Shown here in pieces: positions 1 through 61,842 of a stretch of DNA of 61,842 nucleotides. The notes under the pieces were generated by a model. It saw only the letters and a list, made by a program, of their open reading frames with translations, was not told where the DNA came from and ran no database searches. The position numbers were made by a program, and so were the translations under genes. Every line of letters starts with the position of its first letter. The first letter of the stretch is position 1. The DNA comes from Clostridia bacterium (lineage in GTDB: Bacteria > Bacillota > Clostridia > Christensenellales > CAG-138). Location of the stretch: contig JAFXSG010000047.1 in assembly GCA_017525875.1 (NCBI GenBank), positions 1 through 61,842 on the forward strand, in the 5' to 3' direction.

Positions 1-153
1 ACGATGCCTTTCTTCCAGACCGCCGGTCGTCTCAAAATTACTTTTGATCTTTCGATCTGCGTGTTCATCTCTCTCTCGATCGATGAACGGTTCTTGGTCT
101 CACTATACGGTTTTCAAGGTGCTGTGCGCTCGCTTTCTCAAGCGTGCCTGACT
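1..153 (-). other. Untranslated leader, likely pre-16S region
   Basis: This stretch is read leftward from the promoter at 154-182. It contains short hairpins, for example GATC-GAAA-GATC near 46-57 and GACC-GGC-GGTC near 18-28, plus a boxA-like CACCTTGAAAAC segment. I see no credible gene on either strand. From 183 to about 375 the sequence is T-rich on the plus strand and holds nothing I can name. Confidence 0.4.
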
Positions 154-182
154 ATTATACTCATCCCACGCCCTTTTGTCAA
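154..182 (-). promoter_or_regulatory. Strong outward promoter, probably of an rRNA operon
   Basis: On the minus strand TTGACA (182-177) and TATAAT (159-154) are separated by exactly 17 bases. Transcription runs off the left edge of the window. About 45 bases downstream lies a CACCTTGAAAAC stretch (about 108-119) like the conserved antiterminator/leader segment found before clostridial rRNA genes. No coding frame of note follows. That it drives an rRNA operon is an inference, since no 16S sequence is inside the window. Confidence 0.6.
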
Positions 183-377
183 GCCTTTTTTTCATATTTC
201 CATCAATTTGTTTTTGCACCTGTTTTTCGTTGTGCCTATTGACTTTTTTGACCGCTTCGGACCTGTTTCGGGATCGAATATCTTTTATATTTTGTTGGAT
301 ATTTCCGATTTTTTGGGGAATACTTCGGCTTTTCGGACCCGCCGCAATGCATGCGGCATGTTGCCGCCCCTGCTTTT

Positions 378-407
378 TATATAAAGAAAGGACCGCCGAA
401 GCGGTCC
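378..407 (-). terminator. Terminator of buk
   Basis: Read on the minus strand, GGACCGC-TTCG-GCGGTCC is a 7-bp stem with a TTCG tetraloop followed by TTTCTTTATAT. It lies 26 bases after the buk stop codon. Confidence 0.75.
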
Positions 408-432
408 GAAGAGAAGATATCGATCGTGTTTA

Positions 433-1515
433 TCATTCGCCGTAGGTCCTGGCTTCTTCCTCGCCGGAGAGGACGCGGATCGCGCCGCCAACGAGCGCCT
501 CGAGCTCGCTCTCGCCGGGATAGACGACGACGGGCGCGATGAAGGAGACCATTTCCTTTATATAATTGCAGAGGGGCTTACTGTACGCAAGGCCGCCGGT
601 CAGGATGATCGCCTCCGCTGTTCCCTTCAGTACGGTCGCCATCTCGCCGATCGTCTTTGCGACGTTGTAGCCGAGGGCTTCGAAGACCAACTTCGCTTTC
701 TCGTCGCCCGCGAGCATCGCGTTTTCAACGTCAAGAGCGGAGTTGGTGCCGCAGTGGGCAACGAAGCCGCCCGCCTTTGAGCAGAAGCCGTAGAGCTGCT
801 CCTTGGTATATTTGCCGCTGTAGACCATATCGAGCACGAGCTTGACGGGGATGCCGCCGGTACGCTCCGGGCTGAAGGGACCTTCGCCGGCGATACCGTC
901 GTTGACGTCGATGACGACGCCCTTTTCGTGCGCGCCGACGCTGATGCCGCCGCCCATATGAGCGACGATGAGGTTCACGTCGTTATACTTTTTGCCGTGC
1001 TCCTTGCAGTACATGCGGGCGCTGGCTTTCTGGTTGAGGCAATGGAAAACGCAGGTGCGCTCCACGTCCGGCAGACCGGTGACCTTCGCGATCTCGCTGC
1101 GTTCATCGACGACGACGGGATCCGCGATGAAGCAGGGCTTGCCGTACTCGTCGCCGAGCTCGCGGGCGAAGATGCCGCCGAGGGCGGAAGCGTGGCGCTG
1201 CGCGGAGGGCAGGTTCTTGAGGTCATAAAGCAGGGTATCGTTGACGGTGTAGACGCCGCTCTTCATGGGTTTGACGATGCCGCCCCTGCCGATGAACGCG
1301 TCGACGGTGGAGAGATCTACGCCGTGCTCCTTGAGCAGGTCCTTGATGAGCGCCATGCGCATCGGCGCCTGGTCGATGATGCTGCCGCATTTTGCGAGTT
1401 CTTCCGCGGTATGGCGGACAACGCCCTCGAAGACCTTGGTCTCGCCGTCATAAACGCCGACCTTGGTGGAGGTGGAGCCGGGGTTGATCGCAAGAATTCT
1501 GTATGCCATTGCCAT
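433..1515 (-). CDS. buk: Butyrate kinase
   Basis: Butyrate kinase (360 residues, normal length) interconverts butyryl phosphate plus ADP and butyrate plus ATP, the final ATP-yielding step of one fermentative butyrate route, in the cytosol. The ASKHA/acetokinase phosphate-binding start ILAINPGSTSTKVGV is at residues 7-21. The central VAHMGGGISVGAH and late ILTGGLAYS glycine motifs are intact. The ATG at 1515 follows AAGGGAG with 7 bases between. A promoter (GTGCAA/ATTATA on the plus strand) lies at 1577-1605. The usual partner ptb is not adjacent, so the gene is transcribed alone and terminated at 378-407. A branched-chain acyl kinase role cannot be excluded. Confidence 0.95.
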   Translation of the reverse strand: MAMAYRILAINPGSTSTKVGVYDGETKVFEGVVRHTAEELAKCGSIIDQAPMRMALIKDLLKEHGVDLSTVDAFIGRGGIVKPMKSGVYTVNDTLLYDLKNLPSAQRHASALGGIFARELGDEYGKPCFIADPVVVDERSEIAKVTGLPDVERTCVFHCLNQKASARMYCKEHGKKYNDVNLIVAHMGGGISVGAHEKGVVIDVNDGIAGEGPFSPERTGGIPVKLVLDMVYSGKYTKEQLYGFCSKAGGFVAHCGTNSALDVENAMLAGDEKAKLVFEALGYNVAKTIGEMATVLKGTAEAIILTGGLAYSKPLCNYIKEMVSFIAPVVVYPGESELEALVGGAIRVLSGEEEARTYGE

Positions 1516-1576
1516 TGTTTTTCTCCCTTGATTGTTTATTCGTTGCGCCGCTGAGCCGCAGCGCGCTTACCTTATT

Positions 1577-1605
1577 ATTATAGAGGATTCCAAGCAGGAG
1601 TGCAA
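1577..1605 (-). promoter_or_regulatory. buk promoter
   Basis: On the minus strand TTGCAC (1605-1600) and TATAAT (1582-1577) have a 17-base spacer. The leader to the buk ATG is about 60 bases. Confidence 0.7.
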
Positions 1606-1672
1606 GTATATTGAAACGCGCGGCAGGTTGCCGCCTCCAAGAAAATAAATTTAAAAAAATTGAAAAAGGGGG

Positions 1673-1726
1673 TTGACAAGTATGGTCTAATGCTGTAGAC
1701 TATAGACAGGTCGAAAGCATTAGACC
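1673..1726 (+). promoter_or_regulatory. blaI operon promoter with overlapping dyad operator
   Basis: TTGACA (1673-1678) and TAGACT (1696-1701) have a 17-base spacer. Between them lies GTCTA-N6-TAGAC (1685-1700), a 16-bp dyad covering the spacer and the -10 box. A second, exact 11-bp inverted pair, GGTCTAATGCT (1684-1694) and AGCATTAGACC (1716-1726), brackets the start site. BlaI/MecI-type repressors bind such dyads as dimers and usually repress their own operon, so self-repression by the adjacent gene is the likely reading. Confidence 0.75.
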
Positions 1727-1832
1727 TCTTCCCGTCGACAAGGAGGCGCGAAAACCGGTATTCGCAGCGCTTTCGCCAAGCCGCAGACGTGCGGCAGATC
1801 AGTTTTACCCGGCAGGAATTGCCGAGAAAGGC

Positions 1833-2228
1833 ATGCGCATAGATATGGAAAACAATGAGTTCAAAGAGTACAAAAGACTCGGCGAGATCGAATACCGCCT
1901 TATGTGCCTCATCTGGGATAACGAGCCGCTCGGATCCATGCAGCTCGTTAAGCTCTGCGCGGCGGAGTTCGACTGGAAGAAATCGACGACGTTCACGATG
2001 CTGAAGCGGCTTTGCGAAAAAGAGCTCGTTTGCAACGAAGCTTCGGTCGTGACGGCGCTTGTTCCGCGTGAAATGGTGCAGCGCAGGGAGAGCGAGAGCT
2101 TTATGCAGCAGACCTTCGACGGTTCGCTGCCGGGTTTCCTCGTTTCGTTCCTGGGCGGCAAAACCATTTCAGAGCAAGAGGCTGAGGAGCTGAAAAAGCT
2201 TATCGACAGCCACAGGAAACCCCAGTAG
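1833..2228 (+). CDS. BlaI/MecI/CopY-family transcriptional repressor
   Basis: This 131-residue protein has the winged-helix layout of BlaI/MecI repressors: EIEYRLMCLIWDNEPL, then WKKSTTFTMLKRLCEKELV as the recognition-helix region at about residues 50-70, then a C-terminal dimerisation part ending in EEAEELKKLID-like helices. Family members repress operons encoding M56 membrane peptidases and are released when that peptidase cleaves them. The dyad operator at 1685-1726 and the M56 gene two genes downstream fit. Start choice is uncertain: ATG 1833 and ATG 1845 are both possible and neither has an ideally spaced ribosome binding site. Confidence 0.88.
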   Translation: MRIDMENNEFKEYKRLGEIEYRLMCLIWDNEPLGSMQLVKLCAAEFDWKKSTTFTMLKRLCEKELVCNEASVVTALVPREMVQRRESESFMQQTFDGSLPGFLVSFLGGKTISEQEAEELKKLIDSHRKPQ

Positions 2229-2255
2229 CGTGATCAAGAAAGGAAGTTATGCGCT

Positions 2256-2879
2256 ATGAAACGAGCTTTTATCCTCATTCTTTCATTTATATTTATTGCA
2301 GCTTTCCTCTTCCCCGCCTGCACTGAAAAGCCGGATCCGGAGCCCGAACCGAAGCCTGCGGCCGCACGCGGGAAGTTTGACCTCGGGGAGGGCTTCGGTG
2401 CGGCTATCAAGGCGGACGGAAGCCTCTGGACATGGGGCGAAAACATCTACGGTCAGCTCGGCAACGGCACTACGGAGAATTCGCTCGTTCCCGTCAAGGT
2501 CATGGACGACGTTGTTTATATCAGCTGCGGCGATTACCACATGGCGGCGATCAAGACGGACGGCAGCGTTTGGGCCTGGGGCACGAACGAGCTTGCGAAC
2601 ATCGGCGTTGAAGCGCCCGAAGGCATGATCGAAGACAGATACGGCAATCTGACAGTCGTTCCCCGCCCCGTGAAGGTACTTGACGACGCGGTCGCGATCG
2701 CAAGCGGATTCTGGATCTGCGGCGCGCTCAAAAAGGACGGCTCGCTGTGGGTCTGGGGCGGTGCGTCGGGCGGCGGGATCGGCAACGGCACCGAAGGCAA
2801 TTTCACCGACGAGCACGGCAGGCACCTGCAGACCGTTCCGGCGATGACCTTCGGCAAGGGCTCGATCCTGATGCCGTAA
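2256..2879 (+). CDS. RCC1-repeat lipoprotein
   Basis: The 207-residue product starts with a lipoprotein signal peptide (Lys-Arg, a hydrophobic core, lipobox LFPAC with Cys22) and an acidic Pro-Glu linker (PDPEPEPKP). Three RCC1/BNR-like repeats follow, each with the core AAIKxDGSLWxWG and a VKVLDD-type end, at about residues 45-95, 96-155 and 156-207. Complete RCC1 propellers have about seven blades, so this is a partial propeller or works with a partner. It lies between blaI and the M56 gene, whose extracellular part has the same repeats. A ligand-binding or decoy role on the outer face of the membrane is plausible but unproven. Confidence 0.8.
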   Translation: MKRAFILILSFIFIAAFLFPACTEKPDPEPEPKPAAARGKFDLGEGFGAAIKADGSLWTWGENIYGQLGNGTTENSLVPVKVMDDVVYISCGDYHMAAIKTDGSVWAWGTNELANIGVEAPEGMIEDRYGNLTVVPRPVKVLDDAVAIASGFWICGALKKDGSLWVWGGASGGGIGNGTEGNFTDEHGRHLQTVPAMTFGKGSILMP

Positions 2880-2903
2880 GGTGTGGAAAAGGAGGCAAAG
2901 ACT

Positions 2904-3974
2904 ATGCAAAGCGTATTCTTACGAATTCTTAACATGAGCGCGGCGGCGAGCTTTGTTATCATCGCTGTCATCATCGCGCGGCTCCTGCTCAAAAAAGCGC
3001 CGAAGAAATGGTCCTATCTGCTTTGGGCGGCGGCAGGCTTCAGGCTCGCCTGCCCGGTCAGCATCAGCTCCGCGATAAGCCCCTTCCGCTTCACCCCCGC
3101 CCGCTTCAATAAAACGATCCCGGGCAGCAATACGGTCGGGCTCGACTACATCCCCGCTAACATTGCGGAGCGCGTGGTCGCTCCGGCTGCGAATACGGCG
3201 GCCGAAGCCTCTGTCCCCGTTACCGCAGCGCCGTCCCTGACGGCTGCCCCCGTACTGACCTCTGCGCCCGTGCAGACGGCGGCCCCCGCGCTGACCTCGG
3301 CGCCTGTGCAGACGGCTGCTTCGGTGACCTCTTCGCCCGCTGTTGCCGGAACGACCGCCGCAGCCGCCGCGGACCCCGTACGCACGCTGTTCACGGTGCT
3401 CATGATCGTCTGGGCGGTCGGCGTTTTCGCGATGCTCGCTTACTCGATAATCTGCTATATCAGGACCTGCCGCAGGGTGGATACCGCCATCCGCACCGAG
3501 GGGAACGTCTACCGGCACGACGAGGTGCTCTCCCCGTTCATTCTCGGCTTCATCCGCCCGCGCATCTACGTGCCGTTCGATTTGACCGGCAAAAGGCTTG
3601 AATACGTTCTTGCCCATGAGCGCACGCACCTGCGCCGCTGCGACCACATTATTAACGCCTTCGCGTTCCTGCTGCTGTCGCTGCACTGGTTCAACCCGCT
3701 CGTGTGGATCGCCTTCCGCCTTATGAACCGCGATATGGAGATGAGCTGCGACGAAACCGTGCTTTCGGAGCGTGAGGACATCGGCGGAGAATACTCGAGC
3801 ACGCTGCTCTCCTTTGCGGTGAAAAAGCGTTTCCCGGTGCCCGAGCCGCTGGCATTCGGCGAGAGCGCGGTCAAGAGCCGCATCAAAAACGCGCTGAACT
3901 ATAAAAACCAAAGCTGCTTGCGACAGTCGCCGCCGCACTTGTCGCCGCCATATTCCTCGTCGGCTGTGTGGTAA
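2904..3974 (+). CDS. M56 (BlaR1/MecR1-like) membrane metallopeptidase, N-terminal part, frameshifted
   Basis: Start ATG 2904 is chosen because AAAGGAGG (2888-2895) precedes it by 8 bases. The protein has N-terminal membrane segments (about 10-30 and 36-55), an Ala/Pro/Thr-rich stretch (about 90-150) with an LTSAPVQTAAP-type repeat, another membrane segment, and the zinc motif HERTH near residue 238 with EMSCDE downstream. M56 sensors cleave BlaI-type repressors after a ligand binds outside. The last 20 or so residues are out of frame. At the A5 run 3903-3907 one extra A would give Tyr-Lys-Lys-Pro-Lys-Leu-Leu, run through a final membrane helix and join the frame of 3968-5485. Confidence 0.85.
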   Translation: MQSVFLRILNMSAAASFVIIAVIIARLLLKKAPKKWSYLLWAAAGFRLACPVSISSAISPFRFTPARFNKTIPGSNTVGLDYIPANIAERVVAPAANTAAEASVPVTAAPSLTAAPVLTSAPVQTAAPALTSAPVQTAASVTSSPAVAGTTAAAAADPVRTLFTVLMIVWAVGVFAMLAYSIICYIRTCRRVDTAIRTEGNVYRHDEVLSPFILGFIRPRIYVPFDLTGKRLEYVLAHERTHLRRCDHIINAFAFLLLSLHWFNPLVWIAFRLMNRDMEMSCDETVLSEREDIGGEYSSTLLSFAVKKRFPVPEPLAFGESAVKSRIKNALNYKNQSCLRQSPPHLSPPYSSSAVW

Positions 3975-5485
3975 ATCCGATCGACGAGGAGGCGGTGCAC
4001 GCCGGTCAGCAGCCCGCGCAGTACTACCTTTTCAAGGACGAAACGCCTGCCCCACGCGAAACGCCCGCGCCTATGGAAATCGATTTGCCGATCGCGCAGG
4101 TCAGCCCCGCCTTCGTCTCAGACGGCCGCACGAGCTTTATGATCAAGAGTGATAACACGCTTTGGGCATGGGGCGCGAACGATCGCGGACAGTACGGCGA
4201 GGATGGCTATGAGAACGGCGAACCGGTTTCGAGCAGTACTCCGGTCCATATCCTTGACAACATAGCCTCCGTGCAGCTTGGGAACAACCTTTCGTTCTTT
4301 GCGATAACCACTGACAATGCTCTAATCGGCTGGGGCAATGCCGCCTGGGACAAAATCATCGATCCCGCCGACTACGTATATTCACCCCACAGGGCGATCG
4401 CGGAGAACGTCAGCAAGCTTGTCACCGGCTGGACCTGCTATGCGATCAAAACCGACGGAACGCTTATCGGCTTTGGCAACGATGCGACGCTCGGTGGGAA
4501 CGGCAGCGGCTTCGTGAACGATCCCGTTGAACTGATGGACGGCGTGGTCGACGTTGTGACGCTTCGCAACAGATCCGTTTACGCTCTCCGTGCGGACGGT
4601 ACGCTTTGGGCATGGGGTCTGAATGAAAACGGTCAGCTTGGCGACGGCACCCGGACAAACGCCTCTTTCCCGGTACGGATCATGGAAAACGTTGAAAGCT
4701 GCTATCCCGCGGCAGCTCTTGATAAGAACGGCACTCTCTGGGCATGGAAAGCGTCCGGCCTCACGGACAGCCTCTCGCCCGTGCCGGTCATTGATGACGT
4801 CGCGCGCTATATTCCGGGGCAAAACACTTTCGTGATCAAAAACGACGATTCGCTGTGGTACTTCAACAGCGCCTATTCCTACGGGCGGCTCGAGTCGGAG
4901 CCGGTGAACGAATTCGTGAAACTGATGGATGGCGTTGCGGACGTGAAGTCCGATATATGGATCGATGAGGATTATGCTTACGGCTACTACATCGCGCTCA
5001 AGACGAACGGCGATCTTGCCGTGTGGCGCAATCAGATGTATGACTTCTATATGCCGGAGGATTATTCCGGCGGCGAGGCCGTACTGCTTTCGGACGTTGC
5101 CTGTTTTGAAACGGACGGCTGGAGCGTGTTCGCCCTGAAGACCGACGGAACGCTTTGGGCGGCTGGCTTCAACGGATCCTATCCATGGGAGGAGAATGCG
5201 CAGTCCCTGGAGCGGGCAAGGCTCGGCGACGGCACCGCAAACAACCACAGGGAGTTCGTTCAGATACTCGACGGCGTGGTCTCGTTCAGCTCGCACACGC
5301 TCATCGACATTGTGCTTCATGACGACGGTACCGACGGCTATGACGACCATTGCCGCACCTACGCTGTCCGCGAAGACGGCAGCCTGTTTGGATGGGGCTG
5401 GAACGGCGACGGCGCGCTCGGCACCGGCGGAGGGGAATATGAGCTCTCGCCCGTTCTTATCGGCAGCGGGCTGCGCCCCAACTGA
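3968..5485 (+). CDS. Extracellular RCC1-repeat sensor domain, C-terminal part of the M56 protein
   Basis: This 505-residue frame begins at GTG 3968, which has no ribosome binding site of its own and overlaps the stop of the upstream frame. In the same frame, upstream codons encode LLATVAAALVAAIFLVGC, the membrane helix expected after an M56 domain. About nine RCC1-like repeats follow, recognisable by cores such as YALRADGTLWAWG and VFALKTDGTLWAAG. The simplest reading is one 860-residue protein, a cytoplasm-facing peptidase with an extracellular beta-propeller sensor, broken by a one-base deletion, a sequencing error or a reversible A-run. An independent protein starting at the GTG is less likely. 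Confidence 0.75.
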   Translation: MVNPIDEEAVHAGQQPAQYYLFKDETPAPRETPAPMEIDLPIAQVSPAFVSDGRTSFMIKSDNTLWAWGANDRGQYGEDGYENGEPVSSSTPVHILDNIASVQLGNNLSFFAITTDNALIGWGNAAWDKIIDPADYVYSPHRAIAENVSKLVTGWTCYAIKTDGTLIGFGNDATLGGNGSGFVNDPVELMDGVVDVVTLRNRSVYALRADGTLWAWGLNENGQLGDGTRTNASFPVRIMENVESCYPAAALDKNGTLWAWKASGLTDSLSPVPVIDDVARYIPGQNTFVIKNDDSLWYFNSAYSYGRLESEPVNEFVKLMDGVADVKSDIWIDEDYAYGYYIALKTNGDLAVWRNQMYDFYMPEDYSGGEAVLLSDVACFETDGWSVFALKTDGTLWAAGFNGSYPWEENAQSLERARLGDGTANNHREFVQILDGVVSFSSHTLIDIVLHDDGTDGYDDHCRTYAVREDGSLFGWGWNGDGALGTGGGEYELSPVLIGSGLRPN

Positions 5486-5502
5486 GCCGAAAACTCCATA
5501 AA

Positions 5503-5540
5503 AAAGCGGCCCCCTCAGGCCTTTCGGCCTTTGGGGGTCG
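5503..5540. terminator. Bidirectional terminator between convergent genes
   Basis: GGCCCCCTCAGGCC and GGCCTTTGGGGGTC pair with small mismatches around a short loop. Read on the minus strand the hairpin is followed by TTTTTT; on the plus strand the tail is GTTTCTC. Confidence 0.75.
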
Positions 5541-5544
5541 TTTC

Positions 5545-6279
5545 TCATTCGATGGGGTTCCCTGGGCTGGCGGAGTCTGCAGCCGGCTTCGGCATCCACT
5601 CCGTCACCACCCGGCGGACCTTGCTTTCGGGCTTCGGCAAACCGTTCATCAACAGGTCCCGGAGCAGATCCGGGTCCTTTGCCGCTTCGTCGAACAACCC
5701 GTTTCGCTCGAGCCATACGGCGACGGCTGCGGAAAACGCGGGCGTGTTGATCCGGCGGGAAAAGGCGTAGCTGTATTCGCTGAATGCGTCATAGGAAAGC
5801 AGGGAAACGAGGAGTTCCCTGTGTGCGGCAAGCGAGCGGATGAAGAGCCAGGTGAAGAACAGCCTCGGCGGCCTGGCGTCGATGCGCCTGCCCGCGAACA
5901 CGTAGGCGGCGGGCGTAGGGACCGCTTTCTTCTTTTTTGTTTCTTTTGCCGCACCGGCCTTTTTCGGCGGTTCTTCCTTTTCGGGCGGGTACTCCGCGAC
6001 AGCGGTCTTCATCGCCTCGCGGCAGCTCATCGTTCTTCCGTCCGAGCATTCAAACGTCAGTTTTTCGTCGGTCAGTATGCGTCCTATAGGATCTTGGGAA
6101 AGGGGGGATATCTCAAGCACTTTGGCTGCGGGGTGCTCGGCTTTGAAGCTGTCGTGAAGGCGCTGTACGCTGGTCTGTTTCTGCTCCTTCGACGCGCTCC
6201 CCGCGCATTCGGTCTCAGTGATGAACGTGATTACGGGACGATCGCCCGTTCCGATCATAAACACCGGTTTTTTCGTCAT
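5545..6279 (-). CDS. DarT1-associated NADAR antitoxin-like protein
   Basis: The 244-residue protein begins KKPVFMIGTGDRPVI and later has QKQTSVQRLHDSF, VLEISPLSQDPIGR and LLSYDAFSEYSYAFSRRINT. These resemble, from memory, the family of NADAR-type antitoxins paired with the DNA ADP-ribosyltransferase toxin DarT1 (start KRPVFI, SVSQKQK..SLHEAA, LEISSKS..LG, LLEYDAFTDIEFNP). NADAR proteins remove ADP-ribose from modified nucleobases. No DarT-like gene is adjacent, so it is an orphan or has another role. A Lys/Pro-rich insertion (about residues 98-125) is unusual, and the expected VExxFQGSK segment is degenerate. ATG 6279 follows AAGGAGG. The gene has its own promoter at 6395-6423. Confidence 0.6.
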   Translation of the reverse strand: MTKKPVFMIGTGDRPVITFITETECAGSASKEQKQTSVQRLHDSFKAEHPAAKVLEISPLSQDPIGRILTDEKLTFECSDGRTMSCREAMKTAVAEYPPEKEEPPKKAGAAKETKKKKAVPTPAAYVFAGRRIDARPPRLFFTWLFIRSLAAHRELLVSLLSYDAFSEYSYAFSRRINTPAFSAAVAVWLERNGLFDEAAKDPDLLRDLLMNGLPKPESKVRRVVTEWMPKPAADSASPGNPIE

Positions 6280-6394
6280 AGAACTGCCTCCTTGTGCAAA
6301 AAAATCGTATAGGTAATAACACAGCGGGAAAAGCTGTGCTAAAATTTTTGAATTATTCAGTTATCAAGGATCTTGAATTAAAACGGTAAGGCGT

Positions 6395-6423
6395 ATTTTA
6401 GCACGGCAAAGCGCCGCTGTCAA
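6395..6423 (-). promoter_or_regulatory. Promoter of the NADAR-like gene
   Basis: On the minus strand TTGACA (6423-6418) and TAAAAT (6400-6395) are 17 bases apart. The leader of about 110 bases contains a CACAGC-TTTTCCC-GCTGTG hairpin (about 6317-6337). Confidence 0.7.
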
Positions 6424-6575
6424 CACCTGTTCGACATTTTTTCGTGGCAGTTTTTTGCACAGGCGATGAAAAAGAAGGGACGTGCGCGGGTGCGGGATCC
6501 GTCGCGGAGCGGTGTTTGCGGTTTGCTGTGCCGGTCCCCCGCTGCAGCACCCGCTGCAGTACATCGTGCGGCCAC
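6424..6575. other. Divergent intergenic region
   Basis: This stretch separates the divergent promoters at 6395-6423 (minus) and 6576-6604 (plus). It contains a GCTGCAG repeat (about 6542-6559) but no gene or hairpin that I can support. Confidence 0.4.
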
Positions 6576-6604
6576 TTGCAAAGTTTGGCGCGTTATGCTA
6601 TAAT
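6576..6604 (+). promoter_or_regulatory. Promoter of the tandem CNNM genes
   Basis: TTGCAA (6576-6581) and TATAAT (6599-6604) have a 17-base spacer. The predicted leader is about 35 bases before the GTG start at 6645. Confidence 0.75.
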
Positions 6605-6644
6605 ACAAAATCAGAATATTGTCCATAAAGGAGTTGGTATTTTA

Positions 6645-7769
6645 GTGGACGACAGTAGTATATGGCGATGCGTGTCCGCGCAGGCAGCGGAGATCGTTTC
6701 CGCGAATGCGGCGGGCGGAATGAATTTTTGGAGTATCGCTGTTTACATTATCCTGATCGTGCTTCTTATCGCGGGCGGCGCTTTTTTCGCATCGAGCGAA
6801 ACGGCGCTTGCTTCCGTCAACCGCCTTCGCATGAAGGCCTACGCGGAGGACGGGAATAAGAAAGCGCAATACGTAATGTACATATTAAACAATTTCGACA
6901 AAGCACTTTCTACGATCCTTATCGGCAACAACATAATGCATATCGCAGCCGCCGCGATCGCCACCCTTCTTACGAGGCAGTTTTTCCGCGGCAGTGCATA
7001 CCTTGACCTCTGGCTCGTCGTTTCAACTATTGTAACGACGATGATCGTGTTTTTGGTGGCGGAGATGCTGCCCAAGTACCACGCCAAGGTCGCGAGCGAA
7101 AGCTACTGCATGCGCGTTGGCAAAACGCTCTATTTCCTGATGAAGATCCTCACCCCCCTTTCCGCGGTTTTCACCTGGCTCGGCGGGACGCTGCACAAGC
7201 TGTTCTTCCGCAAAAAAACCGAGGAGCCCGCGGTTACAGAGGAGGACCTGACGGACATCATCGAATCTTTCGTGGACGAGCGTGAGGAGGACAGCAAGAC
7301 CGAGAACGCCACGGCGGAGCTGATGGTCAGCGCGCTGCGCTTCGGCCGCCGCACCGCCGGCGAATCGATGACGCCATGGCAGAAGGTGGAGACCATCGGT
7401 TCCAATATGGATATAGCGGAGATCTATGAGCGGGTACAGTCAACGAGCCATTCCCGCTTCCCCGTCGTGAACGCCAAGAACCGTGTGGTGGGCGTGCTGA
7501 ATATCCGCCCGTTCCTCAAGGCATACCTTAAAAACGGCAACGACACCGAGCTGATCGACCTTATCGATACTCCGCTGTTCGTCCGCCCGGATATGCCGGT
7601 GGACGAGCTGCTGTCCGAGATGAGCCACAGCAAGATCCATCTTGCTTTCGTTGCGGAGCACGGGCAGGTCAACGGCATAATCACGATCGAGGACATCCTC
7701 GAGGAGCTCGTGGGCGAGATCTTCGACGAATACGACGAGCCTTCAGCAGAAGGGAGCGCGCTGGTATGA
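6645..7769 (+). CDS. CNNM/CBS-domain membrane protein, short form
   Basis: This 374-residue protein belongs to the CNNM/HlyC-CorC family, implicated in magnesium and other cation export or homeostasis. A CNNM transmembrane domain (about residues 26-180, with SSETALASVNRLRMK and LIGNNIMHIAA) is followed by a CBS pair (about 225-360, ending VNGIITIEDILEELVGEIFDE). It lacks the C-terminal CorC_HlyC domain found in its neighbour. The GTG at 6645 is chosen because AAAGGAG (6628-6634) sits 10 bases upstream and the in-frame ATG at 6720 has no such site. The stop overlaps the next start by 4 bases (ATGA), so the pair is translationally coupled. Confidence 0.9.
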   Translation: MDDSSIWRCVSAQAAEIVSANAAGGMNFWSIAVYIILIVLLIAGGAFFASSETALASVNRLRMKAYAEDGNKKAQYVMYILNNFDKALSTILIGNNIMHIAAAAIATLLTRQFFRGSAYLDLWLVVSTIVTTMIVFLVAEMLPKYHAKVASESYCMRVGKTLYFLMKILTPLSAVFTWLGGTLHKLFFRKKTEEPAVTEEDLTDIIESFVDEREEDSKTENATAELMVSALRFGRRTAGESMTPWQKVETIGSNMDIAEIYERVQSTSHSRFPVVNAKNRVVGVLNIRPFLKAYLKNGNDTELIDLIDTPLFVRPDMPVDELLSEMSHSKIHLAFVAEHGQVNGIITIEDILEELVGEIFDEYDEPSAEGSALV

Positions 7770-9112
7770 TGTATCTTCCTTATATAGCGGCGCTCGTCGT
7801 GCTGATCGCGCTTTCCGCGTTCTTCTCCGGTTCCGAGATCGCCTACTCCTCCGTGAGTGAGATGCGCCTCAAGCGCTTCTTCGCGGAGACCGGATCCCAG
7901 CGTGCGCGCCGCGCGCTCTATATCACCGAAAACTACGACAGGGCGCTTTCCAGCATCCTGATCGGCAACAACCTCGTTAACCTCGCATCGTCAACGATCT
8001 CCACGCAGTTCTTCATCCGCCTGCTTGCAGACAGGGGGCTGGTCAGCGAGAATGCCGCTGCGGCGATCTCCACCGCGGCGATCACGATCCTGGTGCTGAT
8101 CTTCGGCGAGATAATGCCGAAGCTCGCCGGCAAGTCCGACCCGGAGGGCTTTTCGATGGACGTTTCACGGCCCATCCGCGGGCTCATGATCCTGTTCGCG
8201 CCGGTCGTGTTCCTCGTAATGAAGATCGTGAACGGCGTTTCAAAGCACTGGAAAACCGACGAGGACGCGGACTCCGTTACCGAGGAGGACATCTCCGAGA
8301 TGATCGACACCGTTGAGGACGAAGGCGTTATCGACGAGGACACGAGCGAGCTTTTGCAGTCCGCGCTCGATTTCCCGGACGTTGCCGTCTATGAGATCAT
8401 CACGCCCCGCGTGGACATGATCGCGATCGACGTGGACGACAGCCGCGAGGAGATCATGAAAACGGTCGAAAGCTCCGTGTATTCGCGCATCCCCGTCTAT
8501 GAGGACAGCATCGACAACATCATCGGCGTGCTCCACCTCAACAAATTCCTGAAAGCCCTTGCAGCCGGCGAGGAATTCAACGTGCGCAATCACCTGCTGC
8601 CCGTCGCATATCTGCACAAGACCACGATCCTGCCGCAGGCGCTCAGGGAACTGCGCGAAAAAAAGCTGCACCTTGCGATCGTGACCGACGAGTACGGCGG
8701 CACGATGGGCCTTGTGACGATGGAGGACATCCTCGAGCAGCTCGTCGGCGACATCTGGGACGAGAGCGACGAGATCGAGGACGAAGTCGTTCAGCTCGAG
8801 GACGATCTTTTCGAGGTGGACGGCAATATGCGCATCTACGATTTCCTTGAGGAATTCGAGATCGACGACCGCGATTTCGACGACGACAACGCGACGGTCG
8901 GCGGCTTCGCGATCGAGCAGCTCGGCGGCTACCCCGCGAAGGGCCAGAGCTTCGATTTTGAGAACCTGACCATCACGATTAAATCGCTCCAGAACCTGCG
9001 CGTCACGCGGCTGATCGTGAAGGTCAACCCGAAGCCCGAGCCTGAGGACGATGATGAGATCGACTGGGAAGGCAAGGACGACGAGGACGATAAAGACAAA
9101 AAAGAAGAATAA
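7766..9112 (+). CDS. CNNM/CBS/CorC_HlyC-domain membrane protein
   Basis: This 448-residue paralogue of the preceding gene has the full family architecture: CNNM membrane domain (about 1-190, SGSEIAYSSVSEMRLK), CBS pair (about 210-340, ending GLVTMEDILEQLVGDIWDE) and the CorC_HlyC domain (about 350-430, with EVDGNMRIYDFLEEF and TVGGFAIEQLGGYP). The C-terminus is very acidic (DDEDDKDKKEE). The two proteins may form a heteromer in the membrane, and ion specificity cannot be read from sequence. A terminator follows at 9118. Confidence 0.92.
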   Translation: MMYLPYIAALVVLIALSAFFSGSEIAYSSVSEMRLKRFFAETGSQRARRALYITENYDRALSSILIGNNLVNLASSTISTQFFIRLLADRGLVSENAAAAISTAAITILVLIFGEIMPKLAGKSDPEGFSMDVSRPIRGLMILFAPVVFLVMKIVNGVSKHWKTDEDADSVTEEDISEMIDTVEDEGVIDEDTSELLQSALDFPDVAVYEIITPRVDMIAIDVDDSREEIMKTVESSVYSRIPVYEDSIDNIIGVLHLNKFLKALAAGEEFNVRNHLLPVAYLHKTTILPQALRELREKKLHLAIVTDEYGGTMGLVTMEDILEQLVGDIWDESDEIEDEVVQLEDDLFEVDGNMRIYDFLEEFEIDDRDFDDDNATVGGFAIEQLGGYPAKGQSFDFENLTITIKSLQNLRVTRLIVKVNPKPEPEDDDEIDWEGKDDEDDKDKKEE

Positions 9113-9117
9113 CGATC

Positions 9118-9154
9118 CTGCTCCCGGGGCAAAAGCTCCGGGAGCTTTTATTAT
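9118..9154 (+). terminator. Terminator after the CNNM pair
   Basis: GCTCCCGGGG-CAAAA-GCTCCGGGAGC forms a GC-rich hairpin followed by TTTTATTAT. Confidence 0.85.
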
Positions 9155-9159
9155 CATGG

Positions 9160-9188
9160 TTGACAAAACAGCTGCGCGGTGCTATACT
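9160..9188 (+). promoter_or_regulatory. Promoter of the GNAT gene
   Basis: TTGACA (9160-9165) and TATACT (9183-9188) have a 17-base spacer, and the leader is about 20 bases. Confidence 0.8.
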
Positions 9189-9215
9189 GCCCGCAATAAT
9201 CTTTCGGAGGCATAT

Positions 9216-9782
9216 ATGAACATTCCCGTCGATATCACAAACACCGTTATCAGAACGGAGCGGCTGATCCTGCGTCCGTGGCGTGAGAGCGATCTCGAGG
9301 ACTTTTTCGAGTATGCTTCCGTGGACGGCGTAGGCCAGATGGCCGGCTGGCTGCCGCACGAAAGCCGCGAGACCTCGAAGCGCATACTCGACCGCTTTAT
9401 CGAAGGCCGGCACGTTTTCGCAATCGAATTTGCCGGCAAGGCCGTGGGTTCGCTCGGCATTGAGAAATACGACGAGGAAGCTTACCCGGAGTTTGCGGAC
9501 AAGCGCTGCTGCGAGCTTGGATTCGTGCTCGCAAAGCCCTGCTGGGGCAAGGGCCTGATGCCCGAGGCCGTGCGCGGAGCGCTGCGCTGGTGCTTTACCG
9601 AACTCGGGCTGGACGCGGTCTTCTGCGGGCATTTCGTCCGCAACGCCCAATCCCGCCGTGTGCAGGAAAAATGCGGTTTCAAGCCGATCGCTCTCGTCAA
9701 GCATACGACGCGGTACGGCACGGTGGAGGATACGACGATAAACCTGATCACCCGCGAGGAGTACTTTGCGGGCAAACAATAA
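9216..9782 (+). CDS. GNAT-family N-acetyltransferase (RimJ/RimL-like)
   Basis: The 188-residue protein starts with VIRTERLILRPWRESD, the RimJ/RimL-type opening. It carries the acetyl-CoA-binding segment ELGFVLAKPCWGKGLMPEAV at about residues 103-122, and NAQSRRVQEKCGF near 150. Such enzymes transfer acetyl from acetyl-CoA to an amino group of a protein N-terminus, amino acid or drug; the substrate is not predictable. The ATG at 9216 follows CGGAGG by 5 bases and lies just downstream of its own promoter. It is monocistronic, with a terminator at 9795. Confidence 0.88.
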   Translation: MNIPVDITNTVIRTERLILRPWRESDLEDFFEYASVDGVGQMAGWLPHESRETSKRILDRFIEGRHVFAIEFAGKAVGSLGIEKYDEEAYPEFADKRCCELGFVLAKPCWGKGLMPEAVRGALRWCFTELGLDAVFCGHFVRNAQSRRVQEKCGFKPIALVKHTTRYGTVEDTTINLITREEYFAGKQ

Positions 9783-9794
9783 CTCACGATACAC

Positions 9795-9826
9795 AAAATG
9801 CGGAGCTGTTGCTCCGCATTTTTTGT
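9795..9826. terminator. Terminator between the GNAT gene and the short minus-strand transcript
   Basis: AATGCGGAGC-TGTT-GCTCCGCATT is a perfect stem followed by TTTTTG on the plus strand. On the minus strand its tail is TTTTGTG, so it probably ends the small transcript starting near 10049 as well. Confidence 0.85.
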
Positions 9827-9886
9827 TGGCGCTTGTGTGATCCCGCCGGAAAGCGGGGGTATCTGCGGCAGATGTGCCGCCGAGAG

Positions 9887-9955
9887 TCAGATGAGCTTCA
9901 GTCCCTTGAGCAGACCGATCGAATACAAACACGAAACAGCAATAATCCAGAACAT
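9887..9955 (-). CDS. 22-residue hydrophobic membrane peptide (candidate)
   Basis: The ATG at 9955 follows GGAGGTT (9968-9962) with ideal spacing. The frame encodes MFWIIAVSCLYSIGLLKGL plus Lys-Leu-Ile and a stop: one short transmembrane helix with a single charged patch at the end. It lies on a short transcript with a consensus promoter at 10056-10084, a structured leader and a terminator near 9795-9826. I do not recognise the family. Possibilities are a type I toxin-like peptide, a small membrane-protein regulator, or a leader peptide on a regulatory RNA. A shared reading frame extends upstream to 10087 but starts before the promoter, so the short form is preferred. Confidence 0.45.
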   Translation of the reverse strand: MFWIIAVSCLYSIGLLKGLKLI

Positions 9956-9969
9956 AGTTTCAACCTCCA

Positions 9970-10049
9970 ATCCATAGTTTCGCATTCGCCGAAGAGGTGC
10001 TTTTTCGGGCTTTGGGGCGACCCGTTTTTCGGCTTCTTCCCTCTCGGCT
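9970..10049 (-). ncRNA. Structured 5' leader of the 22-residue ORF
   Basis: The RNA begins at about 10049 with an interrupted long stem: CGCAT pairs with ATGCG, GCCGA with TCGGC, and GAGG with CCTC (one bulged base). The stem encloses CGGG-N11-CCCG flanked by A5 runs on both sides. Starting exactly at the predicted transcription start with a closing stem is typical of riboswitch-like or stability leaders. No known class was recognised. Confidence 0.4.
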
Positions 10050-10055
10050 GATGCG

Positions 10056-10084
10056 ATTATAGCAGCGTTTTCTGAGGCTGTCAG
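10056..10084 (-). promoter_or_regulatory. Promoter of the short minus-strand transcript
   Basis: On the minus strand CTGACA (10084-10079) and TATAAT (10061-10056) have a 17-base spacer. Confidence 0.65.
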
Positions 10085-10177
10085 CACAAATTATTGTACA
10101 CCGGCATTGCAGTACATAAATTTGTACCGATATTGCGTATCCGGGGGTTTTAGCCATGTCATGCGGCGCGGAACAGC

Positions 10178-10206
10178 AAAAAAGGCAGCCCTTGCGGACT
10201 GCCTTT
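10178..10206 (-). terminator. Terminator of the rplKA transcript
   Basis: Read on the minus strand, AAAGGCAG-N10-CTGCC forms a hairpin followed by TTTTTT, 35 bases after the rplA stop. Confidence 0.85.
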
Positions 10207-10240
10207 ACGGCCTTGAGCCGTATGGAGTTTGGGAATTCGA

Positions 10241-10930
10241 TCAGAACTTCATGCCGTTGAACTTGACGCCGGGGCCCATGGTGGTGGAGAGTACGAGGCT
10301 CTTGATGTAGGTACCCTTCGCCGCAGCGGGCTTTGCCTTGATGATGGCGTCCATCAGGGTGTTCAGGTTCTCCGTGAGCTTTTCCTTACCGAAGCTGACC
10401 TTGCCGACGGGGCAGTGGCAGATGTTGGTCTTGTCAACACGGTACTCGACCTTACCTGCTTTGATGTCGTGGATCGCCTTGGTGACGTCCATGGTAACGG
10501 TGCCGCTCTTGGGGTTGGGCATGAGGCCCTTAGGACCGAGCACGCGGCCGATACGGCCGACAACGCCCATCATATCGGGGGTCGCGACGCAAACGTCGAA
10601 ACCGAACCAGTTTTCCTTCTGGATCTTCTGGACCAGATCGTCATCACCGACGAAATCGGCGCCTGCTTCCTGAGCCTCGCGGGCCTTGTCGCCCTTTGCG
10701 AAGACCAGAACGCGGACGGTCTTACCGGTGCCGTGGGGCAGAACGACTGCGCCGCGGACCTGCTGGTCTGCATGGCGGGAGTCAACACCCAGACGGATGT
10801 GTGCCTCGACGGTCTCGTCGAACTTTGCGTGCGCGGTAGCGAGAACAGCCTCGAGACCCTCTTCGGGATCGTAGAGCTTCTGCTTGTCGAACGCTTTAAG
10901 ACTTTCGTTATATTTCTTGCCGTGCTTCAT
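10241..10930 (-). CDS. rplA: 50S ribosomal protein L1
   Basis: L1 (229 residues, normal length) forms the mobile stalk at the ribosomal E site. The start [14 protein letters not shown], the central [15 protein letters not shown] (about residues 126-140) and the conserved end [11 protein letters not shown] are diagnostic. In bacteria L1 also represses its own mRNA by binding a 23S-like leader. It is 14 bases downstream of rplK and followed by a terminator, so rplJ and rplL are not in this transcript. Confidence 0.98.
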
Positions 10931-10944
10931 AGTTCGTACCTCGC

Positions 10945-11370
10945 TTAGTCGATGACGTCAACGCCCATGCTGCGGGCGGTGCCGGCTACCATGCTCATTG
11001 CCGCTTCAACGCTTGCCGCGTTAAGGTCGGGCATCTTGAGCTCCGCGATCTCCTTGACCTGAGCCTTGGTGATCTTTGCGACCTTGGTCTTGCCGGGGGT
11101 GGGTGCGCCCTTCTCGATGCCGCAGGCCTTCTTGATGAGGACGGATGCGGGCGGGGTCTTGGTGATGAAGGTGAAGGAGCGATCCTGATAGACCGTGATG
11201 ACGACGGGGATGATCAGGCCCGCCTGCTTGGCGGTGCGCTCGTTGAATTCCTTGCAGAAACCCATGATGTTCACGCCGTGCTGGCCGAGTGCGGGGCCGA
11301 CGGGCGGTGCAGGTGTTGCTTTGCCTGCAGGGATCTGCAGCTTGACAAAGCCGGTAATCTTCTTTGCCAT
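10945..11370 (-). CDS. rplK: 50S ribosomal protein L11
   Basis: L11 (141 residues) sits at the GTPase-associated centre of the large subunit and interacts with elongation factors and with Rel[21 protein letters not shown] (residues 9-28) and the C-terminal rRNA-binding part with [10 protein letters not shown] are intact. ATG 11370 follows AGGAGG in the structured leader. It is the first gene of the rplKA pair and lies downstream of nusG in the same direction. Confidence 0.98.
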
Positions 11371-11555
11371 TGTTGTTTTCCTCCTAAATATAATGTGGTG
11401 CGAGCGGAGATCAAGGATCGCTTACGCTCCCTATGATCGGCAGAAGCTGCGTTTCTGCAAGCCCAACTCTGCCGATCGGCGGGTTCGGGATGTGACCTTG
11501 AAAACCTCCCACTATGTGATCCGCCGGAAAGCGGAGCGACATATCGGGTGTTGTG
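11371..11555 (-). promoter_or_regulatory. Structured leader between nusG and rplK
   Basis: Nearly 190 bases separate nusG and rplK. On the minus strand a 10-bp perfect stem GATCGGCAGA / TCTGCCGATC encloses an inner hairpin (about 11433-11478). Upstream is GTGGGAGG...CATCCC (about 11491-11513), reminiscent of L1-binding leaders. The position fits L1 autoregulation of rplKA; the assignment is an inference. Confidence 0.5.
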
Positions 11556-11559
11556 AAGC

Positions 11560-12120
11560 TTAAAGCTTCTGGACCTCGACAAAGTCGAGCTCGATCGGCG
11601 TGTCCTTGCCGAAGAGGGAGATCAGCAGCTTGACGCGCTGTTTCTCCGTGTCGATCGACTGGACGGTGCCGATGAAGTTATTGAACGGGCCGGAGATAAC
11701 GCGGACGCTCTCGCCGATCTCGATATCGAGCTTGAGCCTGATGCGTTCGATGCCCATTGCGGTGACCTCCTCATCAGTGAGGGGGATGGGCTTGCTTCCC
11801 GGGCCGACGAAGCCCGTGACGCCGCTGGTGTTGCGAACAACATACCAGGTCTTGTCGGTCATGATCATTTTTACCATGACATAACCGGGGTACACCTTGC
11901 GAAGCACCGTCTTGGGCTCCTTGGAGCCTTCCTTGAACTCCGTAACCTGCTCCGTGGGATACTTTACTTCCATGATGAGATCCTGAAGGCCCCTGTTTTC
12001 GATGGTCTTCTCAAGATCCTCCTTGACCTTGTTTTCGTATCCGGAGTAGGTATGGACGACGTACCACCGAGCATCAAGAGGGGTATCATCCCCGTAATGA
12101 GTTCTTACTTCGTCCGTCAT
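11560..12120 (-). CDS. nusG: Transcription termination/antitermination factor NusG
   Basis: NusG (186 residues) binds RNA polymerase and modulates pausing and Rho-dependent or antitermination events. The NGN domain (WYVVHTYSGYENKVKEDLEK, about residues 20-39; YPGYVMVKM near 96) and the C-terminal KOW domain (ESVRVISGPFNNFIGTVQSI) are clear. The ATG at 12120 is chosen over upstream in-frame starts because it begins 10 bases after the secE stop and has AAGGA upstream. Order secE-nusG-rplK-rplA is classical. Confidence 0.97.
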   Translation of the reverse strand: MTDEVRTHYGDDTPLDARWYVVHTYSGYENKVKEDLEKTIENRGLQDLIMEVKYPTEQVTEFKEGSKEPKTVLRKVYPGYVMVKMIMTDKTWYVVRNTSGVTGFVGPGSKPIPLTDEEVTAMGIERIRLKLDIEIGESVRVISGPFNNFIGTVQSIDTEKQRVKLLISLFGKDTPIELDFVEVQKL

Positions 12121-12130
12121 GGAAAATTCC

Positions 12131-12397
12131 TTACTTGCCGATCTTGATGCTTGCAAGCGCGCTGACGCCGTTGCTGAACGCAAGGTCGAGCACCCACATG
12201 ATGAGCGCCATCAGGCCAACGAAAGCGATAACGGCGAGAGTGTACTGGATAATTTCCTTTTTGCTGGGCCAGGTGAGCTTCTTGGTCTCGGAAAAGACCT
12301 CTTTGAAATAGGTGCCGATCCTCTTGAAGAAGCCGCCGACCTTCTGGAAGAAGCCGGGCTTGCCCGCATTCTTCTTTTCGGTGATCTCTTTGCTCAT
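12131..12397 (-). CDS. secE: Preprotein translocase subunit SecE
   Basis: SecE (88 residues) is the essential clamp of the SecYEG channel. A basic amphipathic N-terminus (FFKRIGTYFKEVFSETKKLTWPSKKE, the last part being the conserved SecE hinge motif) precedes a single membrane helix (about residues 52-73). The ribosome binding site overlaps the rpmG stop codon, indicating tight coupling. Confidence 0.96.
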   Translation of the reverse strand: MSKEITEKKNAGKPGFFQKVGGFFKRIGTYFKEVFSETKKLTWPSKKEIIQYTLAVIAFVGLMALIMWVLDLAFSNGVSALASIKIGK

Positions 12398-12407
12398 TTC
12401 GGACTCC

Positions 12408-12557
12408 TTACTTGGCTTCCTTATGGATGGTGTGCTTGCGGCAGAAACGGCAATACTTGGAAAGCTCGATCCTGTCGGGATCGTTCTTCTTGTTCTTGAA
12501 GGTATTGTAGTTCCTCTGCTTGCATTCGCTGCAGGCGAGCGTGATCTTTACGCGCAT
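12408..12557 (-). CDS. rpmG: 50S ribosomal protein L33 (zinc-binding form)
   Basis: The 49-residue protein begins [17 protein letters not shown] and contains [11 protein letters not shown], giving two CxxC zinc-binding pairs (the C+ paralogue type). It is the first gene of the rpmG-secE-nusG transcript. ATG 12557 is preceded by AGGAGG. Its promoter is at 12682-12710 and the 5' leader contains two GC-rich hairpins. Confidence 0.95.
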
Positions 12558-12681
12558 GGTAGAGCCTCCTAAATTTATTAAGTCTTGGATCCCGAGGCGG
12601 GCGGGGCAGCCCCCGCTTGATCATGCCCGAAGAATCAAAAACTTGCACTCAAAATAAGCCCCGCAATGGGGCGTACATAGC

Positions 12682-12710
12682 ATTTTACTGCAATATCACG
12701 GTTTTGTCAA
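12682..12710 (-). promoter_or_regulatory. rpmG-secE-nusG promoter
   Basis: On the minus strand TTGACA (12710-12705) and TAAAAT (12687-12682) have a 17-base spacer. The roughly 115-base leader contains CCCC-ATTG-CGGGG and GCGGGGG-CTGCCCCGC hairpins. Confidence 0.8.
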
Positions 12711-12778
12711 TGCCTGTTTTGCATCGAAACAGCGGTTTTTTGCAGATTTCAGCAATATATTTCACGCATGACCGGCTT

Positions 12779-13321
12779 TCAGCCCTCGTATATGCCCACG
12801 TTCGTTTCTCCGTCGGTCTCAGCAAGGCGGACGGCAACGACTTCCGAAAGCGCGGTCGGGATGTTCTTGCCCACGAAATTGGGCTTTATCGGCAGCTCCG
12901 CGTGGCCGCGGTCGATGAGCGCCGCAAGCTGGATGCGGGCGGGGCGGCCGAGTGCGATGACCGTGTCTATCGCGGCGCGGGCGGTGCGGCAGGTGAAGAT
13001 GACGTCGTCCACGAGCACGACCGTCCTTCCCGTTACCGAGAACGGGATAACCGTGCGTTTTTCGGCCGCAGGTTTTGTTGGATTCGCGGCAAGATCGTCC
13101 CTGTGCAGAGTGATATCGAGCTCCCCTACCGGGACCGCAGTACCGGTGATCTGCTCGATGTTCTTCGCGATGCGCCTTGCGAGCGGCACGCCGCGCGTGT
13201 GGATGCCGACGATGCAAACGCCGTCGGTGCCGTGATTCTTTTCGATTATCTGGTGCGCCATGCGGACGAGGATTCGATTCACGTCCTCCTCCGAAAGGAG
13301 CATGGCTTTGAGTTCGCCCAT
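12779..13321 (-). CDS. pyrR: Bifunctional pyr operon regulator / uracil phosphoribosyltransferase
   Basis: PyrR (180 residues) binds pyr mRNA with UMP or UTP to cause attenuation, and has weak uracil phosphoribosyltransferase activity. The type I PRT core [19 protein letters not shown] lies near residues 100-118, followed by [17 protein letters not shown] and [12 protein letters not shown]. The PRPP loop normally reads TGRT; here it reads TCRT, a Cys for Gly substitution. No pyr biosynthesis genes are nearby, so regulation acts in trans. It is the last gene of the lspA-rluD-methyltransferase-pyrR run, 1 base after the previous stop. Confidence 0.95.
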
Positions 13322-13322
13322 A

Positions 13323-14888
13323 TCAGTTTACCCTTATGATGAAGATCATCGGCGTCAGCCCGCCGGCCTCGGTGCGGCCCTGGCTCAATATCTCGAGATA
13401 GTCCCGCTCGCGGATCAGGTTTTTGAGGAGCGTGAACTCCATCGTGTACAGCAGCGCGACGCCGCCCTTTTTCACGAGCTTCGGGAGCTTGTCGAGAAGG
13501 CCCGCGTAGAGCTTTTCGCAGCTTGAGTGGCTGCCCACGCGGTTGCCGAAGGGGAGGTTGCAGATCAGCTCGTCGTACGGGCGGCGGACCTCGAAGCGCA
13601 GTATGTCGTTCACGATGAATTTGGCCTGCTTCATGCCGTAATGCCTGACCGCCGCCTCCGCATTCACGCGCGCCGCGTCGATCGCCTTATGCGCAATGTC
13701 CACGCCGGTCAGCGAGTCGCAGGGCGAAAGCAGACCGCGCTCGAACAGAAGCGTGCCGCTGCCGCAGCAGGGATCGATGACACGGGCGTTGACGGTCAGA
13801 TGATCGCCCGCGAAATGCAGCACCGCGGCCGCCGTCGCCGGGTTCATGGAGGCGGGGATGCTCTCTTTTCTGTATAAGAACCTTTCGTCACGGACGGTGA
13901 ACAGCTTGAGATACAGCCTCGTTCCGCCGGGAGCGGAAACGGCGCGCAGCTCCAGTTCGTAGTCCGACGGCGCGTTAACGAGCGTTTCGCCGTCGAGCAG
14001 GTCGCGAAGTGTCTTTTTGAACGAGGTGCGCTCGCCGGGGAACTCGCCATTGAGCTCTATACGGTAGCGGTACGGAGGCTCGCCCTCGTGCGTTTTCTGC
14101 ATAAACTCAGCCATGAACGGCGCTGCGAGCTTTGCGATCTCGTCGGCGTCGGGCTTGCAGGAGCCGATGACGAACAGCGCTTCCGTGAAGCAGCGTGCCT
14201 CGAAAAGCCCTTTGTAATCGCTTGTTTTGACCCGAACGCTCGCCCGTCTCACGTCGTATGCGGTGACGCCGAACTGCGCCAGCTCCTGCGCGAGCTGCAT
14301 CGCCAGCCTGTCCGGCGCGGCGAGTTCCAGCTCGTATTCGCGGTCGAGGCCGAGGAATGTATGCTTTTCATGCTTCATAGCGGCGGCACGCGCCTGCTTG
14401 AGCGCTTCGGTCTCCTCTTCAAAATGCTTCCGTTCGGTCTCGTCCGCGGGAGGCGCGGGGGTGTAATCGGCAAGCGCCTGCGCCGCCTTTTCACCGCCGA
14501 CAGCGCCGAGCGCGAGCAGTATGGACGGGCGGACGAAGCGCGTTTCCTCAGAGGAAAGGCGGCCGATGAGCAGCTCCGCATCCGCTTCGTTCCGTGACAG
14601 CGCGCCGATCAGCCGCGCGGCGTTTCGGCGGAGTTTGGGAGAGCTTTCATCCGAAAGGGATTTGCGTATGCGCTCGATCAATTCGGGTTTTTCGCTCATC
14701 CTGATGAGCAGCGAACGGCTTTTCGCCAGGCGCACGAGCAGTGAGGAAGCGATCCCCTCCTCGGTGAACATCGCCGCCGCTTCGTCGGTCAAAACGACTT
14801 TATCGAGCTTCGGGTCGCTGACAAGCTCCGCAGCTCCGTTCGGTTTCTCAAGTTCGCGCCTGATCTCTTCGCGTGTGATCTTTTTCAT
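13323..14888 (-). CDS. RNA methyltransferase of the UPF0020/RlmL-TrmN type with HEAT-like N-terminus
   Basis: The 521-residue protein has an N-terminal alpha-helical, HEAT-like region (about residues 40-150, with [19 protein letters not shown]), a THUMP-like middle (about 180-320) and a C-terminal SAM-dependent methyltransferase. The motif I region is [14 protein letters not shown] (about 368-381), the acidic motif TGVDI follows, and the catalytic motif is NLPFG. N-P-P-F/Y-type motifs indicate N-methylation of a base in tRNA or rRNA. The substrate is unknown; the HEAT-like extension is not part of standard RlmL or TrmN proteins as I know them. It lies in a compact operon between rluD and pyrR. 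Confidence 0.8.
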
Positions 14889-14921
14889 TTCTTTTACCTT
14901 TTGCCTAAAACGGGCGTCCCG

Positions 14922-15884
14922 TCATTTTCTGTTTTTTCTGAGTTTTTCGAGCGCGGCCTCGAAATAATCGGGCAACGGCGCCGTGAACTCCATCCTTTCG
15001 CCGGTGCGCGGGTGCGTGAAGCGCAGCTTAGCCGCGTGCAGCGCCTGCCCCGTAAAGCCGAGCGAATTCTTTCCGCGGCCGTAGACCGGGTCGCCCACGA
15101 GCGGATGATTCAGGCTTGCCATGTGAACGCGGATCTGGTGCGTGCGGCCGGTCTCGAGCTCCACCTCGAGGAGCGTCTGTTCGCCGAACCGCTCAAGCAC
15201 CTTCCAATGCGTTACGGCTTCGCGTCCTCCCGGGACGATCGCCATCTTCTTGCGGTCCGTGCGGTGCCGCGCGATCGGCGCGTCGACCGTGCCGCTGTCC
15301 TCGCGAAAATTGCCCTCGCAGAGGGCAAGATACGTCCTTGCGACCGAATGCGTTTTCAGTTCATCGGAAAGGAATGCGTGCGCGGCGTCGTTTTTGGCGA
15401 CGACAAGCAGGCCGGAGGTGTCCTTATCGATCCTGTGGACGATGCCCGGGCGGATCTCGCCGCCGATACCCGAAAGATCGGTCAGGCGGTAAAGCAGCGC
15501 GTTCACGAGCGTGCCGGACAAATTGCCCGGCGCGGGGTGTACGACCATGCCCGCGGGCTTGTTGACGACACAGACGTCCGCGTCCTGATAAACGATATCG
15601 AGCGGGATATCCTCGGGAACGAGTTCGGAAGGCTCCGGCTCCGGCAGCGTGACGGCGATCTCGTCCCCCGGCCGGACTGAGTACCCGGCTTTTTTCACCG
15701 TGCCGCGCACGAGCACCGCGCCGCTGTCGATCAGCCTCTGCACGGCGGAACGCGTAAGCTCCGTGTTTTCCGCAACGAAGCTGTCCAGCCTGGCTCCGGC
15801 CCCGGCCTCCGATACCGAAAGAAGAAGCTCTCCGCTTTCTTCGGGCTCATCGGGGATCAAATTGTTCCGCTCTTCCCAGTTCAC
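14922..15884 (-). CDS. rluD: RluD-family 23S rRNA pseudouridine synthase
   Basis: This 320-residue RluA-family synthase has an N-terminal S4 RNA-binding domain (about 30-85, GARLDSFVAENTELTRSAVQ) and a catalytic domain with IVHRIDKDTSGLLVVAKND (about 152-170), where the Asp of HRIDKDTSG is the nucleophile. TGRTHQIRVHMA is near 247. Family members isomerise uridines of 23S rRNA helix 69 or related sites. The GTG start overlaps the lspA stop by 4 bases (GTGA). Synteny lspA-rluD-pyrR is common in Bacillota. Confidence 0.93.
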   Translation of the reverse strand: MNWEERNNLIPDEPEESGELLLSVSEAGAGARLDSFVAENTELTRSAVQRLIDSGAVLVRGTVKKAGYSVRPGDEIAVTLPEPEPSELVPEDIPLDIVYQDADVCVVNKPAGMVVHPAPGNLSGTLVNALLYRLTDLSGIGGEIRPGIVHRIDKDTSGLLVVAKNDAAHAFLSDELKTHSVARTYLALCEGNFREDSGTVDAPIARHRTDRKKMAIVPGGREAVTHWKVLERFGEQTLLEVELETGRTHQIRVHMASLNHPLVGDPVYGRGKNSLGFTGQALHAAKLRFTHPRTGERMEFTAPLPDYFEAALEKLRKNRK

Positions 15885-16384
15885 TCCGCCGGTTTTTCCT
15901 TTTCGTCATCGAGATTTTTGAAGAAATCCCTGCCTTTTTTCGTCAGCACCAGGCTGATGAAGAGCAGTATCCCGCCGATGGTGACGCAGCTGTCCGCAAA
16001 GTTGAAGATCGGGAAATCGATAAAATCGAACGCGATAAAATCCCTCACGAAGCCGAGAAATACCCGGTCGAAGAGGTTGCCCGCCGCGCCGGCGAGGATC
16101 ATAAGCAGCCCGAGGCGCATCGGCAGAGGCATTTTCTTCCCCGTTTTGATCAGGAAAAAGATGATGGCGGCGCATGCGAGCGCGGTCACGATCGAAAGAA
16201 ACAGCGTACCGTTTTTGAACATGCCCCAGGCCATGCCGGTATTCTCGGCGTATTCGAAGCGCAGTAAATGTGGGATGAAGTCCATCCTGCCGCCTGTTTC
16301 GGCGAGCACTCCGCAGATGACGCGCTTTGTTATCAGATCCGTCGCGAAAAGACAGGCGAATATCAGCAAAGACGAAAATAGCAT
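15881..16384 (-). CDS. lspA: Lipoprotein signal peptidase (signal peptidase II)
   Basis: LspA (167 residues) is a four-helix inner-membrane aspartyl protease that cleaves prolipoproteins after lipidation. The catalytic aspartates lie in GNLFDRV (about residue 107) and FNFADSCVT (about 131), and YAENTGMAWG is the conserved second segment. Substrates in this window would include the RCC1 lipoprotein at 2256. It is first in its operon, with a promoter at 16427-16455. Confidence 0.96.
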   Translation of the reverse strand: MLFSSLLIFACLFATDLITKRVICGVLAETGGRMDFIPHLLRFEYAENTGMAWGMFKNGTLFLSIVTALACAAIIFFLIKTGKKMPLPMRLGLLMILAGAAGNLFDRVFLGFVRDFIAFDFIDFPIFNFADSCVTIGGILLFISLVLTKKGRDFFKNLDDEKEKPAE

Positions 16385-16426
16385 TGTTGCTCCTTTTGCG
16401 GCAGAGCCGCCTTTTATCTCATTTTA

Positions 16427-16455
16427 ATAATACTATAAAACCACGCGGATTGCAA
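16427..16455 (-). promoter_or_regulatory. lspA operon promoter
   Basis: On the minus strand TTGCAA (16455-16450) and TATTAT (16432-16427) have a 17-base spacer. It is divergent from the promoter at 16490-16518. Confidence 0.65.
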
Positions 16456-16489
16456 TCTCAATTATATTCGAAGTTTTTTCGCGGGACTA

Positions 16490-16518
16490 TTGCAAATTGC
16501 GTGCTGTTTTGATATACT
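16490..16518 (+). promoter_or_regulatory. Promoter of the Na/Pi cotransporter gene
   Basis: TTGCAA (16490-16495) and TATACT (16513-16518) have a 17-base spacer, giving a leader of about 70 bases. Confidence 0.7.
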
Positions 16519-16593
16519 ACGGTATGGTAGAAATTATCATGGGTAGTTGTGCGCGGCACAGAGCTCCCGGGGTGGGAGCAAAAGGAGAAGAAT

Positions 16594-18210
16594 ATGACGA
16601 TAGCTAATTGGACGGGTATAGCCGGCGGCCTCGCGCTGTTTCTGTACGGTATCCGGCTGATGGGCCAGGGCATCGAGCATCTTGCCGGTGCAAAACTTAA
16701 AAACATTCTTGAAAAGCTGACAAGGAACCGCTTTGTGGGTCTTCTGGTCGGCGTTTTTATTACGGCGATAATCCAGTCCAGCAACGCCACTTCCGCAATG
16801 ACGGTCGGTTTCGTAAATGCGGGACTGATGGAGTTCACGAGGGCTTCCGGCGTGATCGTCGGCGCGAACATCGGTACGACCGTCACCGGCCTTCTGATCG
16901 CGCTCAACATGAGCCGCATCGCGTCGATCATCGCTTTTATCGGCGTCGTCGCCATCGTGTTCTTCAAGCGGAAGACCGTCAACAACGTGGGCAGCATCTT
17001 CGCGGGGCTCGGCATCCTGTTTATCGGCATGAACCTGATGAAGGACAACATGACGCCGCTCGCGCAGGAAGCGTATTTTACCAAAACGCTCCTGAGCTTT
17101 GAGAACAAGATCCTGCTCGCGGTGCTCGTGGGCATGATCTTCACCGCCCTTGCACAGAGCGTTTCCGCTTCCGTAGGTATCCTTCAGGCTATGGCGCTCG
17201 CCGGGGCCGTGACGGACCTCGACCAGGTCGTGTTCCTGATCCTCGGCATGAACATCGGGGCGTGCATCGCCGCCGTCACCGCGGCGCTTCACGGCACCAA
17301 GGACGCGAAGCGCACCGCCGCTATCCACGTTATGTTCAACGTGTTCGCGGGCCTGATCTGGGGCCTCGGCTGGAAGCTGCTGCCGCTCGAAAGCTGGATG
17401 AAATCGCTCTCGCCGAACCTCGTTCAGCAGATCGCATACGTCAACATCATCGAAAAGCTGGTCGGCGCGGTCGTGATCTTCCCGCTGCTGCCTCTGCTTG
17501 AAAAGCTCACCCGCGTTATCTTTCCCGGTGAGGACAAGCCTAACGAGCGCAACATGCTGCTGCATATCAACAGCAGCGATATCGGTACCATTTCGATCGC
17601 TGTCGCCCAGGCCGAAGCGGAGGTCAGGCGTATGTACGAGCTTGCCAAGACCAATCTGGACCTTTCCTGCCGCCTGCTGACGGAGAAGGATCCCAAACGG
17701 GCGGACCTCGATATCATCACCGAAAACGAAGAGACCATAGACTATCTGAACCACGCGATAACCGACGCGCTGATCCGTATCAGCGGCGCGTGCGCGCTCG
17801 GTCCGCATGAGGCTGCGCTGATCGACGGCATGCACCACGTCATCTGCGACTATGAGCGCATCGGCGACCATGCTGACAACATCGCCGGCTATGTCCGCCA
17901 CTGCATGGATCAGGGCCTGCATTTTTCCGACGCGGCCAGGCGCGAGATCACGGAGCTGACCGGGAAGGTCACTGTATTTGTGGAAGAGGCGGAAAAGTAC
18001 TACATCAACGATTCCGAACGCAGCATCGAGGAGCTCGAAGCGATCGAGGACAGCGTTGACAACGACGTCGACAACATGCAGGAATCGCATATCCGCCGCA
18101 TGGAGACCGGCGAATGCCGCGGTGAGATCGGCATGCTCTATATCGAGATCCTGACCGACCTCGAGCGTGTTGCGGACCATGCGCTCAACATCGCGCAGGC
18201 GCAGAAGTAA
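16594..18210 (+). CDS. Na/Pi cotransporter family protein with PhoU-like C-terminus
   Basis: This 538-residue NptA-type protein imports phosphate with sodium. Two inverted Na/Pi repeat units carry the QSS-type motifs IIQSSNATSAMTVGF (about 64-78) and ALAQSVSASVGILQA (about 187-201). The C-terminal 190 residues are helical and PhoU-like (HHVICDYERIGDHADNIA and ILTDLERVADHALNIA). ATG 16594 follows AAAGGAG. Regulation by phosphate is likely but no Pho box was recognised. A terminator follows at 18240. Confidence 0.93.
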   Translation: MTIANWTGIAGGLALFLYGIRLMGQGIEHLAGAKLKNILEKLTRNRFVGLLVGVFITAIIQSSNATSAMTVGFVNAGLMEFTRASGVIVGANIGTTVTGLLIALNMSRIASIIAFIGVVAIVFFKRKTVNNVGSIFAGLGILFIGMNLMKDNMTPLAQEAYFTKTLLSFENKILLAVLVGMIFTALAQSVSASVGILQAMALAGAVTDLDQVVFLILGMNIGACIAAVTAALHGTKDAKRTAAIHVMFNVFAGLIWGLGWKLLPLESWMKSLSPNLVQQIAYVNIIEKLVGAVVIFPLLPLLEKLTRVIFPGEDKPNERNMLLHINSSDIGTISIAVAQAEAEVRRMYELAKTNLDLSCRLLTEKDPKRADLDIITENEETIDYLNHAITDALIRISGACALGPHEAALIDGMHHVICDYERIGDHADNIAGYVRHCMDQGLHFSDAARREITELTGKVTVFVEEAEKYYINDSERSIEELEAIEDSVDNDVDNMQESHIRRMETGECRGEIGMLYIEILTDLERVADHALNIAQAQK

Positions 18211-18239
18211 CGCATAATTGAGTTTTGTTTTGATAAAAC

Positions 18240-18274
18240 CAAAACGGGAACGGCGGCGCCGTCCCCGTTTTTCG
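18240..18274. terminator. Bidirectional terminator
   Basis: AAACGGGAACGGC-GGC-GCCGTCCCCGTTTTT forms a strong hairpin with T5 on the plus strand. On the minus strand the tail is GGTTTTGG with more T further on, suiting the convergent small ORF. Confidence 0.8.
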
Positions 18275-18288
18275 ATGCCGAAGCAGGG

Positions 18289-18441
18289 TCAGATAAGCTT
18301 TTTCATGCTGTTCATCACGTGCTTCCCGTCCCGCTTCATGCGCTTCGGCACGTCCGGGTACATCATGGAGACCGCCGCAGCGGCCGCCGCCATCCCGAGC
18401 GCCATGCCGGTCGTAAAGCCAAATACCTTCATTTCCGTCAC
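18289..18441 (-). CDS. Small Gly/Ala/Met-rich membrane protein
   Basis: The frame encodes a 50-residue protein from GTG 18441, or 47 residues from ATG 18432 (MKVFGFTTGMALGMAAAAAA...). It has one short Gly/Ala/Met-rich membrane helix, then VSMMYPDVPKRMKRDGKHV and a basic amphipathic tail. This resembles small YtxH-like proteins of clostridia, whose role is unclear. GGAAGG lies 5 bases before the GTG, which slightly favours that start. The frame is convergent with the Na/Pi gene and shares its terminator. Confidence 0.6.
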   Translation of the reverse strand: MTEMKVFGFTTGMALGMAAAAAAVSMMYPDVPKRMKRDGKHVMNSMKKLI

Positions 18442-18662
18442 GTTTTCCTTCCGGAAAAGCCTCCTTTCCCGAGATTTCCGCAGCGTTTCGGCAACGCTTT
18501 CCGGCGGTTTTATTCTGCCCGGAAAAGCGGCCGGCGATACGCACTCCGAAACGGTTCAAAAGCGTATAGATCAGCCATTTGCGCTAAAATCGTCGATTCT
18601 TTCGTCCTGTACAAATAACCGTACTTATACGAACATTATTTTGAAAACGCACGCCCCCGTGA
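18442..18662 (-). other. Upstream region of the small membrane protein
   Basis: This stretch of over 200 bases has no gene on either strand. It contains an AGCGTT-TCGGC-AACGCT hairpin (about 18482-18498) and GC-rich pairing near 18500-18535, so it may be a structured leader of the small ORF. No clear minus-strand promoter was found. Confidence 0.35.
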
Positions 18663-18691
18663 TTGAAACGGGGGCTTTGCTGTGGTATAAT
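18663..18691 (+). promoter_or_regulatory. Nitroreductase-ispG promoter
   Basis: TTGAAA (18663-18668) and TATAAT (18686-18691) have a 17-base spacer. The -35 box lies in the loop and arm of a CCCCCGT...ACGGGGG hairpin (18654-18674). Confidence 0.75.
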
Positions 18692-18737
18692 ATGAATGAA
18701 AAATCCGGCCCGATCGGGCGGAAAGGGCATGTAAAAA

Positions 18738-19295
18738 ATGGAAAACACAGTTCTTGATACCATTCTCGCGCGTTCCAGCATCCGCGCCTACACCGGCGAA
18801 CCTTTGACCCGTGAGCAGCTCGCCGCGCTCAAAGCCGCCGCGCTTGCCTCCCCCACCGCCATGAACAGGCAGGATCAGCGTTTCGTTTTCATCACCGACA
18901 GCGAGATCATCGACCAGATCGACAAGGCGGTCTTCGCCATGTTAATAAAGAAAGAAGACAAGGCCATGATCGAGCGCATCTGGCAGCGCGGCGGCAAAAC
19001 GCTGTATAACGCGCCGCTGCTCGTATGCATCTTCGCAAAGCCCGCGCATTTCGCCGGAGTCGACGCGGGTATCGCGGTCCAGGATATCGCGCTGACCGCA
19101 AAGAGCCTCGGGCTCGACAGCTGCATCCTCGGCATGCCTGCGATGGCGTTCGCGCCGGATAACGGCTATGACCTTGTTTCCTTCCTCGGCGTACCGGACG
19201 GCATGGAGTTTATGATCGCGATCGCCGTCGGTCACCGCGCGATGGACAAAGCGCCGCATGAAGTGAACGAAGCGCACATCATCGAAGTAAAGTAA
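18738..19295 (+). CDS. Nitroreductase-family flavoprotein
   Basis: This 185-residue FMN-dependent oxidoreductase of the nitroreductase fold has the FMN-phosphate motif ARSSIRAYTGEPLTREQL (residues 11-28), SPTAMNRQDQRF (about 38-49), and the second-half AGVDAGIAVQDIALTAKSLG. Such enzymes reduce nitro compounds, quinones or flavins with NAD(P)H; the substrate is not predictable. It is followed 31 bases later by ispG, so both probably share the promoter at 18663. Confidence 0.9.
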   Translation: MENTVLDTILARSSIRAYTGEPLTREQLAALKAAALASPTAMNRQDQRFVFITDSEIIDQIDKAVFAMLIKKEDKAMIERIWQRGGKTLYNAPLLVCIFAKPAHFAGVDAGIAVQDIALTAKSLGLDSCILGMPAMAFAPDNGYDLVSFLGVPDGMEFMIAIAVGHRAMDKAPHEVNEAHIIEVK

Positions 19296-19326
19296 TTCAT
19301 TCCGGCAGCATTCAAGAGGCAGAATC

Positions 19327-20376
19327 ATGAGCAAAAACCGAGTCATGATCGGCTCCGTGCCCATTGGCGGCGGAGCGCCGGTCGCGATCCAATCGATGAC
19401 CAATACCGACACGCGCGACGCGGACGCGACGGTCAGCCAGATCCTCGAACTGGAGGCGGCGGGCTGTGAGATAATCCGCTCCACCGTGTTCGACGAGCGA
19501 TGCCTTGAAGCGCTGCCGAAGATCATCTCCCGCATCCACATCCCGCTCGTTGCGGATATCCATTTCGACTACCGCCTAGCGATCGGCGCGATCAAGGCGG
19601 GCGTCAATAAGGTCCGCATCAATCCCGGCAACATCGGCTCCGAAGCGGGCGTGAGAGAGCTTGCGGCCTGCGCAAAGGCGAACGGGATCCCGATCCGCAT
19701 CGGTGTGAACGGCGGCTCGCTTGAAAAGGACCTTCTCGCAAAATACGGCATCACGGCCGAGGCGATGGTGGAAAGCGGCATCCGCCACGCGGAAATGCTT
19801 GAAAAATACGGGTTTTCGGATATCGTGCTTTCGCTCAAGGCTTCCGATCCCAAGACCGCCGTCGCCGCCTACCGCAGGGCAAACGAGCTCCTCCCCTACC
19901 CGCTGCATCTCGGCGTGACCGAGGCCGGGTTCGGCGAAGCGGCGCTGTTGAAATCCGCGATCGGTATCGGCAGCCTTCTTATGGACGGCATAGGCGACAC
20001 CATACGCGTTTCTATGACGGGCGGGGTCGTGCAGGAGGTCGAAGCCGCGAAGAAGATCCTCGCAGCCGCCGGCGTGAGGAATACGGACGTGCAGATCGTG
20101 AGCTGCCCCACCTGCGGGCGCACGCGGGTCGATCTTGAAAGCATCGTCCGCCGCGTTTCCGCGGAGCTCACAAATAAAGGCGCAAAGCCCATCAAGGTCG
20201 CGGTCATGGGCTGCGCGGTCAATGGCCCCGGCGAAGCGCGCGAAGCGGATATCGGCATCGCGTTCGGCTCCGTCAACGCCGCCGTGTTCGGCCGCGGCGA
20301 GATACTTTACACCGATAAGCTCCCCGGCGTCGTCGACCGTTTCATCGAAGACGCGAAAAAACTCTGTTTTGAATGA
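19327..20376 (+). CDS. ispG: 4-hydroxy-3-methylbut-2-enyl diphosphate synthase
   Basis: IspG (GcpE, 349 residues) is the [4Fe-4S] enzyme that converts methylerythritol cyclodiphosphate to HMBPP in the MEP isoprenoid pathway. VAIQSMTNTDTRDADAT (residues 19-35), VADIHFDYRLA, the cluster-binding SCPTCGRTRVDL (Cys near 260 and 263) and MGCAVNGPGEAREAD (Cys near 296) are all present. Other MEP genes are not in the window. ATG 19327 follows GAGG. The ADP-ribosylglycohydrolase gene begins 16 bases downstream. Confidence 0.97.
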   Translation: MSKNRVMIGSVPIGGGAPVAIQSMTNTDTRDADATVSQILELEAAGCEIIRSTVFDERCLEALPKIISRIHIPLVADIHFDYRLAIGAIKAGVNKVRINPGNIGSEAGVRELAACAKANGIPIRIGVNGGSLEKDLLAKYGITAEAMVESGIRHAEMLEKYGFSDIVLSLKASDPKTAVAAYRRANELLPYPLHLGVTEAGFGEAALLKSAIGIGSLLMDGIGDTIRVSMTGGVVQEVEAAKKILAAAGVRNTDVQIVSCPTCGRTRVDLESIVRRVSAELTNKGAKPIKVAVMGCAVNGPGEAREADIGIAFGSVNAAVFGRGEILYTDKLPGVVDRFIEDAKKLCFE

Positions 20377-20392
20377 TTCACGGAGAATATTA

Positions 20393-21460
20393 ATGGAAAA
20401 AGAAACCGTAAACAAAAAAATAACCGCTTCGCTGATGTGCGGCGCGCTCGGCGACGCGCTGGGCTACGCCGTTGAGTTCATGGATTTTGATACCATTCTC
20501 GAAAGATACGGCAGCCGCGGCATCACGGAGCTTGACCTTGAGGACGGCCTTGCCCGCTTCTCGGACGACACACAGATGACCCTTTTCACCGCGGAGGGCT
20601 ATATCCTCGGCTATCGCCGCGCAACGGAACGCGGGATCGACGCGAGCGTCGATCTCTACATCCACGAGGCGTATCTCTGCTGGCTCAAGACGCAGGGCTA
20701 CCCTGCTGAATCGCTTTGGATGAATTCGAGCAGGCTCGTGGCCATTCCGGAGCTGAATCACTGCCGCGCACCGGGCAATACCTGCCTGTCCGCCCTCGTC
20801 TCCGGCGATATCGGCGCGATAGAAGCCCCGCTCAACAACAGCAAGGGCTGCGGCGGCGTCATGCGCACCGCCCCGCTCGGCTTCGTTCGCCGGTCGGACG
20901 GCAGCAATCCCTTCGGCTCGCCCCTTGTGAACGGCGCAAAGGCCGCGGCGATCACCCACGGGCACCCGATGGGCTATATCCCCGCCGGCATGCTCTCCGA
21001 TATCGTCGATCGCTGCATCTATGAAAACTATGACTCCCTCGAGGAGCTCGTCACGGCCTCGTTCGAGGCGACCGAAGCGCTTTTCGCGGGCTATGAGGGC
21101 ATGGAGCGCTTTGAAGAGATGATCCGCCTTGCGCTCACGCTCGCCGCCGTCCCCGTTGAGGAGGACGAAGGAGTGGAGACCGACGAGGCCGCCATCAGCG
21201 AGATCGGCGAAGGCTGGGTCGGCGATGAAGCGCTCGCGATCGCGATCTACGCCGCGCTCCGCCACAGGGATGACGTCAAGGCCGCTCTGCGCGCCGCGTC
21301 GAACCACAGCGGCGACAGCGACTCCACAGCCGCCATCGCGGGCAACATCCTCGGCGCCTGGCTTGGCGAATACCCCGCCGATTGGGCCGAAAAGCTGGAG
21401 CTTGCGGGCACGATTCGCGAGCTTGCCGATGACATGACCGATATCGCATTTGAGAACTGA
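20393..21460 (+). CDS. ADP-ribosylglycohydrolase family protein
   Basis: The 355-residue protein belongs to the ARH/DraG family, which removes ADP-ribose from proteins, nucleic acids or free ADP-ribosyl compounds using two metal ions. Metal-site motifs are visible: MCGALGDALGYAVEF (about 13-27), RFSDDTQMTLF (about 58-68) and NHSGDSDSTAAIAGNILGA (about 303-321). ATG 20393 is selected because CGGAG lies 8 bases upstream. It follows ispG closely and is ended by a hairpin terminator at 21483. The substrate is unknown; with the NADAR-like gene at 5545 and the TIR gene at 35837 it is one of three ADP-ribose/NAD-linked genes here. Confidence 0.9.
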   Translation: MEKETVNKKITASLMCGALGDALGYAVEFMDFDTILERYGSRGITELDLEDGLARFSDDTQMTLFTAEGYILGYRRATERGIDASVDLYIHEAYLCWLKTQGYPAESLWMNSSRLVAIPELNHCRAPGNTCLSALVSGDIGAIEAPLNNSKGCGGVMRTAPLGFVRRSDGSNPFGSPLVNGAKAAAITHGHPMGYIPAGMLSDIVDRCIYENYDSLEELVTASFEATEALFAGYEGMERFEEMIRLALTLAAVPVEEDEGVETDEAAISEIGEGWVGDEALAIAIYAALRHRDDVKAALRAASNHSGDSDSTAAIAGNILGAWLGEYPADWAEKLELAGTIRELADDMTDIAFEN

Positions 21461-21482
21461 GTTTTCCTTTTCCCCGCCTTTC

Positions 21483-21509
21483 AAGGCGCGCAGATCAGCG
21501 CGCCTTTTC
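21483..21509 (+). terminator. Terminator before polC
   Basis: AAGGCGCGC-AGATCA-GCGCGCCTT is followed by TTC. It lies only 40 bases before the polC start, and no new promoter is evident between them, so readthrough into polC is likely. Confidence 0.7.
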
Positions 21510-21549
21510 GCACCCCGAAAAACTTTTTCAATTTGCCTTTGGGAGAAAT

Positions 21550-24500
21550 ATGAGCTATTTTACCGATAATCCCTATTCCGGGAGCGGGCTGCTGCCCGAC
21601 TCCGCAGCGGGAGTTCAGGACTATATCGACAGCGGCACGATCAGTATCGTTTCCGCCGTTTACCGCCACGATCCTGACAGGGTCGAGGTGCGTATCGATG
21701 CGCGCCGTTTCCTGCTCGAGCGCGAGATCGAGTTCATCACGGACGAGGTCAAAAAGAAGGTCTTCCCCGTGGACGCGACCTGCGTTTTCCGTTTTGCCGA
21801 AGCGATCGGCGACTGCGACGCCAACGTCGAGCTCTCCGCCGAGGCGCTGCGGGAGCTCTGGTGCGAATACTCGCCTCAGCTCGAGCCCATCCTGCGCCGC
21901 TGCCGCATGGAGCGCCACGGCAACGAGTTCGTAGTGTTCGCTCCGCCGCGCTATATCCTCGCCCTGACACAGACCACGGCGGGCGATTTCCGCGCCCACC
22001 TCGACAGCGTCTATTCATGGGTCGCGGCGATCCGCATCGTTGCGGACGACAGCCTTGCGGACGGCATGGACGGCGCGGAGCCCATAGTCAAGCGCGACTG
22101 GGGCGTGGGCCGCAGCGTGGGCATCTCGCGCAAGACCCAGCGCAAAAATATCCGCCATCTTTCGCCCGCGGACATCATCTACGGCAAGGAGATACTGAAG
22201 CCGGAGCTCGTGCGCATGGCGGACCTGACCGACCGCTCCGGGCATATCTCCGTGCGCGGCGAGCTGCTTTCCATGGAGAGCTTCGTTTCGAAAAAGCGCC
22301 GCACGAACGTGCTCACGCTGACCGTGACGGACAAGACGAACACGGTCATCGTGAAGTTGTTCCCGGACGAGCTGACCGCCTCGCGAACGATGAACCTTTT
22401 GAAAAAAGCACAGGAGGAACCCTGCGAGCTGCTGATCCGCGGCAATTTCCGCTTTGACAGTTACCAGCGCGATTACTGCCTTTTTGCGGACGACATCAAC
22501 CGCTACCCCAAGGAGATCCGCGCCGATACTGCGGCGGACAAGCGCGTAGAGCTCCACCTGCACACCCAGATGAGCGCGATGGACGCGACGACGAAGCTCG
22601 CTGAGGTCGTGGAGCGCGCGGCGAAATGGGGGCATAAGGCGATCGCTGTGACCGATCACGGCGTGGTCCATTCCTTCCCGGAGGCGCGCAAGGCCGCAAA
22701 GGAGTTCGGCATCAAGGTCATCTTCGGCTGTGAGGGTTATCTCGTTGCGGACAGCGTTTCCCGCCCTGTCGGCGACGCGGATTCCTACTGCGCGATCGCG
22801 CTGACGAGCTACGGCACTGGCGTGCACTCGAGGATATTCGATATCGCCGCGATCCGCTTCACGAAGGACGGGGACAAGGCCGCCTTCCGCACCGCCGTCA
22901 ATCCCGGTGTGCCTCAGCCCATAAAGACCGCGGCGCTGACCGGCTACGGGGACGAGGAGATCGACGGGGCGCCGATCCTTTCGGAAGCGGTGAGATCGCT
23001 CTCCGATTTTGTCGGGTCGAGCCTGATCGTCGTTCACGACCGTGAAACGCTCGCTATCCTTCATCTGCTCCTCGGTTCGTCCTGCCCGCTCGGAAAAAAC
23101 TGCGTGCTCTCCTCGATGCTGATGCAGTACCTCCGCCGCGACCTTAAGGCGGAAGCGAGGCAGATGCCTGAGCTTTCCGCGCCGGACGCAGCCCGCTGGA
23201 CGGCCGTCAGGATGCGTGAACTGCTGGATCTCAACGAGAAGGCCGGCGTACACACGCTGCCCGTCGTTGACGCGCTGGAGCACGAGCCCGAAAAGCGCAG
23301 GAGCAACCATATCATCATCCTCGCGGCGAGCGAGCCCGGCCTCAAGAACCTGTATAAGCTCGTTTCGTATTCAAACCTCGATCATTTTTACAAGACTCCG
23401 CGCATCCCGAGGAGCCTGCTGAACATCCACAGGGAGGGACTGATCCTCGGCTCCGCATGCGAAGCGGGCGAGCTGTTCCGCGCGATGGTGAACGGCGCGG
23501 ACGAAGATGAGCTGCTGCAGATCGCTTCCTACTACGATTATCTCGAGATCCAGCCCATCGGCAACAACGCGTTCCTCATCCGCGAGGGCATCGCGAAGGA
23601 CGAGGAGGCGCTCCGCGATTACAACCGCCGCATCGTTGAACTCGGCGACAAGCTCGGTAAGCCGGTCGTCGCGACGGGCGACGTGCATTTCCTCGAACCC
23701 GAGGACGCTGTCTTCCGCGCGATCCTCATGAGCGCGTCCAACTATAAGGACGCCGCGATCCAGCCGCCGCTGTATTTCAGGACGACCGACGATATGCTGG
23801 AGGAATTCAGCTATCTCGGTGAAGAGAAGGCCTTTGAGGTGGTCGTTGAAAACACGAACAAGATCGCGGACATGTGCCCGCAGCTGCGCCCGTTCCTCGA
23901 CGACAAGCAGACCTACGCACCGGAACTGCCCGGCGCGAAAGAGGAGCTGACCCGGCTTTCGCTCACGAAGGCGCACGAACTCTACGGCGAAGTGCTGCCC
24001 GACGTGGTGCAGAAGAGGCTGGACAAGGAGTTTGCCTCCATCATCGGCAACGGCTACTCCTCGCTCTATATGGTGGCGCAGAAGCTCGTTTCCAAATCTC
24101 TGAGCGACGGGTACCTCGTCGGCTCCCGAGGTTCGGTCGGTTCCAGCTTCGTGGCGTATCTTTCCGGCATCACGGAGGTCAACGCCCTCCCCGCGCACTA
24201 CCGCTGCCCGAACTGCAAATACTCCGAATTCCCCGCCGTGGGCGACAAGTCGCGCTGCGGCATCGACCTGCCCGAAAAGAACTGCCCCGTCTGCGGCACG
24301 CCTCTGCGGCGCGACGGCTACGAGATCCCGTTCGAGACCTTCCTCGGCTTCAAGGGCGACAAGACCCCCGATATCGACCTCAACTTCTCCGGCGAATACC
24401 AGCCCGTGGCGCACAAGTTCACGGAGGTCATGTTCGGCGAGGGGCACGCCTTCCGCGCCGGCACGATCTCCGGCCTGCAGGAAAAGACAGCCTACGGCTA

Positions 24501-25788
24501 CGTTATGCACTACTGCGAGGAGAACGGGCTGAACCCCTCCGAGGCTGAGAAGACCCGCCTTGCCAACGGCTGCGTCGGCGTGCGCAAGACCACCGGCCAG
24601 CACCCGGGCGGCATCGTCATCGTTCCCGAGGACCTTGAGATCTATGATTTTTGCCCCGTGCAGCACCCGGCGGAGAAGGTGGACGCGGACAGCATCACCA
24701 CACACTTCGATTTCCACGCGCTCGACGACAAGCTCGTCAAGCTCGACATTCTCGGCCACGACGACCCGACCACGATCCGCATGCTGCAGGACATCACGGG
24801 CATAGACCCGAAGAGCATCTCCCTTGCGGACGAGGAGACGATGAAGATCTTCCGCACGGACGAGCCGCTCGGCGTTTCCCTCAAGGAGCTCGGCTGCGAC
24901 ATCGGCAGCCTCGGCATTTCCGAATTCGGCACCGGCTTCGTCCGCGGGATGCTGATGAACACACGCCCCACCACGATGGAGGAGCTCGTGCGCATCGCCG
25001 GCCTTTCCCACGGCACGGACGTGTGGCTCGGCAACGCCGAGGAGCTGATCAAGGCGGGCACGGCTACGCTGATGCAGGTCATCTGCACGCGTGACGATAT
25101 CATGAACTACCTGATCGCGCACGGCGGCGAGCCCTCGCTCTCGTTCAAAACGATGGAGAGCGTCCGCAAAGGCAGGGGCCTCAAGCCGGAGATGGAGGAG
25201 GCCATGCGCAGGAACAACGTTCCCGAATGGTACATCGACAGCTGTAAGAAGATCACGTACATGTTCCCCCGCGCACACGCCGCGGCGTACGTCATGATGA
25301 GCTTCCGCGTGGCCTACTTCAAGGTGCATCACCCGCTCGCGTTCTATTCGGTGTATTTCACCGTCCGCGCGGACGCGTTCGATATCGAGCAGTGCATGGG
25401 CGGCGCCGAAAAGGTCCTTTCGAACCTTCGCGAACTCAAAAACCTTTCGAACCCCGACCCGAAGCAGAAGGAGCAGATCATCGTGCTGGAGCTCGTTTAT
25501 GAGATGAACCTGCGCGGCATCGAGCTGCTGCCCGTGGATATCTACAAATCAAAGGCCACCCGCTTCACGATTGAGGGCGACAAGATCCGCCCGCCGTTCA
25601 ACGCGATCGCCGGCCTCGGCGACAACGCCGCGAGGCAGATCGAAGAGGGCGCGAAGGGAGGCCCGTTCCTCTCCCGCGAGGACTTTGTCAAGCGCACGCG
25701 CGCGAACTCCGCGATCATGGATAAGCTGGACGCCCTCGGGTGCCTTGCGGGGCTTTCCGACAGCGACCAGGTGGCCATGGAGTTTTGA
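21550..25788 (+). CDS. polC: DNA polymerase III alpha subunit, PolC type, with degenerate exonuclease domain
   Basis: PolC (1412 residues) is the replicative polymerase of low-GC Gram-positives. Order: N-terminal domain, OB fold (about 225-290, SGHISVRGELLSMES), PHP first half (from about 333, VELHLHTQMSAMDA), DnaQ-like exonuclease insert (about 407-581), PHP second half (ending VVATGDVHF), polymerase core with a Cys4 zinc site (CPNCKYSEF...CPVCGTPL) and catalytic aspartates in TPDIDLNFSGEYQP and LDILGHDDPT. In the exonuclease, Exo I Asp-x-Glu is replaced by Ala417-Leu-Thr419, the Exo II Asp by Leu501, and the late His/Asp are missing, while flanking fold residues (NPGVP, LTGYGDEEI, VVH) remain. 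The polymerase should be active; its own proofreading probably is not. ATG follows GGGAG. Confidence 0.96.
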   Translation: MSYFTDNPYSGSGLLPDSAAGVQDYIDSGTISIVSAVYRHDPDRVEVRIDARRFLLEREIEFITDEVKKKVFPVDATCVFRFAEAIGDCDANVELSAEALRELWCEYSPQLEPILRRCRMERHGNEFVVFAPPRYILALTQTTAGDFRAHLDSVYSWVAAIRIVADDSLADGMDGAEPIVKRDWGVGRSVGISRKTQRKNIRHLSPADIIYGKEILKPELVRMADLTDRSGHISVRGELLSMESFVSKKRRTNVLTLTVTDKTNTVIVKLFPDELTASRTMNLLKKAQEEPCELLIRGNFRFDSYQRDYCLFADDINRYPKEIRADTAADKRVELHLHTQMSAMDATTKLAEVVERAAKWGHKAIAVTDHGVVHSFPEARKAAKEFGIKVIFGCEGYLVADSVSRPVGDADSYCAIALTSYGTGVHSRIFDIAAIRFTKDGDKAAFRTAVNPGVPQPIKTAALTGYGDEEIDGAPILSEAVRSLSDFVGSSLIVVHDRETLAILHLLLGSSCPLGKNCVLSSMLMQYLRRDLKAEARQMPELSAPDAARWTAVRMRELLDLNEKAGVHTLPVVDALEHEPEKRRSNHIIILAASEPGLKNLYKLVSYSNLDHFYKTPRIPRSLLNIHREGLILGSACEAGELFRAMVNGADEDELLQIASYYDYLEIQPIGNNAFLIREGIAKDEEALRDYNRRIVELGDKLGKPVVATGDVHFLEPEDAVFRAILMSASNYKDAAIQPPLYFRTTDDMLEEFSYLGEEKAFEVVVENTNKIADMCPQLRPFLDDKQTYAPELPGAKEELTRLSLTKAHELYGEVLPDVVQKRLDKEFASIIGNGYSSLYMVAQKLVSKSLSDGYLVGSRGSVGSSFVAYLSGITEVNALPAHYRCPNCKYSEFPAVGDKSRCGIDLPEKNCPVCGTPLRRDGYEIPFETFLGFKGDKTPDIDLNFSGEYQPVAHKFTEVMFGEGHAFRAGTISGLQEKTAYGYVMHYCEENGLNPSEAEKTRLANGCVGVRKTTGQHPGGIVIVPEDLEIYDFCPVQHPAEKVDADSITTHFDFHALDDKLVKLDILGHDDPTTIRMLQDITGIDPKSISLADEETMKIFRTDEPLGVSLKELGCDIGSLGISEFGTGFVRGMLMNTRPTTMEELVRIAGLSHGTDVWLGNAEELIKAGTATLMQVICTRDDIMNYLIAHGGEPSLSFKTMESVRKGRGLKPEMEEAMRRNNVPEWYIDSCKKITYMFPRAHAAAYVMMSFRVAYFKVHHPLAFYSVYFTVRADAFDIEQCMGGAEKVLSNLRELKNLSNPDPKQKEQIIVLELVYEMNLRGIELLPVDIYKSKATRFTIEGDKIRPPFNAIAGLGDNAARQIEEGAKGGPFLSREDFVKRTRANSAIMDKLDALGCLAGLSDSDQVAMEF

Positions 25789-25879
25789 TCCTCCGGGCTT
25801 TGCGCAGCCGTTGCCTGCGGGCGGCCCCATTGCCGCACGAACGACCTGCCGGTTATAATGAACAACGCTCTATAAAAGA

Positions 25880-25916
25880 AACCTGAGAAAAGCCGCTTAG
25901 CCGATCTCAGGTTTTT
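25880..25916. terminator. Shared terminator between polC and the histidine kinase
   Basis: AACCTGAGA and TCTCAGGTT pair around an AAAGCCGCTTAGCCGA loop and are followed by TTTATT on the plus strand; the minus strand has TTTCTTTT. A near copy lies at 30013-30050. Confidence 0.8.
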
Positions 25917-25930
25917 ATTGTATTTCTGAT

Positions 25931-27787
25931 TTATACCGGTTGGATCCGATCAAACTCCAGCCGGGCCTTGAAAAGATCGCCGTCAACGGAGAGCCCGAAC
26001 CCGGCATTCTGCAGCTTTGCAAGGCCGGATGCGATGCTGAGACCGAGGCCGCTGCCCTCGGTTGAGCGGGAGGCGTCGCCGCGCACGAAGCGCTCTGTCA
26101 GTTCATCAGCCGAAATGTTCAGCGGATAGCGGGAAATATTCTTGACCGTGATCGAAACGCGCTCTCCGCTTGTTTCGCTCGAAACGTAGACCCTCGTGCC
26201 GGGCATGGCGTATTTATTGACGTTGCTGAGCAGGTTGTCCAAAACTCTCCACAGCAGTCTGCCGTCGGCCTTGATATGCGGGTCGCTTTCATCCAACACC
26301 AATACCGGTTCAATGCCGCTCTCCGTAAGCCGCTGACGGTATTCGCCCACGGCCTGGGTCAAAAACACGTTCACGTCGGTATCCGAAAGAGTTACCGGAA
26401 TGCTGCCGCTCGCGGCTTTGGAGGCTTCGACAAGATCATCGGTCAGCCTCCTGAGCCTTGCGGACTGGCGATCCAGCACTTCTATGTATCGGACTGCGGT
26501 CGGGTTGTCGATCTTCTCTCTTTTAAGGAGATCCACGTAGTTTACTATCGAGGTGAGCGGCGTTTTGATATCGTGGCTGACGTTCGTGATCAGCTCCGTT
26601 TTCATCCGCTCGGAGCGCATCTGCTGCTCAACGGCCTTTTTAACGCCCTGCTGAATGGAATTGAGGTCGTCGGCATGGCGGCGGAGATCACAGATCAGCC
26701 ATTTTGTATCGACCGGAGCGCTGAAGTCCCCTTCGGCAAGCGCCCTGCCGCCCTTTTGCAGCTTTTTCAGGCCGATCGCCAGGTAAATGAGAAATAGCCC
26801 CGCAAGTAAGTTCCCGATGAGCATAGCCGGCAGGAATTCTCCGTCATGCATATTTGCCAGGCAGAGGAGATCGAAGGCAAGCATAGCGGCGACGGCGAGG
26901 GCCGTCTTCCAAACAAGCGGGATACGGACGATCACGCAGCCGAGCCAGCGCAAAGCCTTCCACAAAAGGCGCAGTATAAAAGCGATCGCGGTCCCCTTCA
27001 GCACCGTCCCGGCCTTGCACTGGGCGGCGAAGGCGGTCAATATCAGGTAGAAAAGTATGACCGCGGCGAGGATCACGGCAACGGTCATGGGAACGTCGTA
27101 AACGAAAACGAGCTGCCACTCGAGCGCGTTCCCGGCAAGATAGACGAGCAGCGCCCAGACGTCCATGGGGATCTTATCGAACCAGGTTAGGTGAATGCCC
27201 TCATACCCCCTCCAATGCCCGGCGGAGGAAAGGGTGAAGCTAAAACAGAAGAGCCATGCGGCCGCCGCGAGCAGCTCGAATACGATAAGAGCATGGCGCA
27301 GGCGGACAAGCCGGGAGAGAAGCGTATCCTCAAAGTCGAGCCCGATCCGCGAAGGATCCGCCGCCGCCGAGATCGTGACCTTGGTGCCGCCGATGACGTA
27401 GTCGAGGGACAGAGTATAGGGGGATGGGCCCGCGAGGCGGTAGTTATCCAGTATGATCGACGAGCTCTCACCGTCTTCGGCATAAGCGCACACCTCTATC
27501 GCATAGTGCCAGTCCCGGTAGTCCCGTGCAAACCGCGTTTTCAATTCCTCGCTCGGATCGGCTGTGAAGGCGGCGTCATTTTGAAGATAACCGTAAACGT
27601 CGTGCACGGCGTCGTATGCATCGGCGCGATACAGATACTCATAGACCGAGTATCCGCCGTCCCGGTAGACGTTTTCCGAAACGAGCAATGCGATCCCAGC
27701 TCCGCCTGCGACGGTCAGCGCCGTAAATACGACCAGCAGGCAGAAGGCCGTGACCTTTGCCCAGGTTTTATCGAGGAGTTTTTTCAT
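25931..27787 (-). CDS. Multi-span membrane sensor histidine kinase
   Basis: This 618-residue kinase has an N-terminal membrane helix (about 13-35), an extracellular region (about 36-180), several further membrane segments (about 187-345), and a cytoplasmic kinase core. The H box NVSHDIKTPLTSIVNYVDLL places the phospho-accepting His near residue 404. The ATPase boxes are LDNLLSNVNKYAMPG and STEGSGLGLSIASGLAKLQ. It phosphorylates the response regulator whose stop overlaps its ATG by one base (TAATG). With the glycosyltransferase as first gene, it may sense an envelope or exopolysaccharide-related signal; the signal is unknown. Confidence 0.92.
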   Translation of the reverse strand: MKKLLDKTWAKVTAFCLLVVFTALTVAGGAGIALLVSENVYRDGGYSVYEYLYRADAYDAVHDVYGYLQNDAAFTADPSEELKTRFARDYRDWHYAIEVCAYAEDGESSSIILDNYRLAGPSPYTLSLDYVIGGTKVTISAAADPSRIGLDFEDTLLSRLVRLRHALIVFELLAAAAWLFCFSFTLSSAGHWRGYEGIHLTWFDKIPMDVWALLVYLAGNALEWQLVFVYDVPMTVAVILAAVILFYLILTAFAAQCKAGTVLKGTAIAFILRLLWKALRWLGCVIVRIPLVWKTALAVAAMLAFDLLCLANMHDGEFLPAMLIGNLLAGLFLIYLAIGLKKLQKGGRALAEGDFSAPVDTKWLICDLRRHADDLNSIQQGVKKAVEQQMRSERMKTELITNVSHDIKTPLTSIVNYVDLLKREKIDNPTAVRYIEVLDRQSARLRRLTDDLVEASKAASGSIPVTLSDTDVNVFLTQAVGEYRQRLTESGIEPVLVLDESDPHIKADGRLLWRVLDNLLSNVNKYAMPGTRVYVSSETSGERVSITVKNISRYPLNISADELTERFVRGDASRSTEGSGLGLSIASGLAKLQNAGFGLSVDGDLFKARLEFDRIQPV

Positions 27788-28476
27788 TATTTTTCACTCT
27801 CCATCTTATAGCCCTTGCCCCAGACCACCTTAAGATACCTCGGTTCAGCCGGGTTTATTTCGATCTTCTCGCGTATATGCCGCACGTGGACGGCCACGGG
27901 ATTATCTCCGATACATTCTTCATGCCACACCGCCCGGTAGATCTCGTTGGGGGAGAAGACCTTGCCGGCGTTCTGCATAAGGAGCTTTAATATGTCATAT
28001 TCAAGCGGAGTCAGGCTTACGCTCTCACCGTCAACGGTCACGGCCTTCGCCTCGTCGTCCAGTGACACGGAGCCGATCGTGATGGCGGCAGGCCTGACGG
28101 TCCCGCCTCCAAGCTGCAGGTAACGCCGAAGCTGGGATCTCACCCTTGCCAGCAGCTCCACCGGGTTGAAGGGCTTTGTTACATAGTCGTCCGCGCCGAG
28201 GTTCAGCCCAAGCACCTTGTCCGTGTCCTCGCTCTTGGCGGTGAGAAGGATCACCGGCAGGTTGCGGTGCTTTCGCAGCTCCGTCATGGCGGTGATGCCG
28301 TCCATTCCGGGCATCATAATGTCCATCAGCACCAGATGGATATCCTCCCTCTCGAGCACGGCAAGGGCCTCCTGCCCGCTTGACGCCGGAAAGACGCGGT
28401 ACCCCTCGGCGTTCAGATAGACGGCCAGAGCCGAGACGATATCCTTTTCATCGTCGCAGACCAGGATGTTATGCAT
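27787..28476 (-). CDS. OmpR/PhoB-family response regulator
   Basis: The 229-residue regulator has a receiver domain (about 1-120: acidic pair CDDE, phospho-acceptor Asp52 in LVLMDIMMPGMDG, Lys in DDYVTKPFNPVELLARVR) and a C-terminal winged helix (about 130-227: LTPLEYDILKLLMQNAGKVF, VHVRHIREKIE, VWGKGYKME). It resembles VanR-type regulators. ATG 28476 follows AAGGAGG. Direct TTAAGA repeats upstream of the operon at 29890-29929 are a plausible binding site, implying autoregulation. Confidence 0.94.
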   Translation of the reverse strand: MHNILVCDDEKDIVSALAVYLNAEGYRVFPASSGQEALAVLEREDIHLVLMDIMMPGMDGITAMTELRKHRNLPVILLTAKSEDTDKVLGLNLGADDYVTKPFNPVELLARVRSQLRRYLQLGGGTVRPAAITIGSVSLDDEAKAVTVDGESVSLTPLEYDILKLLMQNAGKVFSPNEIYRAVWHEECIGDNPVAVHVRHIREKIEINPAEPRYLKVVWGKGYKMESEK

Positions 28477-29761
28477 GTGTACCTCCTTCTTTTTTCAGCT
28501 CAAAAGGGAGCGCTTCCTCTTTGCCGCGTGCCATCAGCTTAGCCGCGGATACCCGGTGCTCGATCGGCTTCCATTCGACCCGGCGGAACAGCACCGATAT
28601 GGCAATGGGCACGTATGTGGCCATAAACAGGGGGAAGGTGAATGCGTAGAGCACTTTTTTTATTGCCGTGGTGCGAATAAGCTTCCATTCGGTCGCGGTG
28701 GTGATGCAGCCCGTAACGAACAGGGCTGCATACGCATTGAGAGCGATACCTGCGAATGACTTCAATACCGGAAGCAGAGCCTCGCCGCGAACGGCAGCAA
28801 AGACGGCAAACAACACGTTCAGAACAAGCGCGGCAGCGGAGAGGATATAGGCCGGCATCGTGGAAAAAGCTATGTCATAGCAGGAGAAGCTTCCCCGAAA
28901 AATGCCTCGCAGCAACCGGCCGCCATAGCGGGTGAAGACCTGCAAAGCGCCGCTGCACCAGCGGCTGCGCTGCCGCCATGACTGAGCAAAGCTTGTGGGC
29001 TGTTCGTCGTAAAGTATGGCATCGGGGCAAAAGGCTATGCGTTGCCCGTTCAAGATCTGCTGCGCGGAAAACTCAACGTCTTCGATCAGCGTATGATAGG
29101 GCCATGGCCCCATCTTCTCCGCCACGGCGCGGCTGAACAGAAAACCGGTGCCGAACACAACACAGCTTGTGCCGAGCAGATACCGCGCCTGATTGAGGTA
29201 GCGGCTGTCGCGCAGATACCAGAGCGCATAACCGGCGCTGATCCAGTTGTCGCCGTAGTTCTTGGAGTTGCGGTAACTCGTTACGATGTCGTGTCCGTCG
29301 GAAAAGGTGCGGTTCATCCGCTCGATAAAATCGGGGGACAGGATGTTATCGGCGTCAAACACGAAATAACCGTCAAACCCGTCAGAGTAGTCCCGGCGAA
29401 TATTCTCCATCAGGAAACCGAGGGCGTACCCTTTGCCGATCTCGGCATTATTGGATCGCTCATAAACCACAGCGCCAGCTTCCCTTGCTATGTCGGCCGT
29501 ATTATCCGTGCAGTTGTCAGCCGCAACAAAGATGTGGATGCGTTCGGCGGGATAGGTCTGGCTGCGGAGACTTGCTATAAGGTCCCCGATCACTGCCTGC
29601 TCATTTCTTGCCGAGATCAATACCGCAAAGTCGTTTTGCTTCTCGGCTGCGTGCTTTTTCGGCCTTCGCAGCCAAACGACGGGGATATAAAAAAGCTGAT
29701 ACGCATAGCACAGGAAAAATATGATGCCGATGATCCGGTCGACTGTTTCCGGCGCTCCCAT
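28469..29761 (-). CDS. Membrane-bound family 2 glycosyltransferase
   Basis: The 430-residue protein has an N-terminal membrane helix, a GT2 catalytic domain (FAVLISARNEQAVIGDLI, then DAD in YFVFDADNILSPDF near residue 137, IEDVEFSAQQI, and RQRSRWCSG as the QxxRW-like motif) and three to four C-terminal membrane helices. This is the layout of processive synthases such as those for poly-N-acetylglucosamine or hyaluronan-type polymers. ATG 29761 is preferred over a TTG 33 bases upstream because AAAGGA sits 7 bases before it. It overlaps the regulator gene by 8 bases, so polymer synthesis and the two-component system are co-expressed. Confidence 0.9.
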   Translation of the reverse strand: MGAPETVDRIIGIIFFLCYAYQLFYIPVVWLRRPKKHAAEKQNDFAVLISARNEQAVIGDLIASLRSQTYPAERIHIFVAADNCTDNTADIAREAGAVVYERSNNAEIGKGYALGFLMENIRRDYSDGFDGYFVFDADNILSPDFIERMNRTFSDGHDIVTSYRNSKNYGDNWISAGYALWYLRDSRYLNQARYLLGTSCVVFGTGFLFSRAVAEKMGPWPYHTLIEDVEFSAQQILNGQRIAFCPDAILYDEQPTSFAQSWRQRSRWCSGALQVFTRYGGRLLRGIFRGSFSCYDIAFSTMPAYILSAAALVLNVLFAVFAAVRGEALLPVLKSFAGIALNAYAALFVTGCITTATEWKLIRTTAIKKVLYAFTFPLFMATYVPIAISVLFRRVEWKPIEHRVSAAKLMARGKEEALPFELKKEGGTHA

Positions 29762-29871
29762 AGAGAGATCCTTTCCGCGCGTAAAATCGCGCAAGCCGCA
29801 GGCGCATCCGTCGATGCACCTGCTTTGCGGCTCGGTATTACTGGCGGTGAGATCTCACTTTTCACGGCTTA

Positions 29872-29929
29872 AGTATACCGTTCCGGTTCTTAAGAAACAA
29901 GAGGATGATCGTTTAAGAATTGATTAAGA
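29872..29929 (-). promoter_or_regulatory. Operon promoter with response-regulator-type direct repeats
   Basis: On the minus strand TTGTTT (29900-29895) and TATACT (29877-29872) have a 17-base spacer. TTAAGA (plus-strand reading) occurs at 29890-29895, 29913-29918 and 29924-29929, with spacings of 23 and 11 bases, that is, about two turns and one turn. OmpR-family regulators bind such 11-bp direct repeats. Confidence 0.6.
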
Positions 29930-30012
29930 TGCGTTATCATTTCCGCTGCCGTGATATCGGGAACATCGTATCAGGTCGAGACCGTTTTGGCTGATATGCG
30001 GACCCGTGGCCG

Positions 30013-30050
30013 AAAAAACCTGAGAAAAGCTTTACTGCCGATCTCAGGTC
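30013..30050 (-). terminator. Terminator of the 428-residue exported protein gene
   Basis: On the minus strand ACCTGAGATCGGC...AGCTTTTCTCAGGT folds into a hairpin followed by TTTTTT. It is about three-quarters identical to the terminator at 25880-25916. The 230-base interval 29880-30109 holds no gene. Confidence 0.8.
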
Positions 30051-30109
30051 ATTTCAAAAATATCCTTATTCCGGTCGACCGTTCGGTCCTCCGTTTTTTT
30101 CGTTATGAC

Positions 30110-31396
30110 TTACTTTTTCTTTTTCTTTGCTTTCGACGCGATGATGATCACGACGATCACGACCGCGAGAATGATCGCCAGCCAGATGAACAGGCAGATG
30201 CCGAGGGGCTGGAAGGGGCAGATGCCGCAGACCTTGCATTTGGTCTTCTGCGGCGCGGGGTCCACGGGCTCCGTGACGCCGCCGGGAATTGGATCCGTCC
30301 CGATCTCGTCCGAGCCGAAGGTGATGGTCTTGGAATAATCGGAATAGATATCCTCATCCTCGACGCCGCTCACGCGGTAGCGGCAGCGCAGCTCGATCTC
30401 GGTATCCTTCGGGATCACCTCGCCCTCTTTCGCGAGGGTGATCAACGCACACTTGAGCTCGCCCGGGCGGACGTCCCGGTCGCTGTTGCCCATGAGCGCC
30501 CAATCGGCGTCTCCCTTTACGCGGGCATAGGTCTCCACTGTGACCGCACCGCCCTTTGCCGCGGCCTCGGTCGTCATTTTCGCAAGCTCCTCCGGCACGG
30601 TGAGCGTGAAAGCGACGACGGGGTTGTCGTTGAAGGTCTCGTCGGTCATGTGAAGACCGCTGATCTCCGGCGCGCTGATCGCATGCCAATCCGTCACGGT
30701 GTTTTCCGCTTCCTTGCCGTAGGCGACCGGCGCGGTCCAGTCGGAATAGTAATAGCTGTCCTCATTCGCGTCGTCCCTCACGGTGACGACGAAGCGGGAG
30801 CGGAAATAGGCGGTATGCTCGCCAAAGTCGACGTGAAGCTCCTCCGCCTCCTCGTCATAGACGTACTGACCTGCGTTGAGCTGATCCTTTACGCCGGGCG
30901 TTCCGATCTCCGGATCGCCGTTCCAGCGCGCATCGTTCGGCACGCCGCGCATGATCCAGACCTCGTTCACGGTATTCGGCGCGCCGAGGCCGATATCCAC
31001 TCCGTCCCATTCACTCGTGCGAAGGTTATACTCCTCATCGTAGCCGAAGCCGTGCTCCCCGTTCCAGTACTCGTTGTAATGCCAGCCGGAAACGGGATCG
31101 TTCACGTCATCCATCGCCCAGTCGATCTGAATCGTGAGCCAGATATCCGCGAAGGGATAGGCGGAGAAAAACTCACCGAGGTCCTCCGCTTCTGCCTTCG
31201 CCTGGAAGAAGGCCGCCATATCGTCCGTCATGGAATAGGCGTAGCACATCGTGGTGGGCGAGTCGCCGCCCTCGAGCCACTGCACGGCGGTGTTCACCGG
31301 TGCTTTGAGCTCGAACGGCAGTTCGCCGTCGGCGAGCGCAGGAATGCATGCGAGCATCAGGCACAGAACAAGCAGTGCCGAAAGCAGTTTTTTCAT
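30110..31396 (-). CDS. Exported cell-surface protein with C-terminal Cys cluster and membrane anchor
   Basis: The 428-residue protein has a Sec signal peptide (cleavage likely after ALA, residue 22), a large extracellular part rich in Trp, Tyr and acidic residues, fibronectin-like beta segments (about 190-370), and an unusual end: Cys-x-Val-Cys-Gly-Ile-Cys-Pro followed by a membrane helix (about 395-420) and a Lys tail. This would leave the protein anchored at the cell surface with a cysteine cluster next to the membrane. I do not recognise the family. ATG follows AGGAGG. The gene has its own promoter and terminator. Confidence 0.8.
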   Translation of the reverse strand: MKKLLSALLVLCLMLACIPALADGELPFELKAPVNTAVQWLEGGDSPTTMCYAYSMTDDMAAFFQAKAEAEDLGEFFSAYPFADIWLTIQIDWAMDDVNDPVSGWHYNEYWNGEHGFGYDEEYNLRTSEWDGVDIGLGAPNTVNEVWIMRGVPNDARWNGDPEIGTPGVKDQLNAGQYVYDEEAEELHVDFGEHTAYFRSRFVVTVRDDANEDSYYYSDWTAPVAYGKEAENTVTDWHAISAPEISGLHMTDETFNDNPVVAFTLTVPEELAKMTTEAAAKGGAVTVETYARVKGDADWALMGNSDRDVRPGELKCALITLAKEGEVIPKDTEIELRCRYRVSGVEDEDIYSDYSKTITFGSDEIGTDPIPGGVTEPVDPAPQKTKCKVCGICPFQPLGICLFIWLAIILAVVIVVIIIASKAKKKKK

Positions 31397-31468
31397 TCGT
31401 TTTACCTCCTAAAGCATATTGCCGCGCCGTCCGCGGCCGGGTCTTTGCCCCGTTGATCACACATATAA

Positions 31469-31497
31469 AGAATAGCACAATGAATATATAATGTCAA
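31469..31497 (-). promoter_or_regulatory. Promoter of the 428-residue protein gene
   Basis: On the minus strand TTGACA (31497-31492) and TATTCT (31474-31469) have a 17-base spacer. Confidence 0.75.
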
Positions 31498-31510
31498 TGG
31501 CGAACAGCAG

Positions 31511-31540
31511 AAAAGCCGCCCCCCTGCGGGAGCGGCTCCG
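31511..31540 (-). terminator. Terminator of the dockerin nuclease gene
   Basis: On the minus strand GAGCCGCTCCC-GCAG-GGGGGCGGCTTTT folds into a hairpin with a short T tail, 16 bases after the stop. Confidence 0.7.
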
Positions 31541-31555
31541 GTTCAATTCAGCGTG

Positions 31556-34318
31556 TCAGTCCATCGCCATCACGGCGCGCATGATCAGGATCGCGTCGGA
31601 AGCGGTGATAACGCCGTCGCCGTCCATATCGCCGTTGATCGCGCCCTGGCCGCTCACGATCGTGATGCTCATTGCGTGGCGCATGGCGAGCAGCGCGTCC
31701 GCCGCGGTGACTTCACCGTCGAGGTCGATATCGCCGAGCAGGGTCACGGAGGGTCCGTTCTCCGTATATAGCGCGGTGACGGTCATATCCTCGGTGACGG
31801 CGGAGAAGTCCTTATCCCAGCCGGTGAAGGTGTAGCCCTCGTGCACAGGCGCGTCCGGTGCGGTCGCCGCCTGCCCGTTCTCGACGGTGACGGTGGAAAT
31901 GGTCTCATTTGTGAGGCCGTCCACGAAGGTGACGGTGTGAGTGACGGGCTGCGGGTCGTCCCCGCCGACGTATTTATAGAGATACAGATCCTTGCTGTCA
32001 CCCGGGGTGTACGGGCGGAAATCCGCTTGATAAATGCTGATGGTCCTGCTCGAGCCCTCAAGAGTGGTCGTGAGATAGAAGGTGCCGGCGGTCTCGTTCT
32101 TCATCGTGACGGTAAAGCCCTCGGTCGCCTCCTCGCCGACGGAGAAGCCGCCGGTGGAGTTCGTGCTGATCATGCAGTACACAGCCGCCGCTTCGTTGTA
32201 GAGCGAATAGCTGCCGTCCCCGCGGGTTGTCATTACCCAAACGACGGACTCGTCCGGGTCGACGACCGTATTGCCGGAGAGCGTCACGGCAGCAGCGATC
32301 ATGTGGCCCTTGTTGCACACGCTGCTCATCGCGCCGGTGTAATTGCCGTTCACGCCGTAGAGCACGTATTTGCCGTCCGTAACCTCATCGAGCGAGGTCA
32401 CGAGCACGTAATCGCCCTCGCCGGGATCCGGGGTCGCGGTCGGTTCCGGAGTGACGGTCGGGTCCGGAGTCTCACCGCCGCGCTTATAGAGGAACAGATC
32501 GTGCCAGTTCGAGGAATCGTAGGGACGGAAGTCGTTCTGGTAGATGCTGATCATCCTGCTCGAACCCGAGAGCGTTGTGGTCATGTAGTAGCTGCCTGCG
32601 GTGGGCGCCGCGGAGATCGTGTATCCGTAGTCCGCCTCATCGCCGAGGCTGAAGCCGCTCGTGCTGTTATCCGAGATCATGCAGTATTTGCCTGCCGCTT
32701 CGTTGTAGAGCGTGTAGACGCCGTTCGTTTCCTCCATGTGCCAAACGACGGAGCTGTCGGGCGAGACGATCGTGTTATCCGTCAAGGTCACTGCGGTCAG
32801 GCCCATGCGGCCGCCCGAAACGGTGTTGTTCATGGCACCCTTGTAGTTGCCGTTCACGCCGTAAAGCACGTAGTCGCCGGAAGTGACGTCGTCAAGCGAG
32901 GTCACGAGCGTGAACACCTCGCCATCGGGGGCTTCGGTGGGATCCGGGGTCGCCGTCGCTTCGGGGGTGGCGGTCGGGTCCGGCACAGCGGTCACGACGG
33001 GCTCCTCTCCCGGGACGTAGGTCGCGGTGGCGTAGGCGTAGGCGCCGTTTGCCGCAGTCCACGTGCCGCTCGTCCAGCCGGACTGGCCGGAGACGTAGTA
33101 CATTTTGAAGCCCGACGGCGCCTGAGCGTCCGAACTGCCCGCGATCATTATCTGAGTGCTGCCTTCCGCCTCGAAGGAGGGAGCCTGTCCCTCGAAATAC
33201 ATCGCGATGAGAGCGGGCACGTTGTGGAAGGCACGGCGCGCAAAGGTCTTACTGCCCGAGCCGATCGTTACGGAGGCAAGAGAAGTATCGTTATAGAAGG
33301 CGTATGAACCGATCTTCGTGACGCATGCGGGGATGGTGACGGAGGTCAGTCCGGAATTGTTTGCAAACGCCGCGCAGCCGATCGCGCCGACGGTGTAGCC
33401 GCCGAGTGTCTCGGGGACGGTCACGGCCGAAGCGCTGCCGCTGTATGAAGCGATGACGGCGCTGCCGTTTTCGACGTAGTAGCAGTAGTCTCCGTCGGTC
33501 AGGAGCGTGTAGTCAAAGCCGTTGTCGCTCGAACCGTAGACGAGCCTTGCGAACTCCGGATAGTCGATAAACACGTTCCTGTTGCCCTGCACGGAATAAA
33601 CGTATTCGTTCCTGGCGATCTCGAGGCTGTCGACGGGATCGAGCAGATTCCACTCGAGCAGGGTCTTGAAGGTGTCGTCCGCAACGGGAGCTGTGAGGTC
33701 CTCGCCCCAGCGGACGGCAACGTAGAAATAGATCCTCGCAAGATCGCCCTTGAACCCGTCCCTCGGTTCGAACAGATCGCCTGCGGGAAGGACGTAGTTC
33801 TGCGTGCCCGCGTTATCGTAAACGAGCTCCCTCAAAGCGGTGTCGATCCAGCCCGCGTCGTAGTTGCTGCGCGGGGAGTTGACGGTGCTCGATTCCGGAC
33901 GGATATGATGCAGGTCCGCGCCGGCGTTGGAATCGGTAAAAGTGCCCTTGGATTTGGGCCAGACGTGTTCTCGGTTATAGGTCGTTCCGCTGTCCCACGC
34001 GCCGTTTACGGACGCGCCGGAGTAGCAGAGCAGGATATTGCCGGGAACGGCCGGGTCGGCGTCCGAACCGGTGAACATATAGCGGATCTCGCTGTAGGTC
34101 GTGACGTGCGAATGGGTGTTCGTCATCAGGTTGGCAAGATCGGTCTTGAGCGTGTCCCCGCTCTCCGCGAGCAGTGCGGAAACGCTGTAGCCGTTGTCCG
34201 TGTAGTAGCTGTCATCAGCCCGGACGGGACCCTCGGCAGTGTTTGCCCTTGCCGCCGGCAGGACCGAAACGAGCATGATGATCGCGGCGAAAAGCGCCGC
34301 AAGCCTCTTTGTGATCAT
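31556..34318 (-). CDS. Secreted endonuclease I-family protein with LRR, duplicated module, InlB-like repeat and dockerin
   Basis: The 920-residue protein has a signal peptide (cleavage near ARA, residue 25) and then an endonuclease I (EndA-type) domain with NREHVWPKS (115-123) and DLHHIRPESS (135-144), the metal and catalytic His region. It continues with a BspA-like leucine-rich segment (about 290-370), Pro-Thr linkers (PDPTATPEATATPDPT), two copies of a roughly 140-residue module (about 443-588 and 605-745), an InlB-type repeat (GYTFTGWDKDF) and a C-terminal type I dockerin with DIDLDGEVTAADALLAM and DMDGDGVITASDAILIM calcium loops. It probably digests extracellular nucleic acid while docked to a cohesin. 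Confidence 0.9.
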   Translation of the reverse strand: MITKRLAALFAAIIMLVSVLPAARANTAEGPVRADDSYYTDNGYSVSALLAESGDTLKTDLANLMTNTHSHVTTYSEIRYMFTGSDADPAVPGNILLCYSGASVNGAWDSGTTYNREHVWPKSKGTFTDSNAGADLHHIRPESSTVNSPRSNYDAGWIDTALRELVYDNAGTQNYVLPAGDLFEPRDGFKGDLARIYFYVAVRWGEDLTAPVADDTFKTLLEWNLLDPVDSLEIARNEYVYSVQGNRNVFIDYPEFARLVYGSSDNGFDYTLLTDGDYCYYVENGSAVIASYSGSASAVTVPETLGGYTVGAIGCAAFANNSGLTSVTIPACVTKIGSYAFYNDTSLASVTIGSGSKTFARRAFHNVPALIAMYFEGQAPSFEAEGSTQIMIAGSSDAQAPSGFKMYYVSGQSGWTSGTWTAANGAYAYATATYVPGEEPVVTAVPDPTATPEATATPDPTEAPDGEVFTLVTSLDDVTSGDYVLYGVNGNYKGAMNNTVSGGRMGLTAVTLTDNTIVSPDSSVVWHMEETNGVYTLYNEAAGKYCMISDNSTSGFSLGDEADYGYTISAAPTAGSYYMTTTLSGSSRMISIYQNDFRPYDSSNWHDLFLYKRGGETPDPTVTPEPTATPDPGEGDYVLVTSLDEVTDGKYVLYGVNGNYTGAMSSVCNKGHMIAAAVTLSGNTVVDPDESVVWVMTTRGDGSYSLYNEAAAVYCMISTNSTGGFSVGEEATEGFTVTMKNETAGTFYLTTTLEGSSRTISIYQADFRPYTPGDSKDLYLYKYVGGDDPQPVTHTVTFVDGLTNETISTVTVENGQAATAPDAPVHEGYTFTGWDKDFSAVTEDMTVTALYTENGPSVTLLGDIDLDGEVTAADALLAMRHAMSITIVSGQGAINGDMDGDGVITASDAILIMRAVMAMD

Positions 34319-34349
34319 AGGAGCCTCCTCGTATAAAAATCCATCCTAT

Positions 34350-34378
34350 ATTATATCGGAATCCGCCCGCATTTTCAA
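34350..34378 (-). promoter_or_regulatory. Promoter of the dockerin nuclease gene
   Basis: On the minus strand TTGAAA (34378-34373) and TATAAT (34355-34350) have a 17-base spacer. Confidence 0.8.
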
Positions 34379-34436
34379 TAAGGATCCGACTTTTTGCATG
34401 TTTTTGCCCCTGTCTGCGCAAAAAAGAATACCGCAC

Positions 34437-34465
34437 TTGACAAAGCCCGGTGTTTGCTATATTAT
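34437..34465 (+). promoter_or_regulatory. yajC promoter
   Basis: TTGACA (34437-34442) and TATTAT (34460-34465) have a 17-base spacer. Confidence 0.75.
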
Positions 34466-34514
34466 GTATTTGAGAAAAATCGGCTGAAAAGCCTCAATAA
34501 GAAAGGTAAAATCA

Positions 34515-34889
34515 ATGCACAGCAATCTCATCCTCTCCATGAGCGAGGAAACCGCGACCGGTATCGGCAATTTCTTCTCCCAGTGGGGCCTTATCATCAT
34601 CATGTTCGCTGCGCTTGCTGCAATGTTCATCTTCTCCTCCCGCAGCAATAAAAAGCGCCAGCAGAAGTATCAGGATATGCTCGACAGCCTCAAGCCCGGC
34701 AGCCGCGTCCGCACCATCGGCGGCATCTACGGCACCGTCACCAGCGTGAAGGGCGACGTGGTGTTCGTCTCCGTCGGTCCCGACAAGGCCCGCCTCGTCT
34801 TCTCCAAGCAGGCGATCGCCAGCATTGAGGACGCGCCGGTCGAAGCCACCATCGACGGCGACATCGTGGACGCGAACCAGAACAAATAA
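34515..34889 (+). CDS. yajC: Preprotein translocase accessory subunit YajC
   Basis: YajC (124 residues) is a single-span membrane protein that joins SecDF near the Sec channel. The membrane helix is at about 24-42 (QWGLIIIMFAALAAMFIF), and the conserved SLKPGSRVRTIGGIYGTVTSV follows. In many Clostridia yajC opens a block leading to DUF3792, secDF, recJ, apt and relA; here it has its own terminator at 34943. A TIR/IMPase pair on the other strand separates it from the rest of the block. ATG follows AAAGG. Confidence 0.93.
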   Translation: MHSNLILSMSEETATGIGNFFSQWGLIIIMFAALAAMFIFSSRSNKKRQQKYQDMLDSLKPGSRVRTIGGIYGTVTSVKGDVVFVSVGPDKARLVFSKQAIASIEDAPVEATIDGDIVDANQNK

Positions 34890-34942
34890 CGCATCCGTCG
34901 GTCAAGCGCTGGTTTCAGCAGGAGTCAAACTCATAAAAATTC

Positions 34943-34976
34943 GATCCGGGGATATCGGTTATCCCCGGATCATTTT
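34943..34976. terminator. Bidirectional terminator after yajC
   Basis: GATCCGGGGATA-TCGG-TTATCCCCGGATC is a 12-bp stem followed by ATTTTTG on the plus strand and GAATTTTTATG on the minus strand, serving yajC and the IMPase gene. Confidence 0.85.
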
Positions 34977-35037
34977 TGTTATTGTCGTTGAGAGCGGAGC
35001 ATTTGTTTATGCTGATATGCCGAAGTTGCTTCTGCCG

Positions 35038-35835
35038 TTATTCCGCCGCTGCCTGAGATCCTTCCGTCGGATCCAGACTGCATGCCTGCATGAGTTCCTC
35101 CGAGGAATACACGGCAACGGTCATGTTTGCCCCTGTATACGGCTTTCCGAAGACGTCGGCAACCACCAGCCCTGCCTCCCTGCAAAGGAGAATGCCCGGC
35201 ATGATGTCCCACGGGTTGGCGGTAAACGTAACGTTTCCGTCTAACCTGCCCATGGCACAGTACGCAAAGTCCACGCTGGCCGCCCCGATCATGCGGATGC
35301 GTTCTACACGAGGCGCAATATGACGCATGGCTGCATATTCAAGCTCCATCCGTTCCGGATCTGCATGCATGAAATCCCCGAAGCTTATTATGGACTTCTC
35401 CGGCGGACGGACGATCGGTCCGATCCTGCGTCCGTTGCATAGTGCGCCATGACCGCGGATCGCCGTAAAGCATTCGTCGCGGCCGGGAAGATAGATCACT
35501 GCAAACTGCGTCTCCCCGTTATCAAAGAGAGCGCACTGGATCCCGAATATATCGATGCCGTTTGCATAGTTGCAGGTGCCATCGATGGGATCGATTATCC
35601 AGACGCGGCCGGTCTTTTCCGTATCGGGATTGTATTCCTCGCTCAGGAACACCGCATCCGTCTCCAGAGTCAGGATCTCGCGCATAAGCCGCTGCTCCAA
35701 TTGATAATCCAGATCTGTCACAACGTCGTAGGTGGATTTTTCGTATGTCCGCCGGGCTTTTTGTTCCGATATTTCGGCATAGGCCTGCCGCATGCACTTT
35801 ACTGTCTGCGTCAGCAGTTCATGATTGCTTTTCAT
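35038..35835 (-). CDS. Inositol monophosphatase-family phosphatase, partner of the TIR gene
   Basis: The 265-residue protein is a Mg-dependent phosphatase of the IMPase/FBPase/CysQ superfamily. Metal-site motifs are present: FLSEEYNPD (Glu near 68), WIIDPIDGTCNYANG (about 79-93) and the late NPWDIMPG (about 213-220). Members dephosphorylate inositol phosphate, NADP, 3'-phosphoadenosine nucleotides or sugar phosphates; the substrate here is unknown. ATG 35835 follows GGAGGA. The gene starts 1 base after the TIR gene stop, so the two are translationally coupled. The pair lies against the direction of the surrounding conserved block. Confidence 0.88.
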   Translation of the reverse strand: MKSNHELLTQTVKCMRQAYAEISEQKARRTYEKSTYDVVTDLDYQLEQRLMREILTLETDAVFLSEEYNPDTEKTGRVWIIDPIDGTCNYANGIDIFGIQCALFDNGETQFAVIYLPGRDECFTAIRGHGALCNGRRIGPIVRPPEKSIISFGDFMHADPERMELEYAAMRHIAPRVERIRMIGAASVDFAYCAMGRLDGNVTFTANPWDIMPGILLCREAGLVVADVFGKPYTGANMTVAVYSSEELMQACSLDPTEGSQAAAE

Positions 35836-35836
35836 A

Positions 35837-36946
35837 TTATTCCTCCGTTCGGAACAGATCGATCCTCTTTGTCCCGGAATCATTCAAAATGGTCTCATAG
35901 ACCGCTTCATAATACTCGAACAGGGATTCGCCTTCTGCATCCGCGTGCCTGAAGATGAAGCAGGGACATTTTGCTCCCGGATATTGGAATGAATAGTTCT
36001 GGACGATGACATACGCTTCTTCAGCTGTGTAAATAAAAATCAGGTTTTCCCTCGGGATCTGATCATAGGTGTAAGTCCTGAGGCATTTGTTTATCACGGA
36101 CTTGTCCGTGAATTTGCTCTGCAGTTCCGCCTTGATCATATCGAAAGACGCATAGATCTGCTGCGAAGTATCCTTCCGTTCCTCTTCGCTTCGGATCTTC
36201 ACGTTTTTTCCTTCGGGATCCAGAAAGAGCATCTCGAAAACCGTTCCCCGCCTGATCCCGCGAATCAGGTTGTTGCAGCCGTCGGTCAGGGAAAAAGTCC
36301 AGTTGGAGATGCCCATGCACTTGATCAGGGTCGCTTTGCGGATCAGCTTTTTCAGATCCAGATTCTCCACCTTTTTATCAAGGGCGCCCAGGCTTCTTCC
36401 GTTAAGGATCGCCACAGTCTCGCCCGAAAGAGCTGTTTCCCTGGAGAAATCCAATCGGTCTTTCACCCAGTCAAGCACGCTTTCGAGCACTTCCTCCTCA
36501 GTATCCGGTGTTGCAACATAAAAGCTGTCCCGATTGCTGAAAAGCGGATGGATGGTCTCCGGAGAGGGGGTGACTATCCTGTTACCGTTGTCTGAGAAAT
36601 AGATCAGCGCCGCGTCGTTGACGGAGGTCATAGTGCTGTCCGATTGAGCAAGCGCCAGGAAAGAATCCAGCTCAACGAATAAATGGTAGTTCTTAAGATA
36701 ATCCATTTCTCCGCTTTCGCGGCGGTACAGCTTATCGTTGCAAACCAGCAAAAGCAGCCGGGACTGCATGATCTTGACGAAGTTTGCCTTGTACGCACTG
36801 CTGTCGCTGTTTTCGGAAAAGAGGAAGCATTTAATGCCCTGATCTTTCAGATAGTTATATACTCTCCTTGCTTGTTCAAGATCGCCATCCTCTCCTGACG
36901 ATCCGTGGAAGGCGATAAATACATCATACTGTTTATTGATGATCAT
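35837..36946 (-). CDS. TIR-domain protein with DUF5919-like C-terminal domain
   Basis: The 369-residue protein starts with a TIR-like domain (about 6-130): KQYDVFIAFHGSSGEDGDLE, a RRVYNYLKDQGIKCFLFSE strand-helix unit, and NYHLFVELDSFLAL, whose Glu92 is in the place of the NADase catalytic Glu. The C-terminal half (about 215-365) has MGISNWTFSLTDGCNNLIRGI, VFEMLFLDPEGKNVKIRSEEE and ENLIFIYTAEEAYVIVQNYS, recalling PLD-fold/DUF5919-like domains at the end of other sensors. Bacterial TIR domains hydrolyse or cyclise NAD in defence. ATG 36946 follows AGGAGAG; an in-frame upstream start is before the promoter. The gene is more A+T-rich by eye than its neighbours. Confidence 0.78.
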   Translation of the reverse strand: MIINKQYDVFIAFHGSSGEDGDLEQARRVYNYLKDQGIKCFLFSENSDSSAYKANFVKIMQSRLLLLVCNDKLYRRESGEMDYLKNYHLFVELDSFLALAQSDSTMTSVNDAALIYFSDNGNRIVTPSPETIHPLFSNRDSFYVATPDTEEEVLESVLDWVKDRLDFSRETALSGETVAILNGRSLGALDKKVENLDLKKLIRKATLIKCMGISNWTFSLTDGCNNLIRGIRRGTVFEMLFLDPEGKNVKIRSEEERKDTSQQIYASFDMIKAELQSKFTDKSVINKCLRTYTYDQIPRENLIFIYTAEEAYVIVQNYSFQYPGAKCPCFIFRHADAEGESLFEYYEAVYETILNDSGTKRIDLFRTEE

Positions 36947-36970
36947 ACCGAATCTCTCCTGCGAGGCTGC

Positions 36971-36984
36971 CGAGCATATGCTCG
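36971..36984. promoter_or_regulatory. 14-bp perfect palindrome in the TIR leader
   Basis: CGAGCATATGCTCG lies about 8 bases downstream of the predicted transcription start and 25 bases before the TIR start codon. It may be an operator or a leader hairpin. Confidence 0.5.
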
Positions 36985-36998
36985 ATTTAAACAGATTA

Positions 36999-37027
36999 AT
37001 TTTAGCATAAGCATTGGAATAACGCAA
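36999..37027 (-). promoter_or_regulatory. TIR-IMPase operon promoter
   Basis: On the minus strand TTGCGT (37027-37022) and TAAAAT (37004-36999) have a 17-base spacer. Confidence 0.65.
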
Positions 37028-37072
37028 GCTGAAGCCGGCTCGGATCGTATGCTTTTGAGAATATTTCCCTGC

Positions 37073-37115
37073 CGCTTCTATCCGGGCGGATGGTCTTATA
37101 GAAGCCGCTTTTTTG
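37073..37115 (+). terminator. Orphan plus-strand terminator-like hairpin
   Basis: GCTTCTAT and ATAGAAGC pair, followed by CGCTTTTTTG on the plus strand. No plus-strand gene ends upstream of it closer than yajC at 34889, so it may be a relic of the block before the TIR/IMPase pair arrived, or an attenuator for the next gene. Confidence 0.45.
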
Positions 37116-37192
37116 TTTGCCGGGTGAAAAAGTTCATACTGCCCGCATAGAATAAAGCAGTATCGGTCATACCGTTCAAAGGAGAAGAGAAT

Positions 37193-37588
37193 ATGAGCTC
37201 AGCAACAAAAAAGCCCGAAGGCGCGAGGCCTGTAAGTTCGGCCGTCCGCGGGGTCGCCGCCGCATTCATACTCAGCCTGGTTCTGACCGCGCTTGCGGCG
37301 CTGCTGCTGCAAAAGCAGGTGATCCCCGTCTCCGCGGTGCGCATAGTGAACCCGGTGATAAAGTCCCTTTCGGCGCTTGCAGCGGGGTTCTTCGGCACGG
37401 CGCGCACAGGCTCCCGCCGCTGGCTTTTCGGCGCAGCCGCCGCAATCGTTTACATAGTCGTGACGACGGTCGTATTCGGGCTGCTTGCCGGAGGGATCCA
37501 TATCGGGAGCGGAAATCTCGCGGATCTCGCGATGTGCGGTTTCGCGGGCTGCGTCGGCGGGATGCTGCGGAGCCTGCGGGCGGAGTGA
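37193..37588 (+). CDS. TIGR04086 (DUF3792) family membrane protein
   Basis: The 131-residue protein has four predicted membrane helices (about 18-40, 50-67, 76-98 and 103-122), with Gly/Ala-rich segments (AALLLQKQVIPVSAVRIVNP, SALAAGFFGTARTGSRRWLFG). This matches the small membrane family commonly found beside yajC in Clostridia; its function is unknown. ATG follows AAAGGAG. It precedes recJ by 138 bases. Confidence 0.75.
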   Translation: MSSATKKPEGARPVSSAVRGVAAAFILSLVLTALAALLLQKQVIPVSAVRIVNPVIKSLSALAAGFFGTARTGSRRWLFGAAAAIVYIVVTTVVFGLLAGGIHIGSGNLADLAMCGFAGCVGGMLRSLRAE

Positions 37589-37617
37589 TACGGCCTTCAA
37601 GTTATATTATTGCGCTA

Positions 37618-37646
37618 TTGAACTCAATGATGAATTGTTGTATAAT
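37618..37646 (+). promoter_or_regulatory. recJ operon promoter
   Basis: TTGAAC (37618-37623) and TATAAT (37641-37646) have a 17-base spacer, leaving a leader of about 75 bases. Confidence 0.75.
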
Positions 37647-37726
37647 TTACAATGTATATATGTGGTGTTTGATGCCGAAGTATGCCCTGATCGACGTTTC
37701 GGCACGCACGATGAAGGAGAAGGAGC

Positions 37727-40144
37727 TTGGTAATTTACCGAAAATCCGAGTTTTACACGAGCGAACAGGAAGGTCCCGGCGTGCCCGGGGTCTCTCCCCT
37801 GCTTGCGCGCGCCCTCCGCGCCCGCGGAGCCGTGACGCCGGAGGAGATCGCCCGTTTCCTCTCCCCCTCGAAAGCTGATTTTCACGATCCGTACCTTCTT
37901 CCCGATATGGACAAGGCCGTTGCCCGCATCCGCACGGCGCTCGAGGCGCACGAGCGGATCTGCGTATTCGGCGATTACGACGTGGACGGCATCTGCGCGA
38001 CCGCGATGCTGACCGATTATTTCCGTTCCGTCGGCGCCGATATCGGCTATCACATCCCTTCGAGGAGCGAAGAGGGCTACGGCATGACCGGCCCCGCCAT
38101 CGAAAAGCTTGCCCGGGAGGGAGTTCAGCTGATCATCACTGTCGACAACGGCATTTCCGCCGCGAATGAGATCCGCCGCTGTGCGGAGCTCGGCATGGAC
38201 GTCATCGTGACGGATCACCATATCCCGCCCGACGCCGTTCCCGTTTGCTGCGCGGTCGTATGCCACACCGTGGCAGAAAGCCGCTACCCGAGTTCCATCC
38301 TCTGCGGCGCCGGGACGGCGTTCAAGCTGCTGCACGCGCTTGCCGGGCTCGATACCGCGATGAAATACGTTTCCCTCGCGGGGCTTGCGAGCGTTGCTGA
38401 TGTGGTGCCCCTTCTCGATGAGAACCGTATCCTCGTCAAGCTCGGCCTTGCGGCCATCAACGAGGGCAGGTGCCCCATGGGCTTCACACGGCTGCTCGAG
38501 AGCATTCCCACCGTCAAAAAGCCTTACAACGCCTGCAATCTGGGCTTTGCCGTCGCGCCGAGGCTCAACGCCTCCGGCCGCATGAGCGACGCGTCCGTAG
38601 CGGTCGATCTGTTCCTTTCGGACGATCCGGCGGAGATCGACGCCTGCATTGCGGAGCTTAACCGCCTCAACGAACTGCGCCAGCAGGACGAGGCGAATAT
38701 CCTGAACGACGCGCTCAGCCTGCTTGCAGGCAGGGATCTTTCGGACACCCGCGCCATCGTGCTGATGAAGCGCGAATGGAACGGAGGCGTCATCGGCATC
38801 GCCGCTTCCCGCATCCTCGAAATGTTCCACCGTCCGACGGTCCTCTTCTGCGAGGCGAACGGCGTTTTGAAGGGCTCCGCCCGCTCCGTCGACGGCATCA
38901 ATATCCACGAAGCGCTGAGCGCCGTTTCAGACTGCTTCCTGCGCTTCGGCGGGCACGCGAAGGCCGCCGGGATCACGATGGAGATTGACCGCTTTGATGA
39001 GTTCGCCGAAAGGCTGAACGCCCATCTGAAGGCCAATTTCCCGGATTCCGCGTTCGCCGCCTGCAAGGAATACGAGTTCGAGATCCCGCTCGACATGGTG
39101 AACGGCGACCTTATTAACGAATTCTCGCGGCTCGCTCCGTTCGGTGAGAGCAATCCCTCCCCGGTCTTCCGTTCCCGCGGAGTGGAGCTCTGCCGCCTTA
39201 GGCGGTTCGGCAACGACGCGCAGCACACCCGCATGGAGGCGCACGCCGGGAATACGAGCATGGAGGCCGTGTGGTTCTGTTCCGCGCCGTACTTCAAAAA
39301 CCTGCTCGCCGCTGACAGGGCGGATATCCTGTTCTCCCCCGCCGTGAACCGCTGGTGCGGCTCGGAGGGCATTCAGCTCCGCCTCAAATGGGCGCAGCCC
39401 GAATACCCGTCCGATATCCCCGCATTTATAGAAGCGGGCATGTGGAATTTCTGCGACGCGCTCGTTGAAAACTCCTGCTATATCTCAGACCGCGTGCATG
39501 AGCTCACCGAGCTCCGTTCCGATCTCAAAACCGTTTTCTCCCAAAGGCTCTCGGGCGTGCTCGTGCTGGCGTTTTCGCCGGAAGGCGCGGAGCGCGCTCT
39601 CCGCGAAGTCATTTCAAGCGGGCTGAACGTGGACGTGCTCTTCGGCTGCCCGGCGGAATCCCCCGTCTGCGACAACGCGCTGCTCATCGCGCCGAAGATC
39701 GGCTCACTGCCCGCGTCGGGCTACCGCACGGTCGTGTTCTATGACCGGCCTCCCCTTCCCGGCGCCGCGAGCGCGATCGCCGAAAGGATGCGCGGCGCGG
39801 AGCTGTTCACCTGCGCGGGGTCTTGCTCCGAGCGCGCGTTTTCGGACGTCGCCTTCTGCTTCTCCGTGGAGAGGAGCTTCATGGGCGACTGCTACCGCTG
39901 CACGATCAGCTCGCTGAACGAGAGCGACTGCGCCTTTGAAGAGCTCGCCGCCCGCCTCGCGCTCCGAAACAAAGTGCCCAAGTACTGCGCAAGGTTCGCA
40001 CTGCGCGTGTTTATCGACCTTGGCTTTATTGCATATAATGACAGGGGCTCGCTCAGCATAGGAAAGATCGAGCCTGCAAACCTCACGGAGAGCCCGCTTT
40101 TCAGCGCGGTGATCCGGATGCGTTCACTTAAATTCGATCAATAA
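37727..40144 (+). CDS. recJ: Single-stranded-DNA-specific exonuclease RecJ
   Basis: RecJ (805 residues) degrades single-stranded DNA 5' to 3' in recombination and repair. The DHH phosphoesterase motifs FGDYDVDGICATAML (about 81-95) and VIVTDHHIPPDAV (DHH near 163) are intact, followed by DHHA1 (GGVIGIAASRI, SARSVDGINIHEAL, FGGHAKAAGIT) and an OB domain. The TTG start at 37727 is inferred: AAGGAG (37714-37719) is 7 bases upstream and no ATG or GTG fits. The C-terminal 230 residues are an extra domain found in longer Firmicute RecJs. It heads recJ-apt-relA-dtd. Confidence 0.93.
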   Translation: MVIYRKSEFYTSEQEGPGVPGVSPLLARALRARGAVTPEEIARFLSPSKADFHDPYLLPDMDKAVARIRTALEAHERICVFGDYDVDGICATAMLTDYFRSVGADIGYHIPSRSEEGYGMTGPAIEKLAREGVQLIITVDNGISAANEIRRCAELGMDVIVTDHHIPPDAVPVCCAVVCHTVAESRYPSSILCGAGTAFKLLHALAGLDTAMKYVSLAGLASVADVVPLLDENRILVKLGLAAINEGRCPMGFTRLLESIPTVKKPYNACNLGFAVAPRLNASGRMSDASVAVDLFLSDDPAEIDACIAELNRLNELRQQDEANILNDALSLLAGRDLSDTRAIVLMKREWNGGVIGIAASRILEMFHRPTVLFCEANGVLKGSARSVDGINIHEALSAVSDCFLRFGGHAKAAGITMEIDRFDEFAERLNAHLKANFPDSAFAACKEYEFEIPLDMVNGDLINEFSRLAPFGESNPSPVFRSRGVELCRLRRFGNDAQHTRMEAHAGNTSMEAVWFCSAPYFKNLLAADRADILFSPAVNRWCGSEGIQLRLKWAQPEYPSDIPAFIEAGMWNFCDALVENSCYISDRVHELTELRSDLKTVFSQRLSGVLVLAFSPEGAERALREVISSGLNVDVLFGCPAESPVCDNALLIAPKIGSLPASGYRTVVFYDRPPLPGAASAIAERMRGAELFTCAGSCSERAFSDVAFCFSVERSFMGDCYRCTISSLNESDCAFEELAARLALRNKVPKYCARFALRVFIDLGFIAYNDRGSLSIGKIEPANLTESPLFSAVIRMRSLKFDQ

Positions 40145-40158
40145 CGGAGGATAAAACC

Positions 40159-40683
40159 ATGCTTAACGAACAGGAACTCAAAGACACCATCCGCAGTATC
40201 CCGGATTATCCCATCGAGGGCGTCCTTTTCCGCGATATCACGACCCTTGTCAAGAACCCCGAGGCATATCACGACCTCATCACCACGATCGCGGATCAGC
40301 TCCGCGAGCTGAACGTGGACATCGTCATCGGCCCCGAGGCGAGGGGTTTCGTCATCGGCTCCGCCGTTGCGTACGCGCTCGGCGCCGGTTTCGTGCTCGC
40401 CCGCAAGCCCGGCAAGCTCCCCTGCGAGGTCTACAGCATCAACTACGGCCTTGAGTACGGCAGCGACCGTCTCGAGATCCACAAGGACGCCGTCCAGCCA
40501 GGTCAGCGCGTCGCCATCGTCGACGACCTGCTTGCGACCGGCGGCACCGCGCGCGCGGCGGTCGATCTCGTGCGTGAGGTCGGCGGCGAAGTCGTCGCGG
40601 CGGCGTTCGCGATCGAGCTTTCCGATCTCGGCGGCAGGGCAAAGCTGGGCGACTGCCCCGTCATCGCCGCCATGACCTATTGA
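40159..40683 (+). CDS. apt: Adenine phosphoribosyltransferase
   Basis: Apt (174 residues) salvages adenine with PRPP to AMP in the cytosol. IPDYPIEGVLFRDITTL near residue 14, GPEARGFVIGSAVAYALGA and the PRPP loop VAIVDDLLATGGTARA are all canonical. It lies between recJ and relA, the standard clostridial order; the ATG follows CGGAGG. Confidence 0.97.
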   Translation: MLNEQELKDTIRSIPDYPIEGVLFRDITTLVKNPEAYHDLITTIADQLRELNVDIVIGPEARGFVIGSAVAYALGAGFVLARKPGKLPCEVYSINYGLEYGSDRLEIHKDAVQPGQRVAIVDDLLATGGTARAAVDLVREVGGEVVAAAFAIELSDLGGRAKLGDCPVIAAMTY

Positions 40684-40737
40684 TCCGACCGTTCCTTTTT
40701 CCCGCCGTTATACCGGCATGACCCGAATAATCGCTCC

Positions 40738-42909
40738 ATGGACAGATTGCTTACAGCCTGCGAAAAGAAGTTTTCGCCGGAGAAAATTGAATTACTGAAA
40801 AAGGCGATCGATTTCGCAAGAACGATCCACGCGGGACAGAAGCGTGAATCGCTGGAGCCGTATTACGTTCACCCGGAGGCCGTTGCGCTGATCCTCCTTG
40901 AAATGGAGATGGACGCTGACACGGTCATCGCGGGCCTTCTTCACGACACCGTTGAGGACGGCATGGACGTCAGCATCGAGCAGATCACCCAGATGTTCGG
41001 CAAGGACATCGCCCGCATGGTGGACGGTGTTACGAAGCTGACCAACACCAACCTCACACAGATGCTCTCCCGCGAGGACAGGCAGGCGGAGAACCTGCGC
41101 AAGATGTTCCTTGCGATCGCCAACGACGTGCGCGTGGTCATCATCAAGCTTGCGGACAGGCTCCACAACATGCGCACGCTGGGCTACTGCAGCCGCGAAA
41201 AGCAGATCAGGAAAGCCCGCGAAACGATGGACGTTTACGCCCCGCTCGCGGACCGCTTCGGCATGGGTGCCGTCAAGGCGGAGCTTGAAGACCTGAGCTT
41301 CAGCTACCTGATGCCCGAGGAATGCAGAAAGCTGCAGTCGCTGATCGAGCCCAAGCAGGAGGAGCGCATGAGCCTGCTCAAGACCGCCGCGCGCAGGATC
41401 GAGCTGGCCCTCAAGGAAGCGAATATCCACGCGGAGATCAACGGCAGGCCGAAGCACCTGTATTCGATCTACCGCAAGCTGAATATCAAAAAAGTGAGCC
41501 TTAACGAGATCTACGACCTCGTCGCGCTGCGCGTGATCGTGGACACCGTTCAGGACTGTTACGGCGTTCTCGGTATCATCCACTCCATGTGGCGCCCGTT
41601 CCCCGGGCGGTTCAAGGACTATATCTCCATGCCGAAAACGAACATGTACCGTTCGCTGCACACTACGCTGTTCAGCGACCTCGGCATGCCCTTCGAGGTG
41701 CAGATCCGCACCTTTGAGATGCACCGAACTGCGGAGTTCGGCATCGCGGCGCACTGGATGTATAAAGAAGGCCGCAGCCAGCAGGACGATCTCGACAAAA
41801 AGCTCGAGTGGCTCCACCAGCTTGTGGACTATGAATCCGACGCAAGCTCCACCAAGGAATACGTGGACAACGTGCGCCACGATTTCTTCACGGACTACGT
41901 TTTCGTCCTCACCCCGAACGGCGAGATCTTCGACCTGCCCACCGGCTCCACGCCCGTGGACTTCGCGTACCGCGTCCACTCCAACGTGGGCGATCACACG
42001 CAGCACGCGAAGGTCAACGGCGTTCCCGCAAAGCTCGACTATAAGCTCCGCACGCACGACGTGGTGGAGATCATCACGAGCCCCCAGGCCACGCCGAAGC
42101 GCGACTGGCTCAATTTCGTCAAGACCTCCCAGGCGAAGAACCGCATCAAGCAGTACCTCAAAAAGGCCAACAGGGAGGAAAACATCGCCCGCGGCCGCGA
42201 TATGCTCTCCGAGGCCGCAAGGCGGCAGGGGCAGAAGCTCGCCGAGATCACGAAGCCCGAATACGTTCAGCAGGTGCTCACGCGCCTCAACATGAACGAG
42301 ATGGACGACGTCTACGCCGCTATCGGCTACGGCGGGCTCACGACCGGGCAGGTGCTCAACAAGCTCATGGAGGCGCACCGCAAAGCGCGCAAGGAGCAGG
42401 AGCTTGCCGAAAAGCTGAATGAGAGCGAGCAGGTCCAGACCAAGAGCTTCGACGCGGACGGACGCGCCGTCATCGTCAAGGGCGAGGCCAACATGGTCGT
42501 TCGCTTTGCGCAGTGCTGTTCGCCCCTCCCCGGGGACAAGATCTTCGGCTACATCACGAGGGGACGCGGCGTTTCGATCCACAGTGAGAACTGTCCGAAC
42601 GCGCCTGCGCTGCTTGCGGACGCGGAGCGTATCATCGGCGTGAGCTGGGCGGATGAAGAGAGCGCCAAATTCCCGGTCACGATCCACATCCTCGCCAAGG
42701 AGCGCCCCGGTCTTCTTATGGACATCTCCTCCGTGCTGTCGAACCTGCATATCAACCTGCGCCGCATCAACGCCAAGATGACCGACGACGGCTCCGGCGT
42801 TGACGTTTCGATGAGCTTCGACGTTACGAACGCCGCGCATCTCGATACGATCACAAAGAGCATCATGAGGATCGGCGGCGTGACCGAAGTTTCGAGGGTC
42901 ACGTCATGA
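40738..42909 (+). CDS. relA: Bifunctional (p)ppGpp synthetase/hydrolase
   Basis: This 723-residue Rel enzyme makes and degrades the alarmone (p)ppGpp. The hydrolase HD domain (about 25-180) includes [19 protein letters not shown] and [12 protein letters not shown]. The synthetase domain (about 225-340) includes [22 protein letters not shown] ([19 protein letters not shown]), zinc-finger and C-terminal ACT ([24 protein letters not shown]) domains follow. Both active sites look intact, as expected for the only long Rel of a Firmicute. No strong ribosome binding site precedes the ATG. Confidence 0.96.
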
Positions 42910-43352
42910 AGGCGGTCGTTCAGCGCGTTTTGGGCGCAAAAGTCGAAGTCGGCGGCGTGACCGTCGGCAGTATAGGCCCAGGCCTTCTCGTACTGCTCGG
43001 CATCGAGCCTGATGACGGGGAACAGGATATCGCGTACATGGTCAAAAAATGCACGCAGCTCCGTATTTTTGAGGACGAGCAGGGCAAGATGAACCTCTCC
43101 GCGCTCGAGCTCGGGTACGGGGTCCTGCTCGTTTCCCAGTTCACGCTGCTCGGCGACGCAAGAAAGGGCAACAGGCCTTCCTTCACCGGAGCCGCCGTTC
43201 CCGCGATCGCCGGACCTCTCTTTGATAAAGCGGCGGCAGAGTTCCGCAAGCTCATCCACACCGAGACCGGCGTTTTCGGAGCCGATATGAAGGTCTCCCT
43301 CGTGAACGACGGGCCGGTGACCATCCTTCTTGACAGCAAAAAGAATTACTGA
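42906..43352 (+). CDS. dtd: D-aminoacyl-tRNA deacylase
   Basis: Dtd (148 residues) hydrolyses D-aminoacyl-tRNAs and glycyl-tRNA(Ala) mischarging products. [37 protein letters not shown] (the catalytic SQFTL region) and the C-terminal [11 protein letters not shown] (the Gly-Pro motif that excludes L-amino acids) are canonical. The start overlaps the relA stop by 4 bases. Confidence 0.97.
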
Positions 43353-43365
43353 CGAGCGAGACAAA

Positions 43366-44016
43366 ATGAACATTATCTGCACGCCGACCGGACCGCTCGG
43401 CACGAACACATACATCATCTATAACGAGGAAGGCACCGAAGTCTCCCCCGCTCCCTGCGCGGTCGTCGACCCGGCGAGCTCAAAAAAAGTGCTCGACCTG
43501 CTTTTAAAGCATCACCTTCACTGCAGCGATATTCTGCTCACGCATGGGCATTTCGACCATATCATGGGCGTTGCGGAGCTAAAAGAAAAGCACTCCGCCA
43601 AAGTGCTCATCCACGAGCTCGACGCGAACGCCCTGACCGGCGGCGCGGGCAGTCTGGCGTACATGGGCGGGATCCTCGTGAAAAAATGCTCCGTGGACGT
43701 GCTGCTCCGCGATGAAGACGTCATCACCGCTGCGGGCTTCCCCTTCCGCGTCATCCATACCCCCGGGCACACCCCGGGCGGGGTCTGTTTCGTTTCGGAG
43801 GAGGAGAGGGTCATCTTTTCGGGCGACACGCTCTTCCGCCTCAGCGTCGGGCGCACCGATCTGCCCGGCGGTGATTCGGAGCAGCTCTTTGAATCAATTG
43901 CCTACCGCCTCTTCACACTGCACGGCGATTTCCGCGTCCTGCCCGGGCATGAAGATGAGACCACGCTCGATTTCGAACGCGAACACAATCCGTACGTCCG
44001 CGGGGGCATGTTTTGA
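43366..44016 (+). CDS. Metallo-beta-lactamase-fold hydrolase (glyoxalase II-like)
   Basis: The 216-residue protein has the MBL metal motif LLTHGHFDHIMGVAEL (about 52-67), VIHTPGHTPGGVCF (about 127-140), the bridging Asp in IFSGDTLF and the late His in VLPGHEDETTL. It is similar to the small hydrolases next to dtd and hemZ in Clostridia, which may act on thioesters such as S-lactoylglutathione-like compounds; the substrate is unknown. ATG 43366 is preferred because the longer frame would run into dtd. Confidence 0.9.
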   Translation: MNIICTPTGPLGTNTYIIYNEEGTEVSPAPCAVVDPASSKKVLDLLLKHHLHCSDILLTHGHFDHIMGVAELKEKHSAKVLIHELDANALTGGAGSLAYMGGILVKKCSVDVLLRDEDVITAAGFPFRVIHTPGHTPGGVCFVSEEERVIFSGDTLFRLSVGRTDLPGGDSEQLFESIAYRLFTLHGDFRVLPGHEDETTLDFEREHNPYVRGGMF

Positions 44017-44063
44017 TCCCCCGCTTTCATATTCAGATCTAACGCGCGGCACAGGAGGAACCT

Positions 44064-45620
44064 ATGCGACTTTATACAAACCGAGAAGATTTTTACAACG
44101 ACCTGTGCGAGGTCATCCGCCTGTTTGTGTCGATGTCCTACATCGAGCTCTGCGGCAACCCCGGCGCGTTTGCGGACGAAACGCGGCTTGACAACTATCA
44201 GAAGTCGGACGCGCTGCGCGTGATGGTCTGGCGCAACGGCGCCGTCTACACTGCCTCCGCCGACTTCGTCCACAACAGCCAGGTCCATTCCTACACTTAC
44301 CGCAATTCCTTCTCCGACATTCAGCTTTATACCGAATCCGAAAACGAGGACACCGCGTACCTGCCGAACGACGGGGACGACGATTATCTGCGCGAAAAGC
44401 GCTATCAGAAGCGCGTTGCGAAGATCGCCGCGTTCCGCGCTATGCGCATGGCGTACCCGGTAACGCCCCTGCCCTGGGGCTCGCTCACCGGCATCCGCCC
44501 GACGCGCCTGCTCAGAGACCTTCAGGACAGCTACGGCGAAGTGACCGCAGCGAACATGATGGTCAACGAATTCGACGTGACCGACGAAAAGCTCGCCCTC
44601 GCCAGCCGCATCGTCTCCGTGCAGCGCCCGGTTCTGGCCTCCGCTAAGCCCAATGAAGCCGACGTCTACATCGGCATCCCCTACTGCCGCTCGCGCTGCC
44701 TCTACTGCTCGTTTGCGAGCGAGATCCGCACACGCCACACCGATATGGCGCCGTACCTTGACGCGCTCAAAAAGGATATCGCGCTCGGCGCCCGGCTCGT
44801 GCGCGACGCGGGGCTGACGGTCCGCGCATGCTACGTTGGCGGCGGTACGCCCACGGTGCTGACAGAAACGGAACTTCTTGACGTGCTCGGCTATGCCAAA
44901 GAGCAGTACGCCTTTGCTCCCGGGATCGAGTTCACGGTCGAGGCCGGAAGGCCGGACACCATCACCGAGGAAAAGCTGCTCGTTTTGAAAGAGCTCGGCG
45001 TGGACCGCATCTCGATCAACCCGCAGACGATGAACGACGCAACGCTCGCCGCCGTCGGCCGCTATCACACGGCGGACAATATCCGCGACGCGTTCCGTCT
45101 TGCGAGGCAGCTCGGCTTCGACAATATCAATATGGATCTGATCGCGGGGCTCCCCGGCGAGACCGCGGCGGATATGGAGCGCACCGTCGCCGCCATCGAG
45201 GAGCTCGGGCCGGACAGCCTGACGGTGCACACGCTCGCGATCAAGCGTTCCTCCCGCCTGCACGAAAAGCTGGGCAATTACGAGCTGCCGCCCGTGCCTG
45301 AGGTGGAAAAGATGATCGCGGCAGGCAGCGCGTCGGCCGAGCGCATGGGCATGGCTCCCTACTATATGTACCGCCAGAAATACATGAGCGGCAATATGGA
45401 GAACGTGGGCTACGCAAAGCCGGGCAAGCTCTGCCTCTATAATATCGACATGATGGAGGACAGCCTGAGCATCATCGCGAACGGCGCCGGTGCTATGACC
45501 AAGCGCGTGTTCTCGGACGGGCGCCGCATCGACCGCGTCCCGAACCCGAAGGACATCAAGACCTATATCGAAAAGCTCGCGAAGACCGACGAGGAAAAGC
45601 GCAGGCTTTTCGGTCTGTAA
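44064..45620 (+). CDS. hemZ: HemZ, coproporphyrinogen III oxidase-like radical SAM protein
   Basis: This 518-residue protein has an N-terminal HemZ-specific region (about 1-165, with WGSLTGIRPTRLLRD) and a radical SAM domain with YIGIPYCRSRCLYCSFAS carrying the CxxxCxxC cluster site (Cys near 207, 211 and 214). YVGGGTPTVLTETELL and VDRISINPQTMND follow. Homologues are annotated as oxygen-independent coproporphyrinogen dehydrogenases, but the true substrate in organisms without heme synthesis is unclear. Its place after dtd and the MBL gene is conserved. Confidence 0.92.
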   Translation: MRLYTNREDFYNDLCEVIRLFVSMSYIELCGNPGAFADETRLDNYQKSDALRVMVWRNGAVYTASADFVHNSQVHSYTYRNSFSDIQLYTESENEDTAYLPNDGDDDYLREKRYQKRVAKIAAFRAMRMAYPVTPLPWGSLTGIRPTRLLRDLQDSYGEVTAANMMVNEFDVTDEKLALASRIVSVQRPVLASAKPNEADVYIGIPYCRSRCLYCSFASEIRTRHTDMAPYLDALKKDIALGARLVRDAGLTVRACYVGGGTPTVLTETELLDVLGYAKEQYAFAPGIEFTVEAGRPDTITEEKLLVLKELGVDRISINPQTMNDATLAAVGRYHTADNIRDAFRLARQLGFDNINMDLIAGLPGETAADMERTVAAIEELGPDSLTVHTLAIKRSSRLHEKLGNYELPPVPEVEKMIAAGSASAERMGMAPYYMYRQKYMSGNMENVGYAKPGKLCLYNIDMMEDSLSIIANGAGAMTKRVFSDGRRIDRVPNPKDIKTYIEKLAKTDEEKRRLFGL

Positions 45621-45652
45621 TACCCCCCAGAATACAAAAACGGAGGAAAACC

Positions 45653-47497
45653 ATGTACTGCACAAGAAACATCACTAACGATCTTGTATGGATCGGTGCG
45701 AACGACCGCCGGCTCGCCCTGTTCGAGGGCGTTTACAGCGTCCCCTCGGGCGTGAGCTACAACTCCTATCTCCTCAAGGACGACGTGACCGTGCTTTTTG
45801 ACACGGTGGACGCGGCCGTCGCCGGTATCTTCTTTGAGAACCTCGAGCACGAGCTTGCGGGCAGGCCACTCAACTACGTCGTGGTCCACCACATGGAGCC
45901 CGACCATTCCGCCACCCTTGGCGAGCTGCTCCGCCGCCACCCGGAGACCGTCGTCATCTGCTCCAAGATGGCGGGCGATATGCTCCGCGGCTTCTTCGGT
46001 GAGATCGAAAACAAGCTCTGGATAATCAAGGAGGGCGATAAACTCTCGACCGGCAGGCACGACTTCACCTTCCTCGCCGCGCAGATGGTGCACTGGCCGG
46101 AGGTCATGGTAAGTTATGACGCGACGGACAAGCTGCTGTTCTCCGCCGACGCGTTCGGCACCTTCGGTGCGTTGGACGGCGCGATCTTCGCGGACGAAGT
46201 GGATTTCGGCCGCGACTATATGGACGAGGCGAGACGGTACTACACCAACATCGTCGGCAAATACGGCCCGCAGGTGCAGGCGCTGCTCAAAAAGGCTGCC
46301 AAGGTGCAGATCAACACGGTATGCCCGCTGCACGGCTTTGTATGGCGCAGCAAATTCAACGAATTCCTCGACAAATACATGCTCTGGAGCACCTACACTC
46401 CGGAGGAGAAAAGCGTTATGCTCGCCTATGCCTCTGTCTACGGCAACACGGCGAACACGGCGGACATCCTTTCAAGCGAGCTCCGCAAGCTCGGCGTCCG
46501 CGTGAAGGTATTCGACGTTTCCGTCACTCCCGCCGACAGGATCATCGCGGAGAGCTTCCGCGCGAGCCACCTCGTTTTTGCATCCACCACCTACAACGCC
46601 GGCGTCTTCGTCCGCATGGACGAGCTGCTGCGCGACATCGCGGAGCACCAGCTCAGGAACCGCACCGTGGCGTTCATCCAGAACGGCTCCTGGGCGCCGA
46701 CCAGCGGCAAGCTCATGCGCGGCATCCTCGAACCGCTCAAGGGCATGACCTTCCTTGAAAACACCGTGGACATCCGCTCCTCGCTGCGCGAAGACCAGCT
46801 TGAGGACGTGAAAGCGCTCGCAAAGGCCATCGCGGACTCCATGCGGGAGGACGAGCCCGCTCCCGCCGCGCCTGCGAGCGGCATCGAGAACGCGGCGATG
46901 TTCAAGCTCTCCTACGGCCTTTTCGTGCTGACCGCGCGCGACGGCAGCAAGGACAACGGCTGCATCATCAACACCGCCGTTCAGCTCACGGACGACCCGA
47001 AGCGCCTCACGATCGCCGTCAACAAGGCGAACTACACCGAGGAAATGATCAAAAAGACCGGCATGTTCAACCTTTCCGTGCTGACGGAGGACGTGCCGTT
47101 CCGCGTGTTCGAGCATTTCGGCTTCCAGAGCGGCAGGAACGTGAACAAATTCGAGAAATGCGACGCCGTGCGCCGCAGCGCGAACGGGATCTACTACATC
47201 CCGAAGTATACGAACGCCTTCATCTCCTGCAAGGTCGTGGCAAGCGAGGACTACGGCACTCACACGCTGTTCGTTGCCGAAGTGACCGAGGCGAAGGTGC
47301 TGAATGCCGAGGCGAAGAGCGTTACGTACGCCTATTACTTCGAGCATATCAAGCCGAAGCCCGCCCCGGCGGAAGGTCCGAGGAAGGGCTGGGTCTGCCG
47401 TATCTGCGGCTACATCTACGAAGGTGAGGAGCTGCCGGAGGGCTTTATCTGCCCGCTCTGCAAGCACGGCGCGGAGGACTTCGAAAAGCTCAAATGA
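45653..47497 (+). CDS. Multidomain flavodiiron protein with flavin reductase and rubredoxin domains
   Basis: The 614-residue fusion comprises an MBL-like diiron domain (about 1-250; ligands in VVHHMEPDHSATL, AAQMVHWPE, SADAFGTFG and PLHG), a flavodoxin domain (about 255-395, YASVYGNTANTADIL), a flavin reductase domain (about 410-560, LFVLTARDGSKDNGCIINTA) and a C-terminal rubredoxin (about 575-614, CRICGYIYEGEELPEGFICPLC). Flavodiiron proteins reduce O2 to water or NO to N2O, protecting anaerobes. Having the electron-donor modules in one chain suggests direct use of NAD(P)H. ATG follows CGGAGG. Confidence 0.94.
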   Translation: MYCTRNITNDLVWIGANDRRLALFEGVYSVPSGVSYNSYLLKDDVTVLFDTVDAAVAGIFFENLEHELAGRPLNYVVVHHMEPDHSATLGELLRRHPETVVICSKMAGDMLRGFFGEIENKLWIIKEGDKLSTGRHDFTFLAAQMVHWPEVMVSYDATDKLLFSADAFGTFGALDGAIFADEVDFGRDYMDEARRYYTNIVGKYGPQVQALLKKAAKVQINTVCPLHGFVWRSKFNEFLDKYMLWSTYTPEEKSVMLAYASVYGNTANTADILSSELRKLGVRVKVFDVSVTPADRIIAESFRASHLVFASTTYNAGVFVRMDELLRDIAEHQLRNRTVAFIQNGSWAPTSGKLMRGILEPLKGMTFLENTVDIRSSLREDQLEDVKALAKAIADSMREDEPAPAAPASGIENAAMFKLSYGLFVLTARDGSKDNGCIINTAVQLTDDPKRLTIAVNKANYTEEMIKKTGMFNLSVLTEDVPFRVFEHFGFQSGRNVNKFEKCDAVRRSANGIYYIPKYTNAFISCKVVASEDYGTHTLFVAEVTEAKVLNAEAKSVTYAYYFEHIKPKPAPAEGPRKGWVCRICGYIYEGEELPEGFICPLCKHGAEDFEKLK

Positions 47498-47510
47498 CGT
47501 AAAGCAAGCA

Positions 47511-47541
47511 AAGCGGCGGGGGGCGATCCCCGCCGCTTTTT
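47511..47541 (+). terminator. Terminator of the flavodiiron gene
   Basis: AAGCGGCGGGG-GGCGAT-CCCCGCCGCTT is followed by TTT. Confidence 0.85.
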
Positions 47542-47554
47542 ATGCCGGTGCACG

Positions 47555-47588
47555 AAAAGCGGCGCTGCAGGAGCAGCGCCGCTTTTTT
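47555..47588. terminator. Second terminator between convergent genes
   Basis: AAAAGCGGCGCTGC-AGGA-GCAGCGCCGCTTTTTT is a perfect stem, usable in both directions. Confidence 0.85.
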
Positions 47589-47617
47589 CCGGTATCAAGC
47601 CGGTACGTTCACGTTGT

Positions 47618-49969
47618 TCAGACGCCCACAGGGAGCGGGAACTCCTCTATGAGGCCCATCGCGTAGCGCAGGATCAGCGTCGCGTCAACGAGGTCGTATT
47701 CGCCGTCGAAGTTGACGTCAAGCTGATCGAGCTGCTGTTCGGTCAGCTCGACAAGGCCCATCGCGTAGCGCATCGCGAGCAGCGCGTCCGAAACGGTGAC
47801 TTCGCCGTCAAGGTCGACGTCGCCGAGAAGCATCGGAGTGCCAAGGCACTCGACCGGCAGGATGTTGACGTAGCAGATCCAGTTATCAGCTTCGTCAACG
47901 TAGCTCCACTGCTCGTCGACGAGCTCGGTCCCGCCGTTCACGTAGAACACGCAGTCCTCAGCGAAGTAGTAGCCTTCCTCCGCCCAGATCTGGCAGCCCT
48001 CGGAATAGTAATGGCCGGGGATGAACACGTGCTCTTCGCTCCACATCTGCTGCTGATCGGTCTCATCGCGCCAGCCGCCGTAGACGATGAAGTACGGCGC
48101 GTCGTCGGGAGTGGTGAGGAACATGTGGTCGATGCCCGCAACGCCCGCAATGGGGGTGCCGAAGCCGTCGACCCAGACTTCGTGGATCGCGATATCTCCG
48201 GGTTCAGTGGGCTCGGTCACGGTGAAGTTGATCGTGTAGATCCAGACCAGATTGCTCGACGCCACGTAGCCGGAGTTGACGACGTAGCCGGTCTCGCCGT
48301 TGATGGTGATGACCACGTCTTCCGCAACGGTCCAGCCTGAATCGGGATTGATGGAGATATACATATAGTACAGCTTTTCTTCATCGTCGAAGACGCCGTT
48401 CTCGGGAAGGATATCGCCGTCTTCGTAATCGTCCTCATAGTACCAGTTCCAGTCACAGTAGCCAACGGAATACGGTGCGTCCTCGGGAACGGTGACGACG
48501 TAGTCGGGGTTCGCGTTCCATTCGGGAACGGTGAAGCCGTCGATCACTATCTCGTGGATGATGTGCTCTTCAATGGGAGTGCCGGCAGCAAGCAGCTCGA
48601 CGTTGTCGACCGCGAAATAGTCGCCGGTCGGGTTCGCGCTGCCGTCCTTCTTGTAGGTCCAGGTGAACACGTGCTCGCCCGCGGTGAGAGCGGAGGTGGT
48701 GTAATCGAGCCAGTCATTCTGGTGTGCGCCGTAGTCGAACTGGATCTCGCCGTCAACGTAGAAGCGGCACTTATCCCAGTCGTAGCTATCGCTCGAGCCC
48801 TCGCCCCATGCCTTATATTCGAATGTCAGCATCTGGCCTTCCTCGACAGTGACGGTGAGGGTAAGGGTGGAGGTGGAGTTGTGAACGCCCGCGTTGCCGC
48901 TCTTTGCGTAGAACCTGTCTCCCTCCTCAACGGTGACCCAGGGATAATCGCCCTCGGTGTTGAAGTGGAGCAGATCGCTGCCCTCCACGTTCAGCGCAAC
49001 GTCGAGCGCGCTGATGGGCGTTCCGGTATCGGGTTCGCAGATCATTTCGGCGGGGACGATCCATGCTTCCAGGCTGCTTGTGACTCTGGAGAAATCCATA
49101 TCGAGCTCGATCTCATCGGAGCCGTTGTACCCGATCAGGGTCGCGTCGAGAGCGAAGGTGTAATCGCCGATGGGCTCCAGCATGCAGCCGACCAGGTAGG
49201 TCTCGCCTGCAACGAGCACGTCGTCATCGTAAAGTATGCCGTCGGCACCGTGGGCTTCGATCGACGAAATGGCATAGTTTGCGTTTTCGGGAACGGTCAG
49301 CCCGTCGACCCATTCCGCGCAGGTCATACCCTCAACGGGGGTCTTGAAGCCGTCGACCTCGATCATGTCGATCACGTACGGATCCTCGCCGGGTCCGCCG
49401 GTCTCGCTTGCAAGGACCTGGACGTCGTCAACGTACATCCTGAACTGGTCCGTGCAGTTGTAGTGACGGATGGCAAGGCGGGTGGTCGTGCCTGCATACG
49501 CGGAAACGTCCACGGTGATGTTCTCATAACCGCTGCCGACCTCCATATCGTCGGTCGCGGGGACCAAACCGTTGCCGTCGCCGATGTAGATGCGGAAGGT
49601 CTCAGGATAGGTGGCCGAGAAGTTCCTGATCCAGAGCGAAAGCTGAGCTTCGCCTTCGGGAAGCGTGAACTCGGGGCTGATAGCCCAGTTGTCGGGAGTG
49701 AGCGCGGTGCCGTTCAGATAGGAATCGGAACGGATAGCGTGGGAACCGCCGTGAGCGTTGCTGCTCTCTTCGACCCAGGACCAGTTGTTGCCGTCGCCGT
49801 CCGCGTCGGTGAATATCCAGCCGTTCTCTTCTGCGTCGGTCTCAAAATCCCAGGAAGCGACGGTGGTGAGTTCCTTCGTTTCGGCGGGAGCTTCGGTCTT
49901 TGCGAACGCCGCGGGGACGAGCCCGAACAGCAGGCAGAACGCGACCAGAAGACTGAGGATCTTCTTCAT
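47618..49969 (-). CDS. Secreted protein with cleaved-adhesin-type domain and C-terminal dockerin
   Basis: The 783-residue protein has a signal peptide (cleavage near AFA, about residue 23), an N-terminal cleaved-adhesin-like jelly-roll (about 38-190: WDFETDAEENGWIFTDADG, WAISPEFTLPEGEAQLSLWI), and a second similar jelly-roll in the middle (WLDYTTSALTAGEHVFTWTY). Repeats built on VDGFxTPVEG and VPEDAPY follow, and then a type I dockerin (LGDVDLDGEVTVSDALLAM; second loop DVNFDGEYDLVDATLIL). It is probably an adhesin or substrate-binding component attached to a cohesin scaffold. ATG 49969 follows AAAGGAG; upstream in-frame ATGs lack a signal peptide. Confidence 0.85.
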   Translation of the reverse strand: MKKILSLLVAFCLLFGLVPAAFAKTEAPAETKELTTVASWDFETDAEENGWIFTDADGDGNNWSWVEESSNAHGGSHAIRSDSYLNGTALTPDNWAISPEFTLPEGEAQLSLWIRNFSATYPETFRIYIGDGNGLVPATDDMEVGSGYENITVDVSAYAGTTTRLAIRHYNCTDQFRMYVDDVQVLASETGGPGEDPYVIDMIEVDGFKTPVEGMTCAEWVDGLTVPENANYAISSIEAHGADGILYDDDVLVAGETYLVGCMLEPIGDYTFALDATLIGYNGSDEIELDMDFSRVTSSLEAWIVPAEMICEPDTGTPISALDVALNVEGSDLLHFNTEGDYPWVTVEEGDRFYAKSGNAGVHNSTSTLTLTVTVEEGQMLTFEYKAWGEGSSDSYDWDKCRFYVDGEIQFDYGAHQNDWLDYTTSALTAGEHVFTWTYKKDGSANPTGDYFAVDNVELLAAGTPIEEHIIHEIVIDGFTVPEWNANPDYVVTVPEDAPYSVGYCDWNWYYEDDYEDGDILPENGVFDDEEKLYYMYISINPDSGWTVAEDVVITINGETGYVVNSGYVASSNLVWIYTINFTVTEPTEPGDIAIHEVWVDGFGTPIAGVAGIDHMFLTTPDDAPYFIVYGGWRDETDQQQMWSEEHVFIPGHYYSEGCQIWAEEGYYFAEDCVFYVNGGTELVDEQWSYVDEADNWICYVNILPVECLGTPMLLGDVDLDGEVTVSDALLAMRYAMGLVELTEQQLDQLDVNFDGEYDLVDATLILRYAMGLIEEFPLPVGV

Positions 49970-50031
49970 GTTGTTTTCTCCTTTGCCTGTTTTTTTCTGC
50001 ATGACGATATGATTTTCCATGCTTACATTAT

Positions 50032-50060
50032 ATTATACTGCATGCGTTCTGTAATTGCAA
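50032..50060 (-). promoter_or_regulatory. Promoter of the dockerin/adhesin gene
   Basis: On the minus strand TTGCAA (50060-50055) and TATAAT (50037-50032) have a 17-base spacer. Confidence 0.75.
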
Positions 50061-50104
50061 GGCAGGCGCCGCTGAATCAGACAAAACGGAAAACCTGTGC
50101 ACCG

Positions 50105-50133
50105 TTGAAAAACCGCGCGCGGGATGATATAAT
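50105..50133 (+). promoter_or_regulatory. Asparaginase-pepF promoter
   Basis: TTGAAA (50105-50110) and TATAAT (50128-50133) have a 17-base spacer. Confidence 0.8.
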
Positions 50134-50193
50134 CAAAGCTGCAGAATACCGCAGGAAGGAACCTTTGCCCCTAAAAGGCATAGGGCTGAAACA

Positions 50194-51195
50194 ATGGAAA
50201 ACAAAATAACCGTCCCCGATATCGAAAAGCCGAACACCGTGGTCATTCTCGCGACCGGCGGCACCATCGCAGGCAGCGGCGAAGCGGGCAAGGAGACCGG
50301 CTACACTTCCGGCACGCTCAGCGTCGATTCCCTCGTTGCGGCGATCCCGAGCCTTGCGGAGCTTGCGAATATAAAGTCCGTCCAGATCTGCAACATCAAT
50401 TCCGACGACATCACCGCCAGGGTTTGGCTTGATATCGCCCGCTTTATCAACGAATGCGCGAAGGACCCGAACGTGCTCGGCTTCGTCATCACTCACGGCA
50501 CGGACACGATGGAGGAGACCGCTTACTTTCTCAACCTCACCGTCCGGACGGACAAGCCCGTGGTGCTGACCGGCTCCATGCGCCCCGCCACCGCTCTCTC
50601 CGCGGACGGAGCGATGAACCTCTACCAGTCCGTCGTGGTCGCTGCCGCGCCCCAGTCCCACGGCCGCGGCGTGCTCGTCGTGTTCTCGGACCGCATCTTC
50701 TCCGCCCGCTCGGTCGAGAAGAAGAGCACGTACAGCGTTATGGCCATCTCCGCAAACGAGATGGGCTGCGTTGGCATCGTGCGCAACCGCGAGATCAACT
50801 ATTATGAGATGCCCGGCAAGCGTCACACCGTGGAAAGTGAGTTCTCCGTCGGCGCTCTCACGGATCTGCCCCGCGTTTCGATCATCTATTTCGCGGTGGA
50901 TCAGGACCCCGCTCTCATCACCTTCGCCGCCGAACGCTCCGAAGGCATCGTCATCGCCGGAGCCGGCGCGGGCGAATTCAGCGAGGAGTTCATGCAGGCG
51001 ATCAACGCGCTGCGTATCCCGGTCGTAGTCAGCTCCCGCATCGACGACGGCATCATCACGCAGGACTCCGTGCTCTGCCCGAATACTGTTGCCGCGAACA
51101 ACCTCTCCCCGCAGAAGGCGGCGATCCTGCTTCGTCTCGCCCTCACCCGCGGGACCAACAGGGCGGAGCTGATCCGCATCTTCGACGAATACTGA
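50194..51195 (+). CDS. L-asparaginase, cytosolic
   Basis: The 333-residue enzyme hydrolyses L-asparagine to aspartate and ammonia. VVILATGGTIAGSGEAG (about 12-28) carries the nucleophilic Thr, and FVITHGTDTMEETAYFLNL (about 97-115) the second Thr-Asp-Lys-type motif, and TGSMRPATALSADGAMNLY follows. The length and second-motif style fit the AnsB-like group, but there is no signal peptide, so it is cytosolic. It is followed 30 bases later by pepF, suggesting a peptide and amino-acid catabolism operon. Confidence 0.95.
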   Translation: MENKITVPDIEKPNTVVILATGGTIAGSGEAGKETGYTSGTLSVDSLVAAIPSLAELANIKSVQICNINSDDITARVWLDIARFINECAKDPNVLGFVITHGTDTMEETAYFLNLTVRTDKPVVLTGSMRPATALSADGAMNLYQSVVVAAAPQSHGRGVLVVFSDRIFSARSVEKKSTYSVMAISANEMGCVGIVRNREINYYEMPGKRHTVESEFSVGALTDLPRVSIIYFAVDQDPALITFAAERSEGIVIAGAGAGEFSEEFMQAINALRIPVVVSSRIDDGIITQDSVLCPNTVAANNLSPQKAAILLRLALTRGTNRAELIRIFDEY

Positions 51196-51225
51196 TCAAA
51201 AAATCCAATATAAAGGAGAAAAAAT

Positions 51226-52992
51226 ATGAATTCCGAATGGTCCCTCGACGTACTCTACAAGGGTTTTGACGACCCGAAGTATGCTCAAGACCTTGCTTTG
51301 CTCGACGCGTGCATCGCAAAGGTCAATGAATTTGCGGGGAAGCTCCCCGAAATGCAGCCGATCGAAGTGCTAAAGACCTACATCGACGATTCCGAGCGCA
51401 TGACGCAGCTCATCATGGATCTGTTCGAATACGCGAGCCTGCGCTCCTCCGTCAACACGAAGGACGTTGAAGCGGCGAGCGTCATGGGCAGGCTGATGGG
51501 CAAGCTCTCCGCGACCGCGAAGGCCGAGACCGCGATCAAGAAATGCATCGCCGGCATCGAAAACCTCGACGAGCTGATCGCCTCCGACCCCGTCCTCACC
51601 GAGTATGAATACCTGCTCAAAAATATCCGTGAGGCGGACAAGCACCTGCTCTCCGAGGATTCGGAGCAGATCATAGCTCTCTACAACATCAGCGGCGCAA
51701 GCGCGTGGAGCGATCTGCACAGCTATCTCACCTCCTCCGTCACGGCGGACTACCGCGGCGAGAAGCTGAACCTCTCCTCCGTGCGCAACCTCGCCTACGA
51801 TCCCGATCCCGCCGTACGCAGGGACGCCTACGAGGCGGAGCTGGCCTGCTATAAAAAGATCGAGGACTCGATCGCGTTCTCGCTGAACTCCATCAAGCTC
51901 GAGGTAATCAACAACGCCCGCCTGCGCGGGTTCGAGTCCCCCCTCGATCAGACGCTGTTCGACGCCCACATGACCCGCGAAACGCTGGACGCGCTGCTCG
52001 GCGCGATGAACGACCACTTCGACCTCTTCCGCAGGTATCTGCGCGTGAAGGCCAAGGCGCTCGGTCACAAGAACGGCATGCCCTGGTACGACATGTTCGC
52101 GCCGATGGGCAAGAGCGATAAGAAATACACCGCCGAGGACGCAAAGGCCTACCTGCTCAATATCTTCAAGGGCTTTGACAAGGACCTGCACGACATGGTC
52201 GAGCGCGCGTTCGACGAGGCGTGGATCGACTTCTACCCCCGCGAGGGCAAGGTCGGCGGCGCGTTCTGCGCGGGGCTTTCCGGCCACAACCAGAGCCGCG
52301 TGCTCACCAACTTCGACGGGCAGTTTACCGACATCGTGACCCTTGCGCACGAGCTCGGTCACGCGTTCCACAATCTCAACATCGAATCCCACCGCCCGCT
52401 GAACAACGACTACTCCATGCCCGTTGCGGAAACGGCCTCTACCTTCAACGAGAACGTCGTCATGAACGCCGCGATCGATGGGGCTTCTTCCGATGAGGAA
52501 AAGCTGTTCCTGATCGAAAGCCAGCTTATGGACACCACGCAGATCATGTGTGATATCTACTCCCGCTACCTGTTTGAGACCAGCGTTTTCGAGAACCGCG
52601 AAAACGACTTCATGCCCGCGGAGAGGCTCTCGGAGCTGATGCTTGACGCGCAGAAGAAGGCCTACGGCGACGGCCTCGACTGGAACGCGCTGCACCCCTA
52701 TATGTGGCTGTGCAAGGGCCATTATTACAGCACGCTTTCGTTCTATAACTTCCCGTACGCGTTCGGCGGCCTGTTCGCGCGCGGTCTGTATGCCAAGTAC
52801 CGCGAGGAGGGCCCGTCCTTCGTTCCCACCTATCGCAAGCTGCTCTACACCACGCCGATCGCCAGCGTTGAGGACACCGCGAAGGTTGCCGGCATCGACC
52901 TCACCAAGAAGGATTTCTGGGAGAAGAGCCTGCTGTCGTACGAGAAGAACGTGGACGAGTTCGAGAGGCTCGTTGATAAGCTGTATAAGTGA
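51226..52992 (+). CDS. pepF: Oligoendopeptidase F-family M3 metallopeptidase
   Basis: The 588-residue zinc peptidase cleaves oligopeptides in the cytosol. The M3 motif ALAHELGHAFH-like TLAHELGHAFHNL lies near residue 374, with the third ligand in ETASTFNENV about 25 residues on. GGAFCAGLSGHNQSRVLTNF and the C-terminal YNFPYAFGGLFARGLY are typical of PepF. ATG follows AAAGGAG. A strong terminator is at 53010. Confidence 0.95.
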   Translation: MNSEWSLDVLYKGFDDPKYAQDLALLDACIAKVNEFAGKLPEMQPIEVLKTYIDDSERMTQLIMDLFEYASLRSSVNTKDVEAASVMGRLMGKLSATAKAETAIKKCIAGIENLDELIASDPVLTEYEYLLKNIREADKHLLSEDSEQIIALYNISGASAWSDLHSYLTSSVTADYRGEKLNLSSVRNLAYDPDPAVRRDAYEAELACYKKIEDSIAFSLNSIKLEVINNARLRGFESPLDQTLFDAHMTRETLDALLGAMNDHFDLFRRYLRVKAKALGHKNGMPWYDMFAPMGKSDKKYTAEDAKAYLLNIFKGFDKDLHDMVERAFDEAWIDFYPREGKVGGAFCAGLSGHNQSRVLTNFDGQFTDIVTLAHELGHAFHNLNIESHRPLNNDYSMPVAETASTFNENVVMNAAIDGASSDEEKLFLIESQLMDTTQIMCDIYSRYLFETSVFENRENDFMPAERLSELMLDAQKKAYGDGLDWNALHPYMWLCKGHYYSTLSFYNFPYAFGGLFARGLYAKYREEGPSFVPTYRKLLYTTPIASVEDTAKVAGIDLTKKDFWEKSLLSYEKNVDEFERLVDKLYK

Positions 52993-53009
52993 TATCCGAT
53001 AACGCAAAG

Positions 53010-53041
53010 GGAGCCCGGCAAAACCGGGCTCCAGTTTTTTT
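53010..53041. terminator. Terminator between pepF and pepV
   Basis: GGAGCCCGG-CAAAA-CCGGGCTCC is followed by AGTTTTTTT on the plus strand. Confidence 0.88.
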
Positions 53042-53055
53042 GTTTTATATGTTTA

Positions 53056-54426
53056 TTATTTGCACGCCAGGGCGATGATCGCGTCCGCGAGCATATGCGT
53101 GTCGAACATCAGCTCATCTATGCCGATGAACTCGTTCGGCATGTGGACGGGGCCGGAGATGCCGGCCTTTTCGCAGCCGAAGGCCACCGCGTTCGGGAAC
53201 GCGCGCGCGTAGGTGCCGCCGCCGATCGCAAGGGGCTTTTCCCTCCTGCCGGTCCGCTTTTCGTAGACGTCGAGCAGCTTGCTGACGAGCTCCGTGTCCT
53301 CCGCGATGAAGTGACCGTCCTGCTGTTTTTCGTGGATGAGCTCCGGCTCGAGCGGGCTGAGCGCCGCGGCGATGCCGTCCCTCACCTCGCGGTAATCCAT
53401 GCTTGTGGGATGGCGGACGTCGATCGAAAGCTCGAAGCCCTCGTCGTTCCAGGATATGACGCCGGGGTTCAGCGTCAGCCTGCCGCTCGAATCCTCGCGG
53501 TCGAGACCGATGCTCTCGCCGTGGGTGTCGAACCTGAACTTTTCGTGAAGGAGCTGTGCAACGCGCTTGTCCTCACCCTTGAGTGGGAGCGCGTCAAGCA
53601 TCGCGAACGCCGCGAGCATTGCGTTTTTGCCGTGTTCGGGCATGGAGCCGTGCGCGTCGAGGCCGACGATCGTGACCTCCGTGCCGCCCGCTGCCGGCCT
53701 GAGCTCAACGGTCATGCCGTGGTCGAAAACGACCTGCAGCGCGCCGCCGATCTCGCCGACGCCAAGGGGCAGGAACACCTTTGCCTTGCCGCAGACGACG
53801 TTTGCGCGGGTACCGCCGTCGATGCGGAAGCCCGTCTTCGCCCTGCAGCGCCAGGTGCTGTGGTAGATGCCCTTTTCGGAATTGACGAGCGGATACTCCG
53901 CATCGGGAGAGATGCTCATCGTGGGGATCTCCGCGACCTTTTTATAGTGGTTCATGCAGCCCCAGCCGGTCTCCTCGTTGGTGCCGAGGATGATGCGCAC
54001 GCGGCGCTTCATCGCAAGGCCCGCGTCCTTGATCGCGGCGAGCGCATAGATAGCGCAGATAGCAGGGCCCTTGTCATCCATCGCGCCGCGGCCGAAGATC
54101 TTGCCGTCCGCGATCTCCGCGGCGTACGGAGGATAGTTCCAGCCCTCGCCCTCGGGAACGACGTCCACGTGGCAGACGACGCCGAGCATCTCCTCGCCCT
54201 CGCCGTAATCGATGCAGCCGGCGTAGCCGTCGAGGTTCGTGGTCTTGAAACCGAAGCTGCTTCCGAGCGTTAGCGCGTGCTCGAGCGCTCCCTTTACGGC
54301 AAGGCCGAACGGGGCGCCTGGTCCGGCCGGCTCCGCCTCAACGCTGGGGAAGCGGATGCTCTCCTGCACCGAACGGATGATATCGTCCTTCTTGCTGTCG
54401 ATAAAAAGCTCAACCTGATCGTTCAT
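53056..54426 (-). CDS. pepV: Dipeptidase PepV (M20 family)
   Basis: The 456-residue dinuclear zinc dipeptidase cleaves dipeptides in the cytosol. Ligand motifs are GVVCHVDVVPEGEGW (about 83-97), GRGAMDDKGPAICAI (about 112-126), GTNEETGWGCMNHY (catalytic Glu near 153), ISPDAEYP and the late GGGTYARAFPNAVAFG. The lid domain lies between about 185 and 380. The promoter is at 54481-54509. Its function complements the convergent pepF. Confidence 0.94.
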   Translation of the reverse strand: MNDQVELFIDSKKDDIIRSVQESIRFPSVEAEPAGPGAPFGLAVKGALEHALTLGSSFGFKTTNLDGYAGCIDYGEGEEMLGVVCHVDVVPEGEGWNYPPYAAEIADGKIFGRGAMDDKGPAICAIYALAAIKDAGLAMKRRVRIILGTNEETGWGCMNHYKKVAEIPTMSISPDAEYPLVNSEKGIYHSTWRCRAKTGFRIDGGTRANVVCGKAKVFLPLGVGEIGGALQVVFDHGMTVELRPAAGGTEVTIVGLDAHGSMPEHGKNAMLAAFAMLDALPLKGEDKRVAQLLHEKFRFDTHGESIGLDREDSSGRLTLNPGVISWNDEGFELSIDVRHPTSMDYREVRDGIAAALSPLEPELIHEKQQDGHFIAEDTELVSKLLDVYEKRTGRREKPLAIGGGTYARAFPNAVAFGCEKAGISGPVHMPNEFIGIDELMFDTHMLADAIIALACK

Positions 54427-54480
54427 ATTATTCTCCTGTATTTGTTTTGCCGCAGACCGCTCCGCGGGGATCTCAATTTG

Positions 54481-54509
54481 ATTATAGCATCGCAGCCTGT
54501 AAAAAACAA
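54481..54509 (-). promoter_or_regulatory. pepV promoter
   Basis: On the minus strand TTGTTT (54509-54504) and TATAAT (54486-54481) have a 17-base spacer. Confidence 0.65.
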
Positions 54510-54582
54510 GGCTTTTGAAGCCATCGGCCGCCGTACGGGCGGCAAGCTGTCGCTCCTGCTGAGCAATATACGTCCCTTTCGC

Positions 54583-55266
54583 TCACAGTTCAGGCTCCGG
54601 CGGCAGCTGCCAGTTTATCGGCTTTTGGCCGGAACGGACGAGGATCTCGTTCGCTTTTGAGAAATGCCGGCAGCCGAAGAAACCGCTGTACGCCGAGAGC
54701 GGGCTCGGGTGCGGCGCGGTCAGCTTCACGTGGATCGGGTTTTGAACGATATCCGCCTTTTTCCTCGCGTTCGCGCCCCAAAGCAGGAACACGACGGGCT
54801 TGTCCTTGCGGTCAAGCTCCTTTATTACGCGGTCGGTGAAAATTTCCCAGCCCATGCCCCTATGGCTGTTCGGTTCGTGTTCGCGGACGGTCAGCACCGT
54901 GTTCAAAAGCAGCACGCCCTGCCTTGCCCAATGCGTGAGGCAGCCGTGCGCAGGCGGCACGAAGCCTATATCGCTCTCCAGCTCCTTATAGATATTTTTG
55001 AGCGAGGGCGGCGGCTCCACGCCCGGACGGACGGAGAAGCACAGCCCGTGCGCCTGCCCCGGCCCGTGGTATGGATCCTGCCCGAGGATGACCGCCTTCA
55101 CGTCCGCAAAGGAGGTGTAGCGAAGGGCGTTGAAGATATCGTACATGCCCGGGTACACCCTGGCCGAGCGGTACTCCGTTTTGAGGAATTCGCGCAGCTT
55201 CAGGTAGTAGTCCTTTTGAAATTCGTCCGCAAGGATATCGTTCCAATCGTTGCCGAGATCGATCAT
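54583..55266 (-). CDS. ung: Uracil-DNA glycosylase, family 1
   Basis: Ung (227 residues) removes uracil from DNA to start base-excision repair. AVILGQDPYHGPGQAHGLCF (catalytic Asp near residue 64), LLLNTVLTVREHEPNSH and HPSPLSAYSGFFGCRHFSKAN (catalytic His) are intact. ATG 55266 follows GGAGG and gives the usual length; the longer in-frame version would add a non-conserved hydrophobic stretch. It is monocistronic, with a promoter at 55297-55325. Confidence 0.96.
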   Translation of the reverse strand: MIDLGNDWNDILADEFQKDYYLKLREFLKTEYRSARVYPGMYDIFNALRYTSFADVKAVILGQDPYHGPGQAHGLCFSVRPGVEPPPSLKNIYKELESDIGFVPPAHGCLTHWARQGVLLLNTVLTVREHEPNSHRGMGWEIFTDRVIKELDRKDKPVVFLLWGANARKKADIVQNPIHVKLTAPHPSPLSAYSGFFGCRHFSKANEILVRSGQKPINWQLPPEPEL

Positions 55267-55296
55267 TGCTGCCTCCAGGTCGATTATTATGAGAAA

Positions 55297-55325
55297 ACAA
55301 TACAATAGCTAAAAAGGATTGTCAA
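55297..55325 (-). promoter_or_regulatory. ung promoter
   Basis: On the minus strand TTGACA (55325-55320) and TATTGT (55302-55297) have a 17-base spacer. Confidence 0.65.
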
Positions 55326-55387
55326 GTGGGAGATGCCAGCACGGGTTTGTTCCTCGTGCAAGCCATGTTATTGCCTTAATTCACATA

Positions 55388-55417
55388 TTGACTTTATTCC
55401 TTTTACTGTGCTATAAT
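55388..55417 (+). promoter_or_regulatory. scfA-scfB operon promoter
   Basis: TTGACT (55388-55393) and TATAAT (55412-55417) have an 18-base spacer. Confidence 0.75.
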
Positions 55418-55452
55418 AAGCCAAATGCAAAAATCAAAGGAGGTAACTCTTT

Positions 55453-55611
55453 ATGAAGCACATTACTACTCTGACCGCCCGCACTCTCTGCGAGAGCGCC
55501 AAAAACGGCGGCTGCGGTGAATGCCAGACCTCTTGCCAGTCCGCCTGCAAGACCAGCTGCGGCATCGCGAACCAGCAGTGTGAAAACAAAGGCCGGAAGG
55601 CAAGCAAATAA
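55453..55611 (+). CDS. scfA: SCIFF peptide (six-cysteines-in-forty-five precursor)
   Basis: The 52-residue precursor starts MKHITTLTARTLCESAKNGG and continues with the near-invariant CGECQTSCQSACKTSC block. It is the substrate of the radical SAM maturase encoded next, which installs Cys-Thr thioether links in this class. Cysteines are at 13, 21, 24, 28, 32, 36 and 43. The last six are the standard set; Cys13 is extra relative to the family as I know it. AAAGGAGG precedes the ATG. A terminator between scfA and scfB probably keeps peptide mRNA in excess of maturase mRNA. Confidence 0.93.
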   Translation: MKHITTLTARTLCESAKNGGCGECQTSCQSACKTSCGIANQQCENKGRKASK

Positions 55612-55623
55612 GCATTGCGCGAA

Positions 55624-55650
55624 AATGCCTCCACTCGGAGGCATTTTTTC
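55624..55650 (+). terminator. Attenuating terminator between scfA and scfB
   Basis: AATGCCTCC-ACTC-GGAGGCATTTTTT is a strong hairpin inside the operon, implying partial readthrough to scfB. Confidence 0.85.
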
Positions 55651-55680
55651 TTTGAATGGATTTGAACGGAAAGGTAAACT

Positions 55681-57066
55681 ATGATCCATCGGTATAAACT
55701 CGGGGGCCTCAATATCGTGTTAGATATCTGCTCCGGAAGCGTTCACGTGGTGGACGAGCTGGCGTATGAGCTGATCGGGCGATACAAGCTCTGCGGCCGG
55801 GAGCAGCTGATCGCGGAGCTCTCCGTCCGTTTCCGCGCCCCGTATGAAGAGGTCGAGGAATGCTATGACAGCATTGCTGCGCTCGAGGAGGAGGGCAGGC
55901 TTTTCACCCCCGATACCTTCGAACCCATGGCGGGCGAGCTCAAGGAGCGCACCGCAGGCGTCGTCAAAGCGCTCTGCCTGCACGTTGCGCACACATGCAA
56001 CCTGAACTGCTCCTATTGCTTCGCGAGCCAGGGCAAGTATCACGGCGACAGGGCTCTGATGAGCTTTGAGGTGGGCAAACGCGCGCTCGATTTTCTGATC
56101 GAAAACTCCGGCACGCGCAAAAACCTTGAGGTCGATTTCTTCGGCGGCGAACCGCTGATGAATTTCGACGTGGTCAAAAGGCTGACCGCGTACGCCCGCA
56201 GCATCGAAAAAGAGCACGGCAAGCATTTCCGCTTCACGCTGACCACGAACGGCATGCTGATCGACGACGACGTGATCGATTTCGCCAACCGCGAGATGAG
56301 CAACGTCGTTCTGAGCCTTGACGGCCGCAAAGAGATCCACGACCGCTTCCGTGTGGACTACGCGGGCAAGGGCAGCTTCGACCGCATCGTGCCCAAGTTT
56401 CAAAAGCTCGTTTCCGCAAGAGGCGGCAAAAACTACTATATGCGCGGCACCTTCACGCACGCGAACCCCGATTTCCTCGAGGATATCCGCACGATGCTCG
56501 ACCTCGGCTTCACGGAGCTTTCCATGGAGCCGGTGGTCTGCGCGAAGGACGACCCCTCCGCCCTCACGGAGGAGGATATCGCCGTCGTGTTGAGTCAGTA
56601 CGAGCAGCTTGCGGAGCTGATGAAGGCGCGCCGTGATGAGGGCAGGCCGTTCACGTTCTATCATTATATGATCGACCTGCAGGCCGGGCCCTGCGTCTAT
56701 AAGCGCATCTCCGGCTGCGGCAGCGGAACGGAGTACATGGCCGTCACCCCCTGGGGCGACCTGTATCCCTGCCACCAGTTCGTCGGCGACGAAAAGTTCC
56801 TGCTCGGCAATATCTGGGACGGAGTGACGAACACCGCCCTGCGGGGCGAATTCGCCGCGTGCAACGTGTATGCCCGCGAGGAATGCCGCTCCTGCTGGGC
56901 AAGGCTGTACTGCTCCGGCGGCTGCGCCGCGAACGCCTATCACGCGACCGGCGCCATCACCGGCGTTTATGAAAACGGCTGCGTTCTGTTCAAAAAGCGC
57001 ATGGAGTGCGCGATAATGCTCGAGGCTTCGAGGCTGCTTGAAGAGGCGGGAGCGGAGGAAGAATGA
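55681..57066 (+). CDS. scfB: SCIFF thioether maturase, radical SAM/SPASM
   Basis: The 461-residue protein has an N-terminal peptide-recognition (RRE-like) region (about 1-85), a radical SAM core with CNLNCSYC (Cys106, 110 and 113) and a C-terminal SPASM domain (CGSGTEYMAVTPWGDLYPC, then CRSCWARLYCSGGC) binding auxiliary [4Fe-4S] clusters. It forms thioether bonds in the scfA product by abstracting a Thr hydrogen. ATG follows AAAGG. The stop overlaps the next gene by 4 bases. Confidence 0.96.
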   Translation: MIHRYKLGGLNIVLDICSGSVHVVDELAYELIGRYKLCGREQLIAELSVRFRAPYEEVEECYDSIAALEEEGRLFTPDTFEPMAGELKERTAGVVKALCLHVAHTCNLNCSYCFASQGKYHGDRALMSFEVGKRALDFLIENSGTRKNLEVDFFGGEPLMNFDVVKRLTAYARSIEKEHGKHFRFTLTTNGMLIDDDVIDFANREMSNVVLSLDGRKEIHDRFRVDYAGKGSFDRIVPKFQKLVSARGGKNYYMRGTFTHANPDFLEDIRTMLDLGFTELSMEPVVCAKDDPSALTEEDIAVVLSQYEQLAELMKARRDEGRPFTFYHYMIDLQAGPCVYKRISGCGSGTEYMAVTPWGDLYPCHQFVGDEKFLLGNIWDGVTNTALRGEFAACNVYAREECRSCWARLYCSGGCAANAYHATGAITGVYENGCVLFKKRMECAIMLEASRLLEEAGAEEE

Positions 57067-58403
57067 GCCTTACCCCCATCTGCGATTTCGTGAATAAATA
57101 CCTAAGGAGCGGGACGCTGCGCGCGCACATGCCCGGCCACAAGGGCCTGGGCGGCTTCGGCGCGGAGGCGGATATCACCGAGATCGCCGGTGCGGACGAG
57201 CTCTATGAACCGGAGGGCATAATCCGCGAAAGCGAGAAGATCGCCGCCCGGCTGTTCGGCGCGGGGAAAACGCTGTATTCCGCCGAGGGTTCGTCCCTTT
57301 CGATCCGTGCGATGCTGTATCTTCTGCTGCTCAATGCCAAGCAGCAGGAAAAGCGCGAACGGTACTTTCTGCTCGCGGCGCGCAACGCGCACATTTCGCT
57401 CGTCTCCGCTTGCTCGCTGCTCGATCTCGATATCGAGTGGCTTTGGCCGGAAGACGCAAGTCTTCTTAACTGCCCCGTCGACCCGCGCGCGCTCGATGAA
57501 AAGCTTGCCGGCATGGCCGAAAAGCCGATCGCGGTCTATCTCACCTCGCCGGATTACCTCGGTAACGTGCAGAACATCCGCGATATCGCGCTCGTATGCC
57601 ATTGGCACGGCGTGTTGCTCGCGGTGGACAACGCGCACGGGGCGTATCTGCGTTTTCTCGAAAACGACCTGCACCCCATAACGCTCGGGGCCGATATCTG
57701 CTGCGATTCCGCGCACAAGACCCTGCCCTGCCTGACCGGTGCTGGATATCTGCACATCTCGCGCTATGCCCTGTTCCTCGCCGAAAACGCGGAACGGGCG
57801 ATGGCGCTGTTCGCCTCCACCAGCCCGTCTTACCTGATCCTGCAGTCCCTCGACCGCGCAAACGAATATCTTTCAAACGGGTACCGCGAAGCGCTCCGCT
57901 GCTTTGTTCCGAAGCTCGACGCGCTCAAAGAAAGGCTTGCCGCCAAAGGGTTTTCGCTCGTCGGCAGCGAAAAGCTGAAGCTGACGCTCGCGCCGAAGGG
58001 TTTCGGGTACACCGGTACGGAGCTCGCCGCGTTTTTAAGGAAAAACGGGATCGAATGCGAAGCGGCGGACCCGGACCACACCGTGCTTATGCTCACGCCC
58101 GAGACCGGCGAAGAAGGGCTCCTGCGCATCGAAAAAGCGTTCGGTCTGCTCGAAAGGCGCGAGGCCTCCATGGAACAGCCTCCCGCGCTGCCCCGTCCGG
58201 AGAGGATCATGACCGTCCGCGAGGCGGTGCTTTCTCCGCAGCAGCGCCTCTCCGCCGAAAGGGCGTTCGGGAGGATCATGGGCAATGGGTACTGCGGCTG
58301 CCCGCCCGCCGTGCCGGTCGTCGTGCCCGGCGAGCGGATCGACGAAGCGGCGCTCCGCTGCATGAGATACTACGGTTTTTCGGCCTGTACCGTGGTGAAA
58401 TGA
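57063..58403 (+). CDS. PLP-dependent Orn/Lys/Arg decarboxylase-family protein, short form
   Basis: The 446-residue protein matches the short (SpeA/YaaO-like) group of fold I basic amino-acid decarboxylases. RAHMPGHKGLGGFG lies at about 20-33, and the PLP-binding Lys is Lys219 in DSAHKTLPCLTGAGYLH. The C-terminal half (GYTGTELAAFLRKNGIECE) is typical. It would decarboxylate arginine, lysine or ornithine for polyamines or pH control; substrate specificity is not readable. It is coupled to scfB by a 4-base overlap, an association that may be functional or only positional. Confidence 0.88.
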   Translation: MSLTPICDFVNKYLRSGTLRAHMPGHKGLGGFGAEADITEIAGADELYEPEGIIRESEKIAARLFGAGKTLYSAEGSSLSIRAMLYLLLLNAKQQEKRERYFLLAARNAHISLVSACSLLDLDIEWLWPEDASLLNCPVDPRALDEKLAGMAEKPIAVYLTSPDYLGNVQNIRDIALVCHWHGVLLAVDNAHGAYLRFLENDLHPITLGADICCDSAHKTLPCLTGAGYLHISRYALFLAENAERAMALFASTSPSYLILQSLDRANEYLSNGYREALRCFVPKLDALKERLAAKGFSLVGSEKLKLTLAPKGFGYTGTELAAFLRKNGIECEAADPDHTVLMLTPETGEEGLLRIEKAFGLLERREASMEQPPALPRPERIMTVREAVLSPQQRLSAERAFGRIMGNGYCGCPPAVPVVVPGERIDEAALRCMRYYGFSACTVVK

Positions 58404-58413
58404 GGTTTGCGGG

Positions 58414-58749
58414 ATGAAAAATCCGATCATCGGGCTGACCGTCACCGTGACTGTCGACAGGCCGCTCGGGAGCTTCCGCCCGGAGCAACCGGATATCTGT
58501 TATCCGATAAACTGCGGCTATATCAAGGGCATCATCGCGTTTGACGGCGAGTATCAGGACGCATACATCCTCGGCGTGGACGAGCCGGTCCCAAGTTCTA
58601 CCGGGAAGGTCATCGCGATCATCCGAAGGCTCGACGACGTTGAAAACAAGTGGGTCGTCTGCCCGGATGGCAGGAGCTTCACCAAAGAGGAGATCGCGCG
58701 GCTGACGGAGTTTCAGGAACGGTCCTTCAAAACGGAAATAATAATGTAA
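58414..58749 (+). CDS. Inorganic pyrophosphatase-like protein, short form
   Basis: The 111-residue protein resembles a short family annotated as inorganic diphosphatases in Firmicutes: VTVTVDRPLGSFRPEQPD (about 9-26), YPINCGYIKGIIAFDGEYQD (about 30-49), AYILGVDEPV, GKVIAIIRRLDDVENKWVV, and an end with FTKEEI and FKTEIIM. It keeps the DxxDAY-like part of family I pyrophosphatases but is much shorter. It is the last gene of the scfA-scfB-decarboxylase run, and catalysis is not certain. Confidence 0.78.
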   Translation: MKNPIIGLTVTVTVDRPLGSFRPEQPDICYPINCGYIKGIIAFDGEYQDAYILGVDEPVPSSTGKVIAIIRRLDDVENKWVVCPDGRSFTKEEIARLTEFQERSFKTEIIM

Positions 58750-58755
58750 ATAAAT

Positions 58756-58792
58756 AAGTCCCGGGATTTTTCCTGTCCCGGGACTGTTTTTT
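58756..58792. terminator. Terminator between convergent operons
   Basis: AGTCCCGGGA-N9-TCCCGGGACT is followed by GTTTTTT on the plus strand; the minus strand has ATTTATTTAC. Confidence 0.85.
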
Positions 58793-58797
58793 GGTCC

Positions 58798-59610
58798 TTA
58801 TTTGCGTGTCGAACGCTTCTTTTTGATAATGATCGCCGCCGCTGCCGCCGCCGCGATCAGTACGGCGCCCGCGATCGCCGCGGCTCTCACGGTGCGCTTG
58901 GGATCGATATGCGGGGTGAGATCGACGTTCGTCACGCCGTCCGGGTCCGCGGTGGCGTCCGGCTCCTCCGGCTTTTTTTCGATCTCCGCCCTGTATTCCG
59001 CGAAGGTGGGAAGCTCCGTATAGTTTGCGACCCTCAGATATGCGCGGTCGAGCTCGCCGCCCGCCTGGACCGTGATAAGTCTTTCGCCGCCGGAGAAGCA
59101 CTGCACCACGACGAAGCTGCCGACGTCCTTGACGATCAGCGGTTCAAACTGTGAACCGTCTCTTTTGGCGAGCTTTTCCATCACCGAAAGCGCGGAGGAA
59201 AGCCCCGCCGCCCGCTCCGTCGCACCGAGGGAGAGCGAGCCGTTTTGTTCCTGCTTCGCGGTAAAATACACGGCCGGGCCCTTTTTGTTTTCAAGGAAGA
59301 ACAGCCATTCGTCCGCCGCGTAGGAGGACTCCGCGGCTGTTTCGGCGTTTTGATCGAGCACGAGATAGAACTCATGCAGACGGAAGCTGCGGCCGAGCGT
59401 CAGCGCGTCGATCTGTTCCTCGGTATAGTCCTTGCCGATAAAGCCTCGGCTCGGGTCCTTCATAAAGGCCTTGGCGCCTATAACGCCCGCCGTGCTGACG
59501 GACTCCATCACCTTTTCGGGGATATCGTCCCCTGTATCAGCCTCCGCCGACGCCGCCGGGAAGACCAGCAGCAGAGCAAGCGCGAGCAGTATAGAGATCA
59601 GTTTTTTCAC
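58798..59610 (-). CDS. Exported membrane-anchored protein of unknown function
   Basis: The 270-residue protein has a signal peptide (AAASAEA-type cleavage near residue 22), an extracellular domain (about 25-200; ALTLGRSFRLHEFYLVLDQN and VGSFVVVQCFSGGERLITVQ), an acidic Pro-rich linker (KKPEEPDATADPDG), and a C-terminal membrane helix (about 242-263, Ala-rich) with a Lys/Arg tail. I do not recognise the domain. The GTG at 59610 follows AAAGGA. It is the last gene of a four-gene operon running from 61357. Confidence 0.75.
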   Translation of the reverse strand: MKKLISILLALALLLVFPAASAEADTGDDIPEKVMESVSTAGVIGAKAFMKDPSRGFIGKDYTEEQIDALTLGRSFRLHEFYLVLDQNAETAAESSYAADEWLFFLENKKGPAVYFTAKQEQNGSLSLGATERAAGLSSALSVMEKLAKRDGSQFEPLIVKDVGSFVVVQCFSGGERLITVQAGGELDRAYLRVANYTELPTFAEYRAEIEKKPEEPDATADPDGVTNVDLTPHIDPKRTVRAAAIAGAVLIAAAAAAAIIIKKKRSTRK

Positions 59611-59647
59611 AGCAATTCCTTTCCCGGAGCGGCGCTCCGAAAAGCGT

Positions 59648-60229
59648 TCATTCCTCAGGCAGCCAGAAGGTCTGCTTCGGGCCGGTGTCCCGCATCAGCG
59701 TCCGCGGATCGCGGAATTTGAAGAGGTACAGGAAGGTATCGTACAGGTCTCCTATGCAGCCGCCCGCGTGGATCGCGAAGACGAGGAGCGCCTCAAATTT
59801 GCTCCACGGGTCCCGCAGCACGAGCGCAAGCGCGATGAACAGCACGCTGAACACCGTGAACGGCGCAAGCAGCGAGATGAGCGCCGTCCTGCGGTAGACG
59901 AAGATATCCGGCACGCCGCAGTACGCCGCGGAGAACGTGATGCCGAAGGTCAGCTTCTGCCCTGTCAGCAGCTTATAGGCAAGGCCGTGAACGAGCTCGT
60001 GCAGTATGACGTTTGATATCAGCACTGTAAGCAGGATGAGGCTCCGCGCGACGAAGTGATGCATCGAATGCTCGTACGGGCGGACGATCAGCCACGCGCC
60101 GACAACGAGCACCGCGGTTATCAGTAATGCGGCAAGGCTCATTATCAGCGCGGTCTTCTTGTTCTTCGCGTCGATCGAATACGCCTCGCGATAACCCGCC
60201 GGCAGTTCTTTTTCAAAGTTTTTATCCAT
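59648..60229 (-). CDS. DUF3267-type membrane metalloprotease-like protein
   Basis: The 193-residue protein has four predicted membrane helices (about 28-50, 62-82, 110-132 and 140-162). The second carries HELVHG (His near 77 and 81), and IHAGGCIGDLYD comes later. This matches the DUF3267 family of putative zinc-dependent intramembrane proteases. The start overlaps the upstream gene by 8 bases. The substrate is unknown; neighbours are exported or membrane proteins. Confidence 0.82.
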   Translation of the reverse strand: MDKNFEKELPAGYREAYSIDAKNKKTALIMSLAALLITAVLVVGAWLIVRPYEHSMHHFVARSLILLTVLISNVILHELVHGLAYKLLTGQKLTFGITFSAAYCGVPDIFVYRRTALISLLAPFTVFSVLFIALALVLRDPWSKFEALLVFAIHAGGCIGDLYDTFLYLFKFRDPRTLMRDTGPKQTFWLPEE

Positions 60230-60836
60230 CAGTGATCCTTTCTATCGCACGCATCAGCGATATGCCGTTCCTTTTTGCGAACATCGCCGCACGCATCAAC
60301 CCTTCGCAGGCCGTCCGCTCGGCCACGCCGAAGCCGACCGGCATGGCGATGTATTCCACTTCGTCCCAAAGCTCGTTTCGGTCGCCGAGGAGCAGGATCA
60401 TCGGCTCGTCGCCCTCCTGGATCTCCCACACCTCCGCGTCCTCATTTAGCAGGCAGCCCCGCAGCCAGTCGCGGCACTCCTCGCGGACCTCGCCGGCAAA
60501 AGGCGATACGGTGATCTCCTCCGCGCGGTAAACTTCCAGGCAGCGGCGGAGCTTATCATCAAAATCCGGGATCCTGAACCCGGCGCGGAAGTAGACGCTG
60601 CCCATGAAGTCGCAGAGGAAGCCCGCGGGCACGGTATCGTACAGCAGGCGTTCAAGCTCGTCAAGTTCGTCCTTCGTTACGGTCCCGTCCGCAAGAGCGA
60701 AGCGCAGAATGATATTCCCGCCGAAATACGGCAGGAGGATATCTTCCTCGAACGTGATCCTGCCGCCCGTGCGCTCCGAAACGAGGCGCGCGGCTTCGTC
60801 TATGAGTTTTTTATAAGCGGGTTCGTGCATGGTCAT
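60222..60836 (-). CDS. Conserved hypothetical cytosolic protein
   Basis: The 204-residue acidic protein has no signal peptide or membrane helix. Segments such as NIILRFALADGTVTKDELDELERLLYDTV and VREECRDWLRGCLLNEDAEV suggest a mixed alpha/beta fold. I do not recognise the family. Its ATG overlaps the stop of the YcxB-like gene (ATGA), and its stop overlaps the DUF3267 start. Confidence 0.75.
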   Translation of the reverse strand: MTMHEPAYKKLIDEAARLVSERTGGRITFEEDILLPYFGGNIILRFALADGTVTKDELDELERLLYDTVPAGFLCDFMGSVYFRAGFRIPDFDDKLRRCLEVYRAEEITVSPFAGEVREECRDWLRGCLLNEDAEVWEIQEGDEPMILLLGDRNELWDEVEYIAMPVGFGVAERTACEGLMRAAMFAKRNGISLMRAIERITDG

Positions 60837-61357
60837 CTTTTTTTAACAACGTACTGCACGTTTGCCGTGCGCAGCCTCGCCGCGAGCTGCTCCGCGGCGC
60901 CGCCCTCGAACGTGGCCTTATCCACCGGGTGCGCGGTGGTTTTGGTAATGTACAGGAAGAAGAACTCCGGCGTTTCGACCACTCTGGTGAGCTGGTTATA
61001 GCTCACCGTGCTGCTGCCGTTGAAGCCGGGCTCGGTCTGATCCACCGCGAAATCGTCGTCGCGGAAAACGTATTCCGTGATCATCTCCGCGCGTTTGCCG
61101 AGCTGATTATATGCCTTCTTGGGCAAATACGCAGCTGTCGCTATCCACACGATCAGCATTCCCAGCACCAGCACGGGTCCCATAATGCTGTATCTCGCGT
61201 CCGAACCATTCATGATTCTCACAACGGCGAGGCCAGCCGTGAAGACCGTACATGCCGAAAGCACTGCCGTCATCACAGTGGTCTGTGTTCCCGTCGTCAC
61301 CTTTTGTAGCGCCTTCATCGTCCGATAATCGAATTTGCCGCTTGCATGGATCTCCAT
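60833..61357 (-). CDS. YcxB-like membrane protein
   Basis: The 174-residue protein has two membrane helices (about 30-52 and 62-82) and a C-terminal YcxB-like domain (about 95-168: EYVFRDDDFAVDQTEPGFN, SYNQLTRVVETPEFFFLYIT). The family function is unknown. ATG 61357 follows GGGAGG; a longer frame lacks a site. First gene of the four-gene operon. Confidence 0.8.
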   Translation of the reverse strand: MEIHASGKFDYRTMKALQKVTTGTQTTVMTAVLSACTVFTAGLAVVRIMNGSDARYSIMGPVLVLGMLIVWIATAAYLPKKAYNQLGKRAEMITEYVFRDDDFAVDQTEPGFNGSSTVSYNQLTRVVETPEFFFLYITKTTAHPVDKATFEGGAAEQLAARLRTANVQYVVKKR

Positions 61358-61406
61358 TTTGTCCTCCCATCCGGCGCGCGCGTGCCGTTTGTTTCGTTCG
61401 CCTTGC

Positions 61407-61435
61407 ATTATATCACAACGCGGCCAAAAGCAAAA
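61407..61435 (-). promoter_or_regulatory. Promoter of the YcxB-like operon
   Basis: On the minus strand there is an extended -10 box, TGATATAAT (TATAAT at 61412-61407), with a weak TTTTGC at the -35 position 17 bases upstream. Confidence 0.6.
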
Positions 61436-61479
61436 CACGCAAAAAGACAAACTATTCATGAAATATACCGAAAAAGCCC

Positions 61480-61508
61480 TTGACAAACCGCCGCGCTTGC
61501 GCTAAAAT
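61480..61508 (+). promoter_or_regulatory. tRNA-Arg promoter
   Basis: TTGACA (61480-61485) and TAAAAT (61503-61508) have a 17-base spacer, 27 bases before the tRNA. Confidence 0.8.
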
Positions 61509-61534
61509 AGTCAAGCACTTTGAGAGAGAGCAAT

Positions 61535-61610
61535 GCGCCCATAGCTCAGCGGATAGAGTGCCCGGCTACGAACCGGTAGGTCGCAGGTTCAAATCCTGCT
61601 GGGCGCGCCA
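61535..61610 (+). tRNA. tRNA-Arg (anticodon ACG)
   Basis: This is a 76-base cloverleaf. The acceptor stem GCGCCCA pairs with TGGGCGC, the D arm is AGCTCAGCGGATAGAGT, the anticodon loop CTACGAA sits in a CCGG stem, and the T arm is GCAGGTTCAAATCCTGC, with discriminator G and an encoded CCA. The A34 of ACG is normally converted to inosine by TadA, reading CGU, CGC and CGA. Confidence 0.97.
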
Positions 61611-61611
61611 C

Positions 61612-61652
61612 GTCGTCGCGGACTTCGCTTAGTTCGCGACGATTTCTTTATT
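61612..61652 (+). terminator. Terminator-like hairpin after the tRNA, inside the repeat
   Basis: CGTCGCGGACT and AGTTCGCGACG form an 11-bp stem with one G-U pair, followed by ATTTCTTTATTT. Confidence 0.65.
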
Positions 61653-61842
61653 TCATAAAAAATCATCGCATCACCTTGCTCCGTCGCTCCTCCTTTCCGC
61701 AAAAGGTCACGCTCGGCTCGCCTGTTCGCTGCCAACCTTTTGCGGGGGATTCGTTCTCGTTATCCGCACCATGTCGTCGCGGACTTCGCTTAGTTCGCGA
61801 CGATTTCTTTATTTCATAAAAAATCATCGCATCACCTTGCTC
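61612..61842. repeat. 161-bp-period direct repeat, two copies of a 70-bp unit
   Basis: The 70 bases 61612-61681 recur exactly at 61773-61842, the window end. The 91 bases between contain an 11-bp perfect inverted repeat CCGCAAAAGGT (61697-61707) / ACCTTTTGCGG (61735-61745) and end in ATCCGCACCA, similar to a tRNA 3' end. The first copy follows the tRNA CCA directly. The array probably continues beyond the window. Confidence 0.85.

Follow-up and report, generated by a model that had tools for sequence, protein, structure and literature searches.

The PolC-type DNA polymerase III alpha subunit encoded in the window, i.e. the whole stretch of 61,842 nucleotides analysed here, carries a DnaQ-like (DEDDh) exonuclease domain in which none of the five catalytic residues is left. 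DnaQ-type proofreading is generally taken as a standing feature of PolC. In the order to which this genome belongs, Christensenellales in GTDB, the DnaQ site was lost at least three times, and one of these losses is ancient and takes in an entire clade of 13 genera of uncultured gut bacteria. Our favoured reading, which we hold with moderate confidence, is that the catalytic site was lost while the domain was kept as a scaffold or contact surface, and that editing would have reverted to the PHP sites of PolC and of its partner DnaE.

The polC gene and its exonuclease insert

The polC gene is preceded by a gcpE (ispG) gene and an ADP-ribosylglycohydrolase gene, and the G+C content of the window is 58.6%. 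One PolC and one DnaE were detected in the host genome (2.49 Mb, 53 contigs). The product has the domains of a PolC (an OB fold, a PHP domain split by the DnaQ-like insert, a polymerase core and a helix-hairpin-helix motif) and scores above the cut-offs of both NCBIfam PolC equivalogs (PRK00448, 1463.9 bits with a cut-off of 873; TIGR01405, 1324.7 with a cut-off of 1043.45). Pfam matches were obtained for PHP, DNA_pol3_alpha, the finger and HHH_6, while the OB-fold region gave a weak match to tRNA_anti-codon (residues 234-275, E 0.25). The features are as follows.

21550..25788, + strand: polC, PolC-type DNA polymerase III alpha subunit (open reading frame of 1412 aa)
22162..22527, + strand: OB-fold region, about residues 205-326, by alignment to the PolC chains 3f2b and 9qpc
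22543..22749, + strand: PHP domain part 1 with ligands H336, H338, D345, H370 and E395 (Pfam PHP, residues 334-661)
22765..23283, + strand: vestigial DnaQ-like (DEDDh) exonuclease domain, residues 406-578, by profile-profile match to intact PolC exonuclease domains
22798..22806, + strand: former Exo I D-x-E, with A417 at the Asp, then L418, a one-residue gap at the Glu, and T419
23047..23052, + strand: former Exo II Asp, T500 (23047-23049) in the profile alignment and L501 in an earlier register
23173..23190, + strand: former Exo III H-x4-D, with L542 at the His, A547 at the Asp and D546 adjoining
23308..23784, + strand: PHP domain part 2 with ligands H587, C637, D711 and H713, by ligand alignment
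23917..25419, + strand: polymerase core (Pfam DNA_pol3_alpha and finger)
24370-24387, + strand: catalytic DIDLNF, residues 941-946, polymerase aspartates present
25516..25758, + strand: helix-hairpin-helix motif (Pfam HHH_6, residues 1323-1403)

The register of the exonuclease motifs was set by sequence and profile alignment. Both in the alignment with relatives and in the profile alignment the insert retains 0/5 of the DEDDh catalytic residues, and it thus lacks the D-x-E, D and H-x4-D pattern of an active enzyme. The initial annotation described the Exo I Asp-Val-Glu as replaced by Ala417-Leu-Thr419; the alignment agrees, with a gap at the Glu position ahead of Thr419. Its statement that the Exo II Asp is replaced also stands, although Leu501 is off by one and T500 takes that place in the profile alignment, and the Exo III His and Asp are indeed replaced by non-acidic residues. 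D546 lies one place ahead of the catalytic Exo III position, at a site that is variable in active relatives (among others D, N, H, S, Y, F and E), and D497 and E499 near Exo II are both out of register. Pfam RNase_T does not match the window PolC even at E up to 1, and the weak NCBIfam DEDD-exonuclease matches over residues about 411-497 (best E 6.7e-7) remain far under cut-off. Judged from its sequence, the exonuclease domain of this PolC is close to certain to be catalytically dead. The polymerase motif DIDLNF, in contrast, is intact, as described before.

Elsewhere in the window (31556-34318, - strand) a protein of 920 aa shows an unusual combination of Endonuclease I, leucine-rich repeat, Flg_new repeat and dockerin.

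Spread of the loss and fate of the domain

Aligning related PolCs and mapping the loss on a tree had been proposed as a check, and both place the window protein in a large group. PolC was found in 94 of the 103 genomes of its family. One of these (G095) is a fragment without the exonuclease region and was left out; three genomes of family f1 without PolC (G020, G026, G029), possibly incomplete assemblies, were not used. Among the 93 readable proteins 44 are dead, 47 have all five residues, one has Asp changed to Tyr (G015) and one is cut before Exo I (G124). The 44 dead proteins comprise all readable members of 13 genera, and 11 of them belong to the genus of the window. Few catalytic residues survive in the dead copies (Exo I Asp in 5/43, Exo II Asp in 3/44), with G068 keeping two of the five by alignment. 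Nine loci (L034-L042) from species already counted were left out of the reference counts; eight of them (L034-L040, L042) are dead-PolC records from metagenome assemblies, whose titles mention the goat abomasum, the sheep omasum and RUG isolates (the prefix standing for rumen), and one reads Christensenellaceae bacterium.

In a FastTree phylogeny calculated without the exonuclease columns the 44 dead PolCs form one clade with a support of 0.985. An IQ-TREE run with 58 rows, in which G015 was scored as active, requires three changes between the dead and the active state, each of them enforced by branches with good support. They concern the family clade (SH-aLRT 97), G208 of family f31, and family f12, in which G047 and G140 (genus g37) are dead and G161 is active. 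The DnaE tree does not group the dead rows of the family, but a forced grouping is not rejected (p-AU 0.36); G039, whose DnaE is partial, was dropped from the DnaE trees. A further 53 PolCs of the order include two dead ones, one with Glu at the Exo II Asp (G231), three unreadable or cut and 47 active ones.

Some single cases differ. The Tyr at the Exo I Asp of G015 (L028, genus g6) is found in a single genome with all other exonuclease motifs intact, and is possibly a fresh loss. Two proteins of family f23, L257 (G231) and L248 (G276), have the unusual Exo I motifs D-F-E-M-T-G and D-M-E-M-T-G and the Exo II motifs HDVHVE and HDVHID. Three PolC rows of family f21 which seemed to lack the Exo III His were rejected as candidates, as the His is visible in the segment and its absence was an artefact of fixed-column placement.

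The initial annotation also held that the dead domain was retained, and this is borne out in the whole clade. A profile built from 42 dead domains alone can be aligned over its whole length to active PolC exonuclease domains (prob. 99.9) and, among DnaQ-fold structures, matches the PolC exonuclease chain PDB 2p1j with E 2.4e-17. When searched singly, 27 of these 42 domains match RNase_T at E up to 0.1; that of the window does not. At 54 columns which are hydrophobic in active domains the dead ones are on average 0.80 hydrophobic, compared to 0.22 at 86 polar columns, so that the hydrophobic core is kept; by profile the DnaQ fold is retained. At four catalytic columns, on the other hand, the intact residue is down to 0.02-0.12 in the dead rows, and the Exo I Glu column is a gap in all but two of them. 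Apart from one cut row, the exonuclease region of the dead proteins measures 215-234 aa, against a median of 236 in active ones, and it is deleted in 0/44 dead PolCs; with an insert of near-normal length they, like the window PolC among them, are not PolCs of the type lacking the Exo insertion.

Substitution rates were compared in pairs, the dead ones mostly from g1 and g25 and the intact ones mostly from genus g2, excluding pairs with short overlap or with a polymerase dS outside 0.15-1.5. Relative to the polymerase, the exonuclease domain has a median dN of 5.91 among the 73 dead pairs and of 2.65 among the 267 intact ones, i.e. the dead domain evolves about twice as fast. Alternative region borders give ratios of 4.6 and 1.6, in the same direction. 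The dN/dS of the domain is 0.29 in dead and 0.16 in intact pairs and thus under 1 in both, a rough estimate because synonymous sites are partly saturated. No shift is seen in the N-terminal domain (8.09 dead, 8.17 intact), and the relative dN of the OB region is lower in the dead clade (3.28 vs 4.89). These data point to a domain which is freed from catalysis and still constrained to fold. In the proposed history the ancestor of the 13-genus branch would have lost the catalytic residues; the domain, not deleted and still folding, would have come under relaxed purifying selection, and it probably acts as a scaffold inside the PHP domain or makes contact with DNA or the replisome.

Candidate editors in the dead clade

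Clostridia mostly have three candidate editors, the PHP domain in PolC, the PHP domain in DnaE1 and DnaQ in PolC (PMC12926913), and by its sequences the clade of the window has lost the third. All nine PHP ligands of the pattern HHDHEH[C/H]DH are present in the window PolC, in agreement with the initial annotation. They are homologous to the nine of Geobacillus PolC (PMC3666897); position 8 is Asp here and Asn in Geobacillus. The HHDHEHCDH set is complete in 43/43 readable dead PolCs of the family, and with the dead proteins G047, G140 and G208 added, PHP is intact wherever readable in all 47. It is also complete in 48/48 readable family PolCs with an active exonuclease, and the nine-ligand set of DnaE in 40/40 genomes read, with or without PolC.

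We propose that PolC stays a working and strongly constrained replicase, and that replication errors would most likely be edited at two PHP exonuclease sites of the zinc type, one in PolC and one in DnaE, with MutS and MutL as a backup. According to PMC5636811 the ancestral proofreader may have been PHP, and in Firmicutes a DEDD exonuclease inserted into it took its place; editing by PHP would then be a reversal of that step. The PHP ligands are however no proof of activity, because the PHP domain of Geobacillus PolC has 8/9 ligands and no exonuclease was seen (PMC3666897, PMC5636811). Nor is there a sign of a new PHP duty, since the ligands are equally conserved beside an active exonuclease and PHP is not slower in the dead clade; a different evolution of PHP in this clade was rejected, as its dN relative to the polymerase (1.59 dead, 1.66 intact) does not differ.

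Five PolCs of family f4 (L183, L277, L279, L282, L286) have Ser or Lys at the H370-equivalent PHP ligand and an intact DnaQ site, the opposite choice to that of the window's clade. No PolC with both sites broken was found; this is not significant, because only five proteins, from two genera, have a changed PHP.

The first alternative is that PolC of the dead clade works without any proofreading, fidelity resting on base selection and mismatch repair. The complete loss of the DEDDh residues in the window PolC agrees with this, as does the inactivity of a PolC PHP domain tested elsewhere (PMC3666897, PMC5636811). Mismatch repair is also kept: among the 26 good genomes of the clade (at least 90% complete, at most 5% contaminated) MutS1 is present in 26 and MutL in 25, by which a loss of mismatch repair is rejected. 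Yet the dead state persisted through 13 genera, and the PHP ligands are undecayed in every readable dead copy. Moreover, in the PolC tree without exonuclease columns the mean root-to-tip distance, which reflects PolC divergence and not mutation rate, is 0.610 for the 44 dead proteins and 0.723 for the 49 other family members; this lack of acceleration speaks against a long-lasting strong mutator. We regard this alternative as unlikely.

Editing could also take place in trans, by the PHP site of DnaE alone or by a separate enzyme. The complete DnaE sites would allow the former, and cross-editing between two replicases is known, because the DnaQ domain of Bacillus subtilis PolC serves DnaE3 in trans (PMC12926913). 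For the latter a candidate editor is a short DEDDh exonuclease with a D-V-E-T-P-N motif, whose motifs are whole by eye at 7 of 25 dead-clade loci (L313, L314, L375, L376, L382, L383, L385) in four dead genera (g25, g26, g22, g9). A stand-alone DEDDh replacement shared by the clade was nevertheless rejected: the 25 matches opened, from 22 dead-clade genomes, have at least six architectures. Besides the short type these are by eye Cas2-like fusions (L315, L316, L378), an L-E-W-N-Q type (L371, L372, L379-L381), an L-E-M type (L373, L374, L384), DEDDh-like proteins with a membrane anchor that look degenerate at least in part (L309, L318, L370) and longer fusions (L190, L194, L317, L377). The PF00929 search of the 103 family genomes gave no gene common to the dead clade among the matches listed. 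Seven of the 26 good genomes have no RNase_T match, three have one only inside PolC, and G002 has a single weak match. DEDDy (PF01612) matches, considered as a further replacement, are mostly weak and patchy. The separate exonuclease which the initial annotation had offered as a substitute is therefore improbable as a general answer, because seven good genomes lack RNase_T and the proteins opened are of many kinds, and editing in trans as a whole appears quite unlikely.

The only stand-alone match in the genome of the window (L309) is membrane-anchored and by eye without the Exo III H-x4-D. Together with L318 and L370 of the same genus it is a long protein with an N-terminal, at least partly degenerate DEDDh-like domain and a C-terminal membrane segment, and by eye this looks like a second decaying exonuclease in the genus. 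The Cas2-like N-terminus joined to DEDDh in L310, L315, L316 and L378 resembles, again by eye, Cas2-DEDDh chains among the PDB matches.

A demotion of PolC, with DnaE doing most of the synthesis and PolC editing being dispensable, seems very improbable. A PolC match (E <= 1e-60) is found in 80 of the 219 sampled genomes of the order and is missing in 139 (among the good ones in 115 of 179), so that DnaE can probably replicate alone in relatives. The polymerase core, however, is under equal constraint in both clades, with a dN/dS of 0.064 in the dead and 0.065 in the intact one, and DIDLNF is present in 42/42 readable copies of the dead clade. An artefact of sequencing, assembly or alignment can practically be dismissed, because relatives carry the same loss (10 further genomes of the same genus and 33 of 12 other genera, together 44 separate genomes with the window's), no stop lies within any listed PolC match, and the register is confirmed by profile-profile alignment.

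Of the three consequences offered by the initial annotation, i.e. takeover by PHP, a separate exonuclease or a raised mutation rate, the takeover by the PHP sites is the best remaining and, as judged from sequence, a likely one.

Mini-PolC proteins and comparison with known systems

About 100 of the 219 genomes of the order, and 0 of the 80 with a PolC match, have a protein which we call mini-PolC. It consists of the PolC N-terminal domain, OB and the DEDDh exonuclease, lacks polymerase and PHP, and mostly has 500-550 aa. A 520-aa protein from a PolC-less genome was used as the query, and in 100 genomes the match ranked higher than the first PolC row; 99 of their open frames have 500-714 aa and one (G213) 266, and about 14 match over the OB and exonuclease part only. 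Other PolC-less genomes gave weaker matches, which are not part of this count. The loci opened in these other genomes of the order are L320-L349, L299-L301, L303, L305, L306 and L319. In 34/34 mini-PolCs read (the 30 best-scoring of the 100 and four others) the DEDDh residues are intact. In a profile comparison the first about 340 residues match the PolC N-terminal/OB region with prob. 99.8 and E 2.3e-28; a DnaE alignment used as a control for the same region is not blank (prob. 93.9, E 1.6e-7). In 22 of the 34 a strict Qxx[LIM]F motif, of the QxxLF clamp type, is found no more than 60 residues ahead of Exo I, where 0.5 are expected by shuffling. By text pattern, NusA was seen beside mini-PolC at 11/30 loci and beside full PolC at 0/26 loci of the order, the latter with short flanks. 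Nine mini-PolC genomes and two with neither protein found lie on one side of a branch with SH-aLRT 100 in the unrooted DnaE tree.

It is possible, at close to an even chance, that the halves of PolC were split both ways in this order: in three lineages DnaQ died and editing went back to PHP, and in a large sister lineage polymerase and PHP were lost and mini-PolC would act as a clamp-tethered stand-alone proofreader for DnaE. Two genomes without PolC, G051 (f16) and G054 (f19), are 100% and 97% complete and have weak mini-PolC matches (8.6e-26 and 2.6e-17); the DEDDh protein L302 of G051 has another make-up than mini-PolC. In these two the DnaE PHP site may be the only editor.

According to a 2026 survey it is PHP, and not DnaQ, that becomes inactivated in Pol III alpha subunits (PMC12926913). 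The order of the window contrasts with this, as DnaQ was lost at least three times and PHP is whole. Our search of the accessible literature, with passages of PMC12926913 and PMC3919608, gave neither a PolC whose DnaQ domain is dead yet retained nor a mini-PolC. As a natural experiment the clade bears on three questions: whether the PHP site can edit for PolC by itself, which role a dead exonuclease domain has in a replicase, and how polymerase and editor are re-partitioned in replisomes. With mini-PolC the division of labour is testable in one order. Because PolC is a drug target in Gram-positive bacteria (PMC12592400), variation in its editing is also of practical interest.

The nearest known system is the clostridial PolC with an active DnaQ insert, which has the same domain order, PHP ligands and polymerase motifs and a DnaE partner with a whole PHP, the clostridial DnaE being of class DnaE1 (PMC12926913, PMC3919608). 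It keeps the DEDDh residues, whereas the window's clade lost them and the domain stays. PolCs without the Exo insertion, 6% of the total and almost only from Clostridia and Negativicutes (PMC3919608), likewise have a clostridial host and no usable DnaQ site, but there the insert is gone, while in the window's clade it persists as a dead DnaQ-like domain. Mycobacterial DnaE1 is edited by its own PHP exonuclease (PMC5636811) and shares the complete nine-ligand PHP; it is however of the DnaE type and without a DnaQ insert, and its PHP activity is shown, whereas that of the window PolC is a prediction. Pol I orthologs and actinobacterial PolA2, whose domain holds a clamp motif, also retain a dead 3'-5' exonuclease (PMC12926913), but they are not the replicase, as the window PolC is. 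In E. coli Pol III the PHP domain is catalytically dead and structurally kept (PMC3666897), so that this replicase too maintains an inactive nuclease domain for its structure. There PHP is dead and DnaQ edits; in the clade of the window it would be the reverse.
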